Shown in pieces: positions 1-64,000 of a stretch of DNA of 64,000 bases. Source of the DNA: an uncultured Gemmatimonadota bacterium (GTDB lineage Bacteria; Gemmatimonadota; Gemmatimonadetes; Gemmatimonadales; Gemmatimonadaceae); assembly GCA_902826615.1 (NCBI GenBank), contig CADEFN010000008.1, positions 62,001 through 126,000 on the forward strand, written 5' to 3'. A program made the position numbers and the translations under genes. The notes beneath the pieces are model-generated. The model was not told where the DNA came from. It was given only the letters and a program-made list of their open reading frames with translations, and made no database searches. Every line of letters starts with the position of its first letter. Positions within the stretch are counted from its first letter, which is position 1.

Positions 1-1147
1 AGGCCAGCACGACCGACCAGGTGGTGACCCGCGCCGGGAGGGGCGACGCAGTGGCCACACCCGCGGCCATCAGCCAGCCCGTGAAGGCGCCAATCACACC
101 GCCGCAGCAGGCCAGCGCGATCGACTCGACCAGGAACTGCCGCTCGATGTCGCGCGCCGTGGCTCCCATGGCTTTGCGAATCCCGATTTCGTGCGTGCGC
201 TCGGTCACGGCCATGAGCATGATGTTCATGATCACGATGCCGCCCACGACAATCCCGATCGAAACGATGGCAGGAACGATTGCAAAGAGCACGCGAGTGA
301 GCGTGCGCCAGAAGTCGACCAGCGCATCCGATGTTTCGAGCGAGAAGTTGTTCTCTTCGGAGGGCCGGAGATGCCGGGCGACGCGTAATGCTTCTTCCAC
401 GCGGGCCATCCCCGGCGCCACATCCTCGGCCCGCGCCATCTTGATGGAGACGGTGGTCGTGCTGCGCTTTCCGTACACCAGCTCGAAACGTGTGATCGGC
501 ATGAGCACAAAGCCGTCGAAGGACTGCCCGAGCACCTTACCCTTGCTGGCGTTCACCCCGATGACGGTGAATTGCTCGCCGAGAATGCGCACCACCTTGT
601 CGATCGGGTCAGCGCCTTCGAAGAGTTTGTCCGCCAGCTCTGACCCGAGCACCACGACCGACCGGCGCTGTTCAACGTCGAGTTCGGACAGACCGCGTCC
701 CTGGCCGATCCGGTAGTCCTGCACCACCTGGTAAGACGCGGTGACGCCAAAGATCTGGGCGTCACCAATGGTGCGATCGCGCCAGATGATGTCGGCCATG
801 GGTGTGGGCCATCCCGATTGCATGGACACCGCTTCAGCGTCGGGAATCGCGGCCTGCACGGCAGCAGCGTCGTCGCGAGAGATGATGGGGCGCCGGGCCA
901 TGCGGTCCATGTCACTGTCCGCGAAGCGTGCCACGTTGATCGGGCTGCGACGCACCTGAAAGGTGTTGCTCCCGATCATGGCGTCGGCCACACTCTCCTG
1001 CACGTACGCATTCATGCCCTCGATGATCGCCAGCACCGCCACCAGGAAGGTGACGGATACGATGATCCCGAGCAGCGTAAAGAAGGAACGCAGCTTGTTG
1101 GCGGCGATCTGTCCGAAAGCGGTGACGAGGACGTCAGCGAAGCTCAC
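1..1147 (-). CDS. MacB/FtsX-type ABC transporter permease (3' end cut by window edge)
   Basis: This is the membrane subunit of a tripartite export system; its C-terminus lies beyond base 1. Reading the minus strand from GTG at 1147 gives an N-terminus with NKLRSFFTLLGIIVS, the usual first membrane helix of MacB permeases. A large extracytoplasmic domain follows, then a helix containing the family hallmark TERTHEIGIRKAMGA, then a further helix. About 382 codons are present and the family usually has about 400, so little is missing. I chose the GTG because it places the first helix at the usual distance from the start; no clear Shine-Dalgarno sequence precedes it. It follows the ATPase gene on the same strand across a 147-base gap that holds a strong inverted repeat. 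Substrate unknown: relatives export macrolides, peptides or siderophores, or act in cell-envelope stress. Confidence 0.9.
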   Translation of the reverse strand, partial: MSFADVLVTAFGQIAANKLRSFFTLLGIIVSVTFLVAVLAIIEGMNAYVQESVADAMIGSNTFQVRRSPINVARFADSDMDRMARRPIISRDDAAAVQAAIPDAEAVSMQSGWPTPMADIIWRDRTIGDAQIFGVTASYQVVQDYRIGQGRGLSELDVEQRRSVVVLGSELADKLFEGADPIDKVVRILGEQFTVIGVNASKGKVLGQSFDGFVLMPITRFELVYGKRSTTTVSIKMARAEDVAPGMARVEEALRVARHLRPSEENNFSLETSDALVDFWRTLTRVLFAIVPAIVSIGIVVGGIVIMNIMLMAVTERTHEIGIRKAMGATARDIERQFLVESIALACCGGVIGAFTGWLMAAGVATASPLPARVTTWSVVLA

Positions 1148-1152
1148 GACAA

Positions 1153-1291
1153 CAGAAGCACGGGAGGCACGGGAAGCATGAGAAGCACGAAGGAAAGTTA
1201 GCGGCAGGACACTAAAAGGCGCGGAGAGCTCTACATCCGCTCTTCCGCGCCTGTCGTGCTTCCCGTGCCTCCCGTGCTTCCCGTGCCTCTG
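1153..1291. repeat. Intercistronic inverted repeat built from 9-base tandem units
   Basis: Two blocks of four 9-base units face each other between the ATPase and permease genes. On the plus strand, 1256-1291 carries four copies of a GTGCYTCCC-like unit. Positions 1153-1188 carry four copies of the complementary GGGARGCAC-like unit. Within them, 1155-1178 and 1257-1280 are perfect reverse complements (24 bases) separated by 78 bases. In the minus-strand mRNA this would fold into a long GC-rich stem whose 3' arm ends about five bases before the permease start codon. It could limit permease translation, protect the upstream mRNA, or act as an attenuator. Confidence 0.85.
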
Positions 1292-1294
1292 CCC

Positions 1295-2119
1295 CTAAGC
1301 TAACCCCATCTGCGCCTTGAAGGCCGCTCGGCGGTCGTCGGTGGCCACGAGGCCGTCGCGGAGCACCACCACACGGCGGGCATGCGCGGCGATGTCGGGT
1401 TCGTGTGTCACCATGATCACGGTTTGTCCCCCGCTGGCCAGCTGCTCGAACACCTTCATGATCTCGGTAGACGTGGCCGAGTCGAGGTTGCCCGTCGGTT
1501 CGTCCGCGAGAAGGATGGAAGGTTCGTTGACGAGCGCACGGGCGATCGCTACACGCTGCCGCTGGCCGCCCGAGAGTTCGTTAGGCCTGTGGTGCATGCG
1601 GTTGTCGAGCTGGACCGACGCGAGGGCGGCCTTTGCGCGCCGCTTGCGTTCGTCGCTCGAGATGCCGGCATAGACCAGCGGCAGTTCGACGTTGTGCAGT
1701 GCCGTGGCGCGGGGCAGCAGGTTGAAGGTCTGGAAAACAAACCCGATTTCCTTGTTGCGCACCCGGGCGAGGGCGTCGTCCGACATGGTCGATACCAGCA
1801 TGCCGTTCAGCCAATACTCGCCACCGTTTGGTGTGTCGAGGCAGCCGATCAGGTTCATCAGCGTGGACTTTCCGGAGCCCGACGGCCCCATGATGGCCAC
1901 GTACTCATTGCGCCGGATGGCCAGGTCGACCCCGCGAAGGGCGCGTACCACCTCGCCCCCCATGTCGTACTCGCGCTTGAGTCCGCGCGTGACGATGACC
2001 CATTCCTTGCCGGGCGTCGCGCCCGGTTCCTGCACCACCGCTTTCCGCTCGGCGGTGGTGCTCATTGGATGTTCGCCCGTGGTGGTCAGGTCACTGCCGA
2101 CGCCCAGAATTTCACTCAC
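1295..2119 (-). CDS. MacB/LolD-type ABC transporter ATP-binding protein
   Basis: This cytoplasmic ATPase powers the MacB-like exporter. The 274-residue protein has Walker [10 protein letters not shown] near residues 78-86, a Q-loop (FQTFNLLP), the signature LSGGQRQR preceded by RPNE, and Walker [14 protein letters not shown], all intact. The first 40 or so residues are a low-complexity extension not usual in the family. The GTG start at 2119 overlaps the adaptor's TGA stop as GTGA, so translation is probably coupled; the internal ATG at residue 19 is an alternative. The Pro-Asn before the signature is encoded CCT AAC and so carries one copy of the dispersed GTTAGG/CCTAAC word. Confidence 0.95.
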
Positions 2120-3393
2120 GATTTGGCTCCAGTTTTGGCCTTCTTGTCTTCGGCTTCCTTGACCACGTCGCCGTCCTTCAGCTCACGAATGGCCTGGTAC
2201 GATCCGCCGACGATGCGGTCACCCTGTTTGAGACCGCTGATGACTTCGAAGAACCGGTCACCGGCGATCCCTACCTTTACGGGCCGGAAGGTCACCTTGT
2301 TGTCGGCTCCGACGACAAACGCTCCCTCGACGTCCCTTTTGCCCACTTCCTTCTGCGGCGTGCGCCCCACCGGGACTGCGGTGTCACCCGGAGTGATGTC
2401 TTCGTTTTCACGCACCGTCAGGGCGATGATCGGGATCGAGAGCACCTTGCTGCGAATGTCCGTCACCACCTTGGCGGTGGTGGAGAAGTCGGGGCGGGTA
2501 TCAACCGGCGGGTTGAGGAGCTGAATCGTCACTTCGTAGTCAATCGCCTGGTCGGTTGACGCGGCGGCACCGGCGGCCTTCACCGAGCTGTTGGAGATTT
2601 CGACGACCTTGCCGAGGAAGGTGGTGTCGGGAAAGGCGTCAATCTGAATGACCGCCGAGTCGCCAAGGGCGATACGAGAGACGTCGGTTTCGTCGACCTT
2701 CACCTTGGTCTCCAGCACCGTCATGTCGGCGATGGTGAGGAGGGTGGCGGCGTCCTTGTTGAAGGTTCCGGGGACCGCGGTTTCACCCTGCTCAACGACG
2801 AGTCGTGTCACGCGACCTGACATCGGGGCCGTGATCACCGTGCGCGACAGTTTGCTGCGCGCATCGCGCACGCTGGCGATCGACTGATCAACGTTGTGCT
2901 GCGACGACTCGAAGAGCGCCTGATTCACTTCCACCTGCGTCTTCAGCTGTTCGAGCTGCTCTTCGGCGATCAACTGCGGGCTGGACTTCTTGATCTCCAT
3001 GGAGCGGTCGTAGTTGCGCTGCGCCTGGATCAAGTTGGCCTTGGCCTGAGCGGCCTGCGCCTTGGACGCCGAGAGCGCCGCATCTGAGCGCTGGACCGCC
3101 GCCACGTATTCCTGCGGATCGATCTCGAGGAGGAACTGCCCCTTCTTGACCATGTCCCCTTCTTTCACCGCCAGCCGCACGATGCGACCGGAGATGTCAG
3201 CGGCGACGTCGACCTTGGTGCGAGGCTGCACCTGCCCCGAGGCAGTGACAGACGCGACGAGATCACGCGACTCCACCGACTCGATGCGCACTTCGGTGGC
3301 CTTCTTGCCCCTTCGGGCGGCCGTTGTGGCAACAAATCCTGCGATGCCGACCACGGCCACTCCAATCAGGGACCAACGTAAACCCTTACTCAT
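2116..3393 (-). CDS. Efflux transporter periplasmic adaptor subunit (MacA/HlyD-like)
   Basis: This membrane-fusion protein should bridge the inner-membrane ABC permease and the TolC-type channel. It has 425 residues. A single N-terminal membrane anchor (about residues 7-25) is followed by a split biotinyl-lipoyl domain ([20 protein letters not shown]) and an alpha-hairpin rich in Ala, Gln and Lys. Beta-barrel and membrane-proximal domains follow, with a charged Lys-rich tail. The gene lies 15 bases after the channel gene, and its TGA overlaps the ATPase start, so channel, adaptor, ATPase and permease form one operon in that order. The arrangement resembles MacA-MacB, except that ATPase and permease are separate polypeptides here. 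The transported substrate cannot be told from sequence. Confidence 0.93.
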
Positions 3394-3408
3394 GTCTATC
3401 GTCCTCGC

Positions 3409-4875
3409 CTAGCGAAGGGGACGTCCGACCGCACCCTCGAGCGCGGCGTACGCTTTGTGAAAGTCGTAAATGGCATTGATCCGGTCTGTCTCCGCGCGCT
3501 CGTAGTCGCTGCGGGCCTGCGTCACATCAACAAACGTATTGGCACCCACGCGGAACCGCTCCTGTGCGAGGGCCAATGCCTCACGCGCGGTCGCCGCATT
3601 CTGCTCCTGGAGCCGCACGGTCTGGTAGGCAGTGGTGAGGTTGCGATACGCCGAGGTCACGTCGGCGGTGAGCTGCAGTTCCTGCTGCCGGAGGCGGTAG
3701 CGCGCATCGTTGCGAGCGGCGGTGGCTTCCTGGACACGCTGTTCGCGCTGGAAACCATCAAAGATTGGCAGCGAGACCCGCATGGCGAAGGTGATCGGGC
3801 TGCGGGTAAAGCTGAAGGGGAACTGGGCGTTGTTGTCCCGAAGGGCCTGTTCCTGCGCGGGCGTGAAGGCGATGGTGTTGCAGCGAGCGGCAATGCTGGA
3901 GAGCCCCGCGCCGCGCCGCAGCGAGTCCGTGGAGAAGCAGCTGGCTCGGCTCCCAAGCGCCGAATTCTGCGCGTCCAGGACCTGCCCGTTGATGTCGGTG
4001 AGCTGCTGGGAGAAGCCGTCGATGCCCGTGCTCAGGCTCAAGCTCGGGAGATAACTCGCGCGGGCCGACGACACGCCGACATCGGCGGAACGCTGACGTG
4101 ACTGCAGGGCGCTGAGGGCCGGGTTGCTGCGGCGTGCCATGTCCATGACGTCGCGCAACTGCACTTTGGGTTCTTCGATCCCGAATGCCGTGGTCAGACG
4201 CACGTCGGCAGGCTGCTCAACACCCATCTGCTGGAAGAGACGGAGCTTCTCGAGTTCGGCGGTGTTCTGCTCGCGGAGCCGCGCCACCTGCTGTTGTCCA
4301 ACGGCGACTTCGGCGCGGCGCACGTCGAGTGTGCTGGCCGCGCCAACCTGCTGTCTTGCGCGGGCCAGGTCGAGCTGAGCCTGGGTGCTGACGAGCAGCG
4401 TGTCCTGGAAGGTGGCCCGAGCCTGCGCCTGCAACACACTGAGGTACTGGGTGATGACGTTGGCGCGGAGTGTCGCGCCCGCGCTGGTCATGTCAGCTTC
4501 GGCGGCGTCGAGATTGGCCTTCTGCTGCTTGACCGCCAGGAAGCCCTGCCGGCTGTACTGGGCCTGCAACGAGATGTCGGTCGAGGAAGAGAGCACGTCC
4601 GAGGTTGATCCGAACGCCTGACCGGCGAAGAACTGCTGGCGCCCTTCACGATACGACGACCCGAATGAGGTGCTGGCGTTCGGGAGAAGGTTGCCGTAAG
4701 CGCTTCGCACCGCGGCGCCTGCTCGGGTACGTCCCGTGGACGTGAGCAGGTAGCCTGGATTGTTCTTCATCGCCAGCTGGACAGCTTCTTCGAGCGTGAG
4801 CACAGGGCCCGGGGTCTGGGCGCCCAACACGGGAGCCGCGAGCAGGACAGACAGCGCAAGAACTGAACGTCGCAT
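3409..4875 (-). CDS. TolC-family outer membrane efflux channel
   Basis: This 488-residue protein begins with a clean signal peptide (MRRSVLALSVLLAAPVLGAQ) and the family's opening LTLEEAVQLAMKNNP. Two halves rich in long amphipathic helices follow; the recurring Ala-Arg-Gln-Glu pattern and the stretch LAQERFRVGANTFVDV are typical of TolC-like trimers. The mature protein should span the outer membrane and reach into the periplasm to meet the adaptor encoded next. It is the first gene of the export operon. About 130 bases upstream of its start separate it from the next minus-strand gene, so the operon promoter should lie there, but I cannot identify one with confidence. Confidence 0.93.
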   Translation of the reverse strand: MRRSVLALSVLLAAPVLGAQTPGPVLTLEEAVQLAMKNNPGYLLTSTGRTRAGAAVRSAYGNLLPNASTSFGSSYREGRQQFFAGQAFGSTSDVLSSSTDISLQAQYSRQGFLAVKQQKANLDAAEADMTSAGATLRANVITQYLSVLQAQARATFQDTLLVSTQAQLDLARARQQVGAASTLDVRRAEVAVGQQQVARLREQNTAELEKLRLFQQMGVEQPADVRLTTAFGIEEPKVQLRDVMDMARRSNPALSALQSRQRSADVGVSSARASYLPSLSLSTGIDGFSQQLTDINGQVLDAQNSALGSRASCFSTDSLRRGAGLSSIAARCNTIAFTPAQEQALRDNNAQFPFSFTRSPITFAMRVSLPIFDGFQREQRVQEATAARNDARYRLRQQELQLTADVTSAYRNLTTAYQTVRLQEQNAATAREALALAQERFRVGANTFVDVTQARSDYERAETDRINAIYDFHKAYAALEGAVGRPLR

Positions 4876-5005
4876 TAGCGAGAGGGGTCGGGATGAAATG
4901 TGTGTCCAGCGGGTCGTACGGTCGGTCCGAAAGGGCAGTTTCAGCTTACAGCATGCAAAAGCGCGCCCCGCCTACACGGGGTAACGCACAGCTATGCCAT
5001 CTGGT

Positions 5006-5695
5006 TCAGCGCGCCGGAGGGTCGTCGCGGAGTGCAACCAACCCACGTGAGGGTATGGTCACCTTGAGTACGCGGCCGGTTGCATCGGCCCACACATCGC
5101 GCGTGCTCCCACTCGGCTCCGTAAACACCAGGTGCCGGGCGCTGATTTCGGTCTGGCCAATGAGCACGTTCTCGGTGCCGGCGACCGACGGCTTGAGGAC
5201 CATCTGCGTGTTCCGGCGCGGGATCACAATCGTGATTGACGGTTTATCGGCCCGTGCCACCAGGAAGTGGTACTGGTGGAAGACGTCGTCATCCACGAGT
5301 ACCGCCCCTTCCGATACCACATACTCGCGCTCCTGGGTGCCTCGGGCATTGTCGATGCGGGCACTCATGCGGCCGCGGGTGATGCCCCCCATCCAGCGTT
5401 CGGAGGTACCAGACGTTCCCTTGACCTCGATCTGGTAGCGGGTGGGACGCCCCAGCGAGTCTGACATGAGGGACGGGTTGAGCCGCTGATCCCCCATCGA
5501 CACCGTCGCCCGTGAAAGGTACTCCACGCCATTGGGTACCGGCGTGCTGCTGATGGTGAAGTCCTCTCGTCCAGCCCGCTGGCCATTCACCGTGATGGTG
5601 AAGCTCCCGCGGTCCAGGGTACGCACCCCCTGAGCTTCCACCGAAACGGCGCGGAGTGCGACAAGTGACAGGAGCAGCAGATCGCGTGATTTCAT
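5006..5695 (-). CDS. Secreted protein of unknown function
   Basis: I do not recognise this 229-residue protein. It starts with a signal peptide (MKSRDLLLLSLVALRAVSVEAQ), and the rest is rich in Val, Thr, Ser and Arg with alternating hydrophobic residues. That suggests a soluble beta-rich fold in the periplasm or outside the cell. A segment GSFTITVNGQRAGREDF opens the mature part. There are no obvious catalytic motifs, no lipobox and no membrane helix after the signal. It sits between the creatininase-family gene and the export operon on the same strand. Weak resemblance in pattern to lipocalin-like envelope proteins is possible but unproved. Confidence 0.75.
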   Translation of the reverse strand: MKSRDLLLLSLVALRAVSVEAQGVRTLDRGSFTITVNGQRAGREDFTISSTPVPNGVEYLSRATVSMGDQRLNPSLMSDSLGRPTRYQIEVKGTSGTSERWMGGITRGRMSARIDNARGTQEREYVVSEGAVLVDDDVFHQYHFLVARADKPSITIVIPRRNTQMVLKPSVAGTENVLIGQTEISARHLVFTEPSGSTRDVWADATGRVLKVTIPSRGLVALRDDPPAR

Positions 5696-5770
5696 GTTGA
5701 TGGTTAAGTACCCCTCAAGGTAGGTGCCGTTCAGCTGGTTCGATGTGACCCTGCACGAAAAATGCCCCCT

Positions 5771-6499
5771 CTATGGCTCGCTCTCGGCGGGAGCCAGGAG
5801 CACACGATCGCGAACTAACTGCTTGATTCTTTTGTAGATAGCTTCACCCTTGGTCGAGGAGGCTGCCGATGGGCGCCCGACCGAGCCAGGGGAGCTTTCC
5901 GGAATGCGCAGCGAGGCGCGTTTTGGTCTGGCACCACTTGGGACAAAATCCTCGGCCTGCGACATATGCACCAGTTCAGGAAAGAGGTACAGCACCAGTG
6001 ATGTGTCCACCTCGTCCCCGTGCAGCACCCCCTTTGACCCCGTGAGGTCGCCCAGAGGTATGCTGAGGATGTCCACCACCTGCACCCGGGCTCCCTTGGT
6101 GATTACCGTCGAAAGTGCTTCGACATGTCCCTCCTGACCATGCGCGGTTACCAGAACGAACTCGCGGACACCACCATCTTCCCACGCCTCGATGAGGTCG
6201 TTGAGGGCGCGGAGCAGGGTCTTGCGTCGCAATCCCGCGCCGCCGAACCCCACTGGGTTGCGATGGTGCGGCGTGTTGACCCCGTACTCCATGGTGGGAG
6301 CGCGGAGGATCTGCAGCTCGGCGGAGAGTTCATCCACCAGGTGCTCGACCACGAGGGTGTCACACCCGAGTGGGAGGTGGGGGCCATGGGGTTCGCACGT
6401 GCCCACTGGGATGAGGAGTCGCGGGTCTCGTGAAAGAACGTCCCTCACTTCCTGAGGCAGGAGCTCCTTGAGTCGTAGCGGCGTCGGCGAGGCCGGCAT
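5771..6499 (-). CDS. Creatininase-family metal-dependent amidohydrolase, divergent
   Basis: The 242-residue product has the family's metal-site region GTCEPHGPHLPLGCDT near its N-terminus, with the Glu, His and Asp in place, and the later His/acidic cluster HGDEVDTS. Relatives open small cyclic amides (creatininase) or trim peptides (the mycofactocin protein MftE). Two departures stand out. The usual NGHGGN loop reads AHGQEGH, and the second Glu of the HAGE-ETS pattern is Asp, so substrate and chemistry may differ. ATG at 6499 is preferred because it starts just before the conserved core; ATG at 6544 would add 15 Pro-rich residues. The start codon overlaps the divergent kinase gene's ATG. Confidence 0.8.
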   Translation of the reverse strand: MPASPTPLRLKELLPQEVRDVLSRDPRLLIPVGTCEPHGPHLPLGCDTLVVEHLVDELSAELQILRAPTMEYGVNTPHHRNPVGFGGAGLRRKTLLRALNDLIEAWEDGGVREFVLVTAHGQEGHVEALSTVITKGARVQVVDILSIPLGDLTGSKGVLHGDEVDTSLVLYLFPELVHMSQAEDFVPSGARPKRASLRIPESSPGSVGRPSAASSTKGEAIYKRIKQLVRDRVLLAPAESEP

Positions 6500-6500
6500 G
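6497..6500. other. Overlapping divergent start codons (CATG)
   Basis: If both preferred starts are right, the creatininase-family gene (minus, ATG at 6499) and the histidine kinase gene (plus, ATG at 6498) share the tetramer CATG as their start codons, so neither has a private 5' region. Alternatives are TTG at 6468 for the kinase and ATG at 6544 for the hydrolase, which would make the two coding regions overlap even more. Either way each promoter must lie inside the other gene. Confidence 0.5.
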
Positions 6501-9500
6501 TCAGGGGGAAGGGGAGGCAGTCTGGCGCTCGTGGCGGGCGGCATTGCCTGTCTGAGCGCGGCGCTGCTGGTCCGAACGTGGGGCGTACCTTACCTCGTGC
6601 TCATGGGGGCCGCCACGGCTGTCACCCTGTTGCTCGGTGCCTCGCGGGCGCCGCGGCTGCAGTGGCGTGTGTGGCTGGCGCTCTTGCTCGGGCTTGCCAG
6701 CGCCTCATTCCAGGGCTGGTTGCAGCGTCGAGCCGTCGCGGCGCCGCAGGCAGGAACCGTCAGCGAGTCGACGACCGATCGCCTGAGTCGTGAAGCTGAC
6801 GCCATTTTCCCCGAACTCCGCACCAGCGCTCAGCGACTGCTCGACATCACGCTTTCCACGCCCCGTGCGGGTCGTGTGGCGCAAATCGAAGCGGTGCTTC
6901 CGTCACCCGCTCGCGGGGAGGCGGCTGCGGTAGTGCTCGACCAGGGGCGCCCGGTGGCGTGGGCGGGTCTGGTTCGGCTCCCTCTTGATAGTATGACGCA
7001 GCCCGCCGGGGTCGCTCGCAGCGAGTTCTATGTCGTGGCCTACGCGAGGGAGCAACGTGGTGAGCGCACCAGCATCGCGATGCGCACCTTGCAGGCGCTG
7101 CCCCCTGCCGATCGGTTGTCTCGCTCGTTTGCCCATGTGGCTGCGGTCGAGTCAGGACTCGAGCGCGTGGAGCTCTACGGCGAGCCGCCGGGAATTGGTG
7201 TGCTTCCGCTGGACGGCGTGCCTGCACTCTGGTTGCGCGCCGTGCCCCGTGACCCTGCGCGGGTGGGCTTTGCTCTCGAAGAACGCGCCAGGCTGGTGGT
7301 GGTTGCACTGCTCGCTGCCGCCGTGCTTGCGGGGCTTTGGGTGGTATGGGTCTCACTCCCACTCGCGCGAGCGAGGTTGGCGGCCCTCGCGGTGTCGCTG
7401 GCCGTGATTGCGGCGGCGCCCTTGAGCACGCTGTCAAACCCGCTCCCCGTATTCAACGCGGCATACTACTTCTCGCCGCTGGCCGGGCCCTTCACCGCCA
7501 GTGTGGGTGCCCTGGGGCTCGCCGGCGCCGTGGCCTGCCTTGCCGTGTTTGTCGGATTGCGGCGGCGTGGAACGCCGCTGCCGGATGTGGTCGTCCTGTT
7601 GCCGGCGGTGGCGGCCGTGCTGGGCGGACCATTCCTGCTCCGGTACCTCGCGCGTGGGCTGACCTTGCCGCCACGTGGTGTGCCAACACAGCTCTGGATC
7701 GCGTGGGACATCGCCCTCTTTCTCGTGGCGGCGGCGGTCCTCTTCTCCGGACTCTGGGCCACGGGCCGTCTGCGCGGACCACGCGTGCCTAACGGGTCGT
7801 ACGCCGGGGCCATTGCGGCCGCGCTGGCGGCGCTCCTGGCGCCGCTGGTGTGGCAGGCCGATTCCCGATTCCCCGTCTGGTATCAGGGACTCTGGATGCT
7901 GGCCATTGCCCTGGTGGTGTTCTCGCGGACAAGTCGCGCCCTGACCGTGCACGCCGCATGGGTGGCGGCCTGTGGTGCCACCATTCTTGTGTGGAGTTCC
8001 GTCACGCGGAAGCGTGTGGAGCTGGCCGAGCGCGACGTGGCGCAGCTCACCCTCCCTGATATGGAAGTGCAGCCCCTGCTGGAGCGGCTCTTGATGTCCG
8101 TGCGGGCGGGCGAGTTGCCGCGCACACGTGCCGATTTGCTCAAGGCTTGGGTCGGCACCGAACTCGCTGCCTCCGGGGTGCCGGTCGAACTCGCTGTGTG
8201 GACGGCTCCAACCGCCGACCAGGGGCCCGACGCCGAACTGGTCATCGCGCAACTCGAGCGGCGTGTGGAAGGAGAGCGCACACTCGTCCGTCTGGCCGAC
8301 TCGGCGCGCACCGAAGTGTTGCGAGATGTTGGTTCCATCCAGGGCGTACAGCTCGTGGTGGCAGCACCCCTCGATTCGGGGCGGGTCCTCTCCATAGTGG
8401 TGTCGCCCCGCACTCAACTCATCGCCGACGACCCCTTTGCGGCGCTTCTCGGCCTGGAAGTGCCCACCATTGTGGAGCCGCCGTATCGGCTCACGGTAAC
8501 GGCCGGCGAAGGGGCGAACCGTGGTGCGGAGCCGCGCTGGACACGTCGCGATGACGAACTCCATGGCGACTGGGAGGTCGATGCCGCCCCCGGACGCCTG
8601 CATGCCCATGTCGAGGTGGAACTGCGGTCCCTCGATGTGCTCTTTGCGCGCGCCGGACTGCTGATCCTGCTGAATCTTGGTGCGTTAGGCGTGCTGTGGC
8701 TGGTGGTCGCGGTCAGTGACCCGCCGCAACGACGCTGGCTCCGGTCGCGATTATGGCGATGGAGGGCCAGCTACCGGGCGCGTCTCACCGCCACCGTCTT
8801 TGCCGCGTTTGTCCTGCCGTCGCTGGCCTTTGGGTTCTGGACCCTCAATCGTCTGCGTGCAGAGGACCTGACGTCGCGCTCACTGCTGGTGCGCGAAACG
8901 CTGCGTGCGGTACGGGTGCGCGAACCGCGCGAGCTGGTCGATGAGGCGGCCCGGCTCGAAACGCCACTCTTCTGGTACCGCGATGGAGTGCTCCAGGCGG
9001 CCGCCGAACCGTTGCACCTTGCGCTCGCACCCTTCGGTTACCTCCTCGATCCGGTGGCTGCCGAAGACGTGGTGTTCGGCCTCGAAGACGCCGCCAACCG
9101 GCGCGTCTCGGTCGGTGCAGTCCCCACGCTGGTGGGATATCGCACTGCCGGTCCGCGTCTGGTCCTTGCGGCACCGGCTCGGCGCACCGAACTCACGCTC
9201 GAACGGCAGCAGCGCGACGTGCTGGCCCTGCTCCTTGTCTCCATGGCAGTGGGCGGACTGATTGCCTGGGTGTTGAGTGGGCTCGCCGCGCGGGCCTTTG
9301 CGCAGCCCATCAGCGCCCTCCGTCGCGCCGCAGAGGAAGTGGCACGTGGCGCACGCGAGCTCACTTCGTTAGGCAAGGCTCCGCCGAGTGAGTTCCGGCC
9401 CGTCTTTCAGCGATTCCGGCAAATGGCCGTGGAACTCAGCGATTCCCGCCAGGATCTCGAGCGGGCGCAGCGAGTGTTTGCCTGGGGTGAGATGGCGCGC

Positions 9501-10139
9501 CAGGTGGCACACGAAATCAAGAACCCGCTCACGCCCATCCGCCTTGGCGTGCAACATCTGCGACGGGCACATGCCGACGCCCGCCCCGACTTTCCACAAA
9601 TCCTCGACCGCAACGTCGAGCGTATTCTCGGCGAGATTGACCGCCTCGATCACATCGCTCGGTCGTTCTCCAAGTTCGGCATGCGCCCCGAGGATGCGCC
9701 ACCAACCGAATCGGTCACCCTGGCTCCGCTGCTTCGTGATGTGGTCGCCCTCGAGGAAATGGGCGAGGGGGAGGTGGAATGGCGGCTCGACATGCCCGGT
9801 GACCTGATTGCGCGCGCTCGTGTGGAGGAATTGCGTGAGGTCCTTCTCAACATTCTCGAGAACGCGCGGCTGGCCAATGCACGCCTTGTCACGCTGCGTG
9901 CAAGCCAATCCTCCGAGCGAGTCGAGCTCTCGATTGAGGACGACGGCGACGGCGTGAGTGAAGAACACCTCGCACATGTGTTCGAGCCCCGTTTTTCCAC
10001 CCGGACCAGCGGTAGCGGGCTCGGCCTCGCCATTTCGCGGCGTCTGGTGGAGTCGTGGGGCGGAAACATCCGCCTCGAACCACGCAATCCGCGAGGCACG
10101 CGAGTGATTGTCACGCTGGTCGCTGAGGCTGCGCCATAG
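6498..10139 (+). CDS. Large NtrY-like membrane sensor histidine kinase
   Basis: This 1213-residue sensor kinase (from ATG 6498) is far larger than typical NtrY (about 750). It begins with membrane helices, then a soluble region, then a long cluster of helices (roughly residues 260-500). Another soluble region and helix pair follow (near residues 705-790), then an extracytoplasmic loop, a last helix and a HAMP-like linker. The cytoplasmic end has the H-box AHEIKNPLTPIRLG with the phosphorylated His near residue 1005, an N-box (LLNILENARLANA), and G-boxes EDDGDGVSEEH and GSGLGLAISRRL. The HEIKNPLTPI form is typical of NtrY. No response regulator is adjacent; an NtrX-like regulator lies about 24 kb downstream. 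The next gene, 12 bases on, is a Ser/Thr kinase. Confidence 0.92.
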   Translation: MSGGRGGSLALVAGGIACLSAALLVRTWGVPYLVLMGAATAVTLLLGASRAPRLQWRVWLALLLGLASASFQGWLQRRAVAAPQAGTVSESTTDRLSREADAIFPELRTSAQRLLDITLSTPRAGRVAQIEAVLPSPARGEAAAVVLDQGRPVAWAGLVRLPLDSMTQPAGVARSEFYVVAYAREQRGERTSIAMRTLQALPPADRLSRSFAHVAAVESGLERVELYGEPPGIGVLPLDGVPALWLRAVPRDPARVGFALEERARLVVVALLAAAVLAGLWVVWVSLPLARARLAALAVSLAVIAAAPLSTLSNPLPVFNAAYYFSPLAGPFTASVGALGLAGAVACLAVFVGLRRRGTPLPDVVVLLPAVAAVLGGPFLLRYLARGLTLPPRGVPTQLWIAWDIALFLVAAAVLFSGLWATGRLRGPRVPNGSYAGAIAAALAALLAPLVWQADSRFPVWYQGLWMLAIALVVFSRTSRALTVHAAWVAACGATILVWSSVTRKRVELAERDVAQLTLPDMEVQPLLERLLMSVRAGELPRTRADLLKAWVGTELAASGVPVELAVWTAPTADQGPDAELVIAQLERRVEGERTLVRLADSARTEVLRDVGSIQGVQLVVAAPLDSGRVLSIVVSPRTQLIADDPFAALLGLEVPTIVEPPYRLTVTAGEGANRGAEPRWTRRDDELHGDWEVDAAPGRLHAHVEVELRSLDVLFARAGLLILLNLGALGVLWLVVAVSDPPQRRWLRSRLWRWRASYRARLTATVFAAFVLPSLAFGFWTLNRLRAEDLTSRSLLVRETLRAVRVREPRELVDEAARLETPLFWYRDGVLQAAAEPLHLALAPFGYLLDPVAAEDVVFGLEDAANRRVSVGAVPTLVGYRTAGPRLVLAAPARRTELTLERQQRDVLALLLVSMAVGGLIAWVLSGLAARAFAQPISALRRAAEEVARGARELTSLGKAPPSEFRPVFQRFRQMAVELSDSRQDLERAQRVFAWGEMARQVAHEIKNPLTPIRLGVQHLRRAHADARPDFPQILDRNVERILGEIDRLDHIARSFSKFGMRPEDAPPTESVTLAPLLRDVVALEEMGEGEVEWRLDMPGDLIARARVEELREVLLNILENARLANARLVTLRASQSSERVELSIEDDGDGVSEEHLAHVFEPRFSTRTSGSGLGLAISRRLVESWGGNIRLEPRNPRGTRVIVTLVAEAAP

Positions 10140-10151
10140 CACTTTTCACGC

Positions 10152-11915
10152 ATGTCGAGTTCCCCTGCCAAGCCACCGCGCGCGCCACGAGCCACACCGT
10201 GGTCGGACCTGCCGAACCGGGTGTCGTATCGTTTGCCCGCGCATCTCGAGCATTGGCAGCTTCCGCCGGACTGGGCGTGGGGAAGCGAAGGGGTGACGAT
10301 GGAGCATCGGCACTATCAGGAGATACGTGACGCACTGGGCAGGTCGCTGTCATTGGTCTCGGTACTCGACCCCGCGCATGTGACATGGCTGGCGGCCGAG
10401 GCCCGTGCGCTGGCTCACCGCAATCATCCGTCGATTCCCACGACGTATCACTATTGGCCGCCCCATCCGCAGAGTATGCGCGGACCGGGGTATCTCCGCC
10501 GATGGATCTCCGCCGAATCGATTGGCGCGCGGGTGCGACGTGCAGGACCGGAAGAGATTCCGACCGCCATGCGTATTCTGCGCAACGTGGGGGCCATGCT
10601 TGCCTACGTACACGACGGGGGCGCACCCCATGGTGGCGTTTCTCCTGAAGTCGTGTGGTCGGCGCCTTCGGGCCGCATCTGGACGTTAGGGTGGCAATGG
10701 GCGCTGGCGCGACATGAAGTGCCACAGGGGCTCACCCCCGATCCGCGCTGGACACCCATTGCCCCGGAGTGGCAGGACGGGGAGTGGATTCCCACGGTGG
10801 CGTCGGATCAGTGGCAGCTGGCGGCGTCTGTCTACTTCGCGATTGCAGGCGAGCTGCCTCCGGCCATTGATGCCCCGCCGCTCACCCTGCTGCGCCCCGA
10901 GTGTCCGCAGGCGCTGTCGGCCATTCTCGAACAGGCCTTACGTCCCGAGCCGGCGGAGCGGCACCGCACACTGTCCTCGATGCTTCGCGCGGTCGAGCGC
11001 ATCTCGGGAAGTCGCTCCATGTTTACGTCGCTGCCGTCGTTGCCGTCGGCCCTCTCCGAAGAGGGACGATTGCGTTGGGCCGTTGGGGATGACTACGACG
11101 TTCTCGGCTTTCTGGGCAAGGGAACGTTTGGTAGTGTGTGGCGGGTGCGTGACCTCTCGCTGGAGCGCGAAGTGGCGCTCAAGATGCTCCATCCCAATGT
11201 GGCGCAGGACGAGCGGGCGGTGGCGCGCTTTCGTCGCGAGGCACGCTTGGCCGCGCAGCTGGCGCACCCGGGGATCATCCCGATTTTCGACTGGGACGCC
11301 CGCGGCGAAGTGTCGTGGTACACCATGGAACTCGCGGAAAGCGGCTCGGTCGCCGATCTCATTGCACGTGCCGGGCAGCGACCCTTCGAAAGTGTGGAGT
11401 CGCAGATTGATGGCGCGCTCGATGCGCTCGCGGCCGCGCACTCGGTGGGCATCGTCCATCGCGACCTGAAGCCTGAAAACATCCTGATCGACCGCTATCG
11501 TCGCTGGCGCATTACCGATTTTGGTATCGCCAGGGCAGAAGGCGAAGCCGCCGGCGCTACCGGCACACCGGCCTTTGCCGCACCTGAGCAACTGCTCGGA
11601 GAAGCGCAGGGTCCGTCGGTCGATTGTTTTGCGGCGGCGGCGATCATCTACTTCGTCCTCACCGGTCACCCACCGTTCTCGGGGACAGACACGCAGGAAA
11701 TCCTCGCCCAGCAGCTGGGTCAGCACTACGACATGAGCGCGCTCACCGGGCCACTGGCTGATTTTCTCACGCGCGGCTTGTCACCTGAACCATCGCTGCG
11801 TTTTTCCGACGGCGCCGAGATGCGCTCAGCGTGGCGCGAACTCGTCGCTGAGCGCGCCCGGGAGGCGCGCCGCAGCGACAGTTGGTGGGGCAGGGTCCTC
11901 GGCCGGACCGACTAG
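10152..11915 (+). CDS. Tandem pseudokinase / Ser-Thr protein kinase
   Basis: The 587-residue soluble protein has two kinase-like domains. The second (about 315-570) is a complete Hanks-type kinase: glycine loop GKGTFGSV (322-329), Lys344, HRDLKPEN (436-443), DFG (456-458) and an APE triplet. The first (about 25-285) follows the same order but is degenerate. Its catalytic loop reads HGGVSPEVVW (from His160), the DFG position reads LGW, and an APEW and a DQWQLAASVYFAIAGELPP stretch match the C-lobe. So it should be catalytically dead and probably regulatory or scaffolding. There is no membrane helix, unlike most PknB-type kinases. It follows the NtrY-like kinase by 12 bases, hinting at crosstalk. 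Its stop overlaps the convergent gene's stop (CTAG, 11912-11915). Confidence 0.9.
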   Translation: MSSSPAKPPRAPRATPWSDLPNRVSYRLPAHLEHWQLPPDWAWGSEGVTMEHRHYQEIRDALGRSLSLVSVLDPAHVTWLAAEARALAHRNHPSIPTTYHYWPPHPQSMRGPGYLRRWISAESIGARVRRAGPEEIPTAMRILRNVGAMLAYVHDGGAPHGGVSPEVVWSAPSGRIWTLGWQWALARHEVPQGLTPDPRWTPIAPEWQDGEWIPTVASDQWQLAASVYFAIAGELPPAIDAPPLTLLRPECPQALSAILEQALRPEPAERHRTLSSMLRAVERISGSRSMFTSLPSLPSALSEEGRLRWAVGDDYDVLGFLGKGTFGSVWRVRDLSLEREVALKMLHPNVAQDERAVARFRREARLAAQLAHPGIIPIFDWDARGEVSWYTMELAESGSVADLIARAGQRPFESVESQIDGALDALAAAHSVGIVHRDLKPENILIDRYRRWRITDFGIARAEGEAAGATGTPAFAAPEQLLGEAQGPSVDCFAAAAIIYFVLTGHPPFSGTDTQEILAQQLGQHYDMSALTGPLADFLTRGLSPEPSLRFSDGAEMRSAWRELVAERAREARRSDSWWGRVLGRTD

Positions 11916-12706
11916 CGGTCGCCGTCCAGCAGACCGCCGATCACGCCGAGGACACTTCCTTCTTCGCGACGCCCGCCGCCCGCGCGAGGCGCCGCAGCGA
12001 TGATGCGGTCGGCCAGCCGGGAGAAGGGGAGTGTTTGCAGAATGACCCGACCCGGGCCCGTGAGCTGCGCGTAAAAGAGGCCCTCACCGCCGAATAGCGC
12101 GGTCTTCACGCCCTTCACCATCTGGATGTCGTAGTCCACGGTGGGTTGCATGGCCACGATGCAGCCAGTGTCCACTCGGAGCTGTTCCCCCGCAGCCAGG
12201 GTGAGTTCGTGCAGGGTGCCTGACGCGTGGACGAAGACCAGGCCATCGCCAAGCAGACGCTGGAGAATGAACCCTTCGCCGCCAAAGAAGCCGGCGCCGA
12301 ATTTCCGGGAGAAGGCCAGGGTGACATCGACCCCACGCGCTCCGCACAGGAAGGAATCCTTCTGGCAGATCAGCTCTCCGCCAAAACTCTTCAGATCGAT
12401 CGGTTTGATCTTGCCAGGGTAGGGCGACGCAAAGGCGACGTCCTGGCGCACGTTGGATTCGTTGGCAAAAAATGTTACAAAGAAGGAATCACCCGAGAGC
12501 ACACGTTTCCCGGCAGACTTGAGCTTGTCCCACATGCCGCCACCCCCGCGACCGCTCGCGTCGAGGGTGGTGGCCATTGTGATACCCTGTTGCATGTACA
12601 TCATCGCGCCGGCCTCGGCGACCACCGCTTCGCCCGGGTCGAGGGTGATGATGACCCCCTGGAGGTCATCGCCGATCAGCTGGTAGTCGATCTCGTCTGC
12701 GCGCAT
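11912..12706 (-). CDS. AIM24/TIGR00266-family protein
   Basis: The 264-residue product (ATG at 12706) matches the TIGR00266/AIM24 family of beta-sandwich proteins. Recognisable pieces are GEAVVAEAGAMMYM early, the Gly-rich hinge, FFANESN, and GAGFFGGEGFILQRL in the second half. The family is widespread, binds membranes or tryptophan-RNA regulators in some species, and has no assigned enzymatic role here. A TTG at 12745 would add 13 residues, but the ATG gives the usual family start, MRADEIDYQLIGDD. It converges on the tandem kinase gene with a four-base stop overlap and is divergent from the cytochrome b gene. Confidence 0.87.
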   Translation of the reverse strand: MRADEIDYQLIGDDLQGVIITLDPGEAVVAEAGAMMYMQQGITMATTLDASGRGGGGMWDKLKSAGKRVLSGDSFFVTFFANESNVRQDVAFASPYPGKIKPIDLKSFGGELICQKDSFLCGARGVDVTLAFSRKFGAGFFGGEGFILQRLLGDGLVFVHASGTLHELTLAAGEQLRVDTGCIVAMQPTVDYDIQMVKGVKTALFGGEGLFYAQLTGPGRVILQTLPFSRLADRIIAAAPRAGGGRREEGSVLGVIGGLLDGDR

Positions 12707-12818
12707 GGATGGAAAGGCCGAAGGGAGAGAAGGAAGAATGTACAAAGGACGATCGGGGTGGCAGCCCGGGAACTCATTCGCATCGGTTCAGATACCTGAG
12801 GCAACCTGACGGGAGAGT

Positions 12819-13580
12819 GTGGTGACGACGGCAGCGCAGGACGAAGCAAAACCCAGCCACTCGGAGGCTCGCCACCACTGGATCGTGCGAGTCACGCACT
12901 GGGTGAACGCCCTGGCGCTCCTCGTGATGATTGGCAGTGGGTTGCGGATCTTCAATGCCTATCCGCGGTTTGCGGTGAAGGGGGAGACCTTCTGTTGCTA
13001 TCCCTGGGAGGGCACGCCGATTCCTGCCTGGCTGACCTTTGGCGGGTGGCTCGGCGGGGCGCGCAACTGGCACTTCGCCATGATGTGGGTGCTCTTTCTG
13101 AACGGGCTTGTGTACCTGGGGTTCGTGTACCTGCATGGTGAGTGGCGCGACCTCGTGCCGCGCCGAGGTGATCTGCGCGACACCTGGGAGATGATCAAGT
13201 TCTATCTCTTTGCACGGCCTGATCATCCGCGGCAGGGCAAACACAACGCGCTGCAGAAAGGGACGTACTTCGTCCTCCCGTACCTCGGCGCCGCGGCGGT
13301 CATCAGCGGTGTGGCTATCTGGAAACCAGTGCAGCTCGCGTGGCTCACGGCCCTCTTCGGAGGTTATGCCTGGGCGCGGTACTGGCACTTCATGATCATG
13401 ATGGCGCTGGTTGTGCTGTCCGTGGTCCACGTGGTGATGGTGTTTGCGGTCGATCCGTATTCTCTGCGCAGCATGACCACCGGTGGCTACAACCCCGAAA
13501 CATCACCAGAGGCCCGCAACGCCCGTCCATTCTGGTGGCGGCGGCCCTCTCTTCCCTCCGTACCGGAGCAGACCCCATGA
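12819..13580 (+). CDS. Membrane cytochrome b (b561-like) of a molybdoenzyme couple
   Basis: The 253-residue membrane protein has four hydrophobic helices, with histidines placed as haem ligands in HHWIVRVTHWVN, NWHFAMMW, RYWHFMIMM and the following LSVVHVV. This is the pattern of di-haem cytochrome b561/FdnI-type subunits that exchange electrons between quinones and an extracytoplasmic enzyme. The GTG start follows a GGGAGAG ribosome site. Its TGA overlaps the next gene's ATG, so the two are co-translated. The partner is a Tat-exported sulfite-oxidase-fold protein, making this subunit its likely electron link, the role MsrQ plays for MsrP, though this protein is a different cytochrome type. 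Confidence 0.88.
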   Translation: MVTTAAQDEAKPSHSEARHHWIVRVTHWVNALALLVMIGSGLRIFNAYPRFAVKGETFCCYPWEGTPIPAWLTFGGWLGGARNWHFAMMWVLFLNGLVYLGFVYLHGEWRDLVPRRGDLRDTWEMIKFYLFARPDHPRQGKHNALQKGTYFVLPYLGAAAVISGVAIWKPVQLAWLTALFGGYAWARYWHFMIMMALVVLSVVHVVMVFAVDPYSLRSMTTGGYNPETSPEARNARPFWWRRPSLPSVPEQTP

Positions 13581-14284
13581 AACGACGCGACTTTTTTGGC
13601 GGGCTTGCGGCCGCCGCCGGCACGGGGCTCATCACGGCCTGCAATTCCGATGGTCCGCGCGGCGCGATGGGGCTCGTCAAGGCCGTCGGGCGGGGCAACG
13701 AAAGGCTGGAGCGTGCGCTGTTCTCCTTTGGACACCGCGACAAGGTCGCTCGCGGTGCCAAAATCACCGGCGATGCCTTTCCCCGATACTGGATTTCGCC
13801 TGAGGTCCCCGTTTGGGACGAATCGCTGCGCGGCGTATGGCATCTCGATGTGGTCGGGGCTGTCCGCAAGCCTGTGCGGCTCACCCTCGATGACCTGTCC
13901 AAGTTGCCGCGCTTCTCCCAGACCGTGAATCACTATTGCGTCGAGGGATGGACGGCGCGCGCGCAGTTCAGTGGCGTGCGGATGTCAGATCTGGCCAAGC
14001 TGGTGGAGCCGACCAACGATGCGGGCTACGTCGACTTCCAGTCGTTTGATAAATCGTACCACGAGTCGTGGGACATTGACTCGGCGATTCATCCGCAGAC
14101 TCTGATTGCCTACGCCACCGACGGCCGGTATCTCAACACGGTGCAGGGTGCGCCGGCACGGGTGCACTCGCCGGTCAAACTCGGCTACAAGAACACCAAG
14201 TACCTCACGCGGATTGTCTTCATGCCGACACGGAACGGCGGCTATTGGAGCGACCTGGGTTACGAGTGGTACGGCGGTGTGTAA
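13577..14284 (+). CDS. Tat-exported molybdopterin-dependent oxidoreductase (sulfite-oxidase fold)
   Basis: The 235-residue product starts MKRRDFFGG, a twin-arginine motif, and its hydrophobic stretch ends in LITAC, a lipobox. It is therefore probably a Tat-exported lipoprotein anchored to a membrane. The mature part has the oxidoreductase molybdopterin-binding fold: GVWHLDVVGAVRKP, LTLDDLSKLP, the Mo-ligand cysteine in VNHYCVEGWTA, and PARVHSPVKLGYKNTKYL near the end. It is shorter than E. coli MsrP (about 330). Its ATG overlaps the cytochrome b stop (ATGA). Known relatives repair periplasmic methionine sulfoxide or oxidise sulfite; the actual substrate is not evident. Confidence 0.88.
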   Translation: MKRRDFFGGLAAAAGTGLITACNSDGPRGAMGLVKAVGRGNERLERALFSFGHRDKVARGAKITGDAFPRYWISPEVPVWDESLRGVWHLDVVGAVRKPVRLTLDDLSKLPRFSQTVNHYCVEGWTARAQFSGVRMSDLAKLVEPTNDAGYVDFQSFDKSYHESWDIDSAIHPQTLIAYATDGRYLNTVQGAPARVHSPVKLGYKNTKYLTRIVFMPTRNGGYWSDLGYEWYGGV

Positions 14285-14324
14285 ACCGGGTGGTGGTCCG
14301 CCGCCCCGGGTCGTAGGTTGGGGG

Positions 14325-14861
14325 ATGCGGAACTTCACGGCCGTCGTTAGGTGGTCTCTGGTCGGCACGGTGCTGACCGGATGCGGTGGGAAGGCTGCCG
14401 AGCAGGTCGACAGCGCCCAGATGGCGTCGTCGGCGGCGTCGGCGCAGGTCGTCGCAACGGACAGTGCCCTTGCCACCACCGACGGTTGCCGCAAGGAAGG
14501 TCTCTGGCAATGGTGCTCGGTAGAGGATCGAATGGAGCATGCCGGCGTCATCCTCACGCGTCAGGACGCAGCGCCCTCCGGGGATCTCCTGCGCGGGGAG
14601 GGCCGGGGCTACAAGGTGGGAGCAGGGGACGATGAACTGCACATCTTTGTCTACCCGACCGTGGAGGCGAGACAGGCTGATACCGGCGCACTCGACAGCG
14701 TAACGGTCTCGCCCAAGGGCGCTCCCCGGCGCTCGTACAAGGTGGTGCCACTCCTTGTGACGTCGAACAACCTGGCCGCGCTCGTGTTCACGCTGAATGA
14801 ACGGACGAGTGAGCGCTTGGCCAACGCACTCTCCGCGGGGCTCCCTCAGCCGGGGCGGTGA
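14325..14861 (+). CDS. Putative lipoprotein of unknown function
   Basis: This 178-residue protein has a short positively charged N-terminus and a lipobox, VLTGC, near residue 24, so it is probably a lipoprotein. The mature part begins with a low-complexity Ala/Ser/Asp linker and then a small globular domain of about 115 residues with two cysteines (DGCRKEGLWQWC). I do not recognise the domain. It follows the molybdoenzyme gene by 40 bases and may belong to the same transcript. Its Val-Arg at residues 8-9 is encoded GTT AGG, a rare Arg codon placed by the dispersed GTTAGG word. Its 3' end overlaps the convergent dinB gene by 16 bases. Confidence 0.75.
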   Translation: MRNFTAVVRWSLVGTVLTGCGGKAAEQVDSAQMASSAASAQVVATDSALATTDGCRKEGLWQWCSVEDRMEHAGVILTRQDAAPSGDLLRGEGRGYKVGAGDDELHIFVYPTVEARQADTGALDSVTVSPKGAPRRSYKVVPLLVTSNNLAALVFTLNERTSERLANALSAGLPQPGR

Positions 14862-16096
14862 CGCCGCACACCCGGAGCGGGGCGTTCGGCCACACGACCG
14901 GGGACAACCGCTTCAGTGCCGTAACGCTTGCGTACGGCGTCCACGGCTCGCGCAAGTCGCCGGTCCTTCTCCGACTCCAATGTCGCCTCACCCGGGTCAT
15001 CGAAGAGGGAGAGTTGTGCTTCGGCATCGGCCTCCTCCAGCCCCGTGAGCGCGACGCCCAGTAACCGGACAGGCCCGCGACGAGCACGTCGGAGTTTGTC
15101 GAGCAGGGTGTGGGCGGTGGCGAGGATCACCCGGTCGGCGATCACACCGGAGGGAAGTGTGCGGGAGGCACCACGCGTCCGGAAGTCGTGATCTCGCAGC
15201 TTCACCGAGACCGTGCGCGCCATCAGCCCGTCGCCGCGCAGATGATGCGCGACACGCCGCACCAGGTCCACCAGTTCTCGCCCCAGGTCATCGTCACTCG
15301 TCAGATCGCGCCCGAAGGTTTCCTCGTGACTGATGCTGCGGGCACTCTCGCGCTCGCGAACCTCGGACTCGTCGATACCCTTGCAGCGTCGCACGAGCCA
15401 TTCCGCGGCGTTGTCGCCCAACGCACGACGCAAGCGATCTTCGGGTGTGGCGAGGACGTCCGGTACACGGGTGAGGCCAGCGGCCGCCAGCCGTTCGCGG
15501 AAACGCGGCCCGACACCGGAGAGATCGCCTAACGCGACCGTGGCCATGAACGCCGCTTCGTCGCCGGGGGGAACCACGCGCACTCCGTCGGCACCACTCC
15601 CCGGTTTGGGTTTGGCGCGCTCCACGGCCAGTTTTGCGAGCAGGCGTGTGGTCGCTCCGCCTATGGAGACCGTCAGTCCCGTGGCCTCGTGGACCGCACT
15701 GCGGATCCGGTGTGCGGTCTCGCGCAGCGGCTCGTGCCGGTAGAGAGCCTCGGTGCCGGTCAGGTCGAGATACCACTCGTCGATGCTGGCACCTTGCACC
15801 ACCGGAGTGAAGCGCGTGAGCACGGCGTGAATCTCGCGGCTTTTCACGCCGCAGACCTGGCGGGGCACCGGAACGACCATCGCGCCCGGGCAGAGCCGCA
15901 GGGCGCGCGCGGTCGGCATGGCAGACCGCACCCCAAACTGGCGCGTTTCGTAGGAGGCCGAGCAGACCACGCCGCGCAGGCCGCCACCTCCAACAATCAG
16001 CAGCGGTTCCCGGCCGGCACCCTCGGGGTCGACCAGGCGGGCGACGGCGACAAAGAAGGCATCGGCGTCGACATGCAGAATACGTCGCGTGTGCAG
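14846..16096 (-). CDS. dinB: DNA polymerase IV (Y-family), no canonical start codon
   Basis: This is a Y-family translesion polymerase. The palm motif HVDADAFFVAVA, then CSASYETRQFGV, the catalytic pair in SIDEWYLDLTG and the helix-hairpin-helix stretch LGDLSGVGPRFRERL are all present. About 416 codons are open from 16096, within the family's usual length. The difficulty is the start. The frame opens directly after the upstream gene's TAG as CTG CAC ACG CGA CGT ATT CTG, and the first ATG or GTG is the GTG at 15970, which would delete the first catalytic Asp motif. The real initiator is probably a near-cognate codon: CTG at 16096, ACG at 16090 (aligned with the family Met) or ATT at 16081. The upstream gene is in the same frame, so amber readthrough is also possible. 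Confidence 0.85.
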   Translation of the reverse strand: MHTRRILHVDADAFFVAVARLVDPEGAGREPLLIVGGGGLRGVVCSASYETRQFGVRSAMPTARALRLCPGAMVVPVPRQVCGVKSREIHAVLTRFTPVVQGASIDEWYLDLTGTEALYRHEPLRETAHRIRSAVHEATGLTVSIGGATTRLLAKLAVERAKPKPGSGADGVRVVPPGDEAAFMATVALGDLSGVGPRFRERLAAAGLTRVPDVLATPEDRLRRALGDNAAEWLVRRCKGIDESEVRERESARSISHEETFGRDLTSDDDLGRELVDLVRRVAHHLRGDGLMARTVSVKLRDHDFRTRGASRTLPSGVIADRVILATAHTLLDKLRRARRGPVRLLGVALTGLEEADAEAQLSLFDDPGEATLESEKDRRLARAVDAVRKRYGTEAVVPGRVAERPAPGVRRHRPG

Positions 16097-17734
16097 CTAA
16101 CCTCCCCGCGTGGCGTTGTCCGCGCTGCCGTAATGCGCCTTGAACTGTTCGCGCAGCGCCGACTTGAGAAACTTGCCGGCGCTGGTTCGGGGGATCGTTT
16201 CAACCTGCACGATGGCATCGGGGACCCACCACTTGGCAAAGCGCTCGCCCAGCCAGGTCTTGAGTGCCGCTTCGTCAAACGGCTGGCCACTTCTCGGGAC
16301 GACCACCGCGAGTGGACGTTCATCCCACTTGGCGTGAGGGACAGCCACGACTGCGGCTTCTGCCACATCAGGGTGCCCCATCAAGGCGCCCTCGAGTGCG
16401 ACCGAACTGATCCACTCCCCGCCCGACTTCACCAGGTCCTTCGATCGATCCTGAATGGTGACGTACCCATCGCGGTCGATCGTGACAATGTCGCCGGTGC
16501 GGAACCATCCGTCGCTGGTGAAGCGGTCGTCGGCACCCTCGGTGAGGTAGTAACTGCTCACAACCCATGGCCCGCGCACTTCCAGCTCACCCATGCTGGT
16601 GCCGTCCCAGTCGACAATCCCCTGCTCGTTGCGGGCGCGCACTTCGACCATCGGTACCGGACGCCCCTGCTTGGCACGATACGCGTATTGGGTGTTCGCG
16701 TCCTTCTGGAGCAACTCGGGCGACAGATAGGCGGTGGTGCCTAACGGTGATGTCTCGGTCATGCCCCATGCTTGTAGCACATGCAGTCCATGCCGCTCCT
16801 CGAACGCGCGAATCATCGCTTCGGGGGCGGCCGATCCCCCAACCACCATCGTACGGAGTCGGGAGAGTTCGTAATGGCCGGGGGCCGCATCGAGTGCCTG
16901 GAGAATGCCCAGCCAGATGGTGGGCACTCCGGCCGTGATGGTCACGCGCTCGTCCTGCAGTAGCCCGAGCAGCGATGCCGGATCGAGGTGCGGCCCGGGA
17001 TGCACTTGTGCAGCCCCGAACATGGCGCACGCGTATGGCAGTCCCCAGGCATTCACGTGAAACATGGGAACGACGGGCAGCACGGTGTCGCGTTCGCTCA
17101 AGCCCAGAGCGCAGAGCATCCCTTCGCCCATGGCGTGCAGCACGATGGAGCGGTGTGAGTAAAGAGCGCCCTTTGGTTGTCCCGTCGTTCCCGAGGTGTA
17201 ACACATCGCTGCGGCAGTTGTCTCGGGAAGGTCGTCCCACGCGAAGTCCGCTGCTTCGGCCGCGATGAGCGCTTCGTATTCCAGCGTACCGGGAGGGACG
17301 ACACCATCATCAGTCATGACGATGACGTGCTGCGCATTCACGCGCGATGCGCACTTTTCCCACAATGGCCACAGCACCTTGTCGACGAGGACCACCTTGT
17401 CTTCAGCGTGATTCGCGATCCAGGTGATGTCGTCCGGATGGAGCCGGAGGTTGAGGGTGTGCAGCACCGCTCCCATGCAGGGGATGGCGTAGTACGCTTC
17501 GAGATGTCGCGCGTGGTTCCAGGCGAGTGTGGCCACGCGATCACCCGGCCGCACGCCAAGTCGCTGCAGGGCACGCGCCAGTTGTCCGGCTCGTCCGAGC
17601 ATTTCCCGGTACGTCGTGCGATGCAGTGATTTGTCCGCGCGACGGCTGACAATCGATCGGCCGCCGTACAGCGAAAGGGCGCGGCGCGCGATCATGGGGA
17701 GTGAAAGCGGAACGTCCATCATCAGGCCGTGCAT
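16097..17734 (-). CDS. Fatty-acyl-CoA synthetase (AMP-binding)
   Basis: This adenylate-forming ligase activates a carboxylic acid, probably a medium or long-chain fatty acid, to its CoA thioester. The AMP-binding motif YTSGTTGQPKGALYSH, the downstream WGMTETSPLG, the GWFRTGDI region and the C-terminal DRSKDLVKSGGEWISS hinge are intact, as is the catalytic Lys near the end (RTSAGKFLKSALRE). The product has 545 residues from ATG 17734, chosen because MHGLMMDVPLSLP is the usual family start; an ATG at 17776 would add 14. The gene ends in TAG and runs in the same frame directly into dinB. Chain length specificity cannot be read from sequence. Confidence 0.92.
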   Translation of the reverse strand: MHGLMMDVPLSLPMIARRALSLYGGRSIVSRRADKSLHRTTYREMLGRAGQLARALQRLGVRPGDRVATLAWNHARHLEAYYAIPCMGAVLHTLNLRLHPDDITWIANHAEDKVVLVDKVLWPLWEKCASRVNAQHVIVMTDDGVVPPGTLEYEALIAAEAADFAWDDLPETTAAAMCYTSGTTGQPKGALYSHRSIVLHAMGEGMLCALGLSERDTVLPVVPMFHVNAWGLPYACAMFGAAQVHPGPHLDPASLLGLLQDERVTITAGVPTIWLGILQALDAAPGHYELSRLRTMVVGGSAAPEAMIRAFEERHGLHVLQAWGMTETSPLGTTAYLSPELLQKDANTQYAYRAKQGRPVPMVEVRARNEQGIVDWDGTSMGELEVRGPWVVSSYYLTEGADDRFTSDGWFRTGDIVTIDRDGYVTIQDRSKDLVKSGGEWISSVALEGALMGHPDVAEAAVVAVPHAKWDERPLAVVVPRSGQPFDEAALKTWLGERFAKWWVPDAIVQVETIPRTSAGKFLKSALREQFKAHYGSADNATRGG

Positions 17735-17818
17735 CACGCCGAACCTCGGGCTTGGTGGGACGCCAAATTCGCCCACTCACTCACCGAACACAACCCGATG
17801 CAGGACCCGCGGGTTACG

Positions 17819-18274
17819 TTAGGCCAGCCGCTTCCGGAAACAGGGCTTGGCCTTGATTTGCACACCCCGCGCGCTCAGCGACTCGTACCGGGCGAGTTTT
17901 TCGGGATAGTCGGTGAGCGCTGCCGCCTGGTAGCCGAGTGATTCAAAGAAGGCGCTGGCAAGGGAAAGCGCGAAGACTTCACCCACGCCTCGATCCCGGG
18001 CCATGGCTTCGGCGCCACGCACGGCAAGGGTGCCCAGTCCGAGCCCCTGGGCATCGGGGGCGACGGCCACCGACGTCACCTCGGCCAGGCTTGGCGAGTA
18101 CTCGCTGAGGGCCGCACAGGCGCGGACCCGGTCATGACTGTCGACCACAACGACGTAGTCGGTCACGTTCGCCTCGATCTCCTCGACGGTGCGCGGGAGA
18201 AGGAGCCCCTCGGCGACGAAGAGCTGGGTCAGGTAGTGAATGTCGGCGCTGTCAGCCACGCTCGCGGACCGCAC
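17819..18274 (-). CDS. GNAT-family N-acetyltransferase (ArgA-like)
   Basis: From GTG at 18274 the product has 151 residues and begins VRSASVADSADIHYL, the normal start of ArgA-like N-acetyltransferases. The acetyl-CoA-binding loop reads VAVAPDAQGLGLGTL, followed by FFESLGYQ, which is also characteristic. Relatives acetylate glutamate in arginine synthesis, but many close homologues act on other amines, and no arginine genes are nearby. The frame is open further upstream to 18385 with a basic, non-conserved extension. The TAA stop sits inside GCCTAACG, one of two stop codons formed by the dispersed word. Confidence 0.8.
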   Translation of the reverse strand: MRSASVADSADIHYLTQLFVAEGLLLPRTVEEIEANVTDYVVVVDSHDRVRACAALSEYSPSLAEVTSVAVAPDAQGLGLGTLAVRGAEAMARDRGVGEVFALSLASAFFESLGYQAAALTDYPEKLARYESLSARGVQIKAKPCFRKRLA

Positions 18275-18452
18275 CGCGTGAGTAACGGTGAGGTGACGAC
18301 GTGACTTTCGAGGCCGAAGGGCCGGTTGGCGGCGAGGTGCGAGTTTATGCACACTGAATGCATAAATACTCTCGCCTCGTCGCACAAGTATCGTGGGGTC
18401 CTGAAGACAGGTCCGCTCGCGGGCACTTGGGGCCGTCGCCGCTGAGCCACGA

Positions 18453-19442
18453 TCAGGTCATGTCGAGCACCACCTTCCCGAAGCTCTCGTACCCTTCCAT
18501 CCGGCGATGAGCGTCGGCGATTTCGGCGAGCGGAAAGACCCGGTCAATCACCGGATTCACCTTGCCCTGGGAAAGCAGCGGGAGGACGTCGCGCGCGAAA
18601 GCGGCGGTCGCCGCGACCTTTTCATCATGCGGCCGGCTTCGGAGCACCGTGCCCTGCAGACGCAGACGTTTGCCGAGTATCTGTCTCACATCGATGGTGG
18701 CTTGAGAACCGGCGATGGCGCCCACGAGCATGATGCGGCCACGAAGCGCGGCCGCCGCGATGCTTGCCGGGAGGTAGGCTCCGCCGAGGAGGTCGAGGGT
18801 CACCTCCACTCCTTTGCCGCGGGTGAAGGCCTGCAGCGCCGGGCCTAACGAAGAGAGGTCGTCGCCGGTCACCGCTCCGTCGTGCACCCCGAGGGTGAGC
18901 GCACGCTCCAGTTTGTCGCGGGATCGCGTGGTGCCAAAGACCCGCGCGCCGAGCGCCGCGCCAAGCTGTGAGGCCGCGAGTCCGACGCCGCTGGCCACCG
19001 CGTGGATGAGGAGTACTTCGCCGCTGGTGAGCCCGGCCTGCGTGACCATCGCGTCGTGGGCGGTGATAAAGGCCTCCGGTACCGCACCCGCCTCGAGCCA
19101 CGACAAACGTTCGGGAACAGCGGCCACCGTGTCCTCGCCGACGGCCACGTACTCCGCATGCGCGCCACCTCCCGTGATCCCGAACACGCGGTCCCCTGGT
19201 TGCCATTTCGACGTCGCAGGCCCGCAGGAGCGCACTTCGCCGGCGAACTCGATGCCGCCAATATCCGGCGGGTATCCGGGCGGGGCGGGGTACCGCCCCA
19301 TGCGCTGGAGGATGTCTGCGCGGTTGAGTGCGCTGGACATCACCCGGACCAGGATTTGACCGGGGCCCGGGTCGGGTTGTGGCACCTCGCGGATGACGAG
19401 TGTTTCCGGTCCACCGGGGGCGGTAAGGATTGCTGCACGCAT
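18453..19442 (-). CDS. Zinc-type NAD(P)H quinone oxidoreductase (PIG3-like)
   Basis: The 329-residue protein belongs to the medium-chain dehydrogenase/reductase family, PIG3/quinone oxidoreductase branch. The GroES-like N-terminal half contains ALNRADILQRMGRYP and PPDIGGIEFAGEV, and the Rossmann half contains the nucleotide loop AVASGVGLAASQLGAALG. The catalytic zinc ligands of alcohol dehydrogenases are absent, as expected. It should reduce quinones or enones with NADPH in the cytoplasm. ATG at 19442 (MRAAILTAPGG) is the usual family start; an ATG at 19454 would add four residues. The divergent gene starts about 105 bases away. Confidence 0.92.
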   Translation of the reverse strand: MRAAILTAPGGPETLVIREVPQPDPGPGQILVRVMSSALNRADILQRMGRYPAPPGYPPDIGGIEFAGEVRSCGPATSKWQPGDRVFGITGGGAHAEYVAVGEDTVAAVPERLSWLEAGAVPEAFITAHDAMVTQAGLTSGEVLLIHAVASGVGLAASQLGAALGARVFGTTRSRDKLERALTLGVHDGAVTGDDLSSLGPALQAFTRGKGVEVTLDLLGGAYLPASIAAAALRGRIMLVGAIAGSQATIDVRQILGKRLRLQGTVLRSRPHDEKVAATAAFARDVLPLLSQGKVNPVIDRVFPLAEIADAHRRMEGYESFGKVVLDMT

Positions 19443-19546
19443 AAGAGGTGACATCGGAGCGGGTCAGAATGCCGCCGGGACTTCCGAAACTGTGCGGCAT
19501 GCGGGAACGTAGAACAGACATACGCAGCACGCACCGGGGAACCTCA

Positions 19547-19828
19547 ATGATCGGCCTCATCGCATTCGCCATTTCGTCCGCCGCCATTCTTATCGGGTAC
19601 ACACAGGCGCGCGCTTTTGTGAGTGAACGGTTGCGATACGTCGACGCCGCCCAGTCAGGTATGGCGCCACTCATCGCCGGGGCGGGTGCGGCGGTGGTCG
19701 CGGGTGTGGTGGCGGGGCTGCTTCCGGTGATTGGCGGCGGGACCGCCATCGCGTTCGGGTTGAGTGTCGGGCTCGGCGTGGCCAATGGGCAGAAAGCCAT
19801 TCGGCGGGCGCTGCCCCCGGGAGCCTAA
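19547..19828 (+). CDS. Small membrane protein of unknown function
   Basis: This 93-residue protein has two hydrophobic helices, about residues 1-18 and 40-75, the second rich in Gly, Ala and Val. A short charged loop (ARAFVSERLRYVDAAQ) lies between them, and a basic tail follows. I do not recognise the family. The ATG at 19547 is preferred over an upstream GTG frame that has no hydrophobic start. Its stop codon TAA lies inside GCCTAACG. It precedes the Ser/Thr kinase gene by about 100 bases and may be co-transcribed with it. Confidence 0.65.
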   Translation: MIGLIAFAISSAAILIGYTQARAFVSERLRYVDAAQSGMAPLIAGAGAAVVAGVVAGLLPVIGGGTAIAFGLSVGLGVANGQKAIRRALPPGA

Positions 19829-19925
19829 CGATCCAGCGATCCGCACGGTGGTGCCGCGGCAAGTGGGTTTCCCGACGCAAGAGGCGTTATCTTGCCGGGG
19901 CACCTGATACCAGGATCCCGCTGAC

Positions 19926-21713
19926 GTGAAGGACGTGCACGCCATCCAGCAGGCGCTGGCCGATCAATACAAGTTGGAGCGCGTGCTGGGGCAGGGCGGG
20001 ATGGGCGTAGTCTACCTCGCCCGTGACCTGATGCTCGAGCGCTCGGTGGCCGTAAAGGTCCTCGGTGGCTCCGACGCCCAGGATGAGGCTCAGCGTGAAC
20101 GCTTCCTCCGTGAGGCACGCACCGCCGCCCAGCTCGCCCATCCGAACATCGTCCCCATTTACATGGCGGACGAAGCAGCGGGCCATGTCTTCTTCGTTAT
20201 GGGGTTTGTCGAGGGCGAAAGCCTGGGAGAGCGCATCGCCTCGCGCGGCCGTCTCGACGTGGGTGATGTCATTCGGCACCTGCGAGAGGTGTCGTGGGCG
20301 CTCGCTTACGCACATGCGCGGGGCGTGGTCCACCGGGACATCAAGCCCGAGAACATCATGATCGAGCGCGCCACCGGGCGCGCGATCGTCACGGACTTCG
20401 GGATTGCGCACTCCCACACTCACAGCCGGCTCACGCTGGACGGTGGTGTGATGGGAACGGCGCACTACATGAGTCCGGAGCAGGTGCATGGACTCCCGCT
20501 CGATGGCCGGAGCGATCTCTATGCGTTGGGGGTGGTAGGGTTCCTCGCCCTCAGCGGTCGGCTTCCCTTCGACGCAGCCGCCACCTCGGCCATCCTGGTG
20601 CAGCATGTGTCGCAGCCGGCGCCGCTCCTTCGGGAGGTCGCCCCACATGTGCCCGCGCCCATTGCCGCCGTCATCGACCGCTGTTTGTCCAAGTTGCCGG
20701 ACGAGCGCTTTGAGTCGGGCGAAGCGCTGGCCGAAGCGTTAGGCGCGGCCCTGACCGCCAGCGAGCGGGCCGGCGAAAGCGAGGCATCGGGAGCGGGAGG
20801 GGTGGTGAGTGAAGACGAGGCCATGCTCATCTGGCGGCGCGCTGCACAGCTCCAGGCCGAAGCAGCCCATCGGCTGGAGGAACGCGCCAGACAACAGGCG
20901 TCGAGTTCGCCATCGCCAACCCCGAGCGGTGGGTACCGCATGCGCGATGTGGAGTCGGCCGCTGTCGAAGCGGGGATCTCTCGTCACTTTGTGGCGCTCG
21001 CCAAGGCGGAGCTCAGTCCGGTGGCGCTCGTCAAGCGCCCGCAGGAGCTGACCACCTTCGAAGAGCGCGCCGCGCGCCGCTGGTTTGGCTCATCGCGGCA
21101 GAGTCTTTCTGTCAGCCGCATCATCCATGCATCGCCACGCCGCGTGCTGCAAGCCATCGGGCGAACGCTGCAGCAGCAGCCCTACGGACTTGCCCTGCAG
21201 CGTCAGGAAGGACCGCACCCGCTGGATGGAGGGGTGCTCGTGTTCGATGTACCGTCGATCGTCGGGGCGGGGTACCCATGGACGTACGTGCGGTACGGGG
21301 TGTATGCCAAGCAGCTGCGGCTGGGAATTCGCGGCGTGCCTAACGAGCCGGCACAGACGGAGGTCACACTCCACCTCGACATGCGGGTCGGGATTCGCTA
21401 CAACCTGCGCGCCAGTGCGGGCATGACGGCTGGCGCGAGTGGTGCTGGTGGTCTCGTGACGGCATTGGTGACCGCCAAGACCCTGGCACTCACGGGGGTG
21501 GCACTCGCCCTGCCAGCGGTCGGTGCCGCAGGGGTCGTGGCCGGTGCCGGCGCCATGTTCTGCGCCTGGGCGTATCGATACGGACTGGAAAAATCGAGAG
21601 CGGAACTCGACGCCGCGCTGGGGGCGATCGAAGCCGACATTCGCAGCGAAAGTCTCTTTGGTGTCCCGGTCGCTCGGGATCGGGTGATGCGCGTCGAAGA
21701 CCTGGTGGGCTGA
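19926..21713 (+). CDS. Ser/Thr protein kinase with helical module and membrane-associated C-terminal domain
   Basis: The 595-residue protein (GTG start) opens with a complete Hanks kinase: GQGGMGVV (22-29), Lys44, HRDIKPEN (136-143), DFG (157-159) and MSPEQ, ending near residue 275. After a linker comes a charged helical segment (WRRAAQLQAEAAHRLEE) and a short motif RDVESAAVEAGISRHFVALA. This pairing is familiar from SHOCT-like modules in related bacteria. Next is a roughly 110-residue domain without recognised homology, then a Gly/Ala-rich hydrophobic stretch (about 497-550) long enough for two membrane helices, and an amphipathic tail. PASTA or other sensory domains are lacking. The target is unknown. 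Confidence 0.9.
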   Translation: MKDVHAIQQALADQYKLERVLGQGGMGVVYLARDLMLERSVAVKVLGGSDAQDEAQRERFLREARTAAQLAHPNIVPIYMADEAAGHVFFVMGFVEGESLGERIASRGRLDVGDVIRHLREVSWALAYAHARGVVHRDIKPENIMIERATGRAIVTDFGIAHSHTHSRLTLDGGVMGTAHYMSPEQVHGLPLDGRSDLYALGVVGFLALSGRLPFDAAATSAILVQHVSQPAPLLREVAPHVPAPIAAVIDRCLSKLPDERFESGEALAEALGAALTASERAGESEASGAGGVVSEDEAMLIWRRAAQLQAEAAHRLEERARQQASSSPSPTPSGGYRMRDVESAAVEAGISRHFVALAKAELSPVALVKRPQELTTFEERAARRWFGSSRQSLSVSRIIHASPRRVLQAIGRTLQQQPYGLALQRQEGPHPLDGGVLVFDVPSIVGAGYPWTYVRYGVYAKQLRLGIRGVPNEPAQTEVTLHLDMRVGIRYNLRASAGMTAGASGAGGLVTALVTAKTLALTGVALALPAVGAAGVVAGAGAMFCAWAYRYGLEKSRAELDAALGAIEADIRSESLFGVPVARDRVMRVEDLVG

Positions 21714-21741
21714 ACGCGGTCTCGCCTGTAGATTCTCCGCC

Positions 21742-22269
21742 ATGCATCCACGACTTGCTGGCGTCCTCGCCGAAACGGACCGCATCCGCAGCGAACTGCT
21801 TCACATCATCGAACCACTGACCGCCGCAGAATGGGACCGCCGCGACCATGAGGATCGCTGGTCCGTTGGCGAGGTGGTGGCCCACCTGCAACTGGTTGAA
21901 GACGGTTCGGTGCGCGCCATGTTCCGTGCCTTCCGCAACGCCCGCGAGGCAGGGCTTGGCCAGGAGACGTCAACGGAGTCCATGGTGAATTCGCTCGATC
22001 GCTATCAGCTCGAGCGGGTGGTGCAGCGCATCGAGGCGCCCCCCATGGTGCAACCCAAACCCATCGAGCGCGCCGATCTCATGGCCAAGCTGCAGTTCTC
22101 GCGAGATGGGCTCCACAAGTGGGCCGCCGAGGCAGACGGCTTTGCACTCGCCGACACGGGGTGGCCACATCCCGCGGTCGGGCCGCTCAATTTGTACCAG
22201 TGGGTGCTCTTCCTCGGACAGCACGAGGCGCGCCACATCGGGCAGATCCGCACGATCCTGACAGCCTAG
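21742..22269 (+). CDS. DinB-superfamily putative metalloenzyme
   Basis: This 175-residue protein has the four-helix DinB/YfiT architecture: a first helix with LAETDRIRSELL, then DRWSVGEVVAHLQLVED, and a last conserved helix FLGQHEARHIGQI. The three histidines (one in each of VVAHL, GQHEAR and ARHIGQ) are the usual metal ligands. Members act as thiol transferases (bacillithiol or mycothiol type) or have unknown roles; despite the family name they are unrelated to DNA polymerase IV. The gene starts 28 bases after the kinase gene and is followed seven bases later by an ACT-domain gene. Confidence 0.85.
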   Translation: MHPRLAGVLAETDRIRSELLHIIEPLTAAEWDRRDHEDRWSVGEVVAHLQLVEDGSVRAMFRAFRNAREAGLGQETSTESMVNSLDRYQLERVVQRIEAPPMVQPKPIERADLMAKLQFSRDGLHKWAAEADGFALADTGWPHPAVGPLNLYQWVLFLGQHEARHIGQIRTILTA

Positions 22270-22276
22270 CGCTCGC

Positions 22277-22651
22277 ATGCAGGCGTTGGTCAGGCAACCG
22301 TGGACCCTGGCGGTGGCGCAACTCCCGGCCGGGAGCGGTGTGCCCTGGTGGGCCGCGCGCTCACCATTTGCGTCGGTGACCCACACACCGCACGAGACCT
22401 CGGTGGTCTGCGACGCGGACGCAGTGCCAGTCGGGGTCCGCGCCGAGCTGGGTTTTGTGGCCTTTGCCCTCGAGGGGCCAATCCCGTTTGAACTATCGGG
22501 TGTGCTGCACACGGTGCTTGGACCACTCGCCCTCGCCGGCATCAGCTGCTTTCCGCTCGGAACCTACGACACCGACTACGTGCTGATACGCGCGGCGGAC
22601 GAGGAACGGGCCGTTGAGGCGTGGGTGGCCGCCGGTGGGTCGGTGCGCTGA
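22277..22651 (+). CDS. ACT-domain protein
   Basis: The 124-residue protein has the double ACT-like layout of small aspartokinase-related regulators: a first half ending TSVVCDADAVPVGVR and a second half FELSGVLHTVLGPLALAGISCFPLGTYDTDYVLI. Such proteins bind amino acids or act as small-molecule sensors; no enzymatic domain is attached. It follows the DinB-superfamily gene by seven bases and ends three bases before the stop of the convergent sensor kinase gene. Its ligand cannot be inferred. Confidence 0.8.
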   Translation: MQALVRQPWTLAVAQLPAGSGVPWWAARSPFASVTHTPHETSVVCDADAVPVGVRAELGFVAFALEGPIPFELSGVLHTVLGPLALAGISCFPLGTYDTDYVLIRAADEERAVEAWVAAGGSVR

Positions 22652-22654
22652 TCG

Positions 22655-23962
22655 CTACTCGGTTCCGCGGTCCGGGCCGCGCGGGAGCGTCAGCACAAAC
22701 GTCCCGCCTCCCATGAGGGGCCGATGGGCAATGAGGTCACCTCCCATACCGCGGGCCAACTCGCGGCTGATTGGAAGACCCAGCCCCACACCCTGACGAC
22801 GGTCGGCGGCACTGCCGGCTTGCACAAAAGGCTCGAAGATCTCCTCGAGCCGGTCGGCGGCGACGCCGGGGCCGGTATCGTTGACCGTGATGTGCACCAT
22901 GTCCCCGGCCAGGGTCGCGGACAGACTGATCCCGCCCCCCTCCGGGGTGCATTTGATGCTGTTGTCGAGCAGGTTCAGCAGGATCTGCTGTACCTTCTCG
23001 GAGTCGGCGTAGATCGTGGCCGTGTGGTGCGTCCCCTGAAAGGCATACCGGAGTTTGCGCGCCGCCAGCTGCGGTTCGATCAGTGACGACATGGCCCCCA
23101 GGCAGGGGTCGAGCGGGACCACGGCCAGGTCGTAGGTGACGCGCCCCGCGTCGAGACGCACAAAGGTGAGAACCGAGTTGATCAGGCTGAGCAGGTGTTT
23201 CTGGGCGCGCCGGATCTTCTGCAAATCGTTCACCTGCTCGCGCGTGACCGGGCCGCGGAGTCCCGATTCGAGCAACTCGGCGTACCCGGCGATGGCGTTG
23301 AGCGGGGTCCGCAACTCGTGGCTCATCATGGCGAGAAAGTCGCTCTTGGCCTGCGAGGCACGCTCTGCTGTTGCCCGGGCACGTTCGGCCTCCTCGCGCG
23401 CACGTTGTCCCGCGTTCAGGAGCCGTGCGTTGTCGAGCGCGAGGGCGGCCAGCTGCGCGATGCGCTCGACCAGAACCAGCGATTGCCCATCAAAGCGTGG
23501 TCGATCGAGACGTGTACCCATCCCGATGGCGCCCAGCACGTGACCCCGCGCCTGCAGCGGGACCATCAGCATGCTGGTCGTGCCGGTCTGGAGCGCCAGC
23601 GCGGCGAGGTCTTCGCTCCCTCCGATGATCGGCGAAACATCCTCCACCAGCACCGATCTCCCATGATTGAGGGGCGTCCAGATCGGGTGCCAGGGTGTGC
23701 CATCGACCGGGAAGCGCTTGTCGAAGGCTTGCAGTGCGCGCTTGACCTCCGGGGTCGTCGACTCGAGCGCCATGACGCCCACCGTCCCGTTTTCACGGGT
23801 GGCGAATACCACGCAGACGTCGGCGATGGCGGGCACCATTCGCTGGCAGAGCACCGCAATTGTGGTCGGCACGTCGACCGAGGCAGCAAACGCGGCCCCA
23901 AGCTCAGCGAGCAAGCGGTCAGAGGCGGCGTCGAGGTTGTGCTGTTCGAATGGTGCGATCAC
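22655..23962 (-). CDS. GAF-domain hybrid-type sensor histidine kinase (soluble)
   Basis: The 435-residue protein lacks membrane helices. It has an N-terminal GAF domain (about 20-180), a helical linker rich in Ala, Arg and Glu, then the H-box FLAMMSHELRTPLNAIAGYAE, an N-box (LLNLLDNSIKCTPEGGG), and G-boxes NDTGPGVAADRLEEIFE and GVGLGLPISREL. It should autophosphorylate on the H-box histidine in response to a cytoplasmic signal. No response regulator or receiver domain is next to it. The family is common in lineages with many orphan kinases. GAF ligand residues cannot be identified. Confidence 0.93.
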   Translation of the reverse strand: MIAPFEQHNLDAASDRLLAELGAAFAASVDVPTTIAVLCQRMVPAIADVCVVFATRENGTVGVMALESTTPEVKRALQAFDKRFPVDGTPWHPIWTPLNHGRSVLVEDVSPIIGGSEDLAALALQTGTTSMLMVPLQARGHVLGAIGMGTRLDRPRFDGQSLVLVERIAQLAALALDNARLLNAGQRAREEAERARATAERASQAKSDFLAMMSHELRTPLNAIAGYAELLESGLRGPVTREQVNDLQKIRRAQKHLLSLINSVLTFVRLDAGRVTYDLAVVPLDPCLGAMSSLIEPQLAARKLRYAFQGTHHTATIYADSEKVQQILLNLLDNSIKCTPEGGGISLSATLAGDMVHITVNDTGPGVAADRLEEIFEPFVQAGSAADRRQGVGLGLPISRELARGMGGDLIAHRPLMGGGTFVLTLPRGPDRGTE

Positions 23963-24065
23963 GTGGGGGCGTCTGGGGCAACGGGCTCATGCGCTCAGCA
24001 CATTGTTGCACATCAGAACGCTTTGATCAACTCGGGCGAACACTAGCCCGAGGCCGGCAAGTCGT

Positions 24066-24422
24066 TCAGGCGTTCGATTCGGGCGGTTTGGCCGAGGAAT
24101 CGCGGAAGAACGCCCGGAAAATCCAGTACGCGAGCAGGAGTGGGATGGCCAGCTTGAGTACGGCGACGCCGAGGCTGAGGATCCAGAAGGTGGCAAAGAG
24201 GAGAAAGCCACCAATGACCAGCACGGCGAGGAATGGAAGTCCGATCACGGCGAGCACCAGGAAAAGGGGTATCGCGAGGACGGCAAGGAGGAGCAAAGCC
24301 GGGAGGCCAAGCCACTTGAGCAGCATGCCGATCGGGAGGAGCCAGCCCAGGCTCCCAAGGGCGCGCAGGAGCGTCTTGAGGGCAGCCCAGCGCAGCAGAA
24401 TCGAAGTGATGAACGACCACAT
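24066..24422 (-). CDS. Hydrophobic membrane protein of unknown function
   Basis: This 118-residue protein is almost entirely hydrophobic. At least three membrane helices can be traced (about residues 24-42, 43-63 and 66-100), rich in Leu, Ala, Val and Ile, with a charged tail (FRDSSAKPPESNA). I do not recognise it. It lies between the GAF sensor kinase (same strand) and the divergent ABC exporter gene; about 130 bases separate its ATG from the exporter ATG. Confidence 0.6.
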   Translation of the reverse strand: MWSFITSILLRWAALKTLLRALGSLGWLLPIGMLLKWLGLPALLLLAVLAIPLFLVLAVIGLPFLAVLVIGGFLLFATFWILSLGVAVLKLAIPLLLAYWIFRAFFRDSSAKPPESNA

Positions 24423-24555
24423 GGCCTTGTGCCCCTGATCGGGAGGATGGCCACCCTACGCCCCTCGTCGGTTGCGGTTTCAGGCTCGGGCGAACGGGTG
24501 AGCCCGCGATGCACATTCGCGACATACCTTTGTGTCGGCCCCCAACACTGCTCGA

Positions 24556-26409
24556 ATGTCCGCTCCAGAGAAGCCGAAAAAGAAGAAGGTGAACATGTCG
24601 CGCGCCTGGGCCGAGGCCCGGGCGCTCATGTGGGAACACCGCCGGTCGCTTGCGATCGGCTTTGTGCTGATGTTGATCAATCGACTCAGCGGCTTTGTGC
24701 TCCCGGCGAGCCCGAAGTTCTTCATCGACAAGATTCTCGGGGAAGGGAGGAGTGACCTCCTCTGGCCCCTGGCACTGGCGGCGGGTGCGGCCACGATCAT
24801 TCAGGGCATCACGTCGTACGCACTCTCACAAGTGGTCAGCATCGCCGCGCAGCGCGCCATCACCGACATGCGCGTTGCCGTCCAGCGGCACGTACTGCGG
24901 CTCCCCGTCTCGTACTTCGACACGACGAAGACCGGTGTCATGATCTCGCGCATCATGACCGATGCCGAAGGCGTCCGGAACCTGGTCGGCACCGGCATTG
25001 TGCAGCTGGTCGGAGGCTTTCTCACGGCGGCGCTGGCCCTTGGGGTCCTGTTCTGGCTGAACTGGCGCATCACGGCGCTCGCGCTCGTGCTCATCGGCGG
25101 TTTCGGGGTGATGATGGCGATCGCCTTCAAGCGACTTCGGCCCATCTTCCGTCAGCGTGGCGAGATCAACGCCGAAGTTACCGGCCGGCTGACGGAAAGC
25201 GTTGGCGGGGTGCGGATTGTGAAGGTCTACACAGCCGAAGAGCGGGAAGAGCGCACCTTCAAGCTTGGTGCCGAGCGTCTCTTCGAAAACGTCAAGGCCA
25301 CCATCACCGGGACCTCTGCGGTGGGTGCCGGCACCACCGTGATCGTCGGCGTGATCGGCGTGCTGCTCATCACCATGGGCGGACGGTCAGTGACACAGGG
25401 GCAGATGACGTTAGGCGACTTCATCACCTACGTCTTTTTCATCGGGATGGTGGCGGCGCCGCTGGTGGGGATTGCCTCGATCGGGACGCAGATCACGGAG
25501 GCCTTTGCGGGGCTCGACCGCATTCGCGACATCCGGGACATGGCCACCGAGGATGCCCTGGACAGTGAAAAGGCGCCCGTGGGGATGGTGAAGGGCGATG
25601 TGGAATTCAAGGCGGCCACCTTCTCGTATGTCGAGGGGGTGCCGGTGCTGCAGGATATTTCGTTCCACGCACCAGCCGGCTCAACGACGGCCCTGGTGGG
25701 CTCCAGCGGCGCGGGCAAGAGCACCCTCATCGGGCTGGTCATGGCCTTCAATCGCCCGCAGCAGGGCGAAGTGCTGGTCGATGGACGGCCGCTCACCGAT
25801 ATGCCGCTGCGTGAGTACCGCCGCAATCTGGGTGTGGTCATGCAGGACAACTTCCTCTTTGACGGCACGGTGCGGGACAACATTGCGTATGCGCGCCCCG
25901 ACGCCACCGATGCCCAGGTGAAGGATGTGGCACGCATCGCGCACGTCGACGAATTTGTGGAGAAGTGGGAGCAGCAGTACGACACCATCGTTGGCGAGCG
26001 CGGCGTCAAGCTTTCCGGAGGCCAGCGTCAGCGAGTGGCCATTGCGCGCGCCATTCTCGCCGACCCGCGGATCCTGATTCTCGACGAGGCCACGTCGAGC
26101 CTGGATAGTGAAAGCGAGGCCATGATTCGCGATGGCCTCACGCGTCTGCGGCAGGGGCGCACGACCTTCGTCATTGCGCATCGTTTGTCGACCATCGAAA
26201 GCGCCGACCAGATCCTGGTGATCGAGGGGGGGCGAATTGTGGAACGCGGTACGCACGGCCAGCTCATGGCGATGGCGGGGCGCTACCGCGAATTGCACGA
26301 CACCCAGTACGGTGTGGAGCGCGACCGGTATGTGAATCCCGGCGAGGACTTCACCACGCCGGCAAGCCCTGAAGAGGTCAAACTCCCCGCAGCAAGCCGC
26401 AGCCTCTGA
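24556..26409 (+). CDS. MsbA-like ABC exporter (fused permease and ATPase)
   Basis: A 617-residue half-transporter that works as a homodimer in the inner membrane. A Lys-rich N-terminus precedes six membrane helices (about 30-310). The nucleotide-binding domain then has Walker A GSSGAGKST, a Q-loop (VVMQDNFLFDGT), the signature LSGGQRQR, Walker B ILILDEATSSLDSES and the H-loop IAHRLS. Relatives move lipids, lipid A or drugs. ATG at 24556 is preferred; a GTG at 24532 would add eight residues. The next gene (NRAMP-like) begins two bases after its stop, suggesting one transcript. Confidence 0.94.
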   Translation: MSAPEKPKKKKVNMSRAWAEARALMWEHRRSLAIGFVLMLINRLSGFVLPASPKFFIDKILGEGRSDLLWPLALAAGAATIIQGITSYALSQVVSIAAQRAITDMRVAVQRHVLRLPVSYFDTTKTGVMISRIMTDAEGVRNLVGTGIVQLVGGFLTAALALGVLFWLNWRITALALVLIGGFGVMMAIAFKRLRPIFRQRGEINAEVTGRLTESVGGVRIVKVYTAEEREERTFKLGAERLFENVKATITGTSAVGAGTTVIVGVIGVLLITMGGRSVTQGQMTLGDFITYVFFIGMVAAPLVGIASIGTQITEAFAGLDRIRDIRDMATEDALDSEKAPVGMVKGDVEFKAATFSYVEGVPVLQDISFHAPAGSTTALVGSSGAGKSTLIGLVMAFNRPQQGEVLVDGRPLTDMPLREYRRNLGVVMQDNFLFDGTVRDNIAYARPDATDAQVKDVARIAHVDEFVEKWEQQYDTIVGERGVKLSGGQRQRVAIARAILADPRILILDEATSSLDSESEAMIRDGLTRLRQGRTTFVIAHRLSTIESADQILVIEGGRIVERGTHGQLMAMAGRYRELHDTQYGVERDRYVNPGEDFTTPASPEEVKLPAASRSL

Positions 26410-26411
26410 GT

Positions 26412-27614
26412 GTGACCAGCACGCCAGGCGGTTCGGCACGGCGGCAAGCGCTCATTGGCGCAGCCTTCCTGATGGCCACCTCGGCCATCGGGCCGGGGTT
26501 TCTGACGCAGACCGCTGTTTTCACGGATTCGCTGCGTGCGTCGTTCGGTTTTGCCATCCTCGTCAGCATCGTCTTCGACCTCGGCGCCCAGCTCAACACC
26601 TGGCGGGTGATCGCGGCCGCCGGTCAGCCAGCCCACGTGGTCGCCAACGCGGTACGGCCGGGATTGGGCACCCTGCTGACGGCGCTGGTCGCCATTGGCG
26701 GACTTGCCTTCAACATCGGGAACGTTGCGGGAGCGGGTCTCGGGCTCAACGTGCTGTTAGGCATCGACCCGACACTCGGAGCGGCGCTGAGTGCGGCCAT
26801 CGCCCTGCTGCTCTTTCTGGTGCGCGAGGCAGGGCGTGCCATGGACCGGTTTGCCCAGCTTCTCGGGCTCCTCATGGTCGCCCTCACGGTGCTGGTCGCC
26901 TGGCGGTCGCACCCACCACTCGGTGAAGCGGCGCTGCGGACCTTTGTGCCCGAGCGGATCGACGTGCTGTCCATCGTGACGCTGGTGGGTGGCACGGTGG
27001 GTGGCTACATCACCTTTGCCGGCGCGCACCGCCTCCTCGACGCCGGCGTGTCGGGCGTGAAATCCATGGGTGAGGTGACGCAGTCGGCGGTACGCGCCAT
27101 CGGTATTGCGTCGCTCATGCGGGCGGTGCTCTTTCTGGCAGCGTTAGGTGTGGTGTCGGGGGGTGGTGTGCTGGATCCCGCCAATCCACCGGCCTCTGTC
27201 TTCCGGATAGCCTCGGGCGAAGTGGGGTATCGCGTCTTCGGTCTCGTGATGTGGTCGGCGGCCATCACCTCAGTGGTTGGAGCGGCCTACACCTCGGTCA
27301 CCTTTCTGCGGGCCGCCCTCCCGGTGGTGGAACGACGCTGGCGTGAGACCATCTGTGTCTTCATCGTGGTCTCGGCGGTGGTCTTTCTGGTGGTCGGGCG
27401 GCCGGTGAAGATCCTGATCCTCGTGGGCGCGCTGAACGCCCTCGTGCTGCCGGTCGGGCTGGTCGCTGTCCTGCTGGCGGCTCGGCGGCCCGCAATCGTT
27501 GGAGAGTACCGGCACCCGGCAGTGCTCTCAGCCGCCGGCTGGCTGGTGTCGGCGGCCATGGCCGCCATGGGGGCGCTCACGCTTTGGCGCGAGCTGCCGA
27601 AACTCCTGAGATAA
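26412..27614 (+). CDS. NRAMP-related transporter without the DPGN metal motif
   Basis: This 400-residue membrane protein has about eleven hydrophobic helices and the overall look of NRAMP/SLC11 carriers. The first helix reads TSAIGPGFLTQTAVFTDSL. Canonical Mn/Fe carriers have DPGN here, so the metal-binding Asp and Asn are missing. The sixth-helix Met-Pro-His motif is not evident either; the corresponding region is GGYITFAGAHRLLDAG. Proteins of this type are usually labelled NRAMP family divalent metal transporters, but the missing ligands argue for a different substrate. The GTG start follows the ABC exporter stop by two bases. Confidence 0.85.
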   Translation: MTSTPGGSARRQALIGAAFLMATSAIGPGFLTQTAVFTDSLRASFGFAILVSIVFDLGAQLNTWRVIAAAGQPAHVVANAVRPGLGTLLTALVAIGGLAFNIGNVAGAGLGLNVLLGIDPTLGAALSAAIALLLFLVREAGRAMDRFAQLLGLLMVALTVLVAWRSHPPLGEAALRTFVPERIDVLSIVTLVGGTVGGYITFAGAHRLLDAGVSGVKSMGEVTQSAVRAIGIASLMRAVLFLAALGVVSGGGVLDPANPPASVFRIASGEVGYRVFGLVMWSAAITSVVGAAYTSVTFLRAALPVVERRWRETICVFIVVSAVVFLVVGRPVKILILVGALNALVLPVGLVAVLLAARRPAIVGEYRHPAVLSAAGWLVSAAMAAMGALTLWRELPKLLR

Positions 27615-27674
27615 CCGTCGGCTAGTGTGACTGGGCTCACGGGGGGTCGTCTATGAGGTACGGCCAATCCCGGC

Positions 27675-29717
27675 ATGCGTCGCCCGACACCTCCCACTTC
27701 CGCCCTCCCCACGCTCGATCGCCCGCTCCAGGAACTGCTGGTGGAGATGGCGGTTACCGTGCACAAGCGGGCGTTCTACCCGTCGAGCCATCCCATCCTT
27801 CGTGGGGCGGTTGATGGCGTGTACACCCGTGTTGTCGAGGTCCTGCAGACCAACTCGGTCCTCGCGGTGGGTGTTGCCGAGCGGCGGCTGCTCGTGGACG
27901 GCGCCTCGAGTGACGAGGACCATCCCCTCCTTTCGGAGTTTGCTCTTCGGCTGAACGAGCATCAGGTGGGGGCGTTTCGCCTGAGTCCCGGCGTGTCGCG
28001 TGAGGAAGTCGACGCCTTCCTGGCCGCGGCGTCGCAACCGGTGGATGGGCCACTGCCCCCGTTAGGCCAGCGTCAGGACGTGCAGTGGAACCGCATCGTC
28101 GTGGAGCCGATCGCTTTCGACCGGCTGGCGATGCTGGGGGACGGGGTGCGCGACGACGGTGCGGAACATGCACCCGACACCGCCTGGGAGGCGCTGGCGG
28201 CCATCGCACTGTCGGGCGATGGCGATGGTGAGGGTGAGGTGGCGCACGATCCGCTCTACATCGCGCGTGCCATCGAGCGGCGAGCCGGCGACGCCGAGTT
28301 CGACGCGAGTGTGATCGAGAAGCTGAGTGCCCTGCTGGCCGACCTCGATACCGCCACCGCGGCAGCGCCGGTCAAAAAGCGCGAGCGTCTCGCCGATCTG
28401 ATCGGTCACCTGTCCGAAAACGGCCGGCAGCGGCTCATGGAGGCGGCGGGCAAGCAGCGCGGGCATCATCTGGTGCGGAGCGCCCTCGGTGCCATGGGTG
28501 CGCGCGCGGTGCTCGACCTGGTGCGTGCGGCGTCGAAGGCCGATGCCATCGGTGTGTCAAACTCGATGTTGCGCCTCCTGGAGAAGTTGTCGACCACCGC
28601 CGAAACCTCTGCCGGCGTGGCGCAGGATGCCGATCGGGTGCTTCGCAGTTCCGTCCGTCGACTGCTGGAGGGATGGACCCTCGTCGACCCCAACCCGGAA
28701 CTCTATTCGCGGGTCCTCGGCGAAGCATCCGGGGGTGAGGGGGCGCGCGCGCGTGACAAACATCGGGATGTCGCCGAGCCCGAGCGCATCGTCGATCTGT
28801 CGCTGGAAACCGGTGTGGTGACGCCGTCCGTCCAGGCATGCCTCGGTCGCCTCGTCATGCGCGACGGTCTGGCGGCGGTCATCGAGCGGCTGCAGGGATA
28901 TCCGGAAACACCGGTGCGCGAGCTGCTGGTGGATCGTCTGCTCAACGAGGCGTCGCTCCGCGAGTACCTCACGTCGCCACAGCTGGACATGCCACTCCTG
29001 CGCCAGGCGGTTGACCGGATGCGCGGGCGTGCGTTCGAGCCGTTATACAACGCCCTCGAGGTCCGTGGCGAAGCGGATGCACCTGCCCTCGTGGAGCTCA
29101 TCGTCCGTATCGGGTGGGACGTGCTCGAGCCGTTAGGCTCTCGAGTGGAGGGGACCACACCACGGCTGCTCCGGCATCTGATTGCGATTTTCGATGAGCT
29201 GGAGGCCTGGCCGCCACAGGCTGATCCGGTGGCGTACGCCCGGCATCCCGATGTGCTGGTCCGGCGTGAAGCGATCAAGTATCTCCTGCGCAGCGATCAT
29301 TCCCGGGAGCAGGGAACGCTCATGGCCCTGCGCGACAGCGATGTGCGAGTCTTTTCTCTCGGGCTGGCTGCGATTGCCCGCAACTGCTCCCCGGTCTTTG
29401 CCCGGGAGGCGATGCGACGGTTCGAATCGCCCGCCCTCACCACTGAATTGCGCGTGCGCCTTATCCGCGCCGTCGCGTCCAGCGCCACGCCCGACGTGCG
29501 CCAATGGCTCTCGTCGCTGGTCCTGACGCGCCGATGGCTGTTCGGGTCGATGCGTCTGCGCAAACCGACACCGGAAACCATCGCCGTCCTGTCGGTCTTC
29601 GCCACGATGTTCCCAGAGACCAATGAGGGAAAGCAAGTCCTCGCCCTTGCCGCCTCCAGCCGCACGGCGGACTACCGCCGGGCCATCCAGCGAGTGTCCC
29701 GGACCACCGCCACATGA
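27675..29717 (+). CDS. Large HEAT-repeat-like protein of unknown function
   Basis: The 680-residue soluble protein is almost entirely helical, with recurring Leu/Ala/Val/Arg patterns. The C-terminal 250 residues contain HEAT-like units such as HPDVLVRREAIKYLLR and LRDSDVRVFSLGLAAIAR. The N-terminal 115 residues (VHKRAFYPSSHPILRGAVDG onwards) resemble the start of the next gene's product. The ATG at 27675 gives a short basic, Pro-rich leader. The stop overlaps the HD-GYP gene start (ATGA), so the two proteins are probably made together in fixed ratio. HEAT proteins normally act as scaffolds. No signal peptide or membrane segment is seen. Confidence 0.8.
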   Translation: MRRPTPPTSALPTLDRPLQELLVEMAVTVHKRAFYPSSHPILRGAVDGVYTRVVEVLQTNSVLAVGVAERRLLVDGASSDEDHPLLSEFALRLNEHQVGAFRLSPGVSREEVDAFLAAASQPVDGPLPPLGQRQDVQWNRIVVEPIAFDRLAMLGDGVRDDGAEHAPDTAWEALAAIALSGDGDGEGEVAHDPLYIARAIERRAGDAEFDASVIEKLSALLADLDTATAAAPVKKRERLADLIGHLSENGRQRLMEAAGKQRGHHLVRSALGAMGARAVLDLVRAASKADAIGVSNSMLRLLEKLSTTAETSAGVAQDADRVLRSSVRRLLEGWTLVDPNPELYSRVLGEASGGEGARARDKHRDVAEPERIVDLSLETGVVTPSVQACLGRLVMRDGLAAVIERLQGYPETPVRELLVDRLLNEASLREYLTSPQLDMPLLRQAVDRMRGRAFEPLYNALEVRGEADAPALVELIVRIGWDVLEPLGSRVEGTTPRLLRHLIAIFDELEAWPPQADPVAYARHPDVLVRREAIKYLLRSDHSREQGTLMALRDSDVRVFSLGLAAIARNCSPVFAREAMRRFESPALTTELRVRLIRAVASSATPDVRQWLSSLVLTRRWLFGSMRLRKPTPETIAVLSVFATMFPETNEGKQVLALAASSRTADYRRAIQRVSRTTAT

Positions 29718-30907
29718 GCGACGTCGTTCGTTATCTGACTTCCCTGGCGCAGGCGCTGGCCAAAATGTCGCTCTATGCCGAAGGACACCCGGTCCGGATG
29801 CGAGCCGCCGACGCCTCCTTCGACATGCTGCGCGAACTGCAGCGCGACGAACCGATGCCCGCGTTTTCCTTCATTGGGGACGATGTCATCTATGGCAAGC
29901 AGCCGTTACGGGACCTGCAAGGGTGGGACTGGGCGCGCAAACTGTCGAGTGTGGGGGTGCAGCGGCTCGAGTTTCCGCCCAACGTGGATCGCGATGTCTA
30001 CCGTCACTTTCTCGCCGATGTAGTCACGCGACTCAAAACCCGTACACCCGACGGCTACCTGGAACCGCGCACACCGGTCGGCGGGAGCGAGATCATCCGC
30101 TTTGGCGCGGTGGGAGTGCGTTCGCGTGAGGCCGAAATCAACGCCGAAGCGCAGGAACGGGCAGCGGGGCCCGAAATCGATGACCTTAGCGAAGAAGCCG
30201 AGGCCGTCGACTGGATGCACCACGAGGTGGCCGCAGGACATGAGCTGCCACTCGCCGAAGCGGAGACCGTGGTCCACTCTCTCGCCACCGCCATGCACAG
30301 TGGGCAGCAGATTCTTCTGCCGCTGCTCACCCTCAAGGAGTTCGATCAATACACCACCACGCACGCCCTGAACGTGGCGGTGCTCGCCATGGCACTTGCA
30401 GAGCATCTGGGGCTGTCTCGCCGTGAGATCAGGCAGTACGGCATGGCGGGATTGCTGCACGATCTCGGGAAGGTGAAGGTGCCGATCGACGTGCTGCGAA
30501 AACCCGGCGCACTGAACGCCGAAGAACTCCAGCTCATGCGGTCGCACCCCAGCGAGGGCGCGAAGATCATCCTCGAGTACGATCAGCGCCTTGATCTTTG
30601 CGCCGTCGTGGCCTTCGAGCACCACATCATGATTGACGGTGGAGGGTATCCGCAGCGTCAGCGGCGCTGCGACTGTCATCACGCCAGCCTGCTCGTCCAT
30701 GTGTGTGATGTCTTTGACGCCTTGCGAACGAACCGCCCCTACCGGGTGGCGTGGGAGACCGGTGCGATTGTCGAGTACATCGCGGCCCGCGTGGGTACCG
30801 AGTTCGAAGGGACGGCTACCCGTGGTTTTCTCGAGATGATCGGCGCCTTCGAACTTCGTGCCGCACGCGCTGATGTCATTGATGGAGTGCCCGAACCCGC
30901 GCTCTGA
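29714..30907 (+). CDS. HD-GYP domain phosphohydrolase-like protein
   Basis: The 397-residue protein has a C-terminal HD-GYP domain (about 205-370): His217 in HALNVAVLAMAL, the HD pair at 249-250 in GLLHDLGKVKVP, HPSEGAKIIL, and HHIMIDGGGYP at 303-313. Canonical enzymes have HHE-xx-DGxGYP; here the Glu is Ile. Most metal ligands therefore remain, but activity on cyclic di-GMP is not assured. The N-terminal part (about 1-130) resembles the N-terminus of the HEAT-type protein encoded just upstream, sharing the pattern of an aromatic/His-Pro segment and helices. The ATG overlaps that gene's stop. Confidence 0.87.
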   Translation: MSDVVRYLTSLAQALAKMSLYAEGHPVRMRAADASFDMLRELQRDEPMPAFSFIGDDVIYGKQPLRDLQGWDWARKLSSVGVQRLEFPPNVDRDVYRHFLADVVTRLKTRTPDGYLEPRTPVGGSEIIRFGAVGVRSREAEINAEAQERAAGPEIDDLSEEAEAVDWMHHEVAAGHELPLAEAETVVHSLATAMHSGQQILLPLLTLKEFDQYTTTHALNVAVLAMALAEHLGLSRREIRQYGMAGLLHDLGKVKVPIDVLRKPGALNAEELQLMRSHPSEGAKIILEYDQRLDLCAVVAFEHHIMIDGGGYPQRQRRCDCHHASLLVHVCDVFDALRTNRPYRVAWETGAIVEYIAARVGTEFEGTATRGFLEMIGAFELRAARADVIDGVPEPAL

Positions 30908-30985
30908 CGGGACAAAGCCGAAAAAACGAGACCATTCGCAAGGAAACGATGATGGTGCCGGACGGAGTCGGTGCCATCGTGGCGC

Positions 30986-32542
30986 ATGCTAGCCTCTGTT
31001 GCCTCGGCCGCCATTGTCGGGGTGGATGCGTATGGTGTCACGGTCGAGGTCAACGCGACCCTCGGGCTCCCCAATTGGCTCATCGTGGGGCTTGCCGCCA
31101 ACGCGGTGAAGGAAAGTTTGCTTCGTGTGCCGGCGGCACTGGGGAATTCCGGGTTCGATGTGCCCTCGCGTCGCTTTACCGTGAACCTCGCGCCAGCAGA
31201 CGAGCGAAAGGACGGGACGGCGTTTGACCTGCCCATCGCGCTCGCCGTGCTGGTGGCCACCGGACAACTCGCGGCGGACCGCGTGGCCGATGTCGTCGCG
31301 TTAGGCGAACTGGGGCTCGATGGGAGCGTGCGTGGGGTCCGTGGCGTGCTGCCTGTGGCTCGTCTCGTGGCCGGGCAATCGCCACGCCGCCCGCTGATCG
31401 TTCCGCCCGCCAACGCCTGGGAGGCCCAACTCGTCGGCGGACTCGACGTGTGGACCCCGCGCACCCTTCGTGAACTGGTCACACTGCTGCGCCTGCCTCC
31501 ACACAAACGAGGTGAAGCGCTTCAGGGCACTCGGCCCGATCCCCAGCCGCCGCCAACGGTGAGCGAGACAGCCGATCTTGCGGACGTGGCGGGGCAGGAA
31601 ACGGCCAAACGCGCACTGGAGATTGCGGCGGCGGGTGGCCATGCCCTCCTCTTCGTTGGCTCACCGGGCGCGGGCAAGACCATGCTCGCCCGCCGACTCC
31701 CTACCATTCTCCCTCCGCTGGCACCAGCAGAGGCGCTCGAGGTACTCGCCATTCAGTCCGTGGCGGGCGTTCTGCGCCCGGGGCGTCTGACACACGTCGA
31801 GCGCCCCTTTCGCGCGCCGCATCACTCCTTGTCGACGGCGGCGCTGATCGGTGGGGGCAGCTGGCCGCGCCCGGGAGAGGTCAGTCTCTCCCACCATGGG
31901 GTGCTCTTTCTCGACGAGTTGCAGGAGATGCCGCGGTCGCGACTCGATGTGCTGCGTCAGCCGATGGAGGATGGTCGCGTGCTGATTTCGCGGGCCCAGC
32001 AGTCGGTGGTTTTTCCGGCGCAGTTTGCCCTGGTCGGCGCGATGAATCCCTGTCCCTGCGGGTTCGCCGGTGATTCGTCCCGGGCGTGCGCCTGTGGCGC
32101 TGCCGACATTGTCAAACACCGCGCCCGCGTCTCCGGTCCACTCGCCGACCGGATCGATCTCACCGTGCAGGTGCCGGCGTTGCCGCTGGGGAGCCTAGTG
32201 GCGCGTGGTGGCGAGACCTCGGCACAGGTTCGCGCGCGTGTCATCGCCGCGCGTGAGCGCCAGCAGCTCCGCTTCAACAGGCTGCCTGGCGTTAGGTGCA
32301 ACGCCCGGGCGGGGGGTCGCTGGATCGACGCACACACCCCCATCGACGCCGACGCCCGTCAGCTGCTGGTTCGGTCAGCTGAACAGGCGGGGCTTTCGGC
32401 CCGCGGCTTTCATCGGGTGCTCAAGGTGGCGCGGACCATCGCCGATCTTGATGCGTCGGACGTGGTGCTTCGGCGTCACGTGGGTGAAGCGCTCTTCTTC
32501 CGCGCCGGGGAACGGGTGCCGCGCGCTTCCGGGGGTGCCTAG
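30986..32542 (+). CDS. comM: YifB/ComM-type AAA+ Mg-chelatase-like ATPase
   Basis: The 518-residue protein has an N-terminal Lon-like domain (GLPNWLIVGLAANAVKES, PADERKDGTAFDLPIAL) and a AAA+ core with Walker A GSPGAGKTM, the stretch RPFRAPHHSLSTAAL, Walker B VLFLDELQEM and a zinc-finger-like CPCGFAGDSSRACACG loop. ComM is a hexameric branch-migration helicase that extends heteroduplexes during natural transformation in Vibrio and relatives; it is widespread beyond known competent species. ATG at 30986 (MLASVASAAIVG) is the family start. A Val-Arg pair is encoded GTT AGG and carries one dispersed-word core. Confidence 0.9.
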   Translation: MLASVASAAIVGVDAYGVTVEVNATLGLPNWLIVGLAANAVKESLLRVPAALGNSGFDVPSRRFTVNLAPADERKDGTAFDLPIALAVLVATGQLAADRVADVVALGELGLDGSVRGVRGVLPVARLVAGQSPRRPLIVPPANAWEAQLVGGLDVWTPRTLRELVTLLRLPPHKRGEALQGTRPDPQPPPTVSETADLADVAGQETAKRALEIAAAGGHALLFVGSPGAGKTMLARRLPTILPPLAPAEALEVLAIQSVAGVLRPGRLTHVERPFRAPHHSLSTAALIGGGSWPRPGEVSLSHHGVLFLDELQEMPRSRLDVLRQPMEDGRVLISRAQQSVVFPAQFALVGAMNPCPCGFAGDSSRACACGAADIVKHRARVSGPLADRIDLTVQVPALPLGSLVARGGETSAQVRARVIAARERQQLRFNRLPGVRCNARAGGRWIDAHTPIDADARQLLVRSAEQAGLSARGFHRVLKVARTIADLDASDVVLRRHVGEALFFRAGERVPRASGGA

Positions 32543-32551
32543 CTTTCCGCC

Positions 32552-33412
32552 ATGGAGAGTGTGTCCCTCACCCCGCAGCGCGTGCCAACCGACGCCCACG
32601 CACAGGAACAACAGCTGATTGTGTGGCTGCGCAACGCCGGCTCGGTGCTCATCGGCTTCAGCGGGGGCGTCGACTCGACGTATCTCGCCTGTGTGGCCGT
32701 GGACACACTCGGTCGCGACAACGTTCTCGCGGTGGTCGGCCGATCGGCCTCGTATCCCGAGTCTCAATGGGACACGGCCCGCACCGTCGCCAACCAGTTC
32801 GGCATTCCGCTGCTGGAAGTGAACACCGATGAACTGAACGACCCCCGGTACGCCGCCAACCCAATCAACCGCTGCTACTTCTGCAAGACGGAGCTCTGGA
32901 GTGTGCTGACCCCGATCGCGCGTGAGCGCGGGCTCTCGATCGTCGTCGACGGATCCAATGCCGATGACATGGGGGACTACCGGCCCGGCGCCCGTGCGGC
33001 GCGCGAGCATGGTGTGCGATCACCGCTGGCTGAACTGTCCATTCCCAAGGATGCTATTCGCAGCTTGTCAGCGGCACGCGGCATCCCAACCTGGTCGCAA
33101 CCCTCGTCTCCCTGTCTGTCGTCGCGTTTGCCCTATCACACGCCCGTCACACCGGAGCGATTGCGACGCGTGGAGCGGGCCGAAGCGGCGTTGCGCGCTC
33201 TTGGCATCGTGGGAGATCTGCGCGTGCGCGCGCACGACGACCTGGCGCGTGTGGAACTGGCGGCGGCGGAGCTCGACCGATGGCTCGCGCCCGCCGAATC
33301 GAAGGTCCTGCGGGCGGCCATCGTCGGCGCTGGCTTTGCCCGCGTCTCCATCGACTTGCGTGGTTTTCGCTCTGGCTCGCTGAATGTGCTGGAAGGGGTG
33401 GTGAGCGCGTGA
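32552..33412 (+). CDS. larE: LarE-type ATP-dependent sacrificial sulfur transferase
   Basis: LarE adenylates and thiolates the nicotinic-acid-derived pincer used by the nickel enzyme lactate racemase. The 286-residue product has the PP-loop SGGVDST (37-43), NRCYFCK with Cys108 and Cys111, and SSPCLSSR with Cys188 at the position of the sacrificial cysteine of Lactobacillus LarE. The extra cysteine pair may allow an iron-sulfur cluster, as in [4Fe-4S] LarE variants. LarA, LarB and LarC are not in the window, so the acceptor is uncertain. The gene's TGA overlaps the next gene's GTG. Confidence 0.9.
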   Translation: MESVSLTPQRVPTDAHAQEQQLIVWLRNAGSVLIGFSGGVDSTYLACVAVDTLGRDNVLAVVGRSASYPESQWDTARTVANQFGIPLLEVNTDELNDPRYAANPINRCYFCKTELWSVLTPIARERGLSIVVDGSNADDMGDYRPGARAAREHGVRSPLAELSIPKDAIRSLSAARGIPTWSQPSSPCLSSRLPYHTPVTPERLRRVERAEAALRALGIVGDLRVRAHDDLARVELAAAELDRWLAPAESKVLRAAIVGAGFARVSIDLRGFRSGSLNVLEGVVSA

Positions 33413-33630
33413 ACAGTGACGCACGGCCCACGACTCCTGACGCGCACGCGTTTACCGCCGCGCTGGCCGAACTCGGGGTCGAGGCGCAGCTGGAGGTACG
33501 CGGCGCACTGGCCTTGCTTGTTCCGACGGGTGGCGTGCACTTGAACCCGGTGCTCCGACGGCGGGTAGAGGAGCTGGCCCGCATCGCGGGTTTCAGTCAC
33601 GTGGCGGTGGAACTGCTCGACCCTTCGTGA
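33409..33630 (+). CDS. Small protein coupled to larE, unknown function
   Basis: A 73-residue soluble protein whose GTG overlaps the larE stop as GTGA, which strongly supports it being real and co-translated. A short polar leader is followed by what looks like an alpha/beta fold: AALAELGVEAQLEVRGALALLVP, then a helix VLRRRVEELARIAG and a strand HVAVELLD. I do not recognise the family. The coupling suggests a helper role with LarE. Confidence 0.65.
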   Translation: MNSDARPTTPDAHAFTAALAELGVEAQLEVRGALALLVPTGGVHLNPVLRRRVEELARIAGFSHVAVELLDPS

Positions 33631-33664
33631 TTGTGATCACCATTTCCGGGAGGGAGTAAGCTGG

Positions 33665-34300
33665 ATGTCGGGTTGCCTTCGCCGGATCGGATGCCTTGTC
33701 GTATTGCTCGCCGGAATCGTCGCAGCGTGGATGACCCGCGACTTGTGGTGGGAGCGAGTGACCGGTCGTGCCGTCACCGACACTCGTGAGTGGAAGTCGG
33801 CCCCGGCCGATTCCGAGCCCCGCATCAGCCGGAGCGCCGTGGGCGCCAAGGGTGGCCCGGCATTCGTCTCGCTTTCACCGGGTCAGCTGGCGGCCCTGCT
33901 CCGTGACGCGACCAACACCATGTCTATTCCCATCAGGGACCCCGAGGTGGCCATTGCCGGCGACCGTGTGAGTGTGCGAGGGCGCGTGAGTATCAACGCC
34001 ACCGCGGTTGCCCGGGAGCTTGGTCCACTCGCCTCGCTCCTCACGGGGGAGCAGGTGGTCACGCTGAGCGGCCGCCCGCGGGTGGAGAGCAAGGGCCGGG
34101 GCGTGGTGGTGGTCGACGAGGTGCGGATCGCGGGCGCCGAGGTGCCGGGACCAGCCGTCCGGGCCGTCCTGGCGCAGCTCGGCGGTCGCTCGGCGGGAAG
34201 CGAAGGAGGGGAACCCTCGATTAGTTTTTCGCTCCCACTTACCGTTGGTGACATCCGCGTGGTCCGAGGGAAGTTGGTCATTTACCGCGACGTACCATGA
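33665..34300 (+). CDS. Membrane-anchored secreted protein of unknown function
   Basis: The 211-residue protein has one N-terminal hydrophobic helix (about 8-22) and then a soluble part that should lie outside the cytoplasm. That part is beta-rich and contains RDPEVAIAGDRVSVRGRVSINA and VVVVDEVRIAGAEVPG, a layout reminiscent of LmeA/DUF2993 lipid-binding proteins, though I would not assign it. GGGAGGG about 10 bases upstream of the ATG is a good ribosome site. Its stop overlaps the response regulator start (ATGA), so the regulator may be co-expressed with it. Confidence 0.7.
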   Translation: MSGCLRRIGCLVVLLAGIVAAWMTRDLWWERVTGRAVTDTREWKSAPADSEPRISRSAVGAKGGPAFVSLSPGQLAALLRDATNTMSIPIRDPEVAIAGDRVSVRGRVSINATAVARELGPLASLLTGEQVVTLSGRPRVESKGRGVVVVDEVRIAGAEVPGPAVRAVLAQLGGRSAGSEGGEPSISFSLPLTVGDIRVVRGKLVIYRDVP

Positions 34301-35661
34301 GCCGGCGCATTCTGATCGTCGACGACGAACAGGGCGTGCGGGCCGCGTTAGGTCAGCTCCTCGAATACGAGGGGTATGAAGTGAAGGCGGTGACCTCGGC
34401 GGCCGATGGCCTCGCGGAATATGAGAAGTGGCGTCCGCAGCTGGTCTTCATGGACGTGAAGATGGCCGGCATGGATGGGTTGGAGGCACTGCGTCGTTTG
34501 CGGCAGACGGACCCGCGCGCGACCGTGGTGATGATTTCAGGCCACGCCACGATCCAGACCGCCGTCGAGGCCACGCAGCTCGGGGCCTACGACATCCTGG
34601 AAAAGCCGCTCGATACCGACCGGATCCTGGTGCTGCTGCGCAATCTCGGGCAGCAGCTTTCGTTGCAGGAAGAAAACGAGCGCCTGCGCGCCTCCATCGA
34701 GTCGCGCTACGAGATTGTGGGCAAGTCGTTTGCCATTCGCGCCCTGATGGACAAGATCGAGAAGGTCGCGGCCACCCCGGCGCGTGTCCTCATCACGGGC
34801 GAAAACGGAACGGGGAAGGAACTGGTGGCACGCGCTATCCATCGGTTGTCTCCCCGCGCGTCGAAGATCCTCGTGGAGGTCAACTGCGCGGCCATCCCGT
34901 CCGAGCTGATTGAAAGTGAGCTCTTCGGCCACATGAAGGGGTCGTTTACCGGCGCAGTAGCCGATCGGGCCGGGAAGTTCGAGCAGGCCGACAAGGGGAC
35001 CCTCTTTCTTGACGAGATCGGCGACATGAGCCTGGCCGCCCAGGCCAAGGTGCTGCGGGTGTTGCAGGATGGAGAGGTCACGCGCATCGGAGGCAACAAG
35101 CGCACCCAGGTGGATGTGCGGGTGCTGGCGGCCACCAACAAGGACCTCGAGCAGGAAATTGCCGGGGGCCGCTTTCGCGAAGACCTCTTCTACCGCCTCA
35201 ACGTGGTGCCGTTGCATGTGCCACCCCTGCGCGAGCGCCGCGAGGACATTCCGCTGCTGGCCCAGTACTTCGTGCATCGCCTGGCCGACCGTGACGGCGC
35301 GGCGCCCCGCACCCTGGACCCGTCGGCGCTCGACGCGCTGACGCAAATGGAGTGGGCCGGGAACGTGCGGCAACTGCGGAACACCATCGAGCGCCTCCTC
35401 GTGCTCTCGTCAGGCACTCACATCATGGCCAGCGATGTCGCCCGCCTTTCCGGCGCCCGGCCTGCTGACGGATCACCGTTAGGCACCCTGATGGACATGG
35501 CCACGTTCGAGGAGTTCCGTGACGCCGCCGAACGCGCCTTCCTCCTGCACAAACTGCGGGTCTTCAGCTGGAATGTGTCCGAGACGGCGCGTGCCATCGA
35601 CATGCCCCGGTCGAACCTGTACAAGAAGATCGATCGCTACGGGCTGGAGCGTGAACGGTGA
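34297..35661 (+). CDS. NtrX-like sigma-54-dependent response regulator
   Basis: The 454-residue regulator has a receiver domain (Asp9, Asp10 and phospho-acceptor Asp53). Its AAA+ domain carries Walker A GENGTGKE (168-175), GSFTGA (215-220) and Walker B LFLDEIGD (236-243). The C-terminal Fis-type helix-turn-helix ends SNLYKKIDRYGLE, a typical NtrX ending. The GAFTGA loop that contacts sigma-54 has Ser in place of its first Ala, a tolerated but uncommon change. Its natural partner would be an NtrY-type kinase; the NtrY-like kinase at 6.5-10.1 kb is the only candidate in the window. The next gene starts at the GTGA overlapping its stop. Confidence 0.93.
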   Translation: MSRRILIVDDEQGVRAALGQLLEYEGYEVKAVTSAADGLAEYEKWRPQLVFMDVKMAGMDGLEALRRLRQTDPRATVVMISGHATIQTAVEATQLGAYDILEKPLDTDRILVLLRNLGQQLSLQEENERLRASIESRYEIVGKSFAIRALMDKIEKVAATPARVLITGENGTGKELVARAIHRLSPRASKILVEVNCAAIPSELIESELFGHMKGSFTGAVADRAGKFEQADKGTLFLDEIGDMSLAAQAKVLRVLQDGEVTRIGGNKRTQVDVRVLAATNKDLEQEIAGGRFREDLFYRLNVVPLHVPPLRERREDIPLLAQYFVHRLADRDGAAPRTLDPSALDALTQMEWAGNVRQLRNTIERLLVLSSGTHIMASDVARLSGARPADGSPLGTLMDMATFEEFRDAAERAFLLHKLRVFSWNVSETARAIDMPRSNLYKKIDRYGLERER

Positions 35662-36098
35662 GCAAGAACTGGGAAGACGAGATGAAGAAGATCGACAAGC
35701 AGCTCGAGTCGATCTCCGACGAGGCCCTTCTTCCGGCCAAGACCGCGGCGACGCCGGCCGCCCGGGCGGACGCGGTGGCAAAACAGGCCAGCACGACGAC
35801 GTTAGGGGTCGCCCTGCGGCTTGTGCTCACCCTGGCGCTCGGCATCGGCATTCTCTTCTGGCCGTATGGCACGCGCTGCGGCCTCCCCCTGTTCGGGTTT
35901 CTCGCGTCCGCGGGACTGATCACCGTCTCGGGTATCTGGAGCGCCATCTGGACTTGGCGCCACCGTTCGGGCCGCGGGCATGTGGCAGCGCTCGTGCTCG
36001 CCCTCTGGGGTGCGCTGTTGGCCGCCAATGAGGTGTTACCCCGCATCGGGTACGCCACACCTTCCGAGGCACACCCCGCCGTCTGGCTCTGCGAGTAG
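35658..36098 (+). CDS. Small membrane protein of unknown function
   Basis: The 146-residue protein has a charged soluble N-terminus (KNWEDEMKKIDKQLESIS), an Ala-rich linker, then three hydrophobic helices (about 48-66, 73-95 and 103-121). I do not recognise it. It is translationally coupled to the NtrX-like regulator by a GTGA overlap and so may belong to that pathway. The Leu-Gly near residues 49-50 is encoded TTA GGG and carries a dispersed-word core. Confidence 0.65.
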   Translation: MSKNWEDEMKKIDKQLESISDEALLPAKTAATPAARADAVAKQASTTTLGVALRLVLTLALGIGILFWPYGTRCGLPLFGFLASAGLITVSGIWSAIWTWRHRSGRGHVAALVLALWGALLAANEVLPRIGYATPSEAHPAVWLCE

Positions 36099-36120
36099 TT
36101 CGTTTTCCTCTTCCCAACCC

Positions 36121-37614
36121 ATGTCACAAACGTTTCAGAACTTCATTGCCGGCCAGTGGGTTGCCCCCACGACGGGCGAGTACTTCGAGAATCGCAATCC
36201 CGCGGACACCCGCGACGTCATCGGCCGCTTCCCCAAGTCCGGTGCGGCAGATGTGGAGCGCGCGGTGGCCTCAGCCGCCGCTGGCTTCGAGCGCTGGAAG
36301 CGGACGCCGGCGCCCCTCCGGGGCGATGTCCTGCGCAGGGTCGGCGACCTCCTGGCGGCGCGCAAGGAGGAACTGGCCAACCTGATGACGCGTGAGATGG
36401 GGAAGCCACTGGCTGAAACCCGGGGCGACGTCCAGGAGGGGATCGACACCGCCTACTACGCTGCCGTCGAAGGGCGCCGACTCTTCGGGCATACCGTCCC
36501 AAGTGAGCTCCGCAACAAGTGGGCGATGAGCTACCGGCGACCCATTGGCGTCTGTGGGATCATCACGCCCTTCAACTTCCCGCTGGCTATCCCCACCTGG
36601 AAGATGTTTCCGGCTCTCGTGTGCGGAAACACCTGCGTCTTCAAGCCGGCGGAGGATGTGCCGCATACCGGCCACGTCTTCGTGGAGATCCTGCTCGAGG
36701 CCGGGCTACCACCTGATGTCATTCAGCTCGTGCATGGCTTCGGCGAAACGGTCGGCGCGGCCATCGTCAGTCACCCTGCGGTTCCCGTGATTTCCTTCAC
36801 CGGCTCCACCGAGACCGGGAGCAAGGTCGGGGAAACCTGCGGTCGCATGCACAAGCGCCTCTCCCTGGAGATGGGCGGCAAAAATGCCCAGATCGTGCTG
36901 AATGACGCCAATCTGGAGCTGGCGCTCGAAGGAGTGCTCTGGGGGGCCTTTGGCACGACGGGGCAACGCTGCACTGCCACGAGCCGCCTCATCGTGCAGA
37001 GCGGTGTGCATGACCAGTTCGTCGAGATGCTCGTCGAAAGGGTGGGGAAGCTCGTCCTGGGCGATGGCCGTGAAGCGGGTACCGATGTCGGGCCCCTCAT
37101 TCACGAGGAAGCGGTGGAGAAGGTCGAGCGGTACGTGGGCATCGGAAAAGAACAGGGAGCGACCCTGCGCATCGGTGGCAAGCGGCGACGAGAAGGCTCT
37201 TTGGCCCACGGGCACTTCTTCGACCCGACCATCTTCACCGGGGTGACAGCGGGTTCGAGGCTGGAGCAGGAAGAGATCTTCGGTCCCGTGCTCTCGGTGG
37301 TGGAGGTCAAGAGCGTGGACGAGGCCTTCGCGGTGAACAACGGCGTGCGTTACGGGCTTTCGTCGTCGGTGTACACGAGCGATGTCCATGTGGCGTTCAG
37401 GGCGCTCTCCGAACTCGACAACGGCATCACGTACGTGAATGCGCCAACCATCGGGGCCGAAGCACACCTTCCCTTCGGGGGGGTGAAGCAGACCGGGAAC
37501 GGGCACAGGGAAGGGGGGTGGGAGGTGTACGAGTTCTACTCAGAAACCAAGGTGGGGTACGTCGATTACTCGGGCGTTCTCCAGCGAGCTCAAATCGATA
37601 CCTATGGTGGGTGA
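36121..37614 (+). CDS. Aldehyde dehydrogenase (ALDH superfamily)
   Basis: This NAD(P)-dependent enzyme oxidises an aldehyde to the acid. The 497-residue protein has Asn152 (TPFNFP), Glu250 (LEMGGKNAQ) and the catalytic Cys284 (GQRCTATS), the complete active set. The GTTGQRCTATS and EMGGKNAQIVL forms resemble the ALDH7 (aminoadipate semialdehyde) branch and related semialdehyde dehydrogenases. No lysine-degradation genes flank it, so the substrate is unassigned. The stop is followed by a short GAAGGG/CCCTTC inverted repeat (37613-37629) that could be a weak terminator. Confidence 0.92.
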   Translation: MSQTFQNFIAGQWVAPTTGEYFENRNPADTRDVIGRFPKSGAADVERAVASAAAGFERWKRTPAPLRGDVLRRVGDLLAARKEELANLMTREMGKPLAETRGDVQEGIDTAYYAAVEGRRLFGHTVPSELRNKWAMSYRRPIGVCGIITPFNFPLAIPTWKMFPALVCGNTCVFKPAEDVPHTGHVFVEILLEAGLPPDVIQLVHGFGETVGAAIVSHPAVPVISFTGSTETGSKVGETCGRMHKRLSLEMGGKNAQIVLNDANLELALEGVLWGAFGTTGQRCTATSRLIVQSGVHDQFVEMLVERVGKLVLGDGREAGTDVGPLIHEEAVEKVERYVGIGKEQGATLRIGGKRRREGSLAHGHFFDPTIFTGVTAGSRLEQEEIFGPVLSVVEVKSVDEAFAVNNGVRYGLSSSVYTSDVHVAFRALSELDNGITYVNAPTIGAEAHLPFGGVKQTGNGHREGGWEVYEFYSETKVGYVDYSGVLQRAQIDTYGG

Positions 37615-37665
37615 AGGGGGGCTCCCTTCCTTCCCTTCCAGTCACGGCATTAATTGCGACCTCTG

Positions 37666-38028
37666 ATGGTTGTTTCCCCCGCTGAACGCGAGACACTGCT
37701 GCGCCAGGTGCACGCCCGGGTACGTCGCCGAGTGAGTGCGGCCGAGGTGCGTGATGCCGTCGATCGTGTGTTAGGCGCGCTCCCCGGCGCATCAGCCTCA
37801 CCCGTGGCCGATGTCGTGGTGGTTGTGTCGGCGATGAGCACGCCCGACCTGGCGTCGCGCTTTCGTGCGGCGCTTGCGGGGCGAGCGCAGCTGACCGACA
37901 CGGCCGTGGCAACAGAGGGACGCCACACGGTGATGGTGGCGCGGGTGTCGGCCACCGACGCGGTGATCTGTCGCGACGTGGCGGCGCAACTCGGGGCCAG
38001 TTGTTCACAGCGAGCCGCGGTCGCATGA
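37666..38028 (+). CDS. Small protein upstream of lepB, unknown function
   Basis: A 120-residue soluble protein with a basic helical start (ETLLRQVHARVRRRVSAAEV) and an alternating hydrophobic core (VADVVVVVSAM, RHTVMVARV), suggesting a small alpha/beta fold. I do not recognise it. Its stop overlaps the signal peptidase start as ATGA, which supports the gene being real. Start chosen at ATG 37666. Confidence 0.6.
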   Translation: MVVSPAERETLLRQVHARVRRRVSAAEVRDAVDRVLGALPGASASPVADVVVVVSAMSTPDLASRFRAALAGRAQLTDTAVATEGRHTVMVARVSATDAVICRDVAAQLGASCSQRAAVA

Positions 38029-38807
38029 GCGCTCCAGTGCACGAACCGGAGAATCGTGGTCTCTACATCTCTGCCGAGCAGCGCGCGCATGCGCTCGACC
38101 GGCTGAATGCGCGCCGGTTTCGTCCGCTGACATTTCTGTGGGAGTGGACGCGGTCGATGGTGTTCGCCCTCATCATGTTTTTCTTCCTCCACGTGTTTGT
38201 CATGGAGGCCTTCAAGATCCCGAGTGGATCCATGGAGGGCACACTGCGGGTGGGTGATTTCCTGCTCGTGAACAAGGTGGTGTACGGCGCGGAGCTCCCG
38301 GTCACCCACAAGCGCCTCCCGGCGGTGCGTGCGCCTCAGCGCGGAGACGTCATCGTCTTCAAGTATCCGCCCGATCCCAGCAAGAACTACGTGAAGCGTC
38401 TGGTGGGGATGCCGGGCGACACACTGGCCATGCGCAACGGGACCCTCATTCGGAACAATGTGCGGGTCGAAGAACGCTACGTCCGGCACATCGAACCCGA
38501 GGCGGATCCTTCGGGTGAGGAGTTTCGCTGGCAGAACGACTACCTGGTGAAGACGGCCGAGGCCTCCATCGGGTATCGTCCGTCGCGTGACAACTGGGGG
38601 CCGATCGTGGTGCCGTCACGGCACTATTTCACGCTCGGTGACAACCGCGATAACTCGTCCGACAGCCGGTACTGGGGATTTGTCCCTGACTCGCTGGTAC
38701 GTGGCAAGCCATTGTTTGTGTACTACAGCTACGATCCCGACACCACCACCCGCCTGCCGTGGCTCACACGGGTGCGGTGGGGGCGGCTCGGCGAGCGCAT
38801 TCACTAG
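38025..38807 (+). CDS. lepB: Signal peptidase I
   Basis: This membrane protease removes signal peptides from secreted proteins. The 260-residue enzyme has one N-terminal membrane helix (about 44-62) followed by the catalytic Ser69 in IPSGSM, the general-base Lys124 in YVKRLVGMPGD, and box E GDNRDNSSDSR. The cytoplasmic leader before the helix is about 40 residues. Length and motifs fit type I (P-type) enzymes. It is coupled to the small gene upstream through ATGA and is followed 14 bases later by the sigma factor gene. Confidence 0.95.
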   Translation: MSAPVHEPENRGLYISAEQRAHALDRLNARRFRPLTFLWEWTRSMVFALIMFFFLHVFVMEAFKIPSGSMEGTLRVGDFLLVNKVVYGAELPVTHKRLPAVRAPQRGDVIVFKYPPDPSKNYVKRLVGMPGDTLAMRNGTLIRNNVRVEERYVRHIEPEADPSGEEFRWQNDYLVKTAEASIGYRPSRDNWGPIVVPSRHYFTLGDNRDNSSDSRYWGFVPDSLVRGKPLFVYYSYDPDTTTRLPWLTRVRWGRLGERIH

Positions 38808-38821
38808 GCAACGGAGCACGC

Positions 38822-39733
38822 GTGACGGACCCCTCAATCTCCGAAGCCAACGAAGCACCGGTTCGCCGGAAGAGCAGTGCCAGCCGGCTGGCCCGGCGCT
38901 CGGCATTCGACGAGGGATCACTCGATCAGTATCTGCGCGACATCTCGGCCTATCCGCTGATCACGCGCGAAGACGAGGTCGCGCTGGCCGGCCGAATTCG
39001 CACCGGAGATCAGGACGCGCTGGATACCCTCGTACGGTCCAATCTCCGCTTCGTCGTCTCGGTCGCCAAGAAGTATCAGAATCAGGGCGTGTCCCTCTCC
39101 GACCTGATCAACGAGGGCAACCTCGGGCTCATTCGCGCCGCCCACAAATTCGACGAGACCAAGGGGATCAAGTTCATCTCCTACGCGGTCTGGTGGATTC
39201 GGCAGGCCATTCTGCAGGCGCTGGCCGAACAGTCACGTATTGTCCGGGTGCCCCTCAATCGCGCGGGCACGCTGCACCGGATCGGAAAACGCGCCAACAT
39301 GTTGTTGCAGGAGCTGGGACGTGAGGCGACCCACGCCGAGATTGCTGACGGCATGGACATTACCGTCGAGGAAGTGGCCAAGACCATGTCCATTTCCCAG
39401 GCCCACCTCTCGCTCGATGCACCGCTGACGCCGGGCGAAGACAACAAACTCCTCGATTACCTCCCCGACAACCTCAATCCCACGCCCGACGAGCAGACCT
39501 TCGAAAAGGCGCTCACGGAGTCGATCGAGGACGCGTTAGGCAGCCTGAAGGAGCGCGAAGCAAAAATCCTGCGTCTCTATTTCGGGCTCGAAGGTGAGGA
39601 GCCGATGACCCTCGAACAGATCGGGGCGCTGCTCGGCATCACGCGTGAACGGGTGCGTCAGATCAAGGAAAAGGCCCTGTCGCGCTTGCGCCATGTGTCG
39701 CGCGCACGCGCCCTGGAGTCTTTCCTCGGGTAG
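38822..39733 (+). CDS. Primary-type sigma-70 RNA polymerase sigma factor
   Basis: The 303-residue sigma factor (GTG start after a GGAG site) lacks the long acidic region 1.1 of E. coli RpoD, as in the primary sigma of Bacteroidota and relatives. Region 1.2 (SLDQYLRDISAYPLIT) is followed by a complete region 2 (NLRFVVSVAKKYQNQG, INEGNLGLIRAAHKFD, ISYAVWWIRQAI), region 3, and region 4 with the -35-binding helix GITRERVRQIKEKALSRLR. It could be the housekeeping sigma or a close group 2 paralogue; a genome search for a second copy would decide. Confidence 0.92.
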   Translation: MTDPSISEANEAPVRRKSSASRLARRSAFDEGSLDQYLRDISAYPLITREDEVALAGRIRTGDQDALDTLVRSNLRFVVSVAKKYQNQGVSLSDLINEGNLGLIRAAHKFDETKGIKFISYAVWWIRQAILQALAEQSRIVRVPLNRAGTLHRIGKRANMLLQELGREATHAEIADGMDITVEEVAKTMSISQAHLSLDAPLTPGEDNKLLDYLPDNLNPTPDEQTFEKALTESIEDALGSLKEREAKILRLYFGLEGEEPMTLEQIGALLGITRERVRQIKEKALSRLRHVSRARALESFLG

Positions 39734-39751
39734 GTTCTGCGCGAGCCCTCC

Positions 39752-40183
39752 ATGACCGGCACGCATACCCCGCTGTCAAACGAACCGAACACCGACCTGC
39801 CGTTGCGTTTTCCGTCGGTCGGGGAGTTGCTGCGGCTCGTCGGCCGGGTGGCGCGCGTACGTTGCCCGTCCTGCGGCAAGGGACCCGTCCTCGTCCACTG
39901 GTTGCGGATGCGGGAACACTGCGGGCATTGCGGGCTCGCACTCGAGCGCGGGGAGGGGGACTACTTCATCGGCTCGATGATGTTCAATCTGGTCATCGCC
40001 GAGTTCGCCTTTGCCGGGCTCTTTGTGGGCTGGCTCCTCTGGCAATGGCCTGACGTGGGCTGGAACACCATTCAAGTGGTGGCGCCCATCGGGATGCTGG
40101 TTGCCCCGGTCCTCTTTTTCCCGGTCTCCAAGCTGGCCTGGCTGGCCTTCGATCTGGCTTTTCGACCGGATCGGCCCCGCTGA
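39752..40183 (+). CDS. DUF983 family membrane protein
   Basis: The 143-residue protein has two CxxC pairs, CPSCGKG and CGHCGLA, forming a probable zinc site. Then come the family signature GEGDYFIGSMM and two membrane helices (about 77-95 and 103-127). DUF983 proteins are small inner-membrane proteins of unknown function, often near cytochrome oxidase genes in other bacteria; none are here. The gene starts 18 bases after the sigma factor. Confidence 0.87.
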   Translation: MTGTHTPLSNEPNTDLPLRFPSVGELLRLVGRVARVRCPSCGKGPVLVHWLRMREHCGHCGLALERGEGDYFIGSMMFNLVIAEFAFAGLFVGWLLWQWPDVGWNTIQVVAPIGMLVAPVLFFPVSKLAWLAFDLAFRPDRPR

Positions 40184-40241
40184 GCGGCTCCCCCAGCCTC
40201 GCTCGTTCGTCCGGCTGCTGCGACCGTCTATCTTCCCCACC

Positions 40242-40742
40242 ATGGCCGACAACTACTCATTCGACGTGACCACCGGGGTCGATCTGCAGGAGGTCGACAA
40301 CGCGGTGAACCAGGCGCAAAAGGAGATTGCCCAGCGCTACGACTTCAAGGGATCGAAGGCCGCCATCGACTTCCAGCGGGCCGAAGGAAAGCTCAAGCTG
40401 GTGGCCGACGACGACTTCCGGATGCGCGCCCTGTACGATGTGCTGCTCTCACGCCTCATCAAACGCGGCGTGCCGGTCAAGAACCTCGACGAGGGAGAGC
40501 TGATCGAGGCGGGGGGCGATACCGTGCGCAAGGAAATCGGGCTCAAGATGTCGCTGGACACCGAAACCGCCAAGAAGGTGGTGTCGGCCATCAAGGAGGC
40601 CAAACTCAAGAAGGTGCAGGGGTCCATCCAGGGTGATCAGGTGCGTGTCAGCTCGCCGTCAAAAGACGAACTGCAGACCGCGATCACGCTGCTGCGTGGC
40701 CAGGATTTCGGGGTCGAGCTGAAGTTCGGTAACTACCGCTGA
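40242..40742 (+). CDS. YajQ-family nucleotide-binding protein
   Basis: The 166-residue protein is a full YajQ. The start MADNYSFDVTTGVDLQEVDNA is typical, RYDFKGSKA lies near residue 32, and VRVSSPSKDELQTAI comes near the end. It folds as two ferredoxin-like domains that bind nucleic acid; a Xanthomonas homologue binds cyclic di-GMP. The window also contains an HD-GYP protein, but the two genes are about 10 kb apart. The stop TGA overlaps the next gene's ATG by one base (TGATG). Confidence 0.92.
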   Translation: MADNYSFDVTTGVDLQEVDNAVNQAQKEIAQRYDFKGSKAAIDFQRAEGKLKLVADDDFRMRALYDVLLSRLIKRGVPVKNLDEGELIEAGGDTVRKEIGLKMSLDTETAKKVVSAIKEAKLKKVQGSIQGDQVRVSSPSKDELQTAITLLRGQDFGVELKFGNYR

Positions 40743-41698
40743 TGTCGCCCGTCCTCCCCTTCGCCCCGCGCCGCGTCGCCATCGGCGCCAACGCCCATGC
40801 CGAGATCACGAGCTGGCTGCGGGAGCGCTGCCCTGACCTCGAGATCCGCGGCGCGCGCATGGTTGATGTGACCCAGGCCGACATGGATTGGGCCGAGGTG
40901 TACATCGGCTTTCGTCGCCCGCCGGCGGCGTCCACGCTGGGCGCGGTGCAATGGGTGCACTGCACGGGCGCCGGCGTGGATTCCTGGCTCAACCCCGAGA
41001 TCGACCGCGCGGTGCTCCTCACACGCACGCCGGAATCGTTCGGGCCGGCCATTGCCGAATGGGCGGTGGCGCGAGTGCTGGCCTTTCAGCAACAACTGCT
41101 CGAGGTGTCACGCGCGCAGGCCGAGCGCCGCTGGGCGTCCCGCGACATCCAGAGTGTGGCCGGGACGCGAGCGCTCCTGGTCGGCACAGGCGATGTAGGG
41201 AGTGCGGTAGCCCGGCAGCTCGCGGCCCTCGGTATTCGGGTCACCGGGGTGTCCCGTACGGGGCGAAGCGACGAAGCGTCGTTTGCCGCTGTCTATCCCG
41301 TGAGTGCGTTGCCACACCTGGTCGGTGACGCCGACTGGATTGTGCTGACGCTTCCAATCACGCCGAACACACGTGGCCTCTTCAGTCGCGACATACTGCG
41401 GCGCTGCAAGGGGGCGGTGCTGCTCAACGCAGGGCGTGGCGCAGTGGTCGAGGAAGCGGCGCTTCCCGATGCACTCGATGCCGGGTGGCTGCGTGGGGCC
41501 GCGCTCGACGTTTTCGAGACGGAGCCCCTGCCGGAGTCGTCGCCACTGTGGGGGCATCCCGCAGTGATGATCTCGCCACACATCTCCGGCCTCACCACCG
41601 TCGCCGGGGCTGGCGAAGGGTTTCTCGAATGTCTCGCCTCGCTTGAGGGGGGACAGCTGCCCTCGCGCTGGGTCGTCGATCGCGATCGGGGGTACTGA
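40742..41698 (+). CDS. D-isomer-specific 2-hydroxyacid dehydrogenase
   Basis: This 318-residue NAD(P)-dependent oxidoreductase has the Rossmann motif VGTGDVGSAVARQLA, LLNAGRGAVVEE with the conserved Arg region, the Glu in LDVFETEPLP and the catalytic His in SPHISGLT. It interconverts a 2-keto acid and a D-2-hydroxy acid; the substrate is not clear, though glyoxylate/hydroxypyruvate reductases are close relatives. The start overlaps the yajQ stop (TGATG). The rimO gene follows directly. Confidence 0.9.
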   Translation: MSPVLPFAPRRVAIGANAHAEITSWLRERCPDLEIRGARMVDVTQADMDWAEVYIGFRRPPAASTLGAVQWVHCTGAGVDSWLNPEIDRAVLLTRTPESFGPAIAEWAVARVLAFQQQLLEVSRAQAERRWASRDIQSVAGTRALLVGTGDVGSAVARQLAALGIRVTGVSRTGRSDEASFAAVYPVSALPHLVGDADWIVLTLPITPNTRGLFSRDILRRCKGAVLLNAGRGAVVEEAALPDALDAGWLRGAALDVFETEPLPESSPLWGHPAVMISPHISGLTTVAGAGEGFLECLASLEGGQLPSRWVVDRDRGY

Positions 41699-41702
41699 CC
41701 GG

Positions 41703-43112
41703 ATGAAGTTTCACGTCGTCACGTTAGGCTGCGACAAGAACACCGTCGACAGTGAGCGCTACATTGCCGAACTCGCGGCCCATGGTGCCGAGGCGGTGCT
41801 CAATGCAGGTGACGCCGACCTGGTGGTGGTGAACACCTGCGGCTTCATCGATGCAGCCAAGAAGGAAAGCATCGACGCCATCCTCGAAGCGGCGCGCCTC
41901 AAGGACAGCGGGCGCTGCCGCATGGTCGCCGCGGTGGGGTGCATGATCGAACGGCACAAGGCCGAGCTGGTCGACGCCATGCCCGAAGTCGACCTCTTCC
42001 TTGGCACGACCGAAACTGACCGCTTGGTCGCCGAGGTGCAGGAGCGCGGCCTGCTTGATGACGCACCCCTGCTCGCGCACCCGGGTGTACGTCTGTATGC
42101 GGGCGATGTGCCGCACATCCGCTATCTCAAGGTGTCGGAAGGCTGCGATCATGGATGCGCCTTCTGCGCCATTCCCCTCATGCGCGGGAAACACCGGTCG
42201 TTCGGCCTCGATGCCCTGGTGCAGGAAGTACAGCTGCTGGAGGCGCAGGGCGCGCGCGAGGTGAATCTGGTGGCGCAGGACCTGGCGCACTACGGACGCG
42301 ATGTGCGCGATGGACGTGCCCTCCCCGAATTGCTCGGCGCCCTGGTGCGAGAGACCGGTATTCCCTGGTTTCGCCTGCTCTACATTTACAGTGCAGGGCT
42401 CACCGACGAAATGCTGGAGCTGATGGCACGTGAGCCCCGGATCGTGCCATATCTCGACATCCCCATGCAGCATGCCGCGGACAGCGTGCTCGCCCGGATG
42501 CGACGCCCCGAACGGCAGGCTCGGCAACGCGACAAGATCCGGCACGTGCGCGACGTGGTGCCCGACCTCGCGATTCGTTCGACCGTCATTGTGGGGTTCC
42601 CCGGCGAAACCGAAGAGGAATTCCAGCAGCTGCTGGACTTTCTCGACGACGTGCAGCTGGAACGTGTCGGTGCCTTTGCCTATTCACCGCAAGAAGGCAC
42701 GCGCGCGTATGACATGGCGGACGATGTGCCTGACGAGGTCAAACGGGAGCGTCTCGAACGGGTGCAGGAATTGCAGCGTCACATCACCGGCGAACGCTAC
42801 GCCCTCCTGCTGCAGCGACCACTGCGGGCCATCGTCGACCGCCGTCCCACCGCGCCAGGAGTGCCGGCGCAGGCGCGAGTCACGGCGCAGGCCGACGACA
42901 TCGATGGGGTGACGTGGGTGGTCACCGACGCAGCGCCAGGCACTGTGCTCGAGGTGACGCCAACCGAGGTGGTCGACGACTACGATCTCCGGGCTGACGT
43001 GATCCGGGTGCTGGACACGCCCTCTGCGGCGTCAGTCCCTAGACCCGGAAGGCAGCTCCCGGTTGCCGGTACGGGAGCGGGTGCCGCCTTCGGTCGACCA
43101 TTCTCCTCGTGA
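41703..43112 (+). CDS. rimO: Ribosomal protein S12 methylthiotransferase RimO
   Basis: This radical SAM enzyme adds a methylthio group to an aspartate of ribosomal protein S12. Three N-terminal cysteines (Cys10, Cys46, Cys80) hold the auxiliary cluster. CDHGCAFC (Cys148, Cys152, Cys155) holds the radical SAM cluster, and a TRAM domain follows near the end. ATG at 41703 (MKFHVVTLGCDKNT) is the family start. The 469-residue product has a Pro/Gly-rich C-terminal tail of about 25 residues that looks non-conserved. The TLG of its N-terminus is encoded ACG TTA GGC, carrying a full CGTTAGGC. Its stop overlaps the next start as GTGA. Confidence 0.94.
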   Translation: MKFHVVTLGCDKNTVDSERYIAELAAHGAEAVLNAGDADLVVVNTCGFIDAAKKESIDAILEAARLKDSGRCRMVAAVGCMIERHKAELVDAMPEVDLFLGTTETDRLVAEVQERGLLDDAPLLAHPGVRLYAGDVPHIRYLKVSEGCDHGCAFCAIPLMRGKHRSFGLDALVQEVQLLEAQGAREVNLVAQDLAHYGRDVRDGRALPELLGALVRETGIPWFRLLYIYSAGLTDEMLELMAREPRIVPYLDIPMQHAADSVLARMRRPERQARQRDKIRHVRDVVPDLAIRSTVIVGFPGETEEEFQQLLDFLDDVQLERVGAFAYSPQEGTRAYDMADDVPDEVKRERLERVQELQRHITGERYALLLQRPLRAIVDRRPTAPGVPAQARVTAQADDIDGVTWVVTDAAPGTVLEVTPTEVVDDYDLRADVIRVLDTPSAASVPRPGRQLPVAGTGAGAAFGRPFSS

Positions 43113-44338
43113 AGGTCGGCCTCGTCGCGCTCCTGACGGCTGGTTTGTGGGCGGTCATCCCGCCTACGCCTCCGGAGCAGCAACTGTCACGTATCAAGGC
43201 GCCGAGCCAGCTTCGTGTGGTGCTGGCCTCCGGGCGCGACGAAGTGCCGGTCGGTGGTGCGACGCCGTGGAAACTGGTGGACGCCTGGAGCCGCACGCAT
43301 GCCCGAGGCACCGAGGTCGCCTGGGACATCGTGCGCGACGGACGACGCTTGCGCGCCCGCTCGCGCGATGGACGTTCCGTGACGGCCTGGAGTGAAGAAC
43401 CCTTCGGACTGGTCGGCGATGGTACCTCCGACGGTGTGAGCTGGGAGGGACGCCGCTATCGGGGTGAGTTGCGATACGTCGCCACCGACACCGCTATCGT
43501 GGTGGTCAACGTGCTCCCCATCGAGGAGTATTTGCGCGGGGTGGTGCCCCTGGAGATCGGGCCACGCAAACCTAACGAGCTGGCCGCCGTCGAGGCCCAG
43601 GCCATCGCGGCCCGTTCGTATACGGTGGTCCGCGCCCTCGAGGGGGTCACACAACCCTGGGATCTCACGGGGAAGGCCACTGATCAGGTGTATGGTGGTA
43701 TGTCCGCCGAGACCGCGCTGTCGGACAACGCCATTCGCACGACCGAGGGGCTGGTGCTGACATGGGGTGGGCAGGTGGTGCGGGCGCCCTATCACTCCAC
43801 GTGCGGTGGAACCACGGCCGCGCCGACTGAAGTGTGGCAGGGTGGCGCCGATGCCTGGCTGCGCTCCGTGAGCGATCGTGTCCCGGGGTCCGACAAGGCC
43901 TGGTGCGAGATCTCTCCGCGATTTTCATGGGAGCGCGAGTTTTCCCATGACCAGCTTGTGACGGCGCTGAGACGTCTGCCACAGGCGCGCAACGTCCGTG
44001 AGATTCGCGCCGCAGGTGTGTCGGGCGTCACGCCGTCGGGGCGCGCACGTTCACTCGTGCTCACCACCGATGCTGGTGCCGTGGCATTGGCCGGTAACGA
44101 GATGCGCTTTGCGCTTCGGTCGCTTGGTGGCGAGATACTGAACTCCACCTATTTTTCTGCCCATTCCTCTCCCGGGCCCGGTGGTCGCGTGCAGCAGCTT
44201 CGGTTGCGCGGCCGGGGCAACGGACATGGGGTCGGCATGTGTCAGTGGGGCGCCATCGGGCGGGCGCGAGCCGGGATGGACGCGGCCAGTATTCTGCTCG
44301 CGTACTATCCGGGCACACGACTGGCACAAATTCAGTAG
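43109..44338 (+). CDS. SpoIID/LytB-domain protein (putative peptidoglycan lytic enzyme)
   Basis: The 409-residue protein starts with a signal-like hydrophobic segment (MKVGLVALLTAGLWAVI) and contains the SpoIID core: LPIEEYLRGVVPLEIG, AVEAQAIAARSYTV, PYHSTCGGTT and the C-terminal GRGNGHGVGMCQWGA. SpoIID is a lytic transglycosylase that strips peptidoglycan of peptide-free glycan during sporulation; homologues in non-sporulating bacteria act in wall remodelling. The GTG overlaps the rimO stop. The core Pro-Asn in the first motif's continuation (RKPNELA) is encoded CCT AAC. Confidence 0.9.
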   Translation: MKVGLVALLTAGLWAVIPPTPPEQQLSRIKAPSQLRVVLASGRDEVPVGGATPWKLVDAWSRTHARGTEVAWDIVRDGRRLRARSRDGRSVTAWSEEPFGLVGDGTSDGVSWEGRRYRGELRYVATDTAIVVVNVLPIEEYLRGVVPLEIGPRKPNELAAVEAQAIAARSYTVVRALEGVTQPWDLTGKATDQVYGGMSAETALSDNAIRTTEGLVLTWGGQVVRAPYHSTCGGTTAAPTEVWQGGADAWLRSVSDRVPGSDKAWCEISPRFSWEREFSHDQLVTALRRLPQARNVREIRAAGVSGVTPSGRARSLVLTTDAGAVALAGNEMRFALRSLGGEILNSTYFSAHSSPGPGGRVQQLRLRGRGNGHGVGMCQWGAIGRARAGMDAASILLAYYPGTRLAQIQ

Positions 44339-44377
44339 GGTACACAGAATCACCTGCAGGGGAGGGCAGCACACGGC

Positions 44378-45382
44378 ATGAGCACACCACTACGTCTCGC
44401 GGTTGTTGGTGCAGGCGCTATCGCACAGCTGACACACCTGCCGGTGTTGTCCAGGATGCGCGGCGTGTCGCTCGTTGCCCTGATCGACAACGATCAAGCC
44501 AAGGCACGCGCGCTGGCAGATCGCTTTGGCATTCCCGACGTTTTTACCGACCTCGAAGACGCCCTGGGCTACGGTGTGCTCGATGCCGCGATCGTCGCCA
44601 CGCCCAATCACTTGCACGAGCCCCACATCCTGGAGCTGCTGGCCTCGGGTGTCGATGTCTTTTGCGAGCGCCCCCTGTCACTCACGGCGCGTGGTGTCGA
44701 ACGCATCCTGCTGGCAGCGACACGCGCCAAGAAGAAGGTGCTGATCGGCAACAACCATCGCTTTCGTGCCGACGTACAGGCGCTCACACGATTTGTCCGC
44801 GGGGACGAACTCGGGCGGCTCGGCGGCATTCGTGCCGGTGCGTATCATCCGCGCGGGCAGGTGGAAGGGTGGCGGTTGCGCCGTCAGGAGTCAGGGGGCG
44901 GAGCGTTGTTCGAGCATGGATTTCCGCTGCTCGATCTGGCGATGTGGACCGCCCAGTTTCCGGCACCCGAACGTGTCTGGGCCAGTATGCAGCGCGCTCG
45001 TGGTGCCAACGCGGTCGAGGAGCGCGCCCTGGTAAGTGTGGAGTGCGAACATGGCCTCACCATTTCTCTCGACCTCTCGTGGGCGTACGTCGGCGAGGAG
45101 GAACGCTGGTGGTTCGAGGCTCATGCGCAGCGCGGCAGTGCCCAGCTGGCTCCATTGCGGGTGGTCAAGGAACTCAACGGCAAGGCCGTCAACGTCACAC
45201 CGACAGGCGCCGCCACACGCGAGAGCCCGTTCATTCAGTCCTATCGCGCTGAGCTTACGCACTTCGTCTCCGTGGTGCGCGGCGAAACGCCGTATCACCC
45301 GCCGACCGACCAGGTCATCGTCCATCGGGTGCTCGAAGCGGCCTACAAGTCGGCAGAAGACGGCAAGGAAGTACGGTTCTGA
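44378..45382 (+). CDS. Gfo/Idh/MocA-family oxidoreductase with ERP in place of EKP
   Basis: The 334-residue protein has the Rossmann start AVVGAGAIAQLTHLPVL, ATPNHLHEPHILELL and a C-terminal beta-sheet domain typical of this NAD(P)-dependent sugar or polyol dehydrogenase family. The family's catalytic lysine motif EKPL reads ERPL (97-99), so the Lys is Arg. Whether it still catalyses hydride transfer is open. GGGGAGGG upstream is a good ribosome site. Its stop overlaps the DUF4105 gene's ATG (TGATG). The substrate is unknown. Confidence 0.87.
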   Translation: MSTPLRLAVVGAGAIAQLTHLPVLSRMRGVSLVALIDNDQAKARALADRFGIPDVFTDLEDALGYGVLDAAIVATPNHLHEPHILELLASGVDVFCERPLSLTARGVERILLAATRAKKKVLIGNNHRFRADVQALTRFVRGDELGRLGGIRAGAYHPRGQVEGWRLRRQESGGGALFEHGFPLLDLAMWTAQFPAPERVWASMQRARGANAVEERALVSVECEHGLTISLDLSWAYVGEEERWWFEAHAQRGSAQLAPLRVVKELNGKAVNVTPTGAATRESPFIQSYRAELTHFVSVVRGETPYHPPTDQVIVHRVLEAAYKSAEDGKEVRF

Positions 45383-46575
45383 TGCGCGGCTGGCGTCTGC
45401 TGTGTGGGGTACTGCTGGCCGTGGCTGGTGCACGTGGAGCAGCCCAGGAGCCGGTCGCCGAACCCGGCGCCGAACTCGACATCTATGTGATGACGATGGG
45501 GCCGGGCGACGCCATCTGGGAGCGCTTCGGTCATAACGCACTGGGTGTGCGAAATCGCGTGACGGGCGAGGATGTGGTCTACAACTGGGGGGTGTTCCGC
45601 TTTACCGAAGCAGACTTTCTTCCCCGCTTTCTCCGCGGAGAGATGCGTTACTCCGTGGAGGCGTACGACGCACAAGGCACCGTGGCGCACTATCAGCAAA
45701 CCAACCGGTCGGTGTGGATTCAGGACCTCGCGCTGACACCCACCCAGAAGGTAGCCCTTCGTGACTTTGTGGAGTGGAACGCGCTCGAAGCCAACAAGTT
45801 CTACCGCTACGACTACTTTGGCGATAACTGCTCAACGCGGGTCCGGGACGTACTCGATCGAGTGCTGGGCGGGGTGCTGCAGAAGCAGTTTGGGGAATTG
45901 CCGAGTGGGCGCTCCTTTCGCGACGAGGCACGGCGCCTGACCGACATGGACTTTCTGTATACCGGGATCGACATCGGTCTCGGGTCCCCGTCCGATCGCG
46001 AGATGACACGCTTTGAAGCGATGTTCATTCCGATGCGATTTCAGGAGTCGCTGCGCGAGGTCAAGGTGGCCGGGGCCGACGGTATCATGCGGCCAATTGT
46101 TGCCGAAGAGCGCGAAGTCTTTCGCGCCACCCGTGCCGCCGACCTCGAGGCGCCAGCCAGTCATCAGCTTCGTTATCTCATCATCGGGTTCGCGTTGGCC
46201 CTCCTCCTCTGGATTGCCGGGTCAAAGGGAGGTGCCGCGGCGCGAGCGGCGCTCGGCACCTGGTCGGTGATTGCCGGGATCTTCGGGATGCTGCTGGTGG
46301 GATTGTGGGGGTTCACGCGTCATGTGTGGGCGTACGAAAACATGAACCTCCTCTTTTTCAGCCCACTCTGGTTTCTCGTGGCCTACCTCGCCTTCCGGAA
46401 AGCAGTTCCCGCACAGGCCGCCAAGGTGCTGATTGTGGTTTGTCTCGCCGGTACGGTCGCGGGGCTGGTGTTCGGTCTGCTGCGTGTCCCACAGGCTGCC
46501 GAGCAGATCGCGCTCCTGGCCGCTTTCCCCAACCTCGCGGTCCTCGCACAGCTCTGGAAGCGCCGCACCGCATGA
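45382..46575 (+). CDS. DUF4105 membrane protein
   Basis: The 397-residue protein has a signal peptide (MRGWRLLCGVLLAVAGARG), then the DUF4105 domain with PGDAIWERFGHNALGV, YNWGVF, and FYRYDYFGDNCSTRVRD holding a conserved Asn/Cys pair. Four or five membrane helices follow (about 265-395). The His and Cys placements make a thiol-type hydrolase plausible, but the family has no established reaction. It is coupled to the Gfo/Idh gene upstream (TGATG) and to the hydantoinase A gene downstream (ATGA). Confidence 0.85.
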   Translation: MRGWRLLCGVLLAVAGARGAAQEPVAEPGAELDIYVMTMGPGDAIWERFGHNALGVRNRVTGEDVVYNWGVFRFTEADFLPRFLRGEMRYSVEAYDAQGTVAHYQQTNRSVWIQDLALTPTQKVALRDFVEWNALEANKFYRYDYFGDNCSTRVRDVLDRVLGGVLQKQFGELPSGRSFRDEARRLTDMDFLYTGIDIGLGSPSDREMTRFEAMFIPMRFQESLREVKVAGADGIMRPIVAEEREVFRATRAADLEAPASHQLRYLIIGFALALLLWIAGSKGGAAARAALGTWSVIAGIFGMLLVGLWGFTRHVWAYENMNLLFFSPLWFLVAYLAFRKAVPAQAAKVLIVVCLAGTVAGLVFGLLRVPQAAEQIALLAAFPNLAVLAQLWKRRTA

Positions 46576-48503
46576 CGCGGACGCTCACGGTTGGTATCGA
46601 CGTCGGCGGCACGTTTACCGATCTGGTGGCCGTCGACCACGAAACCGGGCACGCCACAGCGGCAAAGGTGCTCACGACGCCCGATGATCAGGGCGAAGGT
46701 GTGGCGACCGCACTCCGCGCCCCCGCCGTTGGAGAGGCACAGGTGGCCCGCATCGTCCACGGGACGACGGTCGTGACCAACATGCTCCTCGAGCGCAAGG
46801 GCGCACGTGTCGTGCTGTGCGCCACGCGCGGGGCAACCGATCTGCTGCAGTTGCGACGGCAGGAACGCGCCGCCCTGTACGATCTGGCCCGCGATCACCC
46901 GGCGCCTCTCGTTTCGAGACGGGACGTCATCGCGGTCTGCGAGCGCATCGAGCCACAAGGCACCACGCACACTCTTACTGACACCGCCGCACTTGCGGTG
47001 GCGGATGCGGTGGCCGGCCTCGCGCCCGACATTGTCGCCATCTCGCTGTTGCACGCCTATCAGGACCCCGCGCACGAAAAGCAGCTGGCGCGCGCCATTA
47101 CCGCCCGTGTTCCCGGCGTCGCTGTGGTCTGTTCCTCCGAGGTGCTCCCAGAAATCCGCGAGTACGAACGCACCGCGACCACGGTGGCCGAAGCCTATGC
47201 TCGTCCCGGGGTGGCTCGATACCTCTCCCGCCTGGGAGACCGGGTGTCGGCGTTAGGCATGCCCCTGCCAGGAGTCGTCACCTCCAGCGGAGGCATGCGG
47301 ACCGCCCTTGAGGCGGCCGAAGGGGCGGCTTCACTCGCGTTGTCGGGCCCGGCGGGTGGTGTGGCGGGCGCCGCTCTGGTGGTGCGAGCTGCCGGGTTTT
47401 CCAACGCGCTCTCCATCGACATTGGCGGGACAAGCGCGGACGTGGGCCTCATCCTCGGAGGACAGCCTCTGGTAGAGGCCGGAGGAATGGTTGCCGGGGT
47501 TCCGATCGCTCTGCCGCGGGTGCTTGTCGAGACCGTTTCGGCGGGCGGTGGCTCGTTAGGCTGGATTGATGATGGTGGCGCGCTGCGTGTGGGCCCGCGG
47601 AGTGCCGGCGCGCGACCAGGGCCGGTGGCGTTCGGTCAGGGCGGCACCCAGCCCACTGTGACTGACGCTCATGTAGCGGCCGGGCACATTCGCGCCAGCC
47701 GCTTTGGTGCCGGTATCACACTCCACGCCGACGCGGCTCGTCAGGCAGTCGCCGAGCTGGCCGCACGGCTCGGTGTGTCTCCCGAGCGCTGCGCTGGCGC
47801 GATGATCGAAACAGCTGATGCCGAAATGGCGCGCGCGCTGCGGCGAGTCAGTGTGGCTCGCGGTATCGATCCACGTTCCTGCGTGCTGGTCGCTTTTGGG
47901 GGCGGTGGGCCGTTGCATGCGTGTGGGCTTGCCGATCGGCTCGGCATGACGAAAATCCTGGTGCCCCCATTTGCCGGTGTGCTGAGCGCGCTTGGTCTCG
48001 CGGTGGCGCCGGAGCAGCGTGTGGCGCTGGCGTCGGTGATGACACTGGCCAGCCCCGGTGCGGACGAAACACTGGTACGGCTGGCACGCGACACAGAAAC
48101 CCGCGCCGGAGGGAGTGGTGTGGCGTCGTGGGTGCTGCGCGCCCGATTCCGCGGGCAGGGCCATGAGCTCGAGGTCCCCTGGAACCCCGAACAAAACGCC
48201 GAGTGGTTAGGCAGATCGTTTGGCGCATTGCATCAGGCGCGATATGGCTTCACACTCGATGCCCCCGTGGAACTGGTCAGCATGCGGTGCACGGTATCGG
48301 GACAGGCGCCGGGTGTGGTGTTGCAGCGCCACGGGCCGAGCGCATGGGATGCCGAGCAGCTGCGCGATGGCGGGGGGATGCTCGACGCGACGGTGCGCGG
48401 GCCCTCGGTGATCGACCTCCCCGATGCCACGCTGTTGGTGAGTGACGGCTGGACCGCGCACGCCCTCCCGATGGGCGGCTGGCAACTCGAACGCCTCGGG
48501 TGA
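46572..48503 (+). CDS. Hydantoinase/oxoprolinase family subunit A
   Basis: The 643-residue protein opens with the ATP-binding GIDVGGTFTDLVAVD and has VHGTTVVTNMLLERKG, SSGGMRTA, LSIDIGGTSADVGLI and LVAFGGGGPLHACGLADRLG, all typical HyuA/oxoprolinase A motifs. With subunit B it hydrolyses a cyclic amide such as 5-oxoproline or a hydantoin using ATP. The ATG at 46572 overlaps the DUF4105 stop. Subunit B begins three bases after its stop. Three dispersed-word copies (47252, 47555, 48206) lie in it, all as Leu-Gly. Confidence 0.92.
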   Translation: MTRTLTVGIDVGGTFTDLVAVDHETGHATAAKVLTTPDDQGEGVATALRAPAVGEAQVARIVHGTTVVTNMLLERKGARVVLCATRGATDLLQLRRQERAALYDLARDHPAPLVSRRDVIAVCERIEPQGTTHTLTDTAALAVADAVAGLAPDIVAISLLHAYQDPAHEKQLARAITARVPGVAVVCSSEVLPEIREYERTATTVAEAYARPGVARYLSRLGDRVSALGMPLPGVVTSSGGMRTALEAAEGAASLALSGPAGGVAGAALVVRAAGFSNALSIDIGGTSADVGLILGGQPLVEAGGMVAGVPIALPRVLVETVSAGGGSLGWIDDGGALRVGPRSAGARPGPVAFGQGGTQPTVTDAHVAAGHIRASRFGAGITLHADAARQAVAELAARLGVSPERCAGAMIETADAEMARALRRVSVARGIDPRSCVLVAFGGGGPLHACGLADRLGMTKILVPPFAGVLSALGLAVAPEQRVALASVMTLASPGADETLVRLARDTETRAGGSGVASWVLRARFRGQGHELEVPWNPEQNAEWLGRSFGALHQARYGFTLDAPVELVSMRCTVSGQAPGVVLQRHGPSAWDAEQLRDGGGMLDATVRGPSVIDLPDATLLVSDGWTAHALPMGGWQLERLG

Positions 48504-48506
48504 CGA

Positions 48507-50048
48507 ATGACGACGATGCCATCCGGGTTCGATCCGCTTCGCCTGACGGTGTTTGCCAACGCCGTCGCGATGATTGCCGAGGAGATGGGGAGTGTGCTGG
48601 AGCGTGGGGCGTTGTCGCCTAACATTCGGGAGCGCCGTGATGCGTCGTGCGCGTTGTTTGACGCGCAGGGACAGATGATTGCCCAGGCGGCGCATATCCC
48701 CGTGCATCTTGGCGCCATGCCCGAGGCCGTGCGCGCTGTTCGGGCGCGCTCACCCGGGCCGGGAGACGTCTTCCTCCTCAACGATCCCAATCACGGCGGG
48801 TCGCATCTCCCCGACCTCACGATGGTGGAGGTGATCGCCTCGGAGGGGGTCACGGTAGGGTACGCTGCCGTGCGTGCCCATCACGCCGATGTGGGTGGGA
48901 TGAGCCCGGGGAGTATGCCGCGAGGCGCTACAGAGTTGGTGCAGGAAGGGCTGATTGTTCCACCAGTGCGCATTGCGACAGGCGACGCATGGAACGACGA
49001 CGTGCTCTCCCTCGTGCTCGCCAATGTCCGGACACCGGAAGAACGCCTGGGAGACCTGCGTGCGCAACGCGCGGCCTGCGCGGCCGGGCGGGAGGGGTGG
49101 CTGCGGCTGCGAGAGCGTGATACTCCCGAGCTGGTGGATGCGGCCTCGGTGGCGCTGCTTGACTACACCGAACGTTGTGTACGCGCGCGCCTCGAGACGT
49201 TAGGTGGGCGGAGTGGGACGGCGGCCGACGCGCTGGAGGGCGATGGCGTCAGCGAAGATGACGTGCCGGTGTGTGTGCGCCTGACCGTCGCCAATGGCAC
49301 ACTCGAGGTGGACTTTACCGGGACGTCACCCATGGTGGCGGGCAACGTGAATGCACCGCTGGCCGTGGCACGCGCCGCAGCCGTGTTCGTACTGCGCACA
49401 CTCATGCCCGATGACCTGCCGACCAACGATGGGATTGCGCGCGCCATTCGCCTGATTGCCCCCGAGGGAAGTGCGGTGAACGCACGCTGGCCTGCGGCGG
49501 TCGCGGCCGGGAATGTGGAGATGTCGCAACGGGTCACCGACACCTTGTTTGCCGCCTTCGCCTCCGCGGGTGTCGAGGTGCCGGCCCAGGGGCAGGGCAC
49601 CATGAACAACGTGACCTTCGGTGGACGGGGCTGGACCTTCTACGAAACGTTAGGTGGTGGGCAGGGTGCCAGTGCGCGCGGACCCGGGCCGAGTGCGGTG
49701 CACGTGGGCATGAGCAATACGCGAAACACTCCCATCGAATCGCTCGAACACGCCTACCCGCTTCGAATCGACGAGTACGCTCTGCGCGCAGGGTCGGGTG
49801 GAGGCGGGACACATGGCGGTGGCGATGGCGTGGTGCGTCGCTACCGCGCGCTCGAGGCCTGCACGGTCACCCTGGTAACCGAACGCCGGCGTCACGCGCC
49901 GCGTGGAGCCGCGGGTGGAGGTGATGGCGCCACCGGACAGAACCTCCTCAATGGCACACCAATCCCGGCCAAGTGCCGTCTGGAACTCAAGGCCGGCGAT
50001 GTGGTGTCGGTGCTGACACCTGGTGGTGGAGGGTGGGGTCGGCGTTAG
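48507..50048 (+). CDS. Hydantoinase/oxoprolinase family subunit B
   Basis: The 513-residue partner of the preceding gene has the family landmarks SVLERGALSPNIRERRD, LLNDPNHGGSHLPD, VRAHHADVGGMSPGSM, and the Gly-rich C-terminus GSGGGGTHGGGDGVVRRYRAL. Together the two should form an ATP-dependent cyclic-amide hydrolase. The stop TAG overlaps the stop TAA of the convergent metallo-hydrolase gene (TTAG, 50045-50048). Two dispersed-word copies read Leu-Gly-Gly and one reads Pro-Asn. Confidence 0.92.
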   Translation: MTTMPSGFDPLRLTVFANAVAMIAEEMGSVLERGALSPNIRERRDASCALFDAQGQMIAQAAHIPVHLGAMPEAVRAVRARSPGPGDVFLLNDPNHGGSHLPDLTMVEVIASEGVTVGYAAVRAHHADVGGMSPGSMPRGATELVQEGLIVPPVRIATGDAWNDDVLSLVLANVRTPEERLGDLRAQRAACAAGREGWLRLRERDTPELVDAASVALLDYTERCVRARLETLGGRSGTAADALEGDGVSEDDVPVCVRLTVANGTLEVDFTGTSPMVAGNVNAPLAVARAAAVFVLRTLMPDDLPTNDGIARAIRLIAPEGSAVNARWPAAVAAGNVEMSQRVTDTLFAAFASAGVEVPAQGQGTMNNVTFGGRGWTFYETLGGGQGASARGPGPSAVHVGMSNTRNTPIESLEHAYPLRIDEYALRAGSGGGGTHGGGDGVVRRYRALEACTVTLVTERRRHAPRGAAGGGDGATGQNLLNGTPIPAKCRLELKAGDVVSVLTPGGGGWGRR

Positions 50049-50911
50049 ACGCCGACCGTCATCCCTTCGGCGGCGGCCACCACCTGCACGCGCCCCGACC
50101 GCTCCTGCACCATCTGATGGCAGAGGGCGAGCATCTCATCAAGCGCCGCATCCGTCCGGTCGGGTTCGTGGTGGAACAACACGAGTGTTTCCACCTCGGC
50201 GGCGATGGCAAAGTCGATGGCATCGCGATACGACGAATGGCCCCATCCTCGGTGATCCATGTACTCGGCGCCCGTGTACATGGCGTCGTGAATCAGCACC
50301 TTGGCCCCACGCGCGAAATCCACCAGCGCATCGCGGGTTGAGGCATCCTCGGCGCGATCGCCGTCGCGATCGAGTTCGTTGTCGGGGATGAACACAATGC
50401 TCCGCTGCGGTTCCCCCGAGGGCCAGACCCGAAAGCCGAGCGCCCCACCGGGGTGTCGAACATTCACGGCACGGAGTTCGTAGCCGGGGCCAGAGTGGGC
50501 ATGGGCGGCGAAGGGCGCAAACTCCATGCGGGCCGAGAGCTGATCAAACGCCACCGGAAAGACCACGGGGCTCATCTGCTGGCGTAGCACTACCTCCAGG
50601 CTGCGTTCGAGGGCGGGCGAGCCCCACAGCTGAAACTGATTGCCTTTCTGGAATGCCGGCGCAAAGAAGGGGAGGCCCTGGATGTGGTCCCAGTGCGCAT
50701 GGCTGAAAAAGAGGTCGCCGGTGATGGCGTCGCCGTTGGCGTGTTCGGTGAGCGAGAGCCCTAACTCCCTGATGCCAGTTCCCGCATCGAAGATGACGAG
50801 GTGGTCATCTTCGGTGCGCAGCTCGAGGCATGTGGTATTGCCGCCGTACCGCGTTGTTTCCGGGCCAGGCGCGGGGCACGAACCACGGGTCCCCCAGAAG
50901 CGGACGTTCAT
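50045..50911 (-). CDS. Metallo-beta-lactamase-fold hydrolase
   Basis: The 288-residue protein has the metal-binding motif HAHWDH (71-76) after FDAGTGIREL, and a start MNVRFWGTRGSCPAPG that is typical of a phosphodiesterase-like branch of this fold. Later ligands include IPDNELD, LIHDAMYT and LVLFHHEP. Substrates in this branch include cyclic nucleotides or RNA ends; the actual one is unknown. Next on this strand is the Crp-type regulator, 75 bases further upstream, so the two might be one transcript. Confidence 0.88.
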   Translation of the reverse strand: MNVRFWGTRGSCPAPGPETTRYGGNTTCLELRTEDDHLVIFDAGTGIRELGLSLTEHANGDAITGDLFFSHAHWDHIQGLPFFAPAFQKGNQFQLWGSPALERSLEVVLRQQMSPVVFPVAFDQLSARMEFAPFAAHAHSGPGYELRAVNVRHPGGALGFRVWPSGEPQRSIVFIPDNELDRDGDRAEDASTRDALVDFARGAKVLIHDAMYTGAEYMDHRGWGHSSYRDAIDFAIAAEVETLVLFHHEPDRTDAALDEMLALCHQMVQERSGRVQVVAAAEGMTVGV

Positions 50912-50986
50912 GATGATGGAAGAGTCCGGGGCGGTAGAGGGCGCGCCGCCATGGCGGCCCTCTTGCCCCTCAGGAGGGACGTTCGA

Positions 50987-51700
50987 TCAGACGCGCGCTT
51001 GTGCCATTTGCTTGAGGGCCGGGCGATTGGCCACCGAGATGCGGCGACGCTCGACCTTGATGAGCCCCTGGATCTGGAAGTCGCGAATGGTGCGTGAGAC
51101 CGTTTCGCGGCTCGCCCCGATCATGTGCGCAATGGTCTGGTGGGTCAGGGGCTTCTCGATCATGTCACTCCCGCTTTCCTCGGCAAAATCGAGGAGCAGG
51201 CGGGCGATGCGGCCGGGCACGTCGAGGAGCGCGAGCCCGTGGATCTTGGCGTCAGCGCGGCGCAGGCGACGTGTCAGCTCGCCCATCAGGGACCAGGCTA
51301 CCGCCGGATTGGCTTCGACGCGGCGCCGGAAGTCATCACGACGGAGTACCAGGAGGTTGGTCTCCTCCATGGCGATTACGTGCGCCGACCGCGGCTGGTC
51401 GTCGATCAGCGAGAGCTCGCCGAAATGCTCGCCCACACCGAGAACGCCCAGAATGACCTCGCGGCCATCTTCCCCGATCAGGACCACCTTCACGCGGCCA
51501 TCACGGACCACGAAAAGCGAGTCGCCGGGATCGTCCTCGAAAACGATGACACTGCCCTTGGGGTAGTTCTTCTCCCGCATGAGCTCCCCAAAGCGCTGGA
51601 GTTCGGCGTCGTCGAGCTTGGAGAAGAGCGGGATCGAGCGGAGAAAGGCGGCGTTGTCCATGTTCCGAATTGGCCGTTCGAGCAATGAGGTCGACATCAT
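50987..51700 (-). CDS. Crp/Fnr-family transcription regulator
   Basis: The 237-residue regulator has an N-terminal cyclic-nucleotide-binding fold with the phosphate cassette FGELSLIDDQPRSAHVIA, whose Glu and Arg-Ser match cAMP-binding Crp. A long dimer helix and a C-terminal winged helix with MIGASRETVSRTIRDFQ follow; the helix SRETVSR is the classical DNA-reading helix of Crp. No Fnr-type cysteines are present. Two adjacent ATGs (51700, 51697) are possible starts, and ATG 51661 is a shorter alternative. A Crp-like palindrome lies about 70-85 bases upstream, suggesting autoregulation. Confidence 0.9.
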   Translation of the reverse strand: MMSTSLLERPIRNMDNAAFLRSIPLFSKLDDAELQRFGELMREKNYPKGSVIVFEDDPGDSLFVVRDGRVKVVLIGEDGREVILGVLGVGEHFGELSLIDDQPRSAHVIAMEETNLLVLRRDDFRRRVEANPAVAWSLMGELTRRLRRADAKIHGLALLDVPGRIARLLLDFAEESGSDMIEKPLTHQTIAHMIGASRETVSRTIRDFQIQGLIKVERRRISVANRPALKQMAQARV

Positions 51701-51761
51701 GTATGCACGAAAAATAGGTGGGTGCGGAAAAAAGGACCTGACCGAGCCCACGACCAGAGAC

Positions 51762-51784
51762 GCCACGCTGTGGCATTGGTCACA
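51762..51784. promoter_or_regulatory. Crp-like operator, copy 1
   Basis: TGTGGCATTGGTCACA at 51769-51784 differs from the Crp consensus TGTGA-N6-TCACA at one half-site base. It is preceded by GCCACGCT, so GCCAC-GCT-GTGGC can also form a small hairpin. It lies about 70 bases upstream of the Crp-type gene's start codon on the minus strand, a natural place for autoregulation. The sequence resemblance is direct; binding is inferred. Confidence 0.55.
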
Positions 51785-51856
51785 CCGGGTCGAGCTCCGG
51801 TCGGGCTGTCCGGGGTGAGGCATGGCGGACAGGGCCCGGGCCAAGATTGCCGGAAT

Positions 51857-51885
51857 GCCACGCTAAAGCGGTGGCTTGGGTCACC
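51857..51885. promoter_or_regulatory. Crp-like operator, copy 2 (partial duplicate of copy 1)
   Basis: GGTGGCTTGGGTCACC at 51870-51885 matches copy 1 at 12 of 16 positions. It too is preceded by GCCACGCT, here with six extra bases (AAAGCG) before the palindrome. The two copies are about 100 bases apart. Copy 2 is roughly 155 bases from the rpmE start, so the pair could serve both divergent genes. Confidence 0.45.
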
Positions 51886-52041
51886 AAAGTGGGCCTTATG
51901 TTGGGGAACCGAACCGCCGAGATCGGGCTTCATGGCTGGTAACCAGAGGGGGCACATGGGCGGCTCCAAACCCTTGTCCCACTTGATCTTCGGGTAGAGC
52001 CCCCTCATCTTTCCCAGCTCTTCAAGAACGCCAGAGTAGCC

Positions 52042-52248
52042 GTGAAAACAGACATCCATCCAGAATACGCGACCGCTACGGTCCGTTGCGCCTGCGGAAA
52101 CAGCTGGCAGACGCGGTCCACGGTTTCGGACCTTCATCTCGACATTTGCTCCGCCTGCCACCCCTTCTACACGGGCAAGCAGAAGCTGGTTGATACCGCC
52201 GGCCGTGTTGAGCGCTTCCGGCAGAAGTACGCCGGGAAAACCGCCTGA
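52042..52248 (+). CDS. rpmE: 50S ribosomal protein L31
   Basis: The 68-residue protein is a standard L31 of the zinc-binding type: [14 protein letters not shown] then [15 protein letters not shown], with the four-cysteine pattern (the first CxC plus CSAC). The start is GTG at 52042. It is followed directly by prfA, a common bacterial order. The stop TGA (52246-52248) is two bases before the CTG that is the likely prfA start. Confidence 0.96.
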
Positions 52249-52250
52249 GC

Positions 52251-53324
52251 CTGATTCGCGATCGGCTGGCTGGTGCGGTAGAACGCGCCAGCCAGGTCGA
52301 GCAGGAACTCGCAGATCCGGCCACGATGCGCGACTCGCGACGTCTGGCCTCGTTAGGTCGCGAGCATCAGCGTCTGACCGCCGTCGTCAAGCTGGCGCAG
52401 CGGCTGACCAAGTGTGATACGGAGCTCGCGGAGTCTCGCGAGCTCCTTTCCATTGATGACCCCGACCTCGCCTCCGAAGCCAAGGCCGAGGTCGCGCGGC
52501 TTCAGGCGGAAATCGCGCAGATTGAGCTCGATGTGCGCCCGCTCCTCGTGCCGCATGACCCGCTCGACGATCGCACCGCGATCTTCGAAATCCGCGCCGG
52601 GACCGGTGGCGATGAAGCCGCCCTCTTTGCCGCCGACCTCCATCGCATGTACACGCGCTACATCGAGCGACGCGGAGGATGGCGGATCGAACTCCTCTCC
52701 ATCTCCGATGCCACGTTAGGCGGCGCCCGTGAAGTCATCTTCAAGGTGGTCGGCGACGGGGCCTTCGGAGAACTGCGCTGGGAGGCCGGTGTCCATCGCG
52801 TACAGCGCGTCCCACTCACCGAGGCGGCGGGACGGATCCACACCTCCGCGGCCACGGTGGCGGTACTCCCGGAAGCCGAGGAAATCGACGTCGATATCCA
52901 GGAGAAAGACCTGCGGATCGATGTCTATCGCGCGTCGGGTCCCGGGGGGCAGGGGGTCAACACCACCGACTCTGCCGTCCGCATCACCCACCTCGCCACG
53001 GGCATCGTCGTCACGCAGCAGGATCAGCGCTCGCAGATCCAGAACAAGGCCAAGGCCATGGACGTCCTGCGTGCCCGTCTCCTCGACCTCCGCATTCAGG
53101 AGCAGCAGGCCGAACGTTCGCGGCTGCGCAAGTCGGCGGTCAGCACCGGCGACCGATCGGCCAAGATCCGTACGTACAACTATCCGCAGAGCCGCGTGAC
53201 CGATCATCGCATCAACATGACGCTGCACGACCTGCCGACCGTCATGGATGGCGACATTGGCCGCCTGATCGAGGCGCTCAAGCTGGCGGACCTCGAGGAA
53301 AAGCTCAGCAGCGACACCGCATGA
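52251..53324 (+). CDS. prfA: Peptide chain release factor 1, no canonical start codon
   Basis: RF1 reads UAA and UAG. The GGQ loop ([18 protein letters not shown]), the [14 protein letters not shown] region that carries the RF1-type P-x-T tripeptide (PLT), and [13 protein letters not shown] identify it. From CTG 52251 the protein is 357 residues and begins [20 protein letters not shown], aligning from its first residue with family N-termini. In this frame there is no ATG, GTG or TTG between the preceding stop (52209-52211) and the ATG at 52326. That ATG would remove about 25 residues of the first helical domain. A CTG start two bases after the rpmE stop, through reinitiation, is my preferred reading; ATG 52326 is the conservative one. 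Confidence 0.93.
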
Positions 53325-54238
53325 CGATGGAGCCACTGGCTGTTCCGGGTTTGTCATCGCCAGTGGCGGCGCCCGCGACGCTGGGCGCACTCGTGCGGGA
53401 GGTGGCGCAGGCGCTGGCGATGGTGGGCATTGTCACTCCGGGTACGGAGGCACGTGACCTTGTCGCGGCGGTGATGGATCGGCCTCGCTTCTGGCCGACA
53501 TTGCACGCCACGGCGCTCGTCGATGCACAGACCTTGCGGCAGGTACAGGTTGCGACCCGTCGGCGGGTGGCCGGCGCACCATTCGCCTACGCTGTGGGGC
53601 AGGCCTCCTTCCGCTTCCTCAATCTCCTGGTCGACGAACGGGTTTTGATCCCGCGTCCGGAGACGGAGCGTTTGGTGGAACTCGTGCTCTCAAAACCCCA
53701 GGCCCACAGCGGCGGCGTGGCCGCCGATATCGGGACCGGTTCAGGCGCCATTGCACTCGCGCTCGCCGCCGAAGGCCATTTTCAGCGGGTAATCGCCACC
53801 GATGTGTCACTCGACGCCCTGACCGTCGCCGAACTCAACCGCCAGGGGGCTGCGGCTTCGCTGCGCGCCAGGGTGGAGTTCCGGGTGGGATCGGTCCTCG
53901 CCCCCCTGGCTGGTGAAATGGTCGATGTCCTCGTGGCCAACCCGCCCTACATCGCGTACGAGGAGATGGCGTCGCTCCCGCCCCTCGTGCGCTACTGGGA
54001 ACCTGCGCAGGCCCTGTGCTGTGCCCACCATGGCCTGGAGGTCACTGAGTCCATTGTCGCGGGCGCCTCGCAGGCGCTGCGCCCCGGCGGACTCCTGGCC
54101 CTCGAGGTGGATTCACGCCGGGCGGGGGTCGTCGCACGGATGGTCACGAGCACCGGCGCGTTTGGCGAAGCGCACGTGATTGCGGACTATTCCGGACGCG
54201 AGCGTTTTGTGATGGCGACACGACACGCGACCGACTAG
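53321..54238 (+). CDS. prmC: Release factor glutamine methyltransferase PrmC
   Basis: PrmC methylates the glutamine of the GGQ motif in release factors, so it sits naturally after prfA. The 305-residue protein has an N-terminal helical domain, [28 protein letters not shown], a SAM-binding loop [17 protein letters not shown] and the catalytic NPPY in [14 protein letters not shown]. The ATG overlaps the prfA stop (ATGA), giving coupled synthesis of the enzyme and its substrate. Confidence 0.95.
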
Positions 54239-54295
54239 CCTCCTCCGGGTTGGCTTGCCGCGCCGTTTTTTCGTCCCCGAACCGTACCTGCATCG

Positions 54296-54649
54296 ATGAT
54301 CGATACCAAAGCAAAGGACCTCGGCCGTCTCCTCGGACAAAGCGAGGAGTACAAGGCGCTCAAACGCGCCAACGACGATCTCGGGAACGACAAGGACGCC
54401 GTGGCCAACCTGCAGCGCATGGAAACGCTGCGTCGTGACGCGCAGAACATGATGCGGGCGGGCCAGGAGCCTACACCGGAAATGGAGCAGGAGCTCGACG
54501 AACTGCTCGGCAAGGTGCAGGTCACCCACGCCTATCAGCGCGCTGTGGCCGCTCAGGAAAACTTTGACAAGCTCATGATGCAGGTGAACCAGTGGATCGC
54601 CGAGGGGATCAAGGCGGGAGCCGCCAGCCCCATCATCTCCCTGAGCTGA
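54296..54649 (+). CDS. YlbF/YmcA-family protein
   Basis: The 117-residue helical protein has the YlbF/YmcA layout: MIDTKAKDLGRLLGQSEEYKALK, then DAVANLQRMETLR and a C-terminal helix AAQENFDKLMMQVNQWIAEGI. In Bacillus these proteins partner in RNase Y complexes and competence; elsewhere their role is unknown. It starts 57 bases after prmC and is followed 11 bases later by tmk. Confidence 0.85.
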   Translation: MIDTKAKDLGRLLGQSEEYKALKRANDDLGNDKDAVANLQRMETLRRDAQNMMRAGQEPTPEMEQELDELLGKVQVTHAYQRAVAAQENFDKLMMQVNQWIAEGIKAGAASPIISLS

Positions 54650-54660
54650 GCGAGACCGCG

Positions 54661-55338
54661 GTGCGTGGGGCACTCGTCGTACTCGAAGGGGCAGAGGGGG
54701 TCGGCAAGACCACGCAGCTCCGCCGACTGTCGGCGCGTGCCGCACGTCAGGGGCTCGCCGTCACCCTCGTCCGCGAGCCGGGCGGGACTCCGGTCGGTGA
54801 CGAAGTGCGCCGCCTCCTGCTCGAGACCTCTCACGCCATTGTGCCGCGCGCTGAGGCCCTCCTCTTCATGGCGTCCCGTGCGCAGCTCATCGACGACGTC
54901 ATCAGGCCGGCGCTTTCACGCGGCGACCTGGTGCTCACCGATCGATTCTTTCTCTCGACCTACGCCTACCAGATTGCCGGGCGCGGGCTCGATGAGGCCG
55001 GGGTGATTGCGGCGAACGGCTTTGCCACGACCGGGGTGGTGCCCGACGTGACCCTGCTCCTCGACCTGCCAGCCACGGTGGGCGCCGAGCGTGTGGCGGC
55101 GAGAGGCGCTCAAGACAGGGTCGAGCGCGCCGGTGACGCCTTTCACGAACGCGTTCGAGCGGCGTTCCGCCAGTACGCGTCTCCCGAGTGGCAGCAGATC
55201 CACCCAGAGTGCGGACCAATATCCCTCGTCGATGCGGCCGGATCGGAGCTGGAAGTCGAGGAACGCATCTGGGGCCATCTGGCGGCGCAACTTCCTGAAA
55301 CGTTTCTGTCGGGCCAGGGGTCCCATAAATACGGATGA
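54661..55338 (+). CDS. tmk: Thymidylate kinase
   Basis: This 225-residue kinase phosphorylates dTMP to dTDP. The P-loop EGAEGVGKTTQ, the DRFFLSTYAYQ motif and the LID-region residues RGAQDRVERAGDAFHERVR are present. GTG at 54661 (VRGALVVLEGAEG) is the family start. The stop overlaps the next gene's ATG (ATGA). Confidence 0.94.
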   Translation: MRGALVVLEGAEGVGKTTQLRRLSARAARQGLAVTLVREPGGTPVGDEVRRLLLETSHAIVPRAEALLFMASRAQLIDDVIRPALSRGDLVLTDRFFLSTYAYQIAGRGLDEAGVIAANGFATTGVVPDVTLLLDLPATVGAERVAARGAQDRVERAGDAFHERVRAAFRQYASPEWQQIHPECGPISLVDAAGSELEVEERIWGHLAAQLPETFLSGQGSHKYG

Positions 55339-56903
55339 CTCCCTCTCGATCGCGCGCTTTCGTTGCAGTGGGAATCCTCGTTGGTGCCATGGCATCAGGC
55401 GGGGGCTTGCTGGCGCGCGGTTTTGCGAGCAAACCCCCGCAGGGAAACACGGAGCGCCTCCTCGACGATGTGCTCGCGCGCATCCAGCGCAGCTACGTTG
55501 ACTCGATCTCCACGGCCGAGCTGCTCAACCGCACGGTGGCCGGCTTTCTGGAAGAACTGGGAGATCCGAACACGGTCTATCTCGAGCCCGCACGGCTCAA
55601 GAGACTGGCGGAGAATACAACAGGACTCTACACAGGGCTCGGCGTTCGCTTCGACGCGCGCGAGGGCTGGCCGAGAGTTATCGCCCCGCTCCCCGGAAGC
55701 CCGGCGGAACGCGCGGGTCTCCTGGCCGGCGACCGCATCCTGGAAATTGACGGCCGCTCGACCCGCGGCTGGACCGACGACGAAACCCGGAATGCCATGC
55801 GCGGTCCGTCGGGAACGGCGGTCACTCTGCTGGTCGAGCGGCCGGGGCGGTCTGGTCAGCTTCCGGTCAAGCTCGTGCGCGAGGAGGTACACCGCACGGC
55901 GGTGAGGCGAACCGCGCTGCTTCCTGACGGGGTCGGGTACGTCGATCTCCGGGCCTTTTCCGACTCTACGGAGCGTGAACTCGCCCGCGCTGTGGACTCG
56001 CTCAAGCAGGCCGGAATGACCTCACTGGTGCTGGACCTGCGCGGCAACCCGGGTGGGTTGCTCGCGCAGGGTGTGGCCGTGAGCGAGCTCTTTCTCGACC
56101 CGAAGCAAACGATTGTGAGCATGCGTGGTCGCGCGGCGACGACACCTCAGGTGTTCGCCGATTCCGCACCGCAGGCATGGCCGACGTTGCCCATGGTGGT
56201 GCTTGCCGATCGCGGCACGGCGAGCGCAGGCGAGATTGTCACGGGAGCGCTGCAGGATCATGACCGGGCCCTGGTAATGGGGCAACCGACCTACGGGAAG
56301 GGAAGCGCGCAGGCCGTGTTCCAGACGGCTGCGGGAGGGGGGCTCAAACTCACCACGGCGCGCTGGTACACGCCATCGGGGCGATCCATCGATCGCATGG
56401 TGGAGTCCGGTGCTGTCGGGCGCGACGACGACGCGCCCCGCTTTCGCACCGACGCCGGTCGCACGGTGTTTGGCGGTGGTGGGATCAGTCCAGATGTGCT
56501 TGTCTCCGAACGCGCTGCACTCACCGCAGAACTGGCGCTGCAGTCCGCACTTGGCGTTCGGGTAACCGAGTTTCGCGATGCACTCACCGCATATGCCACG
56601 TCGTTGCGGGGCACGGGGCGAGTGACGAGCTGGGACACCCCGGTGACCGACGACATGCTCGAAGGGGCCTGGCGTATGGTGCAGGCGCGCGGGTTTGCGC
56701 TCGACCGCACGATGTGGAACGGCGCACGATCCCTGGTGGCCTCGTTTGTCGGGCGCGAAATGGTTCGTGTGCAGCTTGGCGCTGTCGCCGAGGCACGTCG
56801 GACCATTGAAGGCGACGAACTGATTCAGCGGGCGGCGACGGTGCTCAGAAGCGCGCGTTCCCCGCGCGATGTGCTCAGCGCCGCCGACAGCACGGCGCCC
56901 TGA
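55335..56903 (+). CDS. S41 family C-terminal processing peptidase
   Basis: The 522-residue envelope protease has an N-terminal membrane/signal segment (about 8-27), a PDZ domain (TGLGVRFDAREGWPRVI, AGDRILEIDGRS) and the S41 catalytic core. The catalytic Ser is in DRGTASAGEIV and the Lys in TYGKGSAQ, with the oxyanion-region LRGNPGGLL upstream. The C-terminal 130 residues are helical. CtpA-type enzymes trim secreted proteins or regulate wall hydrolases. The ATG overlaps the tmk stop; the stop lies two bases from the convergent LolA-like gene. Confidence 0.93.
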   Translation: MTPSRSRAFVAVGILVGAMASGGGLLARGFASKPPQGNTERLLDDVLARIQRSYVDSISTAELLNRTVAGFLEELGDPNTVYLEPARLKRLAENTTGLYTGLGVRFDAREGWPRVIAPLPGSPAERAGLLAGDRILEIDGRSTRGWTDDETRNAMRGPSGTAVTLLVERPGRSGQLPVKLVREEVHRTAVRRTALLPDGVGYVDLRAFSDSTERELARAVDSLKQAGMTSLVLDLRGNPGGLLAQGVAVSELFLDPKQTIVSMRGRAATTPQVFADSAPQAWPTLPMVVLADRGTASAGEIVTGALQDHDRALVMGQPTYGKGSAQAVFQTAAGGGLKLTTARWYTPSGRSIDRMVESGAVGRDDDAPRFRTDAGRTVFGGGGISPDVLVSERAALTAELALQSALGVRVTEFRDALTAYATSLRGTGRVTSWDTPVTDDMLEGAWRMVQARGFALDRTMWNGARSLVASFVGREMVRVQLGAVAEARRTIEGDELIQRAATVLRSARSPRDVLSAADSTAP

Positions 56904-56905
56904 CC

Positions 56906-57571
56906 TCAGCGCAACGCTGACCCGTCGACGACCTTCACACCCTTGGGTGGCTTGAAGGTGAAGGACGAGGTGGCCACGTCGGCGTTAGGCACGAAGGACA
57001 CAATGCGCACGCGGCGCGTGAGCCCGCTGGCCTCCTGCGCCTCGAACTGACGCAACAGACCGTCCTCGAGATCGACCCAGACGCGGGCGCGCACGAATCC
57101 CGGGCTGGTACCGGGGCGTGGCGCCAGGTTCACAGCGCGAGTGGCGCGGCCGTCAATGGTTGCCGCACCAGCGTCGGTGATGGTGTAGCGCGCTCGCGGA
57201 TTGGTGAAGAAGGCGCCGATCAGGTCGATCGATCCTTCGATATCTGCGGTGAGGGGAGCTCGAATGACCTGGCCCGGGGTGGAACTGGGCAGATAGAGCC
57301 ACACAAACTTCCCGTCGGAGATGATCACGTCTCCCTTGGGGTCGCTGAACCGGAAGGCAAACTTGTCGGGGCGTGACTGCTGGAACTCCCCCCGCGACGG
57401 GATCGCCGATCCGGTAAGGGCATTGGTGATGTTCTGCTCGAACGAGGCCCGAGCGGTGCGAATGCCGGCGTAGGCCGCCACCGCCTTGTCAATCGCACTT
57501 TCCGCCGCCGATTGCGCGGTGAGCGTGGCGGCGGACAGCGTTAGGCAGAGAGCCGTGATGAGACGTGGCAT
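56906..57571 (-). CDS. LolA-like outer membrane lipoprotein carrier
   Basis: The 221-residue protein (ATG 57571) has a signal peptide (MPRLITALCLTLSAATLTAQ) and the LolA fold signs: IRTARASFEQNIT, GEFQQSRPDKFAFRFSDP, GDVIISDGKFVWLYLP and the late FVPNADVATSSFTFKPP. LolA shuttles lipoproteins across the periplasm to the outer membrane, which supports a diderm cell. An upstream in-frame ATG at 57646 would place a non-signal leader before it. Two dispersed-word copies fall here, one as Pro-Asn and one as Cys-Leu-Thr with a rare CTA codon. Confidence 0.88.
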   Translation of the reverse strand: MPRLITALCLTLSAATLTAQSAAESAIDKAVAAYAGIRTARASFEQNITNALTGSAIPSRGEFQQSRPDKFAFRFSDPKGDVIISDGKFVWLYLPSSTPGQVIRAPLTADIEGSIDLIGAFFTNPRARYTITDAGAATIDGRATRAVNLAPRPGTSPGFVRARVWVDLEDGLLRQFEAQEASGLTRRVRIVSFVPNADVATSSFTFKPPKGVKVVDGSALR

Positions 57572-57655
57572 GGCAGAAGGTACCCGGTGAGGCAGAGGGC
57601 GTTCCGCGGTTTCGGGGAGCCGCTGGCGCGGCGTCCCCGGTATCACGGCAAGACG

Positions 57656-60600
57656 TCAGGCAGCTTCGACGCCCTGGCTTTCGCTGAGAGGATCTTCGGT
57701 GGTCACCGCGTCGTCCACGGGATTCCCCCGCATACGAACGCTCACCAGCGACGACACGCCGGGTTCCTGCATGGTGACACCGTACACCGCATCCGCTGCC
57801 TCGGTGGTCGTGCGCGGATTGTGCGTAATCACGATGAACTGTGTGTTGGTCTTGAACTGCGTCAGCATACGCACGTAACGGCCGATGTTGGCGTCGTCCA
57901 GTGGGGCATCCACTTCGTCCAGGAGGCAGAAGGGACTTGGCTTGGTGAGGAAGATGCCGAACAACAGCGAGAGAGCCACCAGGGCACGCTCGCCGCTGGA
58001 GAGCAGGTTGATGCGCTGTGTGCGCTTTCCGCGCGGTGAGGCGTGGACCTCGATATCACAATCGAGCGGAAGCTCCGGGTTCTCGAGACGCAGGTCGCAC
58101 TCACCGCCGCCAAACAGGGTCATGAAGATCTGGCGGAAGTTCTCGCGCACCTGTGTGAAGGTGGCCAGGAACATCTCGCGCGCTGTGGTATCGATTTCAC
58201 GGATCGCGAGCTGCAGCTTGTTCTTGCCCTCGGCGAGGTCGTTGCGCTGGGTGGTCAGGAAATCGAGGCGCTTGAGTTCTTCCTCATGTTCCTCGATGGC
58301 CAGCGGGTTGACCGGGCCAAGTTTCTCGACATCGTTGCGCAGCTGTTCTGCTTCAGCGCGAAGGGTGTCGTCATCCACATCGACGGCTACAAACGAGGTG
58401 AGCAGGTCCTCGAGAGGACGCCGCCACTCGGTTTCCAGACGTTCCTTGATCGTGGCCCGCTTGCCGGACAACTCGATAAAGCGCAGTTCGGAGGCGTGCA
58501 GGGACGATTCGCGGTCGTGCGCATTGCGCCGTGCCGCATCCAGCGCCTGATCGGCTTCCTGCAGCGCGAGGTCGGCGGTTTGCACCGCCGCTTCCGCTGC
58601 CGCCACACGCGTTTCGACATCCTTGAGTGTTGCAACGCGGGTGTCGAGGTCGGCCTGCCACGAATCGAGCTGCATGGCCAGCTTGCGATCGGACTCGCCA
58701 AGCGATGAGAGCTCCTGGGCCAGTGCGGCAAGCCGGTTTGCGGCGTTGCTGTGCTCCTGATCCAGTCGCTGCAAGCGGTCGTTGGCCACCTGCAGACGGG
58801 CACGCACCTGCGCCACGTTCACCTGCGCCGCGGTGCGACGATCGCGCGCCGCTTCGAGCGCGTGTTCGGCGTCAACCGTTTCGGTCCGGCGTCCTTGCAC
58901 CGTCTCCTCGTGGCCGCCCAGCGATGCGCTCGCCAGCTCGGCCTGCTCCTGCGCCGCGGCCACGCGCTTGGAAAGCTCCTGATGACGACCAGCCAATCGC
59001 GAGGCCAGGGCATCGGCTTCTTCGAGTTCGCGCACGCCACGCAGACGGCGACGTTCGAGCTCGGCCCGGACGTCGTTGGCACGCCGGTCTTCAGACTGTG
59101 CAGCGGCGGCGCGTTCGGACGATGCCGCGACTTCAGCATCGGCACGTACCAGTGCTGCCCGCGCCTCATCACTGGCCGTGGCTGCACGCGCCCGGTTGTC
59201 TTGCGCTGCTTGCAACTCGGCGCGCAGTGCAAAGACTTCGGCGCGGCGACGCAGCGGGCCGGGGCCCGCTACACTGCCGGGGAGCCACATGGCGCCACGC
59301 GCGTCGATGAACGCCGATCCCTCGTCGATGGAATGCACCTGCTCGAGCAGGGCACGGACCCAGGCAGCGGCCGAAGCCGACACTTCCACCTGTGGCAGCA
59401 GGTCGCCGGCCTCAGCGTTGTGCAGCTGTGGGGCCGCGTCGAGCGGGAGGAGGAGCAGGGGACCCGGATTGGAGCTGGTGTGCCAGGCACGCACCTCATC
59501 GGCGACGCCACGGTCGCGCACCACCACGGCATGCAGAGTCATGCCAAGGAAACGTTCGACGGCAAGCGCCGACGTGGAGCCAGCGGTCAGGAAGTCGGAG
59601 ACCGGACCCAGAATGGCGCCTTCACCAAACCGTTCGCGCTCGCGCAACAAACGCGCGGCAGCCGGGGCCAATCCCACCCGTTCCCGTTCGAGTCCCTCGA
59701 GGGCGTTGAGGCGCCCTTCGATTCCCGCGCACTGTTCCTGCGCTCGCCCCATTTCGGCGCGGCAGGCCGTGTCGGCATCTCGTGCCACACGGGCGCCGGC
59801 ACGGGCACGCTCCAGTTCGGCCTGTGCTTCGGTGACGGCGGTACGCGCCATTTCCATCGCTTCATCAGCGACCACGATCTCCCGCTGCAGGGCGGCAGCG
59901 CCATCGACCAGCAAGGCCCGCTCGGCGCGCAGCTGCTCGGTGCGAGCATCGACTTCTGTGAGCTCGCGATGGGCGCTTTCCTTGTCCAACTCCAGGCGAC
60001 GGATCTGGTCGCGCACCTCGCGCAACGTCCGCTCTGCCGCATCAACGGCCGTGCGAGCGGCTGCGACACGTCCACGCATGGACTCTTCTTCCACGACGAG
60101 TGAGGCGACGAGAGCCTCGACCGCGGTGCCTTCGGCTTCGAGCTGGGTGCGCTCTTCGACCGCGCCCACTCGTTCGGCGGCAAGACGCTCGTCGGTGGCC
60201 GCGCCGTCGCGCTGTTCCTCTTCAGCGCGCTGACGACGCTCCGCCGCGTTTTTCTGCCGTTCTTCTGCCACCGCCACTTCGCCACGCAGCTCCTGCACTT
60301 GCTGCTGATGTTGTGCGTGGAGTCGCGCCAGTTCGTTGCGGGTGGCTTCGCACTCGGCACGCTGCTCCTGCGCACTGCTGCGGCGCACTTCTGCATCGGC
60401 CACGGCCGTTTCGGCTTCGGGCCCGTTGCTGCGCAGGTCGGCGACCCGGGTTTCCAGCACGGCAAGTTCTTCGCGCCAGGCCTCCATCTCGCGCGACGCG
60501 AGGGTGAGGTCCACCGCAAAGCGGCGGGTGCTCAACTCCTCACTGCGCTCCGCCTTCTTGCGCTGACGCGCGAGCGAACGCACCTGACTCTGGACCTCGG

Positions 60601-61186
60601 ACAGCAGGTCGTCGAGTCGCGACAAGTCGAGGGTTGTCTCCTCGAGTCGTCGCTCAGTGCTGCGGCGACGATCGCGATAGAGGCCCACGCCGGCCGCTTC
60701 TTCGAAGAGTTCGCGGCGATCGTCCGGACGATCCGAGAGGAGGGCATCGATCATCTTGGCTTCGATGACCACTCCCGTGTCGGCGCCGAGACCAGTGCCG
60801 CGGAGCATGTCGTGAATGTCGCGCAGCCGGCAGGAGGCACCATTCATCAGGTACTCACTCTCACCTGAACGCGAGAGCCGCCGGGTGACCACCACTTCCT
60901 TGAAGGCGACAGGCAGCTGCCCGTCTTCATTCTCGAAGTGGAGAGAGACCTCGGCCACGTTCACCGCGCGACGCGCTGACGATCCCTGGAAGATGACCTC
61001 TTCCATCTTGGCGCCTCGCAACATGCGCGCACGTTGTTCGCCCAATACCCAGCGGACGGCGTCGGAGACGTTCGACTTGCCACATCCATTGGGCCCCACG
61101 ATGGCCGTCACGCCGTTGTCGAAGACCATGGTGGTCGCATCGGCAAACGACTTGAAGCCTTGCATTTCGAGTTTTGTGAGCCGCAC
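57656..61186 (-). CDS. smc: Chromosome segregation protein SMC
   Basis: The 1176-residue protein has Walker A GPNGCGKSN (31-39), two long coiled coils around a central hinge (about 500-680), the signature LLSSGERALVALSLLFG and Walker B FCLLDEVDAPLDD. It dimerises through the hinge and organises the chromosome with ScpA and ScpB, which are not in the window. The start is GTG at 61186. No GTTAGG/CCTAAC copy lies in this 3.5-kb gene. The SPOR-domain genes precede it on the same strand with no gap. Confidence 0.97.
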   Translation of the reverse strand: MRLTKLEMQGFKSFADATTMVFDNGVTAIVGPNGCGKSNVSDAVRWVLGEQRARMLRGAKMEEVIFQGSSARRAVNVAEVSLHFENEDGQLPVAFKEVVVTRRLSRSGESEYLMNGASCRLRDIHDMLRGTGLGADTGVVIEAKMIDALLSDRPDDRRELFEEAAGVGLYRDRRRSTERRLEETTLDLSRLDDLLSEVQSQVRSLARQRKKAERSEELSTRRFAVDLTLASREMEAWREELAVLETRVADLRSNGPEAETAVADAEVRRSSAQEQRAECEATRNELARLHAQHQQQVQELRGEVAVAEERQKNAAERRQRAEEEQRDGAATDERLAAERVGAVEERTQLEAEGTAVEALVASLVVEEESMRGRVAAARTAVDAAERTLREVRDQIRRLELDKESAHRELTEVDARTEQLRAERALLVDGAAALQREIVVADEAMEMARTAVTEAQAELERARAGARVARDADTACRAEMGRAQEQCAGIEGRLNALEGLERERVGLAPAAARLLRERERFGEGAILGPVSDFLTAGSTSALAVERFLGMTLHAVVVRDRGVADEVRAWHTSSNPGPLLLLPLDAAPQLHNAEAGDLLPQVEVSASAAAWVRALLEQVHSIDEGSAFIDARGAMWLPGSVAGPGPLRRRAEVFALRAELQAAQDNRARAATASDEARAALVRADAEVAASSERAAAAQSEDRRANDVRAELERRRLRGVRELEEADALASRLAGRHQELSKRVAAAQEQAELASASLGGHEETVQGRRTETVDAEHALEAARDRRTAAQVNVAQVRARLQVANDRLQRLDQEHSNAANRLAALAQELSSLGESDRKLAMQLDSWQADLDTRVATLKDVETRVAAAEAAVQTADLALQEADQALDAARRNAHDRESSLHASELRFIELSGKRATIKERLETEWRRPLEDLLTSFVAVDVDDDTLRAEAEQLRNDVEKLGPVNPLAIEEHEEELKRLDFLTTQRNDLAEGKNKLQLAIREIDTTAREMFLATFTQVRENFRQIFMTLFGGGECDLRLENPELPLDCDIEVHASPRGKRTQRINLLSSGERALVALSLLFGIFLTKPSPFCLLDEVDAPLDDANIGRYVRMLTQFKTNTQFIVITHNPRTTTEAADAVYGVTMQEPGVSSLVSVRMRGNPVDDAVTTEDPLSESQGVEAA

Positions 61187-62467
61187 CTACGATGTACTCC
61201 CGACCCGAACCACGAGGGTCGATTGAATGTTCAGGGAATCGAGTTCGAGCTTGTACCGGTTGGCGTCGGCGGCTTCAGAGAAGGCACCGACAAAAATCCG
61301 CCACACATTGCTGCTGTCGCGCAGGGAATACGCCGGCAATCCACGGCCGAGATAACCCGAAATGCGCACGCGCGCCATGACATTGTCTGACGCCGAGTCC
61401 ACGAGGAGTGCGTACGGCGTATGACTTACCGCACCCCCGGTTGCAGGAATCGATCCGCGCGCACGCAGCGAGGCAAGAAAGTTCTCCGCCGAGAGGCTGT
61501 CTGAGAAGGCACCAAGCAGCACGCGGTACCACGAGGTGCTATCCCCCGGAGTGGGGGCGAGCGCAAAGGTAGGTGCCGGCACCGTGTCGCCGAGGGCCGT
61601 GACGAGGGAAAGGGCGTCGCTGCGAGAGTTGAAGAATCGAATTTCAGTGCTCCACGCGGCGTCTGACGTAACACGCGGCGCCACAGGAGGAAGGGCAAGG
61701 AGGTCGGGCTTTGCCGCTGCCGTGTCAGTCGCGGCCGCTGGCGCGCCACTCACAAGTTGCATCGCGCGCTGGCGCACCTGGGGCACCGCGAGGGACGCCA
61801 GCAATGCTGCTGCCGCTCCGATCAGCCATTTCGTCCAGTTGCCACCACTCTTCTCCGGCGAAGCGGCCACGGGGCGCGAAGGCATGGCGGGCGTGCGCAT
61901 CGTCGCGCCAGTCTGCACCTCGCCGAGAACCTTGACCCCGGCTGGGGCTGCCGCGTCTCCCACGACGAGCGCGCCATCAAGCTGCGTCAGCAGCAGATCG
62001 AGGGCGGGCACGCTGGCCGGCGCGGCGATCAGCAGGAGTGCGTCGGCGCGATGAATCTGTTCAGCGAGTGAACGCCATCGGGTGCTCGACAACACGTCGC
62101 TCGCCAGGGGCGATTCGGCGCCACCGGAGAGGAGAAAGAGATTGGGAGAGTCGGCGCTGGGCTGTGCGGCACGGCCCAGCGAGATGCCGTACCGGATCAT
62201 GTCGCTTACGCCGGGCTGTTCGCCGTCCGAGGCGGTGTTCGCTTCGGAGTCTTCACTGGTGAGCGTGGCCAGAAAGACGCGACGTCGCAGGCTCTGGCCG
62301 CGCGCTACGCCCATGGCGACCGCTCGCGTGGCGACGAGGTCGTCGCCGATCACCGCCACGGCTGCTACGCCGTCGACGAGCGGAGAGACGCGCTGGCCAG
62401 CGCTTTCCCAGCTGGCTTCAAAGGCGAGAAGGGCGGGTTCCGTCAGGGGACGCCCTCGTAGACCCAA
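61187..62467 (-). CDS. SPOR-domain membrane protein with non-canonical start
   Basis: The protein has an N-terminal cytoplasmic domain of about 210 residues that I do not recognise (VDGVAAVAVIGDDLVATRAV, then an RADALLLIAAPASVP stretch). A single membrane helix follows (NWTKWLIGAAAALLASLAV), then a periplasmic part with two SPOR-like repeats (SWYRVLLGAFSDSLSAENFL and NVWRIFVGAFSEAADANRYK). SPOR domains bind denuded glycan at division sites. Start options are TTG 62467 (426 aa) and CTG 62446, which overlaps the upstream stop as CTGA (419 aa). It lies directly next to smc. Confidence 0.8.
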   Translation of the reverse strand: MGLRGRPLTEPALLAFEASWESAGQRVSPLVDGVAAVAVIGDDLVATRAVAMGVARGQSLRRRVFLATLTSEDSEANTASDGEQPGVSDMIRYGISLGRAAQPSADSPNLFLLSGGAESPLASDVLSSTRWRSLAEQIHRADALLLIAAPASVPALDLLLTQLDGALVVGDAAAPAGVKVLGEVQTGATMRTPAMPSRPVAASPEKSGGNWTKWLIGAAAALLASLAVPQVRQRAMQLVSGAPAAATDTAAAKPDLLALPPVAPRVTSDAAWSTEIRFFNSRSDALSLVTALGDTVPAPTFALAPTPGDSTSWYRVLLGAFSDSLSAENFLASLRARGSIPATGGAVSHTPYALLVDSASDNVMARVRISGYLGRGLPAYSLRDSSNVWRIFVGAFSEAADANRYKLELDSLNIQSTLVVRVGSTS

Positions 62468-63942
62468 AAACTCTGTTTGGATGCCTTGCCCGCACGTTCG
62501 GCATCGTCGCGCGTGGGGAACGGCCCCATGATCACACGATACACCGGCGTGCCACCCGACTCACCGGGAGAGACGCGCGGCTTCTGTCCGTCGACCGAAA
62601 TGGAAGAGGCAATCTCGCGCGCACGGTCCATGGAGAGCACGGCCGCGAATGAGAGCGTCCACCCCGATCGCTTGGTTTGAGCCGACGCCGGGGGTGGCTC
62701 ATCCTGACGCTCAGTCGATGGTGTGGCAGGGCGATCGGCTGCCGGCGTTTCCGAGGGCGCGGCATTGGTGGCCTGCCCGCCGCTCACCACCCTGGTGGAT
62801 TCGGCGCGTGTTCTGAATGCCACCGGAACGTCGATCCCGCGAGCGCGTGGGCGGAACCCATTCCAGCGTGCGAAGAACCAGAGATCCTCCGCACCAGTAG
62901 CCACGCGGCGTGTGCTCTCGCCCGAGACCGGATCGACAAAATCCACGGCAGGGCTCTGAAGCGTGGCCACCGTGCCGTCGACCGCTACTGCGGGCAGGTC
63001 GGCGCGCCATCCGGTCTTGAGTGTCGCGACCAACTCTTCTGTGCCGACGGCGACCACCCACACCGAATCACCTTCCACCGGACGCGCCAGCAGGTAGCGC
63101 CCCAGCGGATCCATGCGCAGCTCGGTGGCGAGCCCCGGCAGCTTGACCGATCCGCTCACGTCACCGGAATATCGGTCAAGGCGTTCGAGACGTGGGGAGC
63201 CCTGGCTCGCCACAAACACGCGGTCGCCACTTGGTGTCGGTGCGATCGCCAGAATGTCGTCATCGACCGAAAAGCGTTCCAGTCGCGAGATATCGTTAGG
63301 CGGGACCGTCAGCAACCGGTCGGCTGCCCCCAGGTAGACCCGGTCGCCCACCGGTGTGACCACGGCGCGGTCGGTTCTGGGGATGTCGAGGGAATCCGTG
63401 ATGACGTCGTCGGGGGGACGTGTGCGCAGCAGCAGCGCCCCTTCCTCGCCTGCGTCGACCAGCAACAGGACCGTTCCATCAGGCGTGGGTACCACGCGGC
63501 GCACCACCCGTTCACCGGGGAGAGTCCAGTCGCCGCTTGGCGTCATACGCACGACACCACCCGACGCGGTCAGCCCGAAAATCGACCATCCGTCGGCGGA
63601 CGCCAGCGACGCGTAACTCCCCTTCGACGGGCGCTTGATCGAACCAAGCCGCAAATCGATCCAGCCCGGCCCACCGGCCGAGTCGACAAAGGCCAGCATT
63701 CCGTTTTCGGGGTCGAACCCGAGAATGCGGTCGACCACGGGGGCCGCCTGCGTGGAGCGCCACACCACCGAGTCCAGCTCTGCGAACCGAGAGGCCCTCA
63801 CGACGCCTCCCGAACGCGGGACGCGCACCACAACGGGGTCGGGCCCCGCGGTGATCTTCCGCTCAGTTTGGCCCTCGTCGCGCGACCCCCCACCGCAGGC
63901 GGCAAGGGTGGCTACAACGGCGAAAAAGGGGGCGCGGCGCAC
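62443..63942 (-). CDS. SPOR-domain lipoprotein with beta-propeller-like middle
   Basis: From GTG 63942 the product has 499 residues. A lipobox ending ATLAAC follows the signal segment. The mature protein has a long Asp/Gly/Val-rich region (about 35-370) with repeated strand-turn units such as VVPTPDGTVLLLVDAG and APTPSGDRVFVASQGS, suggesting a beta-propeller. A Pro/Thr-rich linker and a C-terminal SPOR domain (SGWTLSFAAVLSMDRA to FWVYEGVP) complete it. GTG 63996 would add 18 residues before the signal. The stop overlaps the start region of the second SPOR gene. Likely a division or envelope protein. Confidence 0.78.
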   Translation of the reverse strand: MRRAPFFAVVATLAACGGGSRDEGQTERKITAGPDPVVVRVPRSGGVVRASRFAELDSVVWRSTQAAPVVDRILGFDPENGMLAFVDSAGGPGWIDLRLGSIKRPSKGSYASLASADGWSIFGLTASGGVVRMTPSGDWTLPGERVVRRVVPTPDGTVLLLVDAGEEGALLLRTRPPDDVITDSLDIPRTDRAVVTPVGDRVYLGAADRLLTVPPNDISRLERFSVDDDILAIAPTPSGDRVFVASQGSPRLERLDRYSGDVSGSVKLPGLATELRMDPLGRYLLARPVEGDSVWVVAVGTEELVATLKTGWRADLPAVAVDGTVATLQSPAVDFVDPVSGESTRRVATGAEDLWFFARWNGFRPRARGIDVPVAFRTRAESTRVVSGGQATNAAPSETPAADRPATPSTERQDEPPPASAQTKRSGWTLSFAAVLSMDRAREIASSISVDGQKPRVSPGESGGTPVYRVIMGPFPTRDDAERAGKASKQSFWVYEGVP

Positions 63943-64000
63943 GGGGGAAACATAGGCGTCACAGGTCGCCCCGACGAGGGCAAAGGCACGGATCACCTCG

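Follow-up and report, generated by a model that had tools for sequence, protein, structure and literature searches.

Two Crp-type palindromes upstream of a Crp-like regulator gene in a Gemmatimonadaceae genome and a predicted autoregulatory circuit

Results

The crp-rpmE gap carries two Crp-type palindromes

The locus comprises a gene for a Crp-type regulator (hereafter crp; 50987..51661, minus strand), which is divergent from rpmE encoding ribosomal protein L31 (52042..52248, plus strand; NF000612, 114.6 bits against a cut-off of 70) and is followed on its own strand by a gene for an MBL-fold hydrolase (50045..50911, minus strand; PF12706). The crp start was set at the ATG at 51661, since in ortholog L006 the aligned ATG is immediately preceded by an in-frame TAA. 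From this ATG to the GTG of rpmE at 52042 the gap measures 380 bp and is the longest in the window, the whole 64-kb stretch of DNA that was analysed. It is not, as an earlier note on this DNA had held, the only long intergenic gap, because gaps of 353, 336, and 291 bp occur in the window according to a simple gene caller of our own that did not detect rpmE. A weak candidate for an rpmE promoter, TTGATC-N17-CATCTT (51983..52011, plus strand), was recognised by eye; at its place, orthologs L005 and L033 have TTGAAT/TTGAAA-N18-TATATT (also by eye).

Two palindromes, TGTGGCATTGGTCACA (site 1, 51769..51784) and GGTGGCTTGGGTCACC (site 2, 51870..51885), lie in the gap 101 bases apart, start to start, in agreement with the distance of about 100 bases given earlier. 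Mismatches were counted against TGTGAN6TCACA, the Escherichia coli Crp consensus. Read on the minus strand, site 1 is TGTGACCAATGCCACA and deviates from the consensus at one of the 10 positions, as previously noted, while site 2, GGTGACCCAAGCCACC, deviates at three of the 10. The same note had described each palindrome as preceded by GCCACGCT. Both copies are present on the plus strand, but their spacing differs: the copy at 51762..51769 shares one base with site 1, whereas the copy at 51857..51864 ends five bases ahead of site 2. Aligned relatives keep only CGTG of the complement of the second copy (by eye). An Rfam scan of 50900-52400 gave a single match of 17.4 bits, far below the gathering score of 60; thus, the repeats are not accounted for by a known RNA element.

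The significance of the sites was evaluated on the 377 bases between rpmE and the crp reference codon using dinucleotide shuffles of the gap. A best site with at most one mismatch arose in 0.5% and 1% of the shuffles in two runs. A family matrix, for which only 21 distinct sites from the sister genera described below were used, gave p = 0.004 for the best site in the gap, and two sites scoring at least as high as site 2 were found in 0 of 2,000 shuffles. Over the whole window, this matrix placed site 1 (score 12.2) 5th and site 2 (9.5) 10th. Two such good sites in 377 bases exceed chance. The same matrix gave its highest score in the window to CGTGATTGTGATCACC, an intergenic Crp-type site at 33626-33641 that precedes an ORF by about 70 bases.

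The regulator is Crp-like

The regulator contains a cNMP_binding domain (PF00027, 4.9e-27) and an HTH_Crp_2 domain (PF13545, 5.8e-21). Its HTH_Crp_2 match is the only one in the genome to exceed the cut-off, with three weaker matches falling below, and no other full Crp-type gene was found in this Gemmatimonadaceae genome. Its score of 116.3 bits with the E. coli Crp equivalog NF008732 (cut-off, 266) indicates that the regulator is Crp-like and outside the curated Crp equivalog.

Residues were counted in an alignment of 130 orthologs to E. coli Crp, three of the 133 proteins of the ortholog set being too short; the Crp numbering employed (R180, E181, R185, G71, E72, R82, S83, T127, and S128) is the one we take to be standard. 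The recognition residues R180, E181, and R185 are kept in 130/130 orthologs, which bears out the Crp-like DNA-reading helix proposed earlier. The likewise proposed Crp-like ligand cassette holds in part: the phosphate-cassette residues G71, E72, R82, and S83 are kept in all 130, but the C-helix position of T127 is Ala in 129 and Val in one, and that of S128 is Asp in 130/130. In E. coli Crp, cAMP interacts with T127 and S128 of the central helix, according to an excerpt of the source (PMC10127613). The genome contains two genes with class III cyclase domains, which makes a cyclic nucleotide plausible as the ligand. Among solved structures, the best full-length bacterial sequence matches are the actinobacterial Crp/Fnr structures 3r6s, 4byy, and 3d0s, presumably GlxR and Mycobacterium tuberculosis CRP; 3r6s has TN in the C-helix where the regulator here has AD.

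Site 2 is conserved among close relatives

From 155 ortholog loci, 133 were retained after removal of identical crp stretches. This set omits G034 and G020, two family genomes with a match, as well as order-level matches without a locus, and two Parabacteroides hits (L058 and L059) were excluded. No regulator match at 1e-60 was obtained in 54 of the 179 family genomes. The best Crp-type site had at most one mismatch in 27 of the 133 upstream regions (0.5 expected from shuffles) and at most two in 44 (8.2 expected), and the other 89 had no site with two mismatches or fewer. Under a wider site rule, 38/133 upstream regions carried a Crp site, with a pattern that is patchy by lineage.

The window clade consists of nine members of genera g1, g27, g12, and g6, six of which have a site with at most two mismatches (0.59 expected). 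In five of the six g1/g27 orthologs (L001, L004, L033, L082, and L005), the site aligns with site 2, not with site 1. The sixth, L007, lacks an aligned site 2 and any site with at most two mismatches; such a site is also absent from L035 and L037 (g6), and L034 (g12) has a Crp-type site at a different spacing. Best-site p values by the family matrix were 0.004, 0.03, 0.01, 0.035, and 0.005 for the five orthologs in the above order, 0.015 for L034, 0.345 for L007, 0.112 for L037, and 0.556 for L035. Conservation upstream of orthologous crp genes, which the earlier note had named as a check, was therefore observed for site 2, but the full palindrome of site 1 was seen in this genome only.

The aligned copies of site 2 in g1/g27 lie 221-235 bases from the crp reference codon in four of the five (315 in L082) and 76 to 283 bases from rpmE.

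The place of site 1 is occupied by a conserved two-box element

Site 1 overlaps a two-box element, TGTGAC-N16-CGTC (51759..51784, minus strand). At the place of site 1, GTGAC-N16-CGTC is found in 8/9 members of the window clade against 0.02 expected and in 1/124 of the other orthologs, and we infer that the two-box is the promoter from which crp is transcribed in this clade. The right half of the site 1 palindrome falls in the variable spacer of the two-box and is kept in 0/7 of the relatives that share the element; at this place the family matrix scores 12.2 here versus -15.0 to 5.0 in the seven relatives. Hence, the palindromes are not an equally conserved pair: only site 2 is kept, and the place of site 1 keeps the promoter-like element. 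The conserved half of a near-perfect Crp palindrome can, as a caution, stem from a promoter -35 box.

The two-box resembles the promoters of ECF41 sigma factors, for which an excerpt of one study gives the signature TGTCACA-n16-CGTC with a -10 like that of many ECF promoters (PMC3426412). The 16-base spacer and CGTC are common to both, whereas the -35 here, TGTGAC, differs by one base from TGTCACA, so that the sequence departs from the ECF41 signature. Genome-wide, TGTGAC-N16-CGTC showed no excess by count in 10 genomes (51 matches versus 78 control matches), and four of the 51 matches are crp itself. The other copies in this genome are intergenic in five of nine cases (9.3% expected, p = 6e-4), and three of these five point at a gene within 70 bases by our own reading. 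At 27626-27651, TGTGACTGGGCTCACG lies inside a second TGTGAC-N16-CGTC, 36 bases before a gene start, and this overlay of a Crp-like palindrome on a two-box is like that at site 1.

For g1/g27 relatives that lack a large insertion, site 2 was estimated by hand to lie some 125-140 bases upstream of the start predicted from the two-box. At this distance, it occupies no standard class I or class II position. We also rejected a class II assignment of site 2 for the window clade, as no -10 is visible at the right spacing; by eye, neither window site has a matching -10 at class II spacing.

Sister genera have a different predicted crp promoter architecture

The divergent gene order is conserved: in the ortholog set, crp is divergent from rpmE in 78/133 loci and from prfA in 31/133, and neither gene was found within the flanking DNA examined in 24/133. 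In the sister genera, where prfA rather than rpmE is divergent from crp, exactly one NGTGAN6TCACN is present in 29 of the 31 crp-prfA gaps. A gap-free alignment of these 29 sites revealed conserved bases in the direction of crp, namely T at 38, A at 39, and T at 43 bases from the start of the site. The centre of the site is thus about 30 bases from the -10, which is class II spacing; in class II Crp promoters, the centre of the site precedes the start by about 41.5 bases. The site-to-(-10) spacing of the sister genera thus fits class II Crp-activated promoters, but in the window genome no matching -10 is apparent by eye. In 28 of the 29 gaps, the site is followed after 14-40 nt by a candidate start codon of prfA (71 nt in L162), and the distance from the site to crp ranges from 133 to 326.

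A shorter gap that contains TTGAC-N16-19-TAnnT but lacks a Crp site is found in many other orthologs. Among the 133 upstream regions, 65 have this promoter only, 33 a Crp site only, five both, and 30 neither; the two features are largely mutually exclusive (Fisher p = 5.7e-9, uncorrected for relatedness). At least three putative crp promoter architectures, swapped between genera, can be distinguished.

Occurrence of the operator elsewhere in the genome

Of the 28 places in this genome with the core motif GTGAYN4RTCAC, 17 are intergenic, compared with 12.7% of random nearby positions (p = 3e-9; own gene caller). The number of motifs is below that of the spacing control, in which the half-sites are separated by N7 (28 versus 66). 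The motif was more frequent than the reversed control in 11 of 12 genomes, the two being equal in G026 (17 and 17), and half-sites 7 apart were commoner than the motif in 11 of 12 (23 against 24 in G015). A genome-wide excess of the operator by count was consequently rejected, because the N7 control is commoner, and only the intergenic bias was kept.

Matches to TGTGAN6TCACA with at most one mismatch numbered 103 genome-wide against 67 for the reversed control. Nine of the 13 perfect sites are intergenic (own gene caller). Four of the 13 (L060, L068, L070, and L072) are of the form TGTGAANNNNTTCACA, which we take to be the Rex operator form, and are probably Rex operators; since these make up four of the 13, the genome count of this motif was not used alone. 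One TGTGAANNNNTTCACA site is situated upstream of a gene resembling rex and another close to an etfB-like gene, and the perfect sites L066 and L067 lie about 53 and 105 bases upstream of atpA-like and rho-like genes (identities by eye).

Discussion

A model for autoregulation by two operators

We favour, with moderate confidence, a model in which the regulator binds two operators upstream of its own gene, site 1 on the crp promoter serving repression and site 2 being the older operator, while the sister genera would have positive autoregulation. The ligand-bound regulator would occupy both sites. At site 1, it would cover the -35 of its own promoter, so that RNA polymerase would be blocked and crp expression reduced. 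Site 2, as the presumed ancestral operator, may help occupancy or contact polymerase from upstream; looping, activation from upstream, and an effect on rpmE are conceivable roles. In the sister genera, the operator at the class II activating position would lead to positive autoregulation. Autoregulation, the prediction of the earlier note, is thus supported by the sites upstream of crp (27/133 versus 0.5 expected), the intergenic bias of the core motif, and the retention of R180, E181, and R185, but the support is uneven by lineage.

Several observations argue against the two-operator model. The palindrome of site 1 lacks conservation and may have come to overlie the -35 box by chance, no site with at most two mismatches was found in three of the nine clade members (L007, L037, and L035) and 89/133 orthologs, and the position of site 2, some 125-140 bases upstream of the predicted start, is neither class I nor class II. 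The counts also speak against it: the core motif is rarer than the N7 control (28 versus 66) and equals the reversed control in G026, and the two-box is not over-represented (51 versus 78). If only site 2 were a Crp operator, site 1 would be the -35 box of the crp promoter with a right half matching by chance, a reading that is possible although rather unlikely. The loss of the right half in 7/7 two-box relatives and the retention of the two-box in 8/9 clade members are what it predicts, whereas it leaves unexplained that site 1 outscores site 2 and ranks 5th in the window, and that the same overlay recurs at 27626.

It is improbable that the palindromes are not Crp operators at all and arose by chance or serve another regulator. 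Their patchy occurrence among relatives, motif counts that do not rise above the spacing control, and the Rex-like form of some TGTGAN6TCACA sites in the genome are in keeping with such an origin. Against it stand the absence of two such sites from all 2,000 shuffles, the site fixed to the -10 in 29/31 sister gaps, the conserved R180, E181, and R185, and the form of the window sites themselves, which is not Rex-like. That the sites mainly serve rpmE-prfA, not crp, appears very unlikely. While the prfA start candidates 14-40 nt past the site in 28/29 sister gaps, with a distance to crp varying from 133 to 326, would suit this role, the -10 at a fixed distance from the sister site is oriented towards crp, and site 2 in g1/g27 stands at a variable distance from rpmE, whereas its distance to the crp codon is 221-235 in four of five.

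Control of crp by its own product has precedents. Excerpts of one study report that E. coli Crp both represses and activates crp, that site I of E. coli crp lies 40 bp downstream of the start site, and that no crp autoregulation was seen in Yersinia pestis under the conditions used (PMC3050693). Given activation plus repression in E. coli and none reported in Y. pestis, variation of crp autoregulation among lineages is unsurprising. As predicted here, E. coli crp has Crp sites in its own control region; however, its site I is downstream of the start, whereas here one site lies on the putative promoter and the other far upstream, and the neighbours, rpmE-prfA and the MBL hydrolase gene, are unlike those of E. 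coli crp. Crp-type autoregulation is a circuit familiar in bacteria, on which the promoter overlay is a modest twist. Among the papers listed in literature searches, none dealt with sites bound by Crp in Gemmatimonadota, which does not prove that no such paper exists. The two-operator model under discussion provides a family-wide testable case of a Crp-like regulator controlling its own gene outside the well-studied phyla.

Neighbouring genes and a possible link to translation

The earlier note had also raised a linkage of Crp signalling to translation genes. Such a link is suggested by the prfA-near sites of the sister genera, but in the window clade the spacing of site 2 to rpmE (76-283) is loose and gives no sign that rpmE is regulated. 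The placement near prfA in the sister genera is hence a better lead than rpmE, and a second messenger might reach prfA by this route.

A gene for an MBL-fold hydrolase lies downstream of crp, on its strand, in 71 of the 72 orthologs with enough sequence, and its HxHxDH motif is present in 59/59 examined. With NF041851, a cyclic-nucleotide phosphodiesterase family, the hydrolase scored 37.8 bits (cut-off, 400), RNase Z models scoring higher, and 10/10 of its orthologs scored 28.7-64.3 bits. Rv1339, a cAMP phosphodiesterase, belongs to the same Pfam family, as an excerpt of its description states (PMC9293780). The hydrolase is possibly a messenger-degrading partner of the regulator. A broader proposal, which we regard as doubtful, is that in Gemmatimonadaceae a second messenger is coupled to translation through the Crp-like regulator. 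One operator would switch crp on and sit at the prfA start in the sister genera, setting release factor 1 (here perhaps rpmE-prfA) inversely to the regulator, and the MBL hydrolase may degrade the messenger, forming a self-limiting unit. Because of the invariant Asp in the C-helix, the messenger may be a molecule other than cAMP.

By eye, the homology of prfA in the window seems to reach upstream of its first ATG into 52245-52326, a stretch without ATG, GTG, or TTG, and CTG at 52245, which overlaps the rpmE stop, or at 52251 may be the prfA start.
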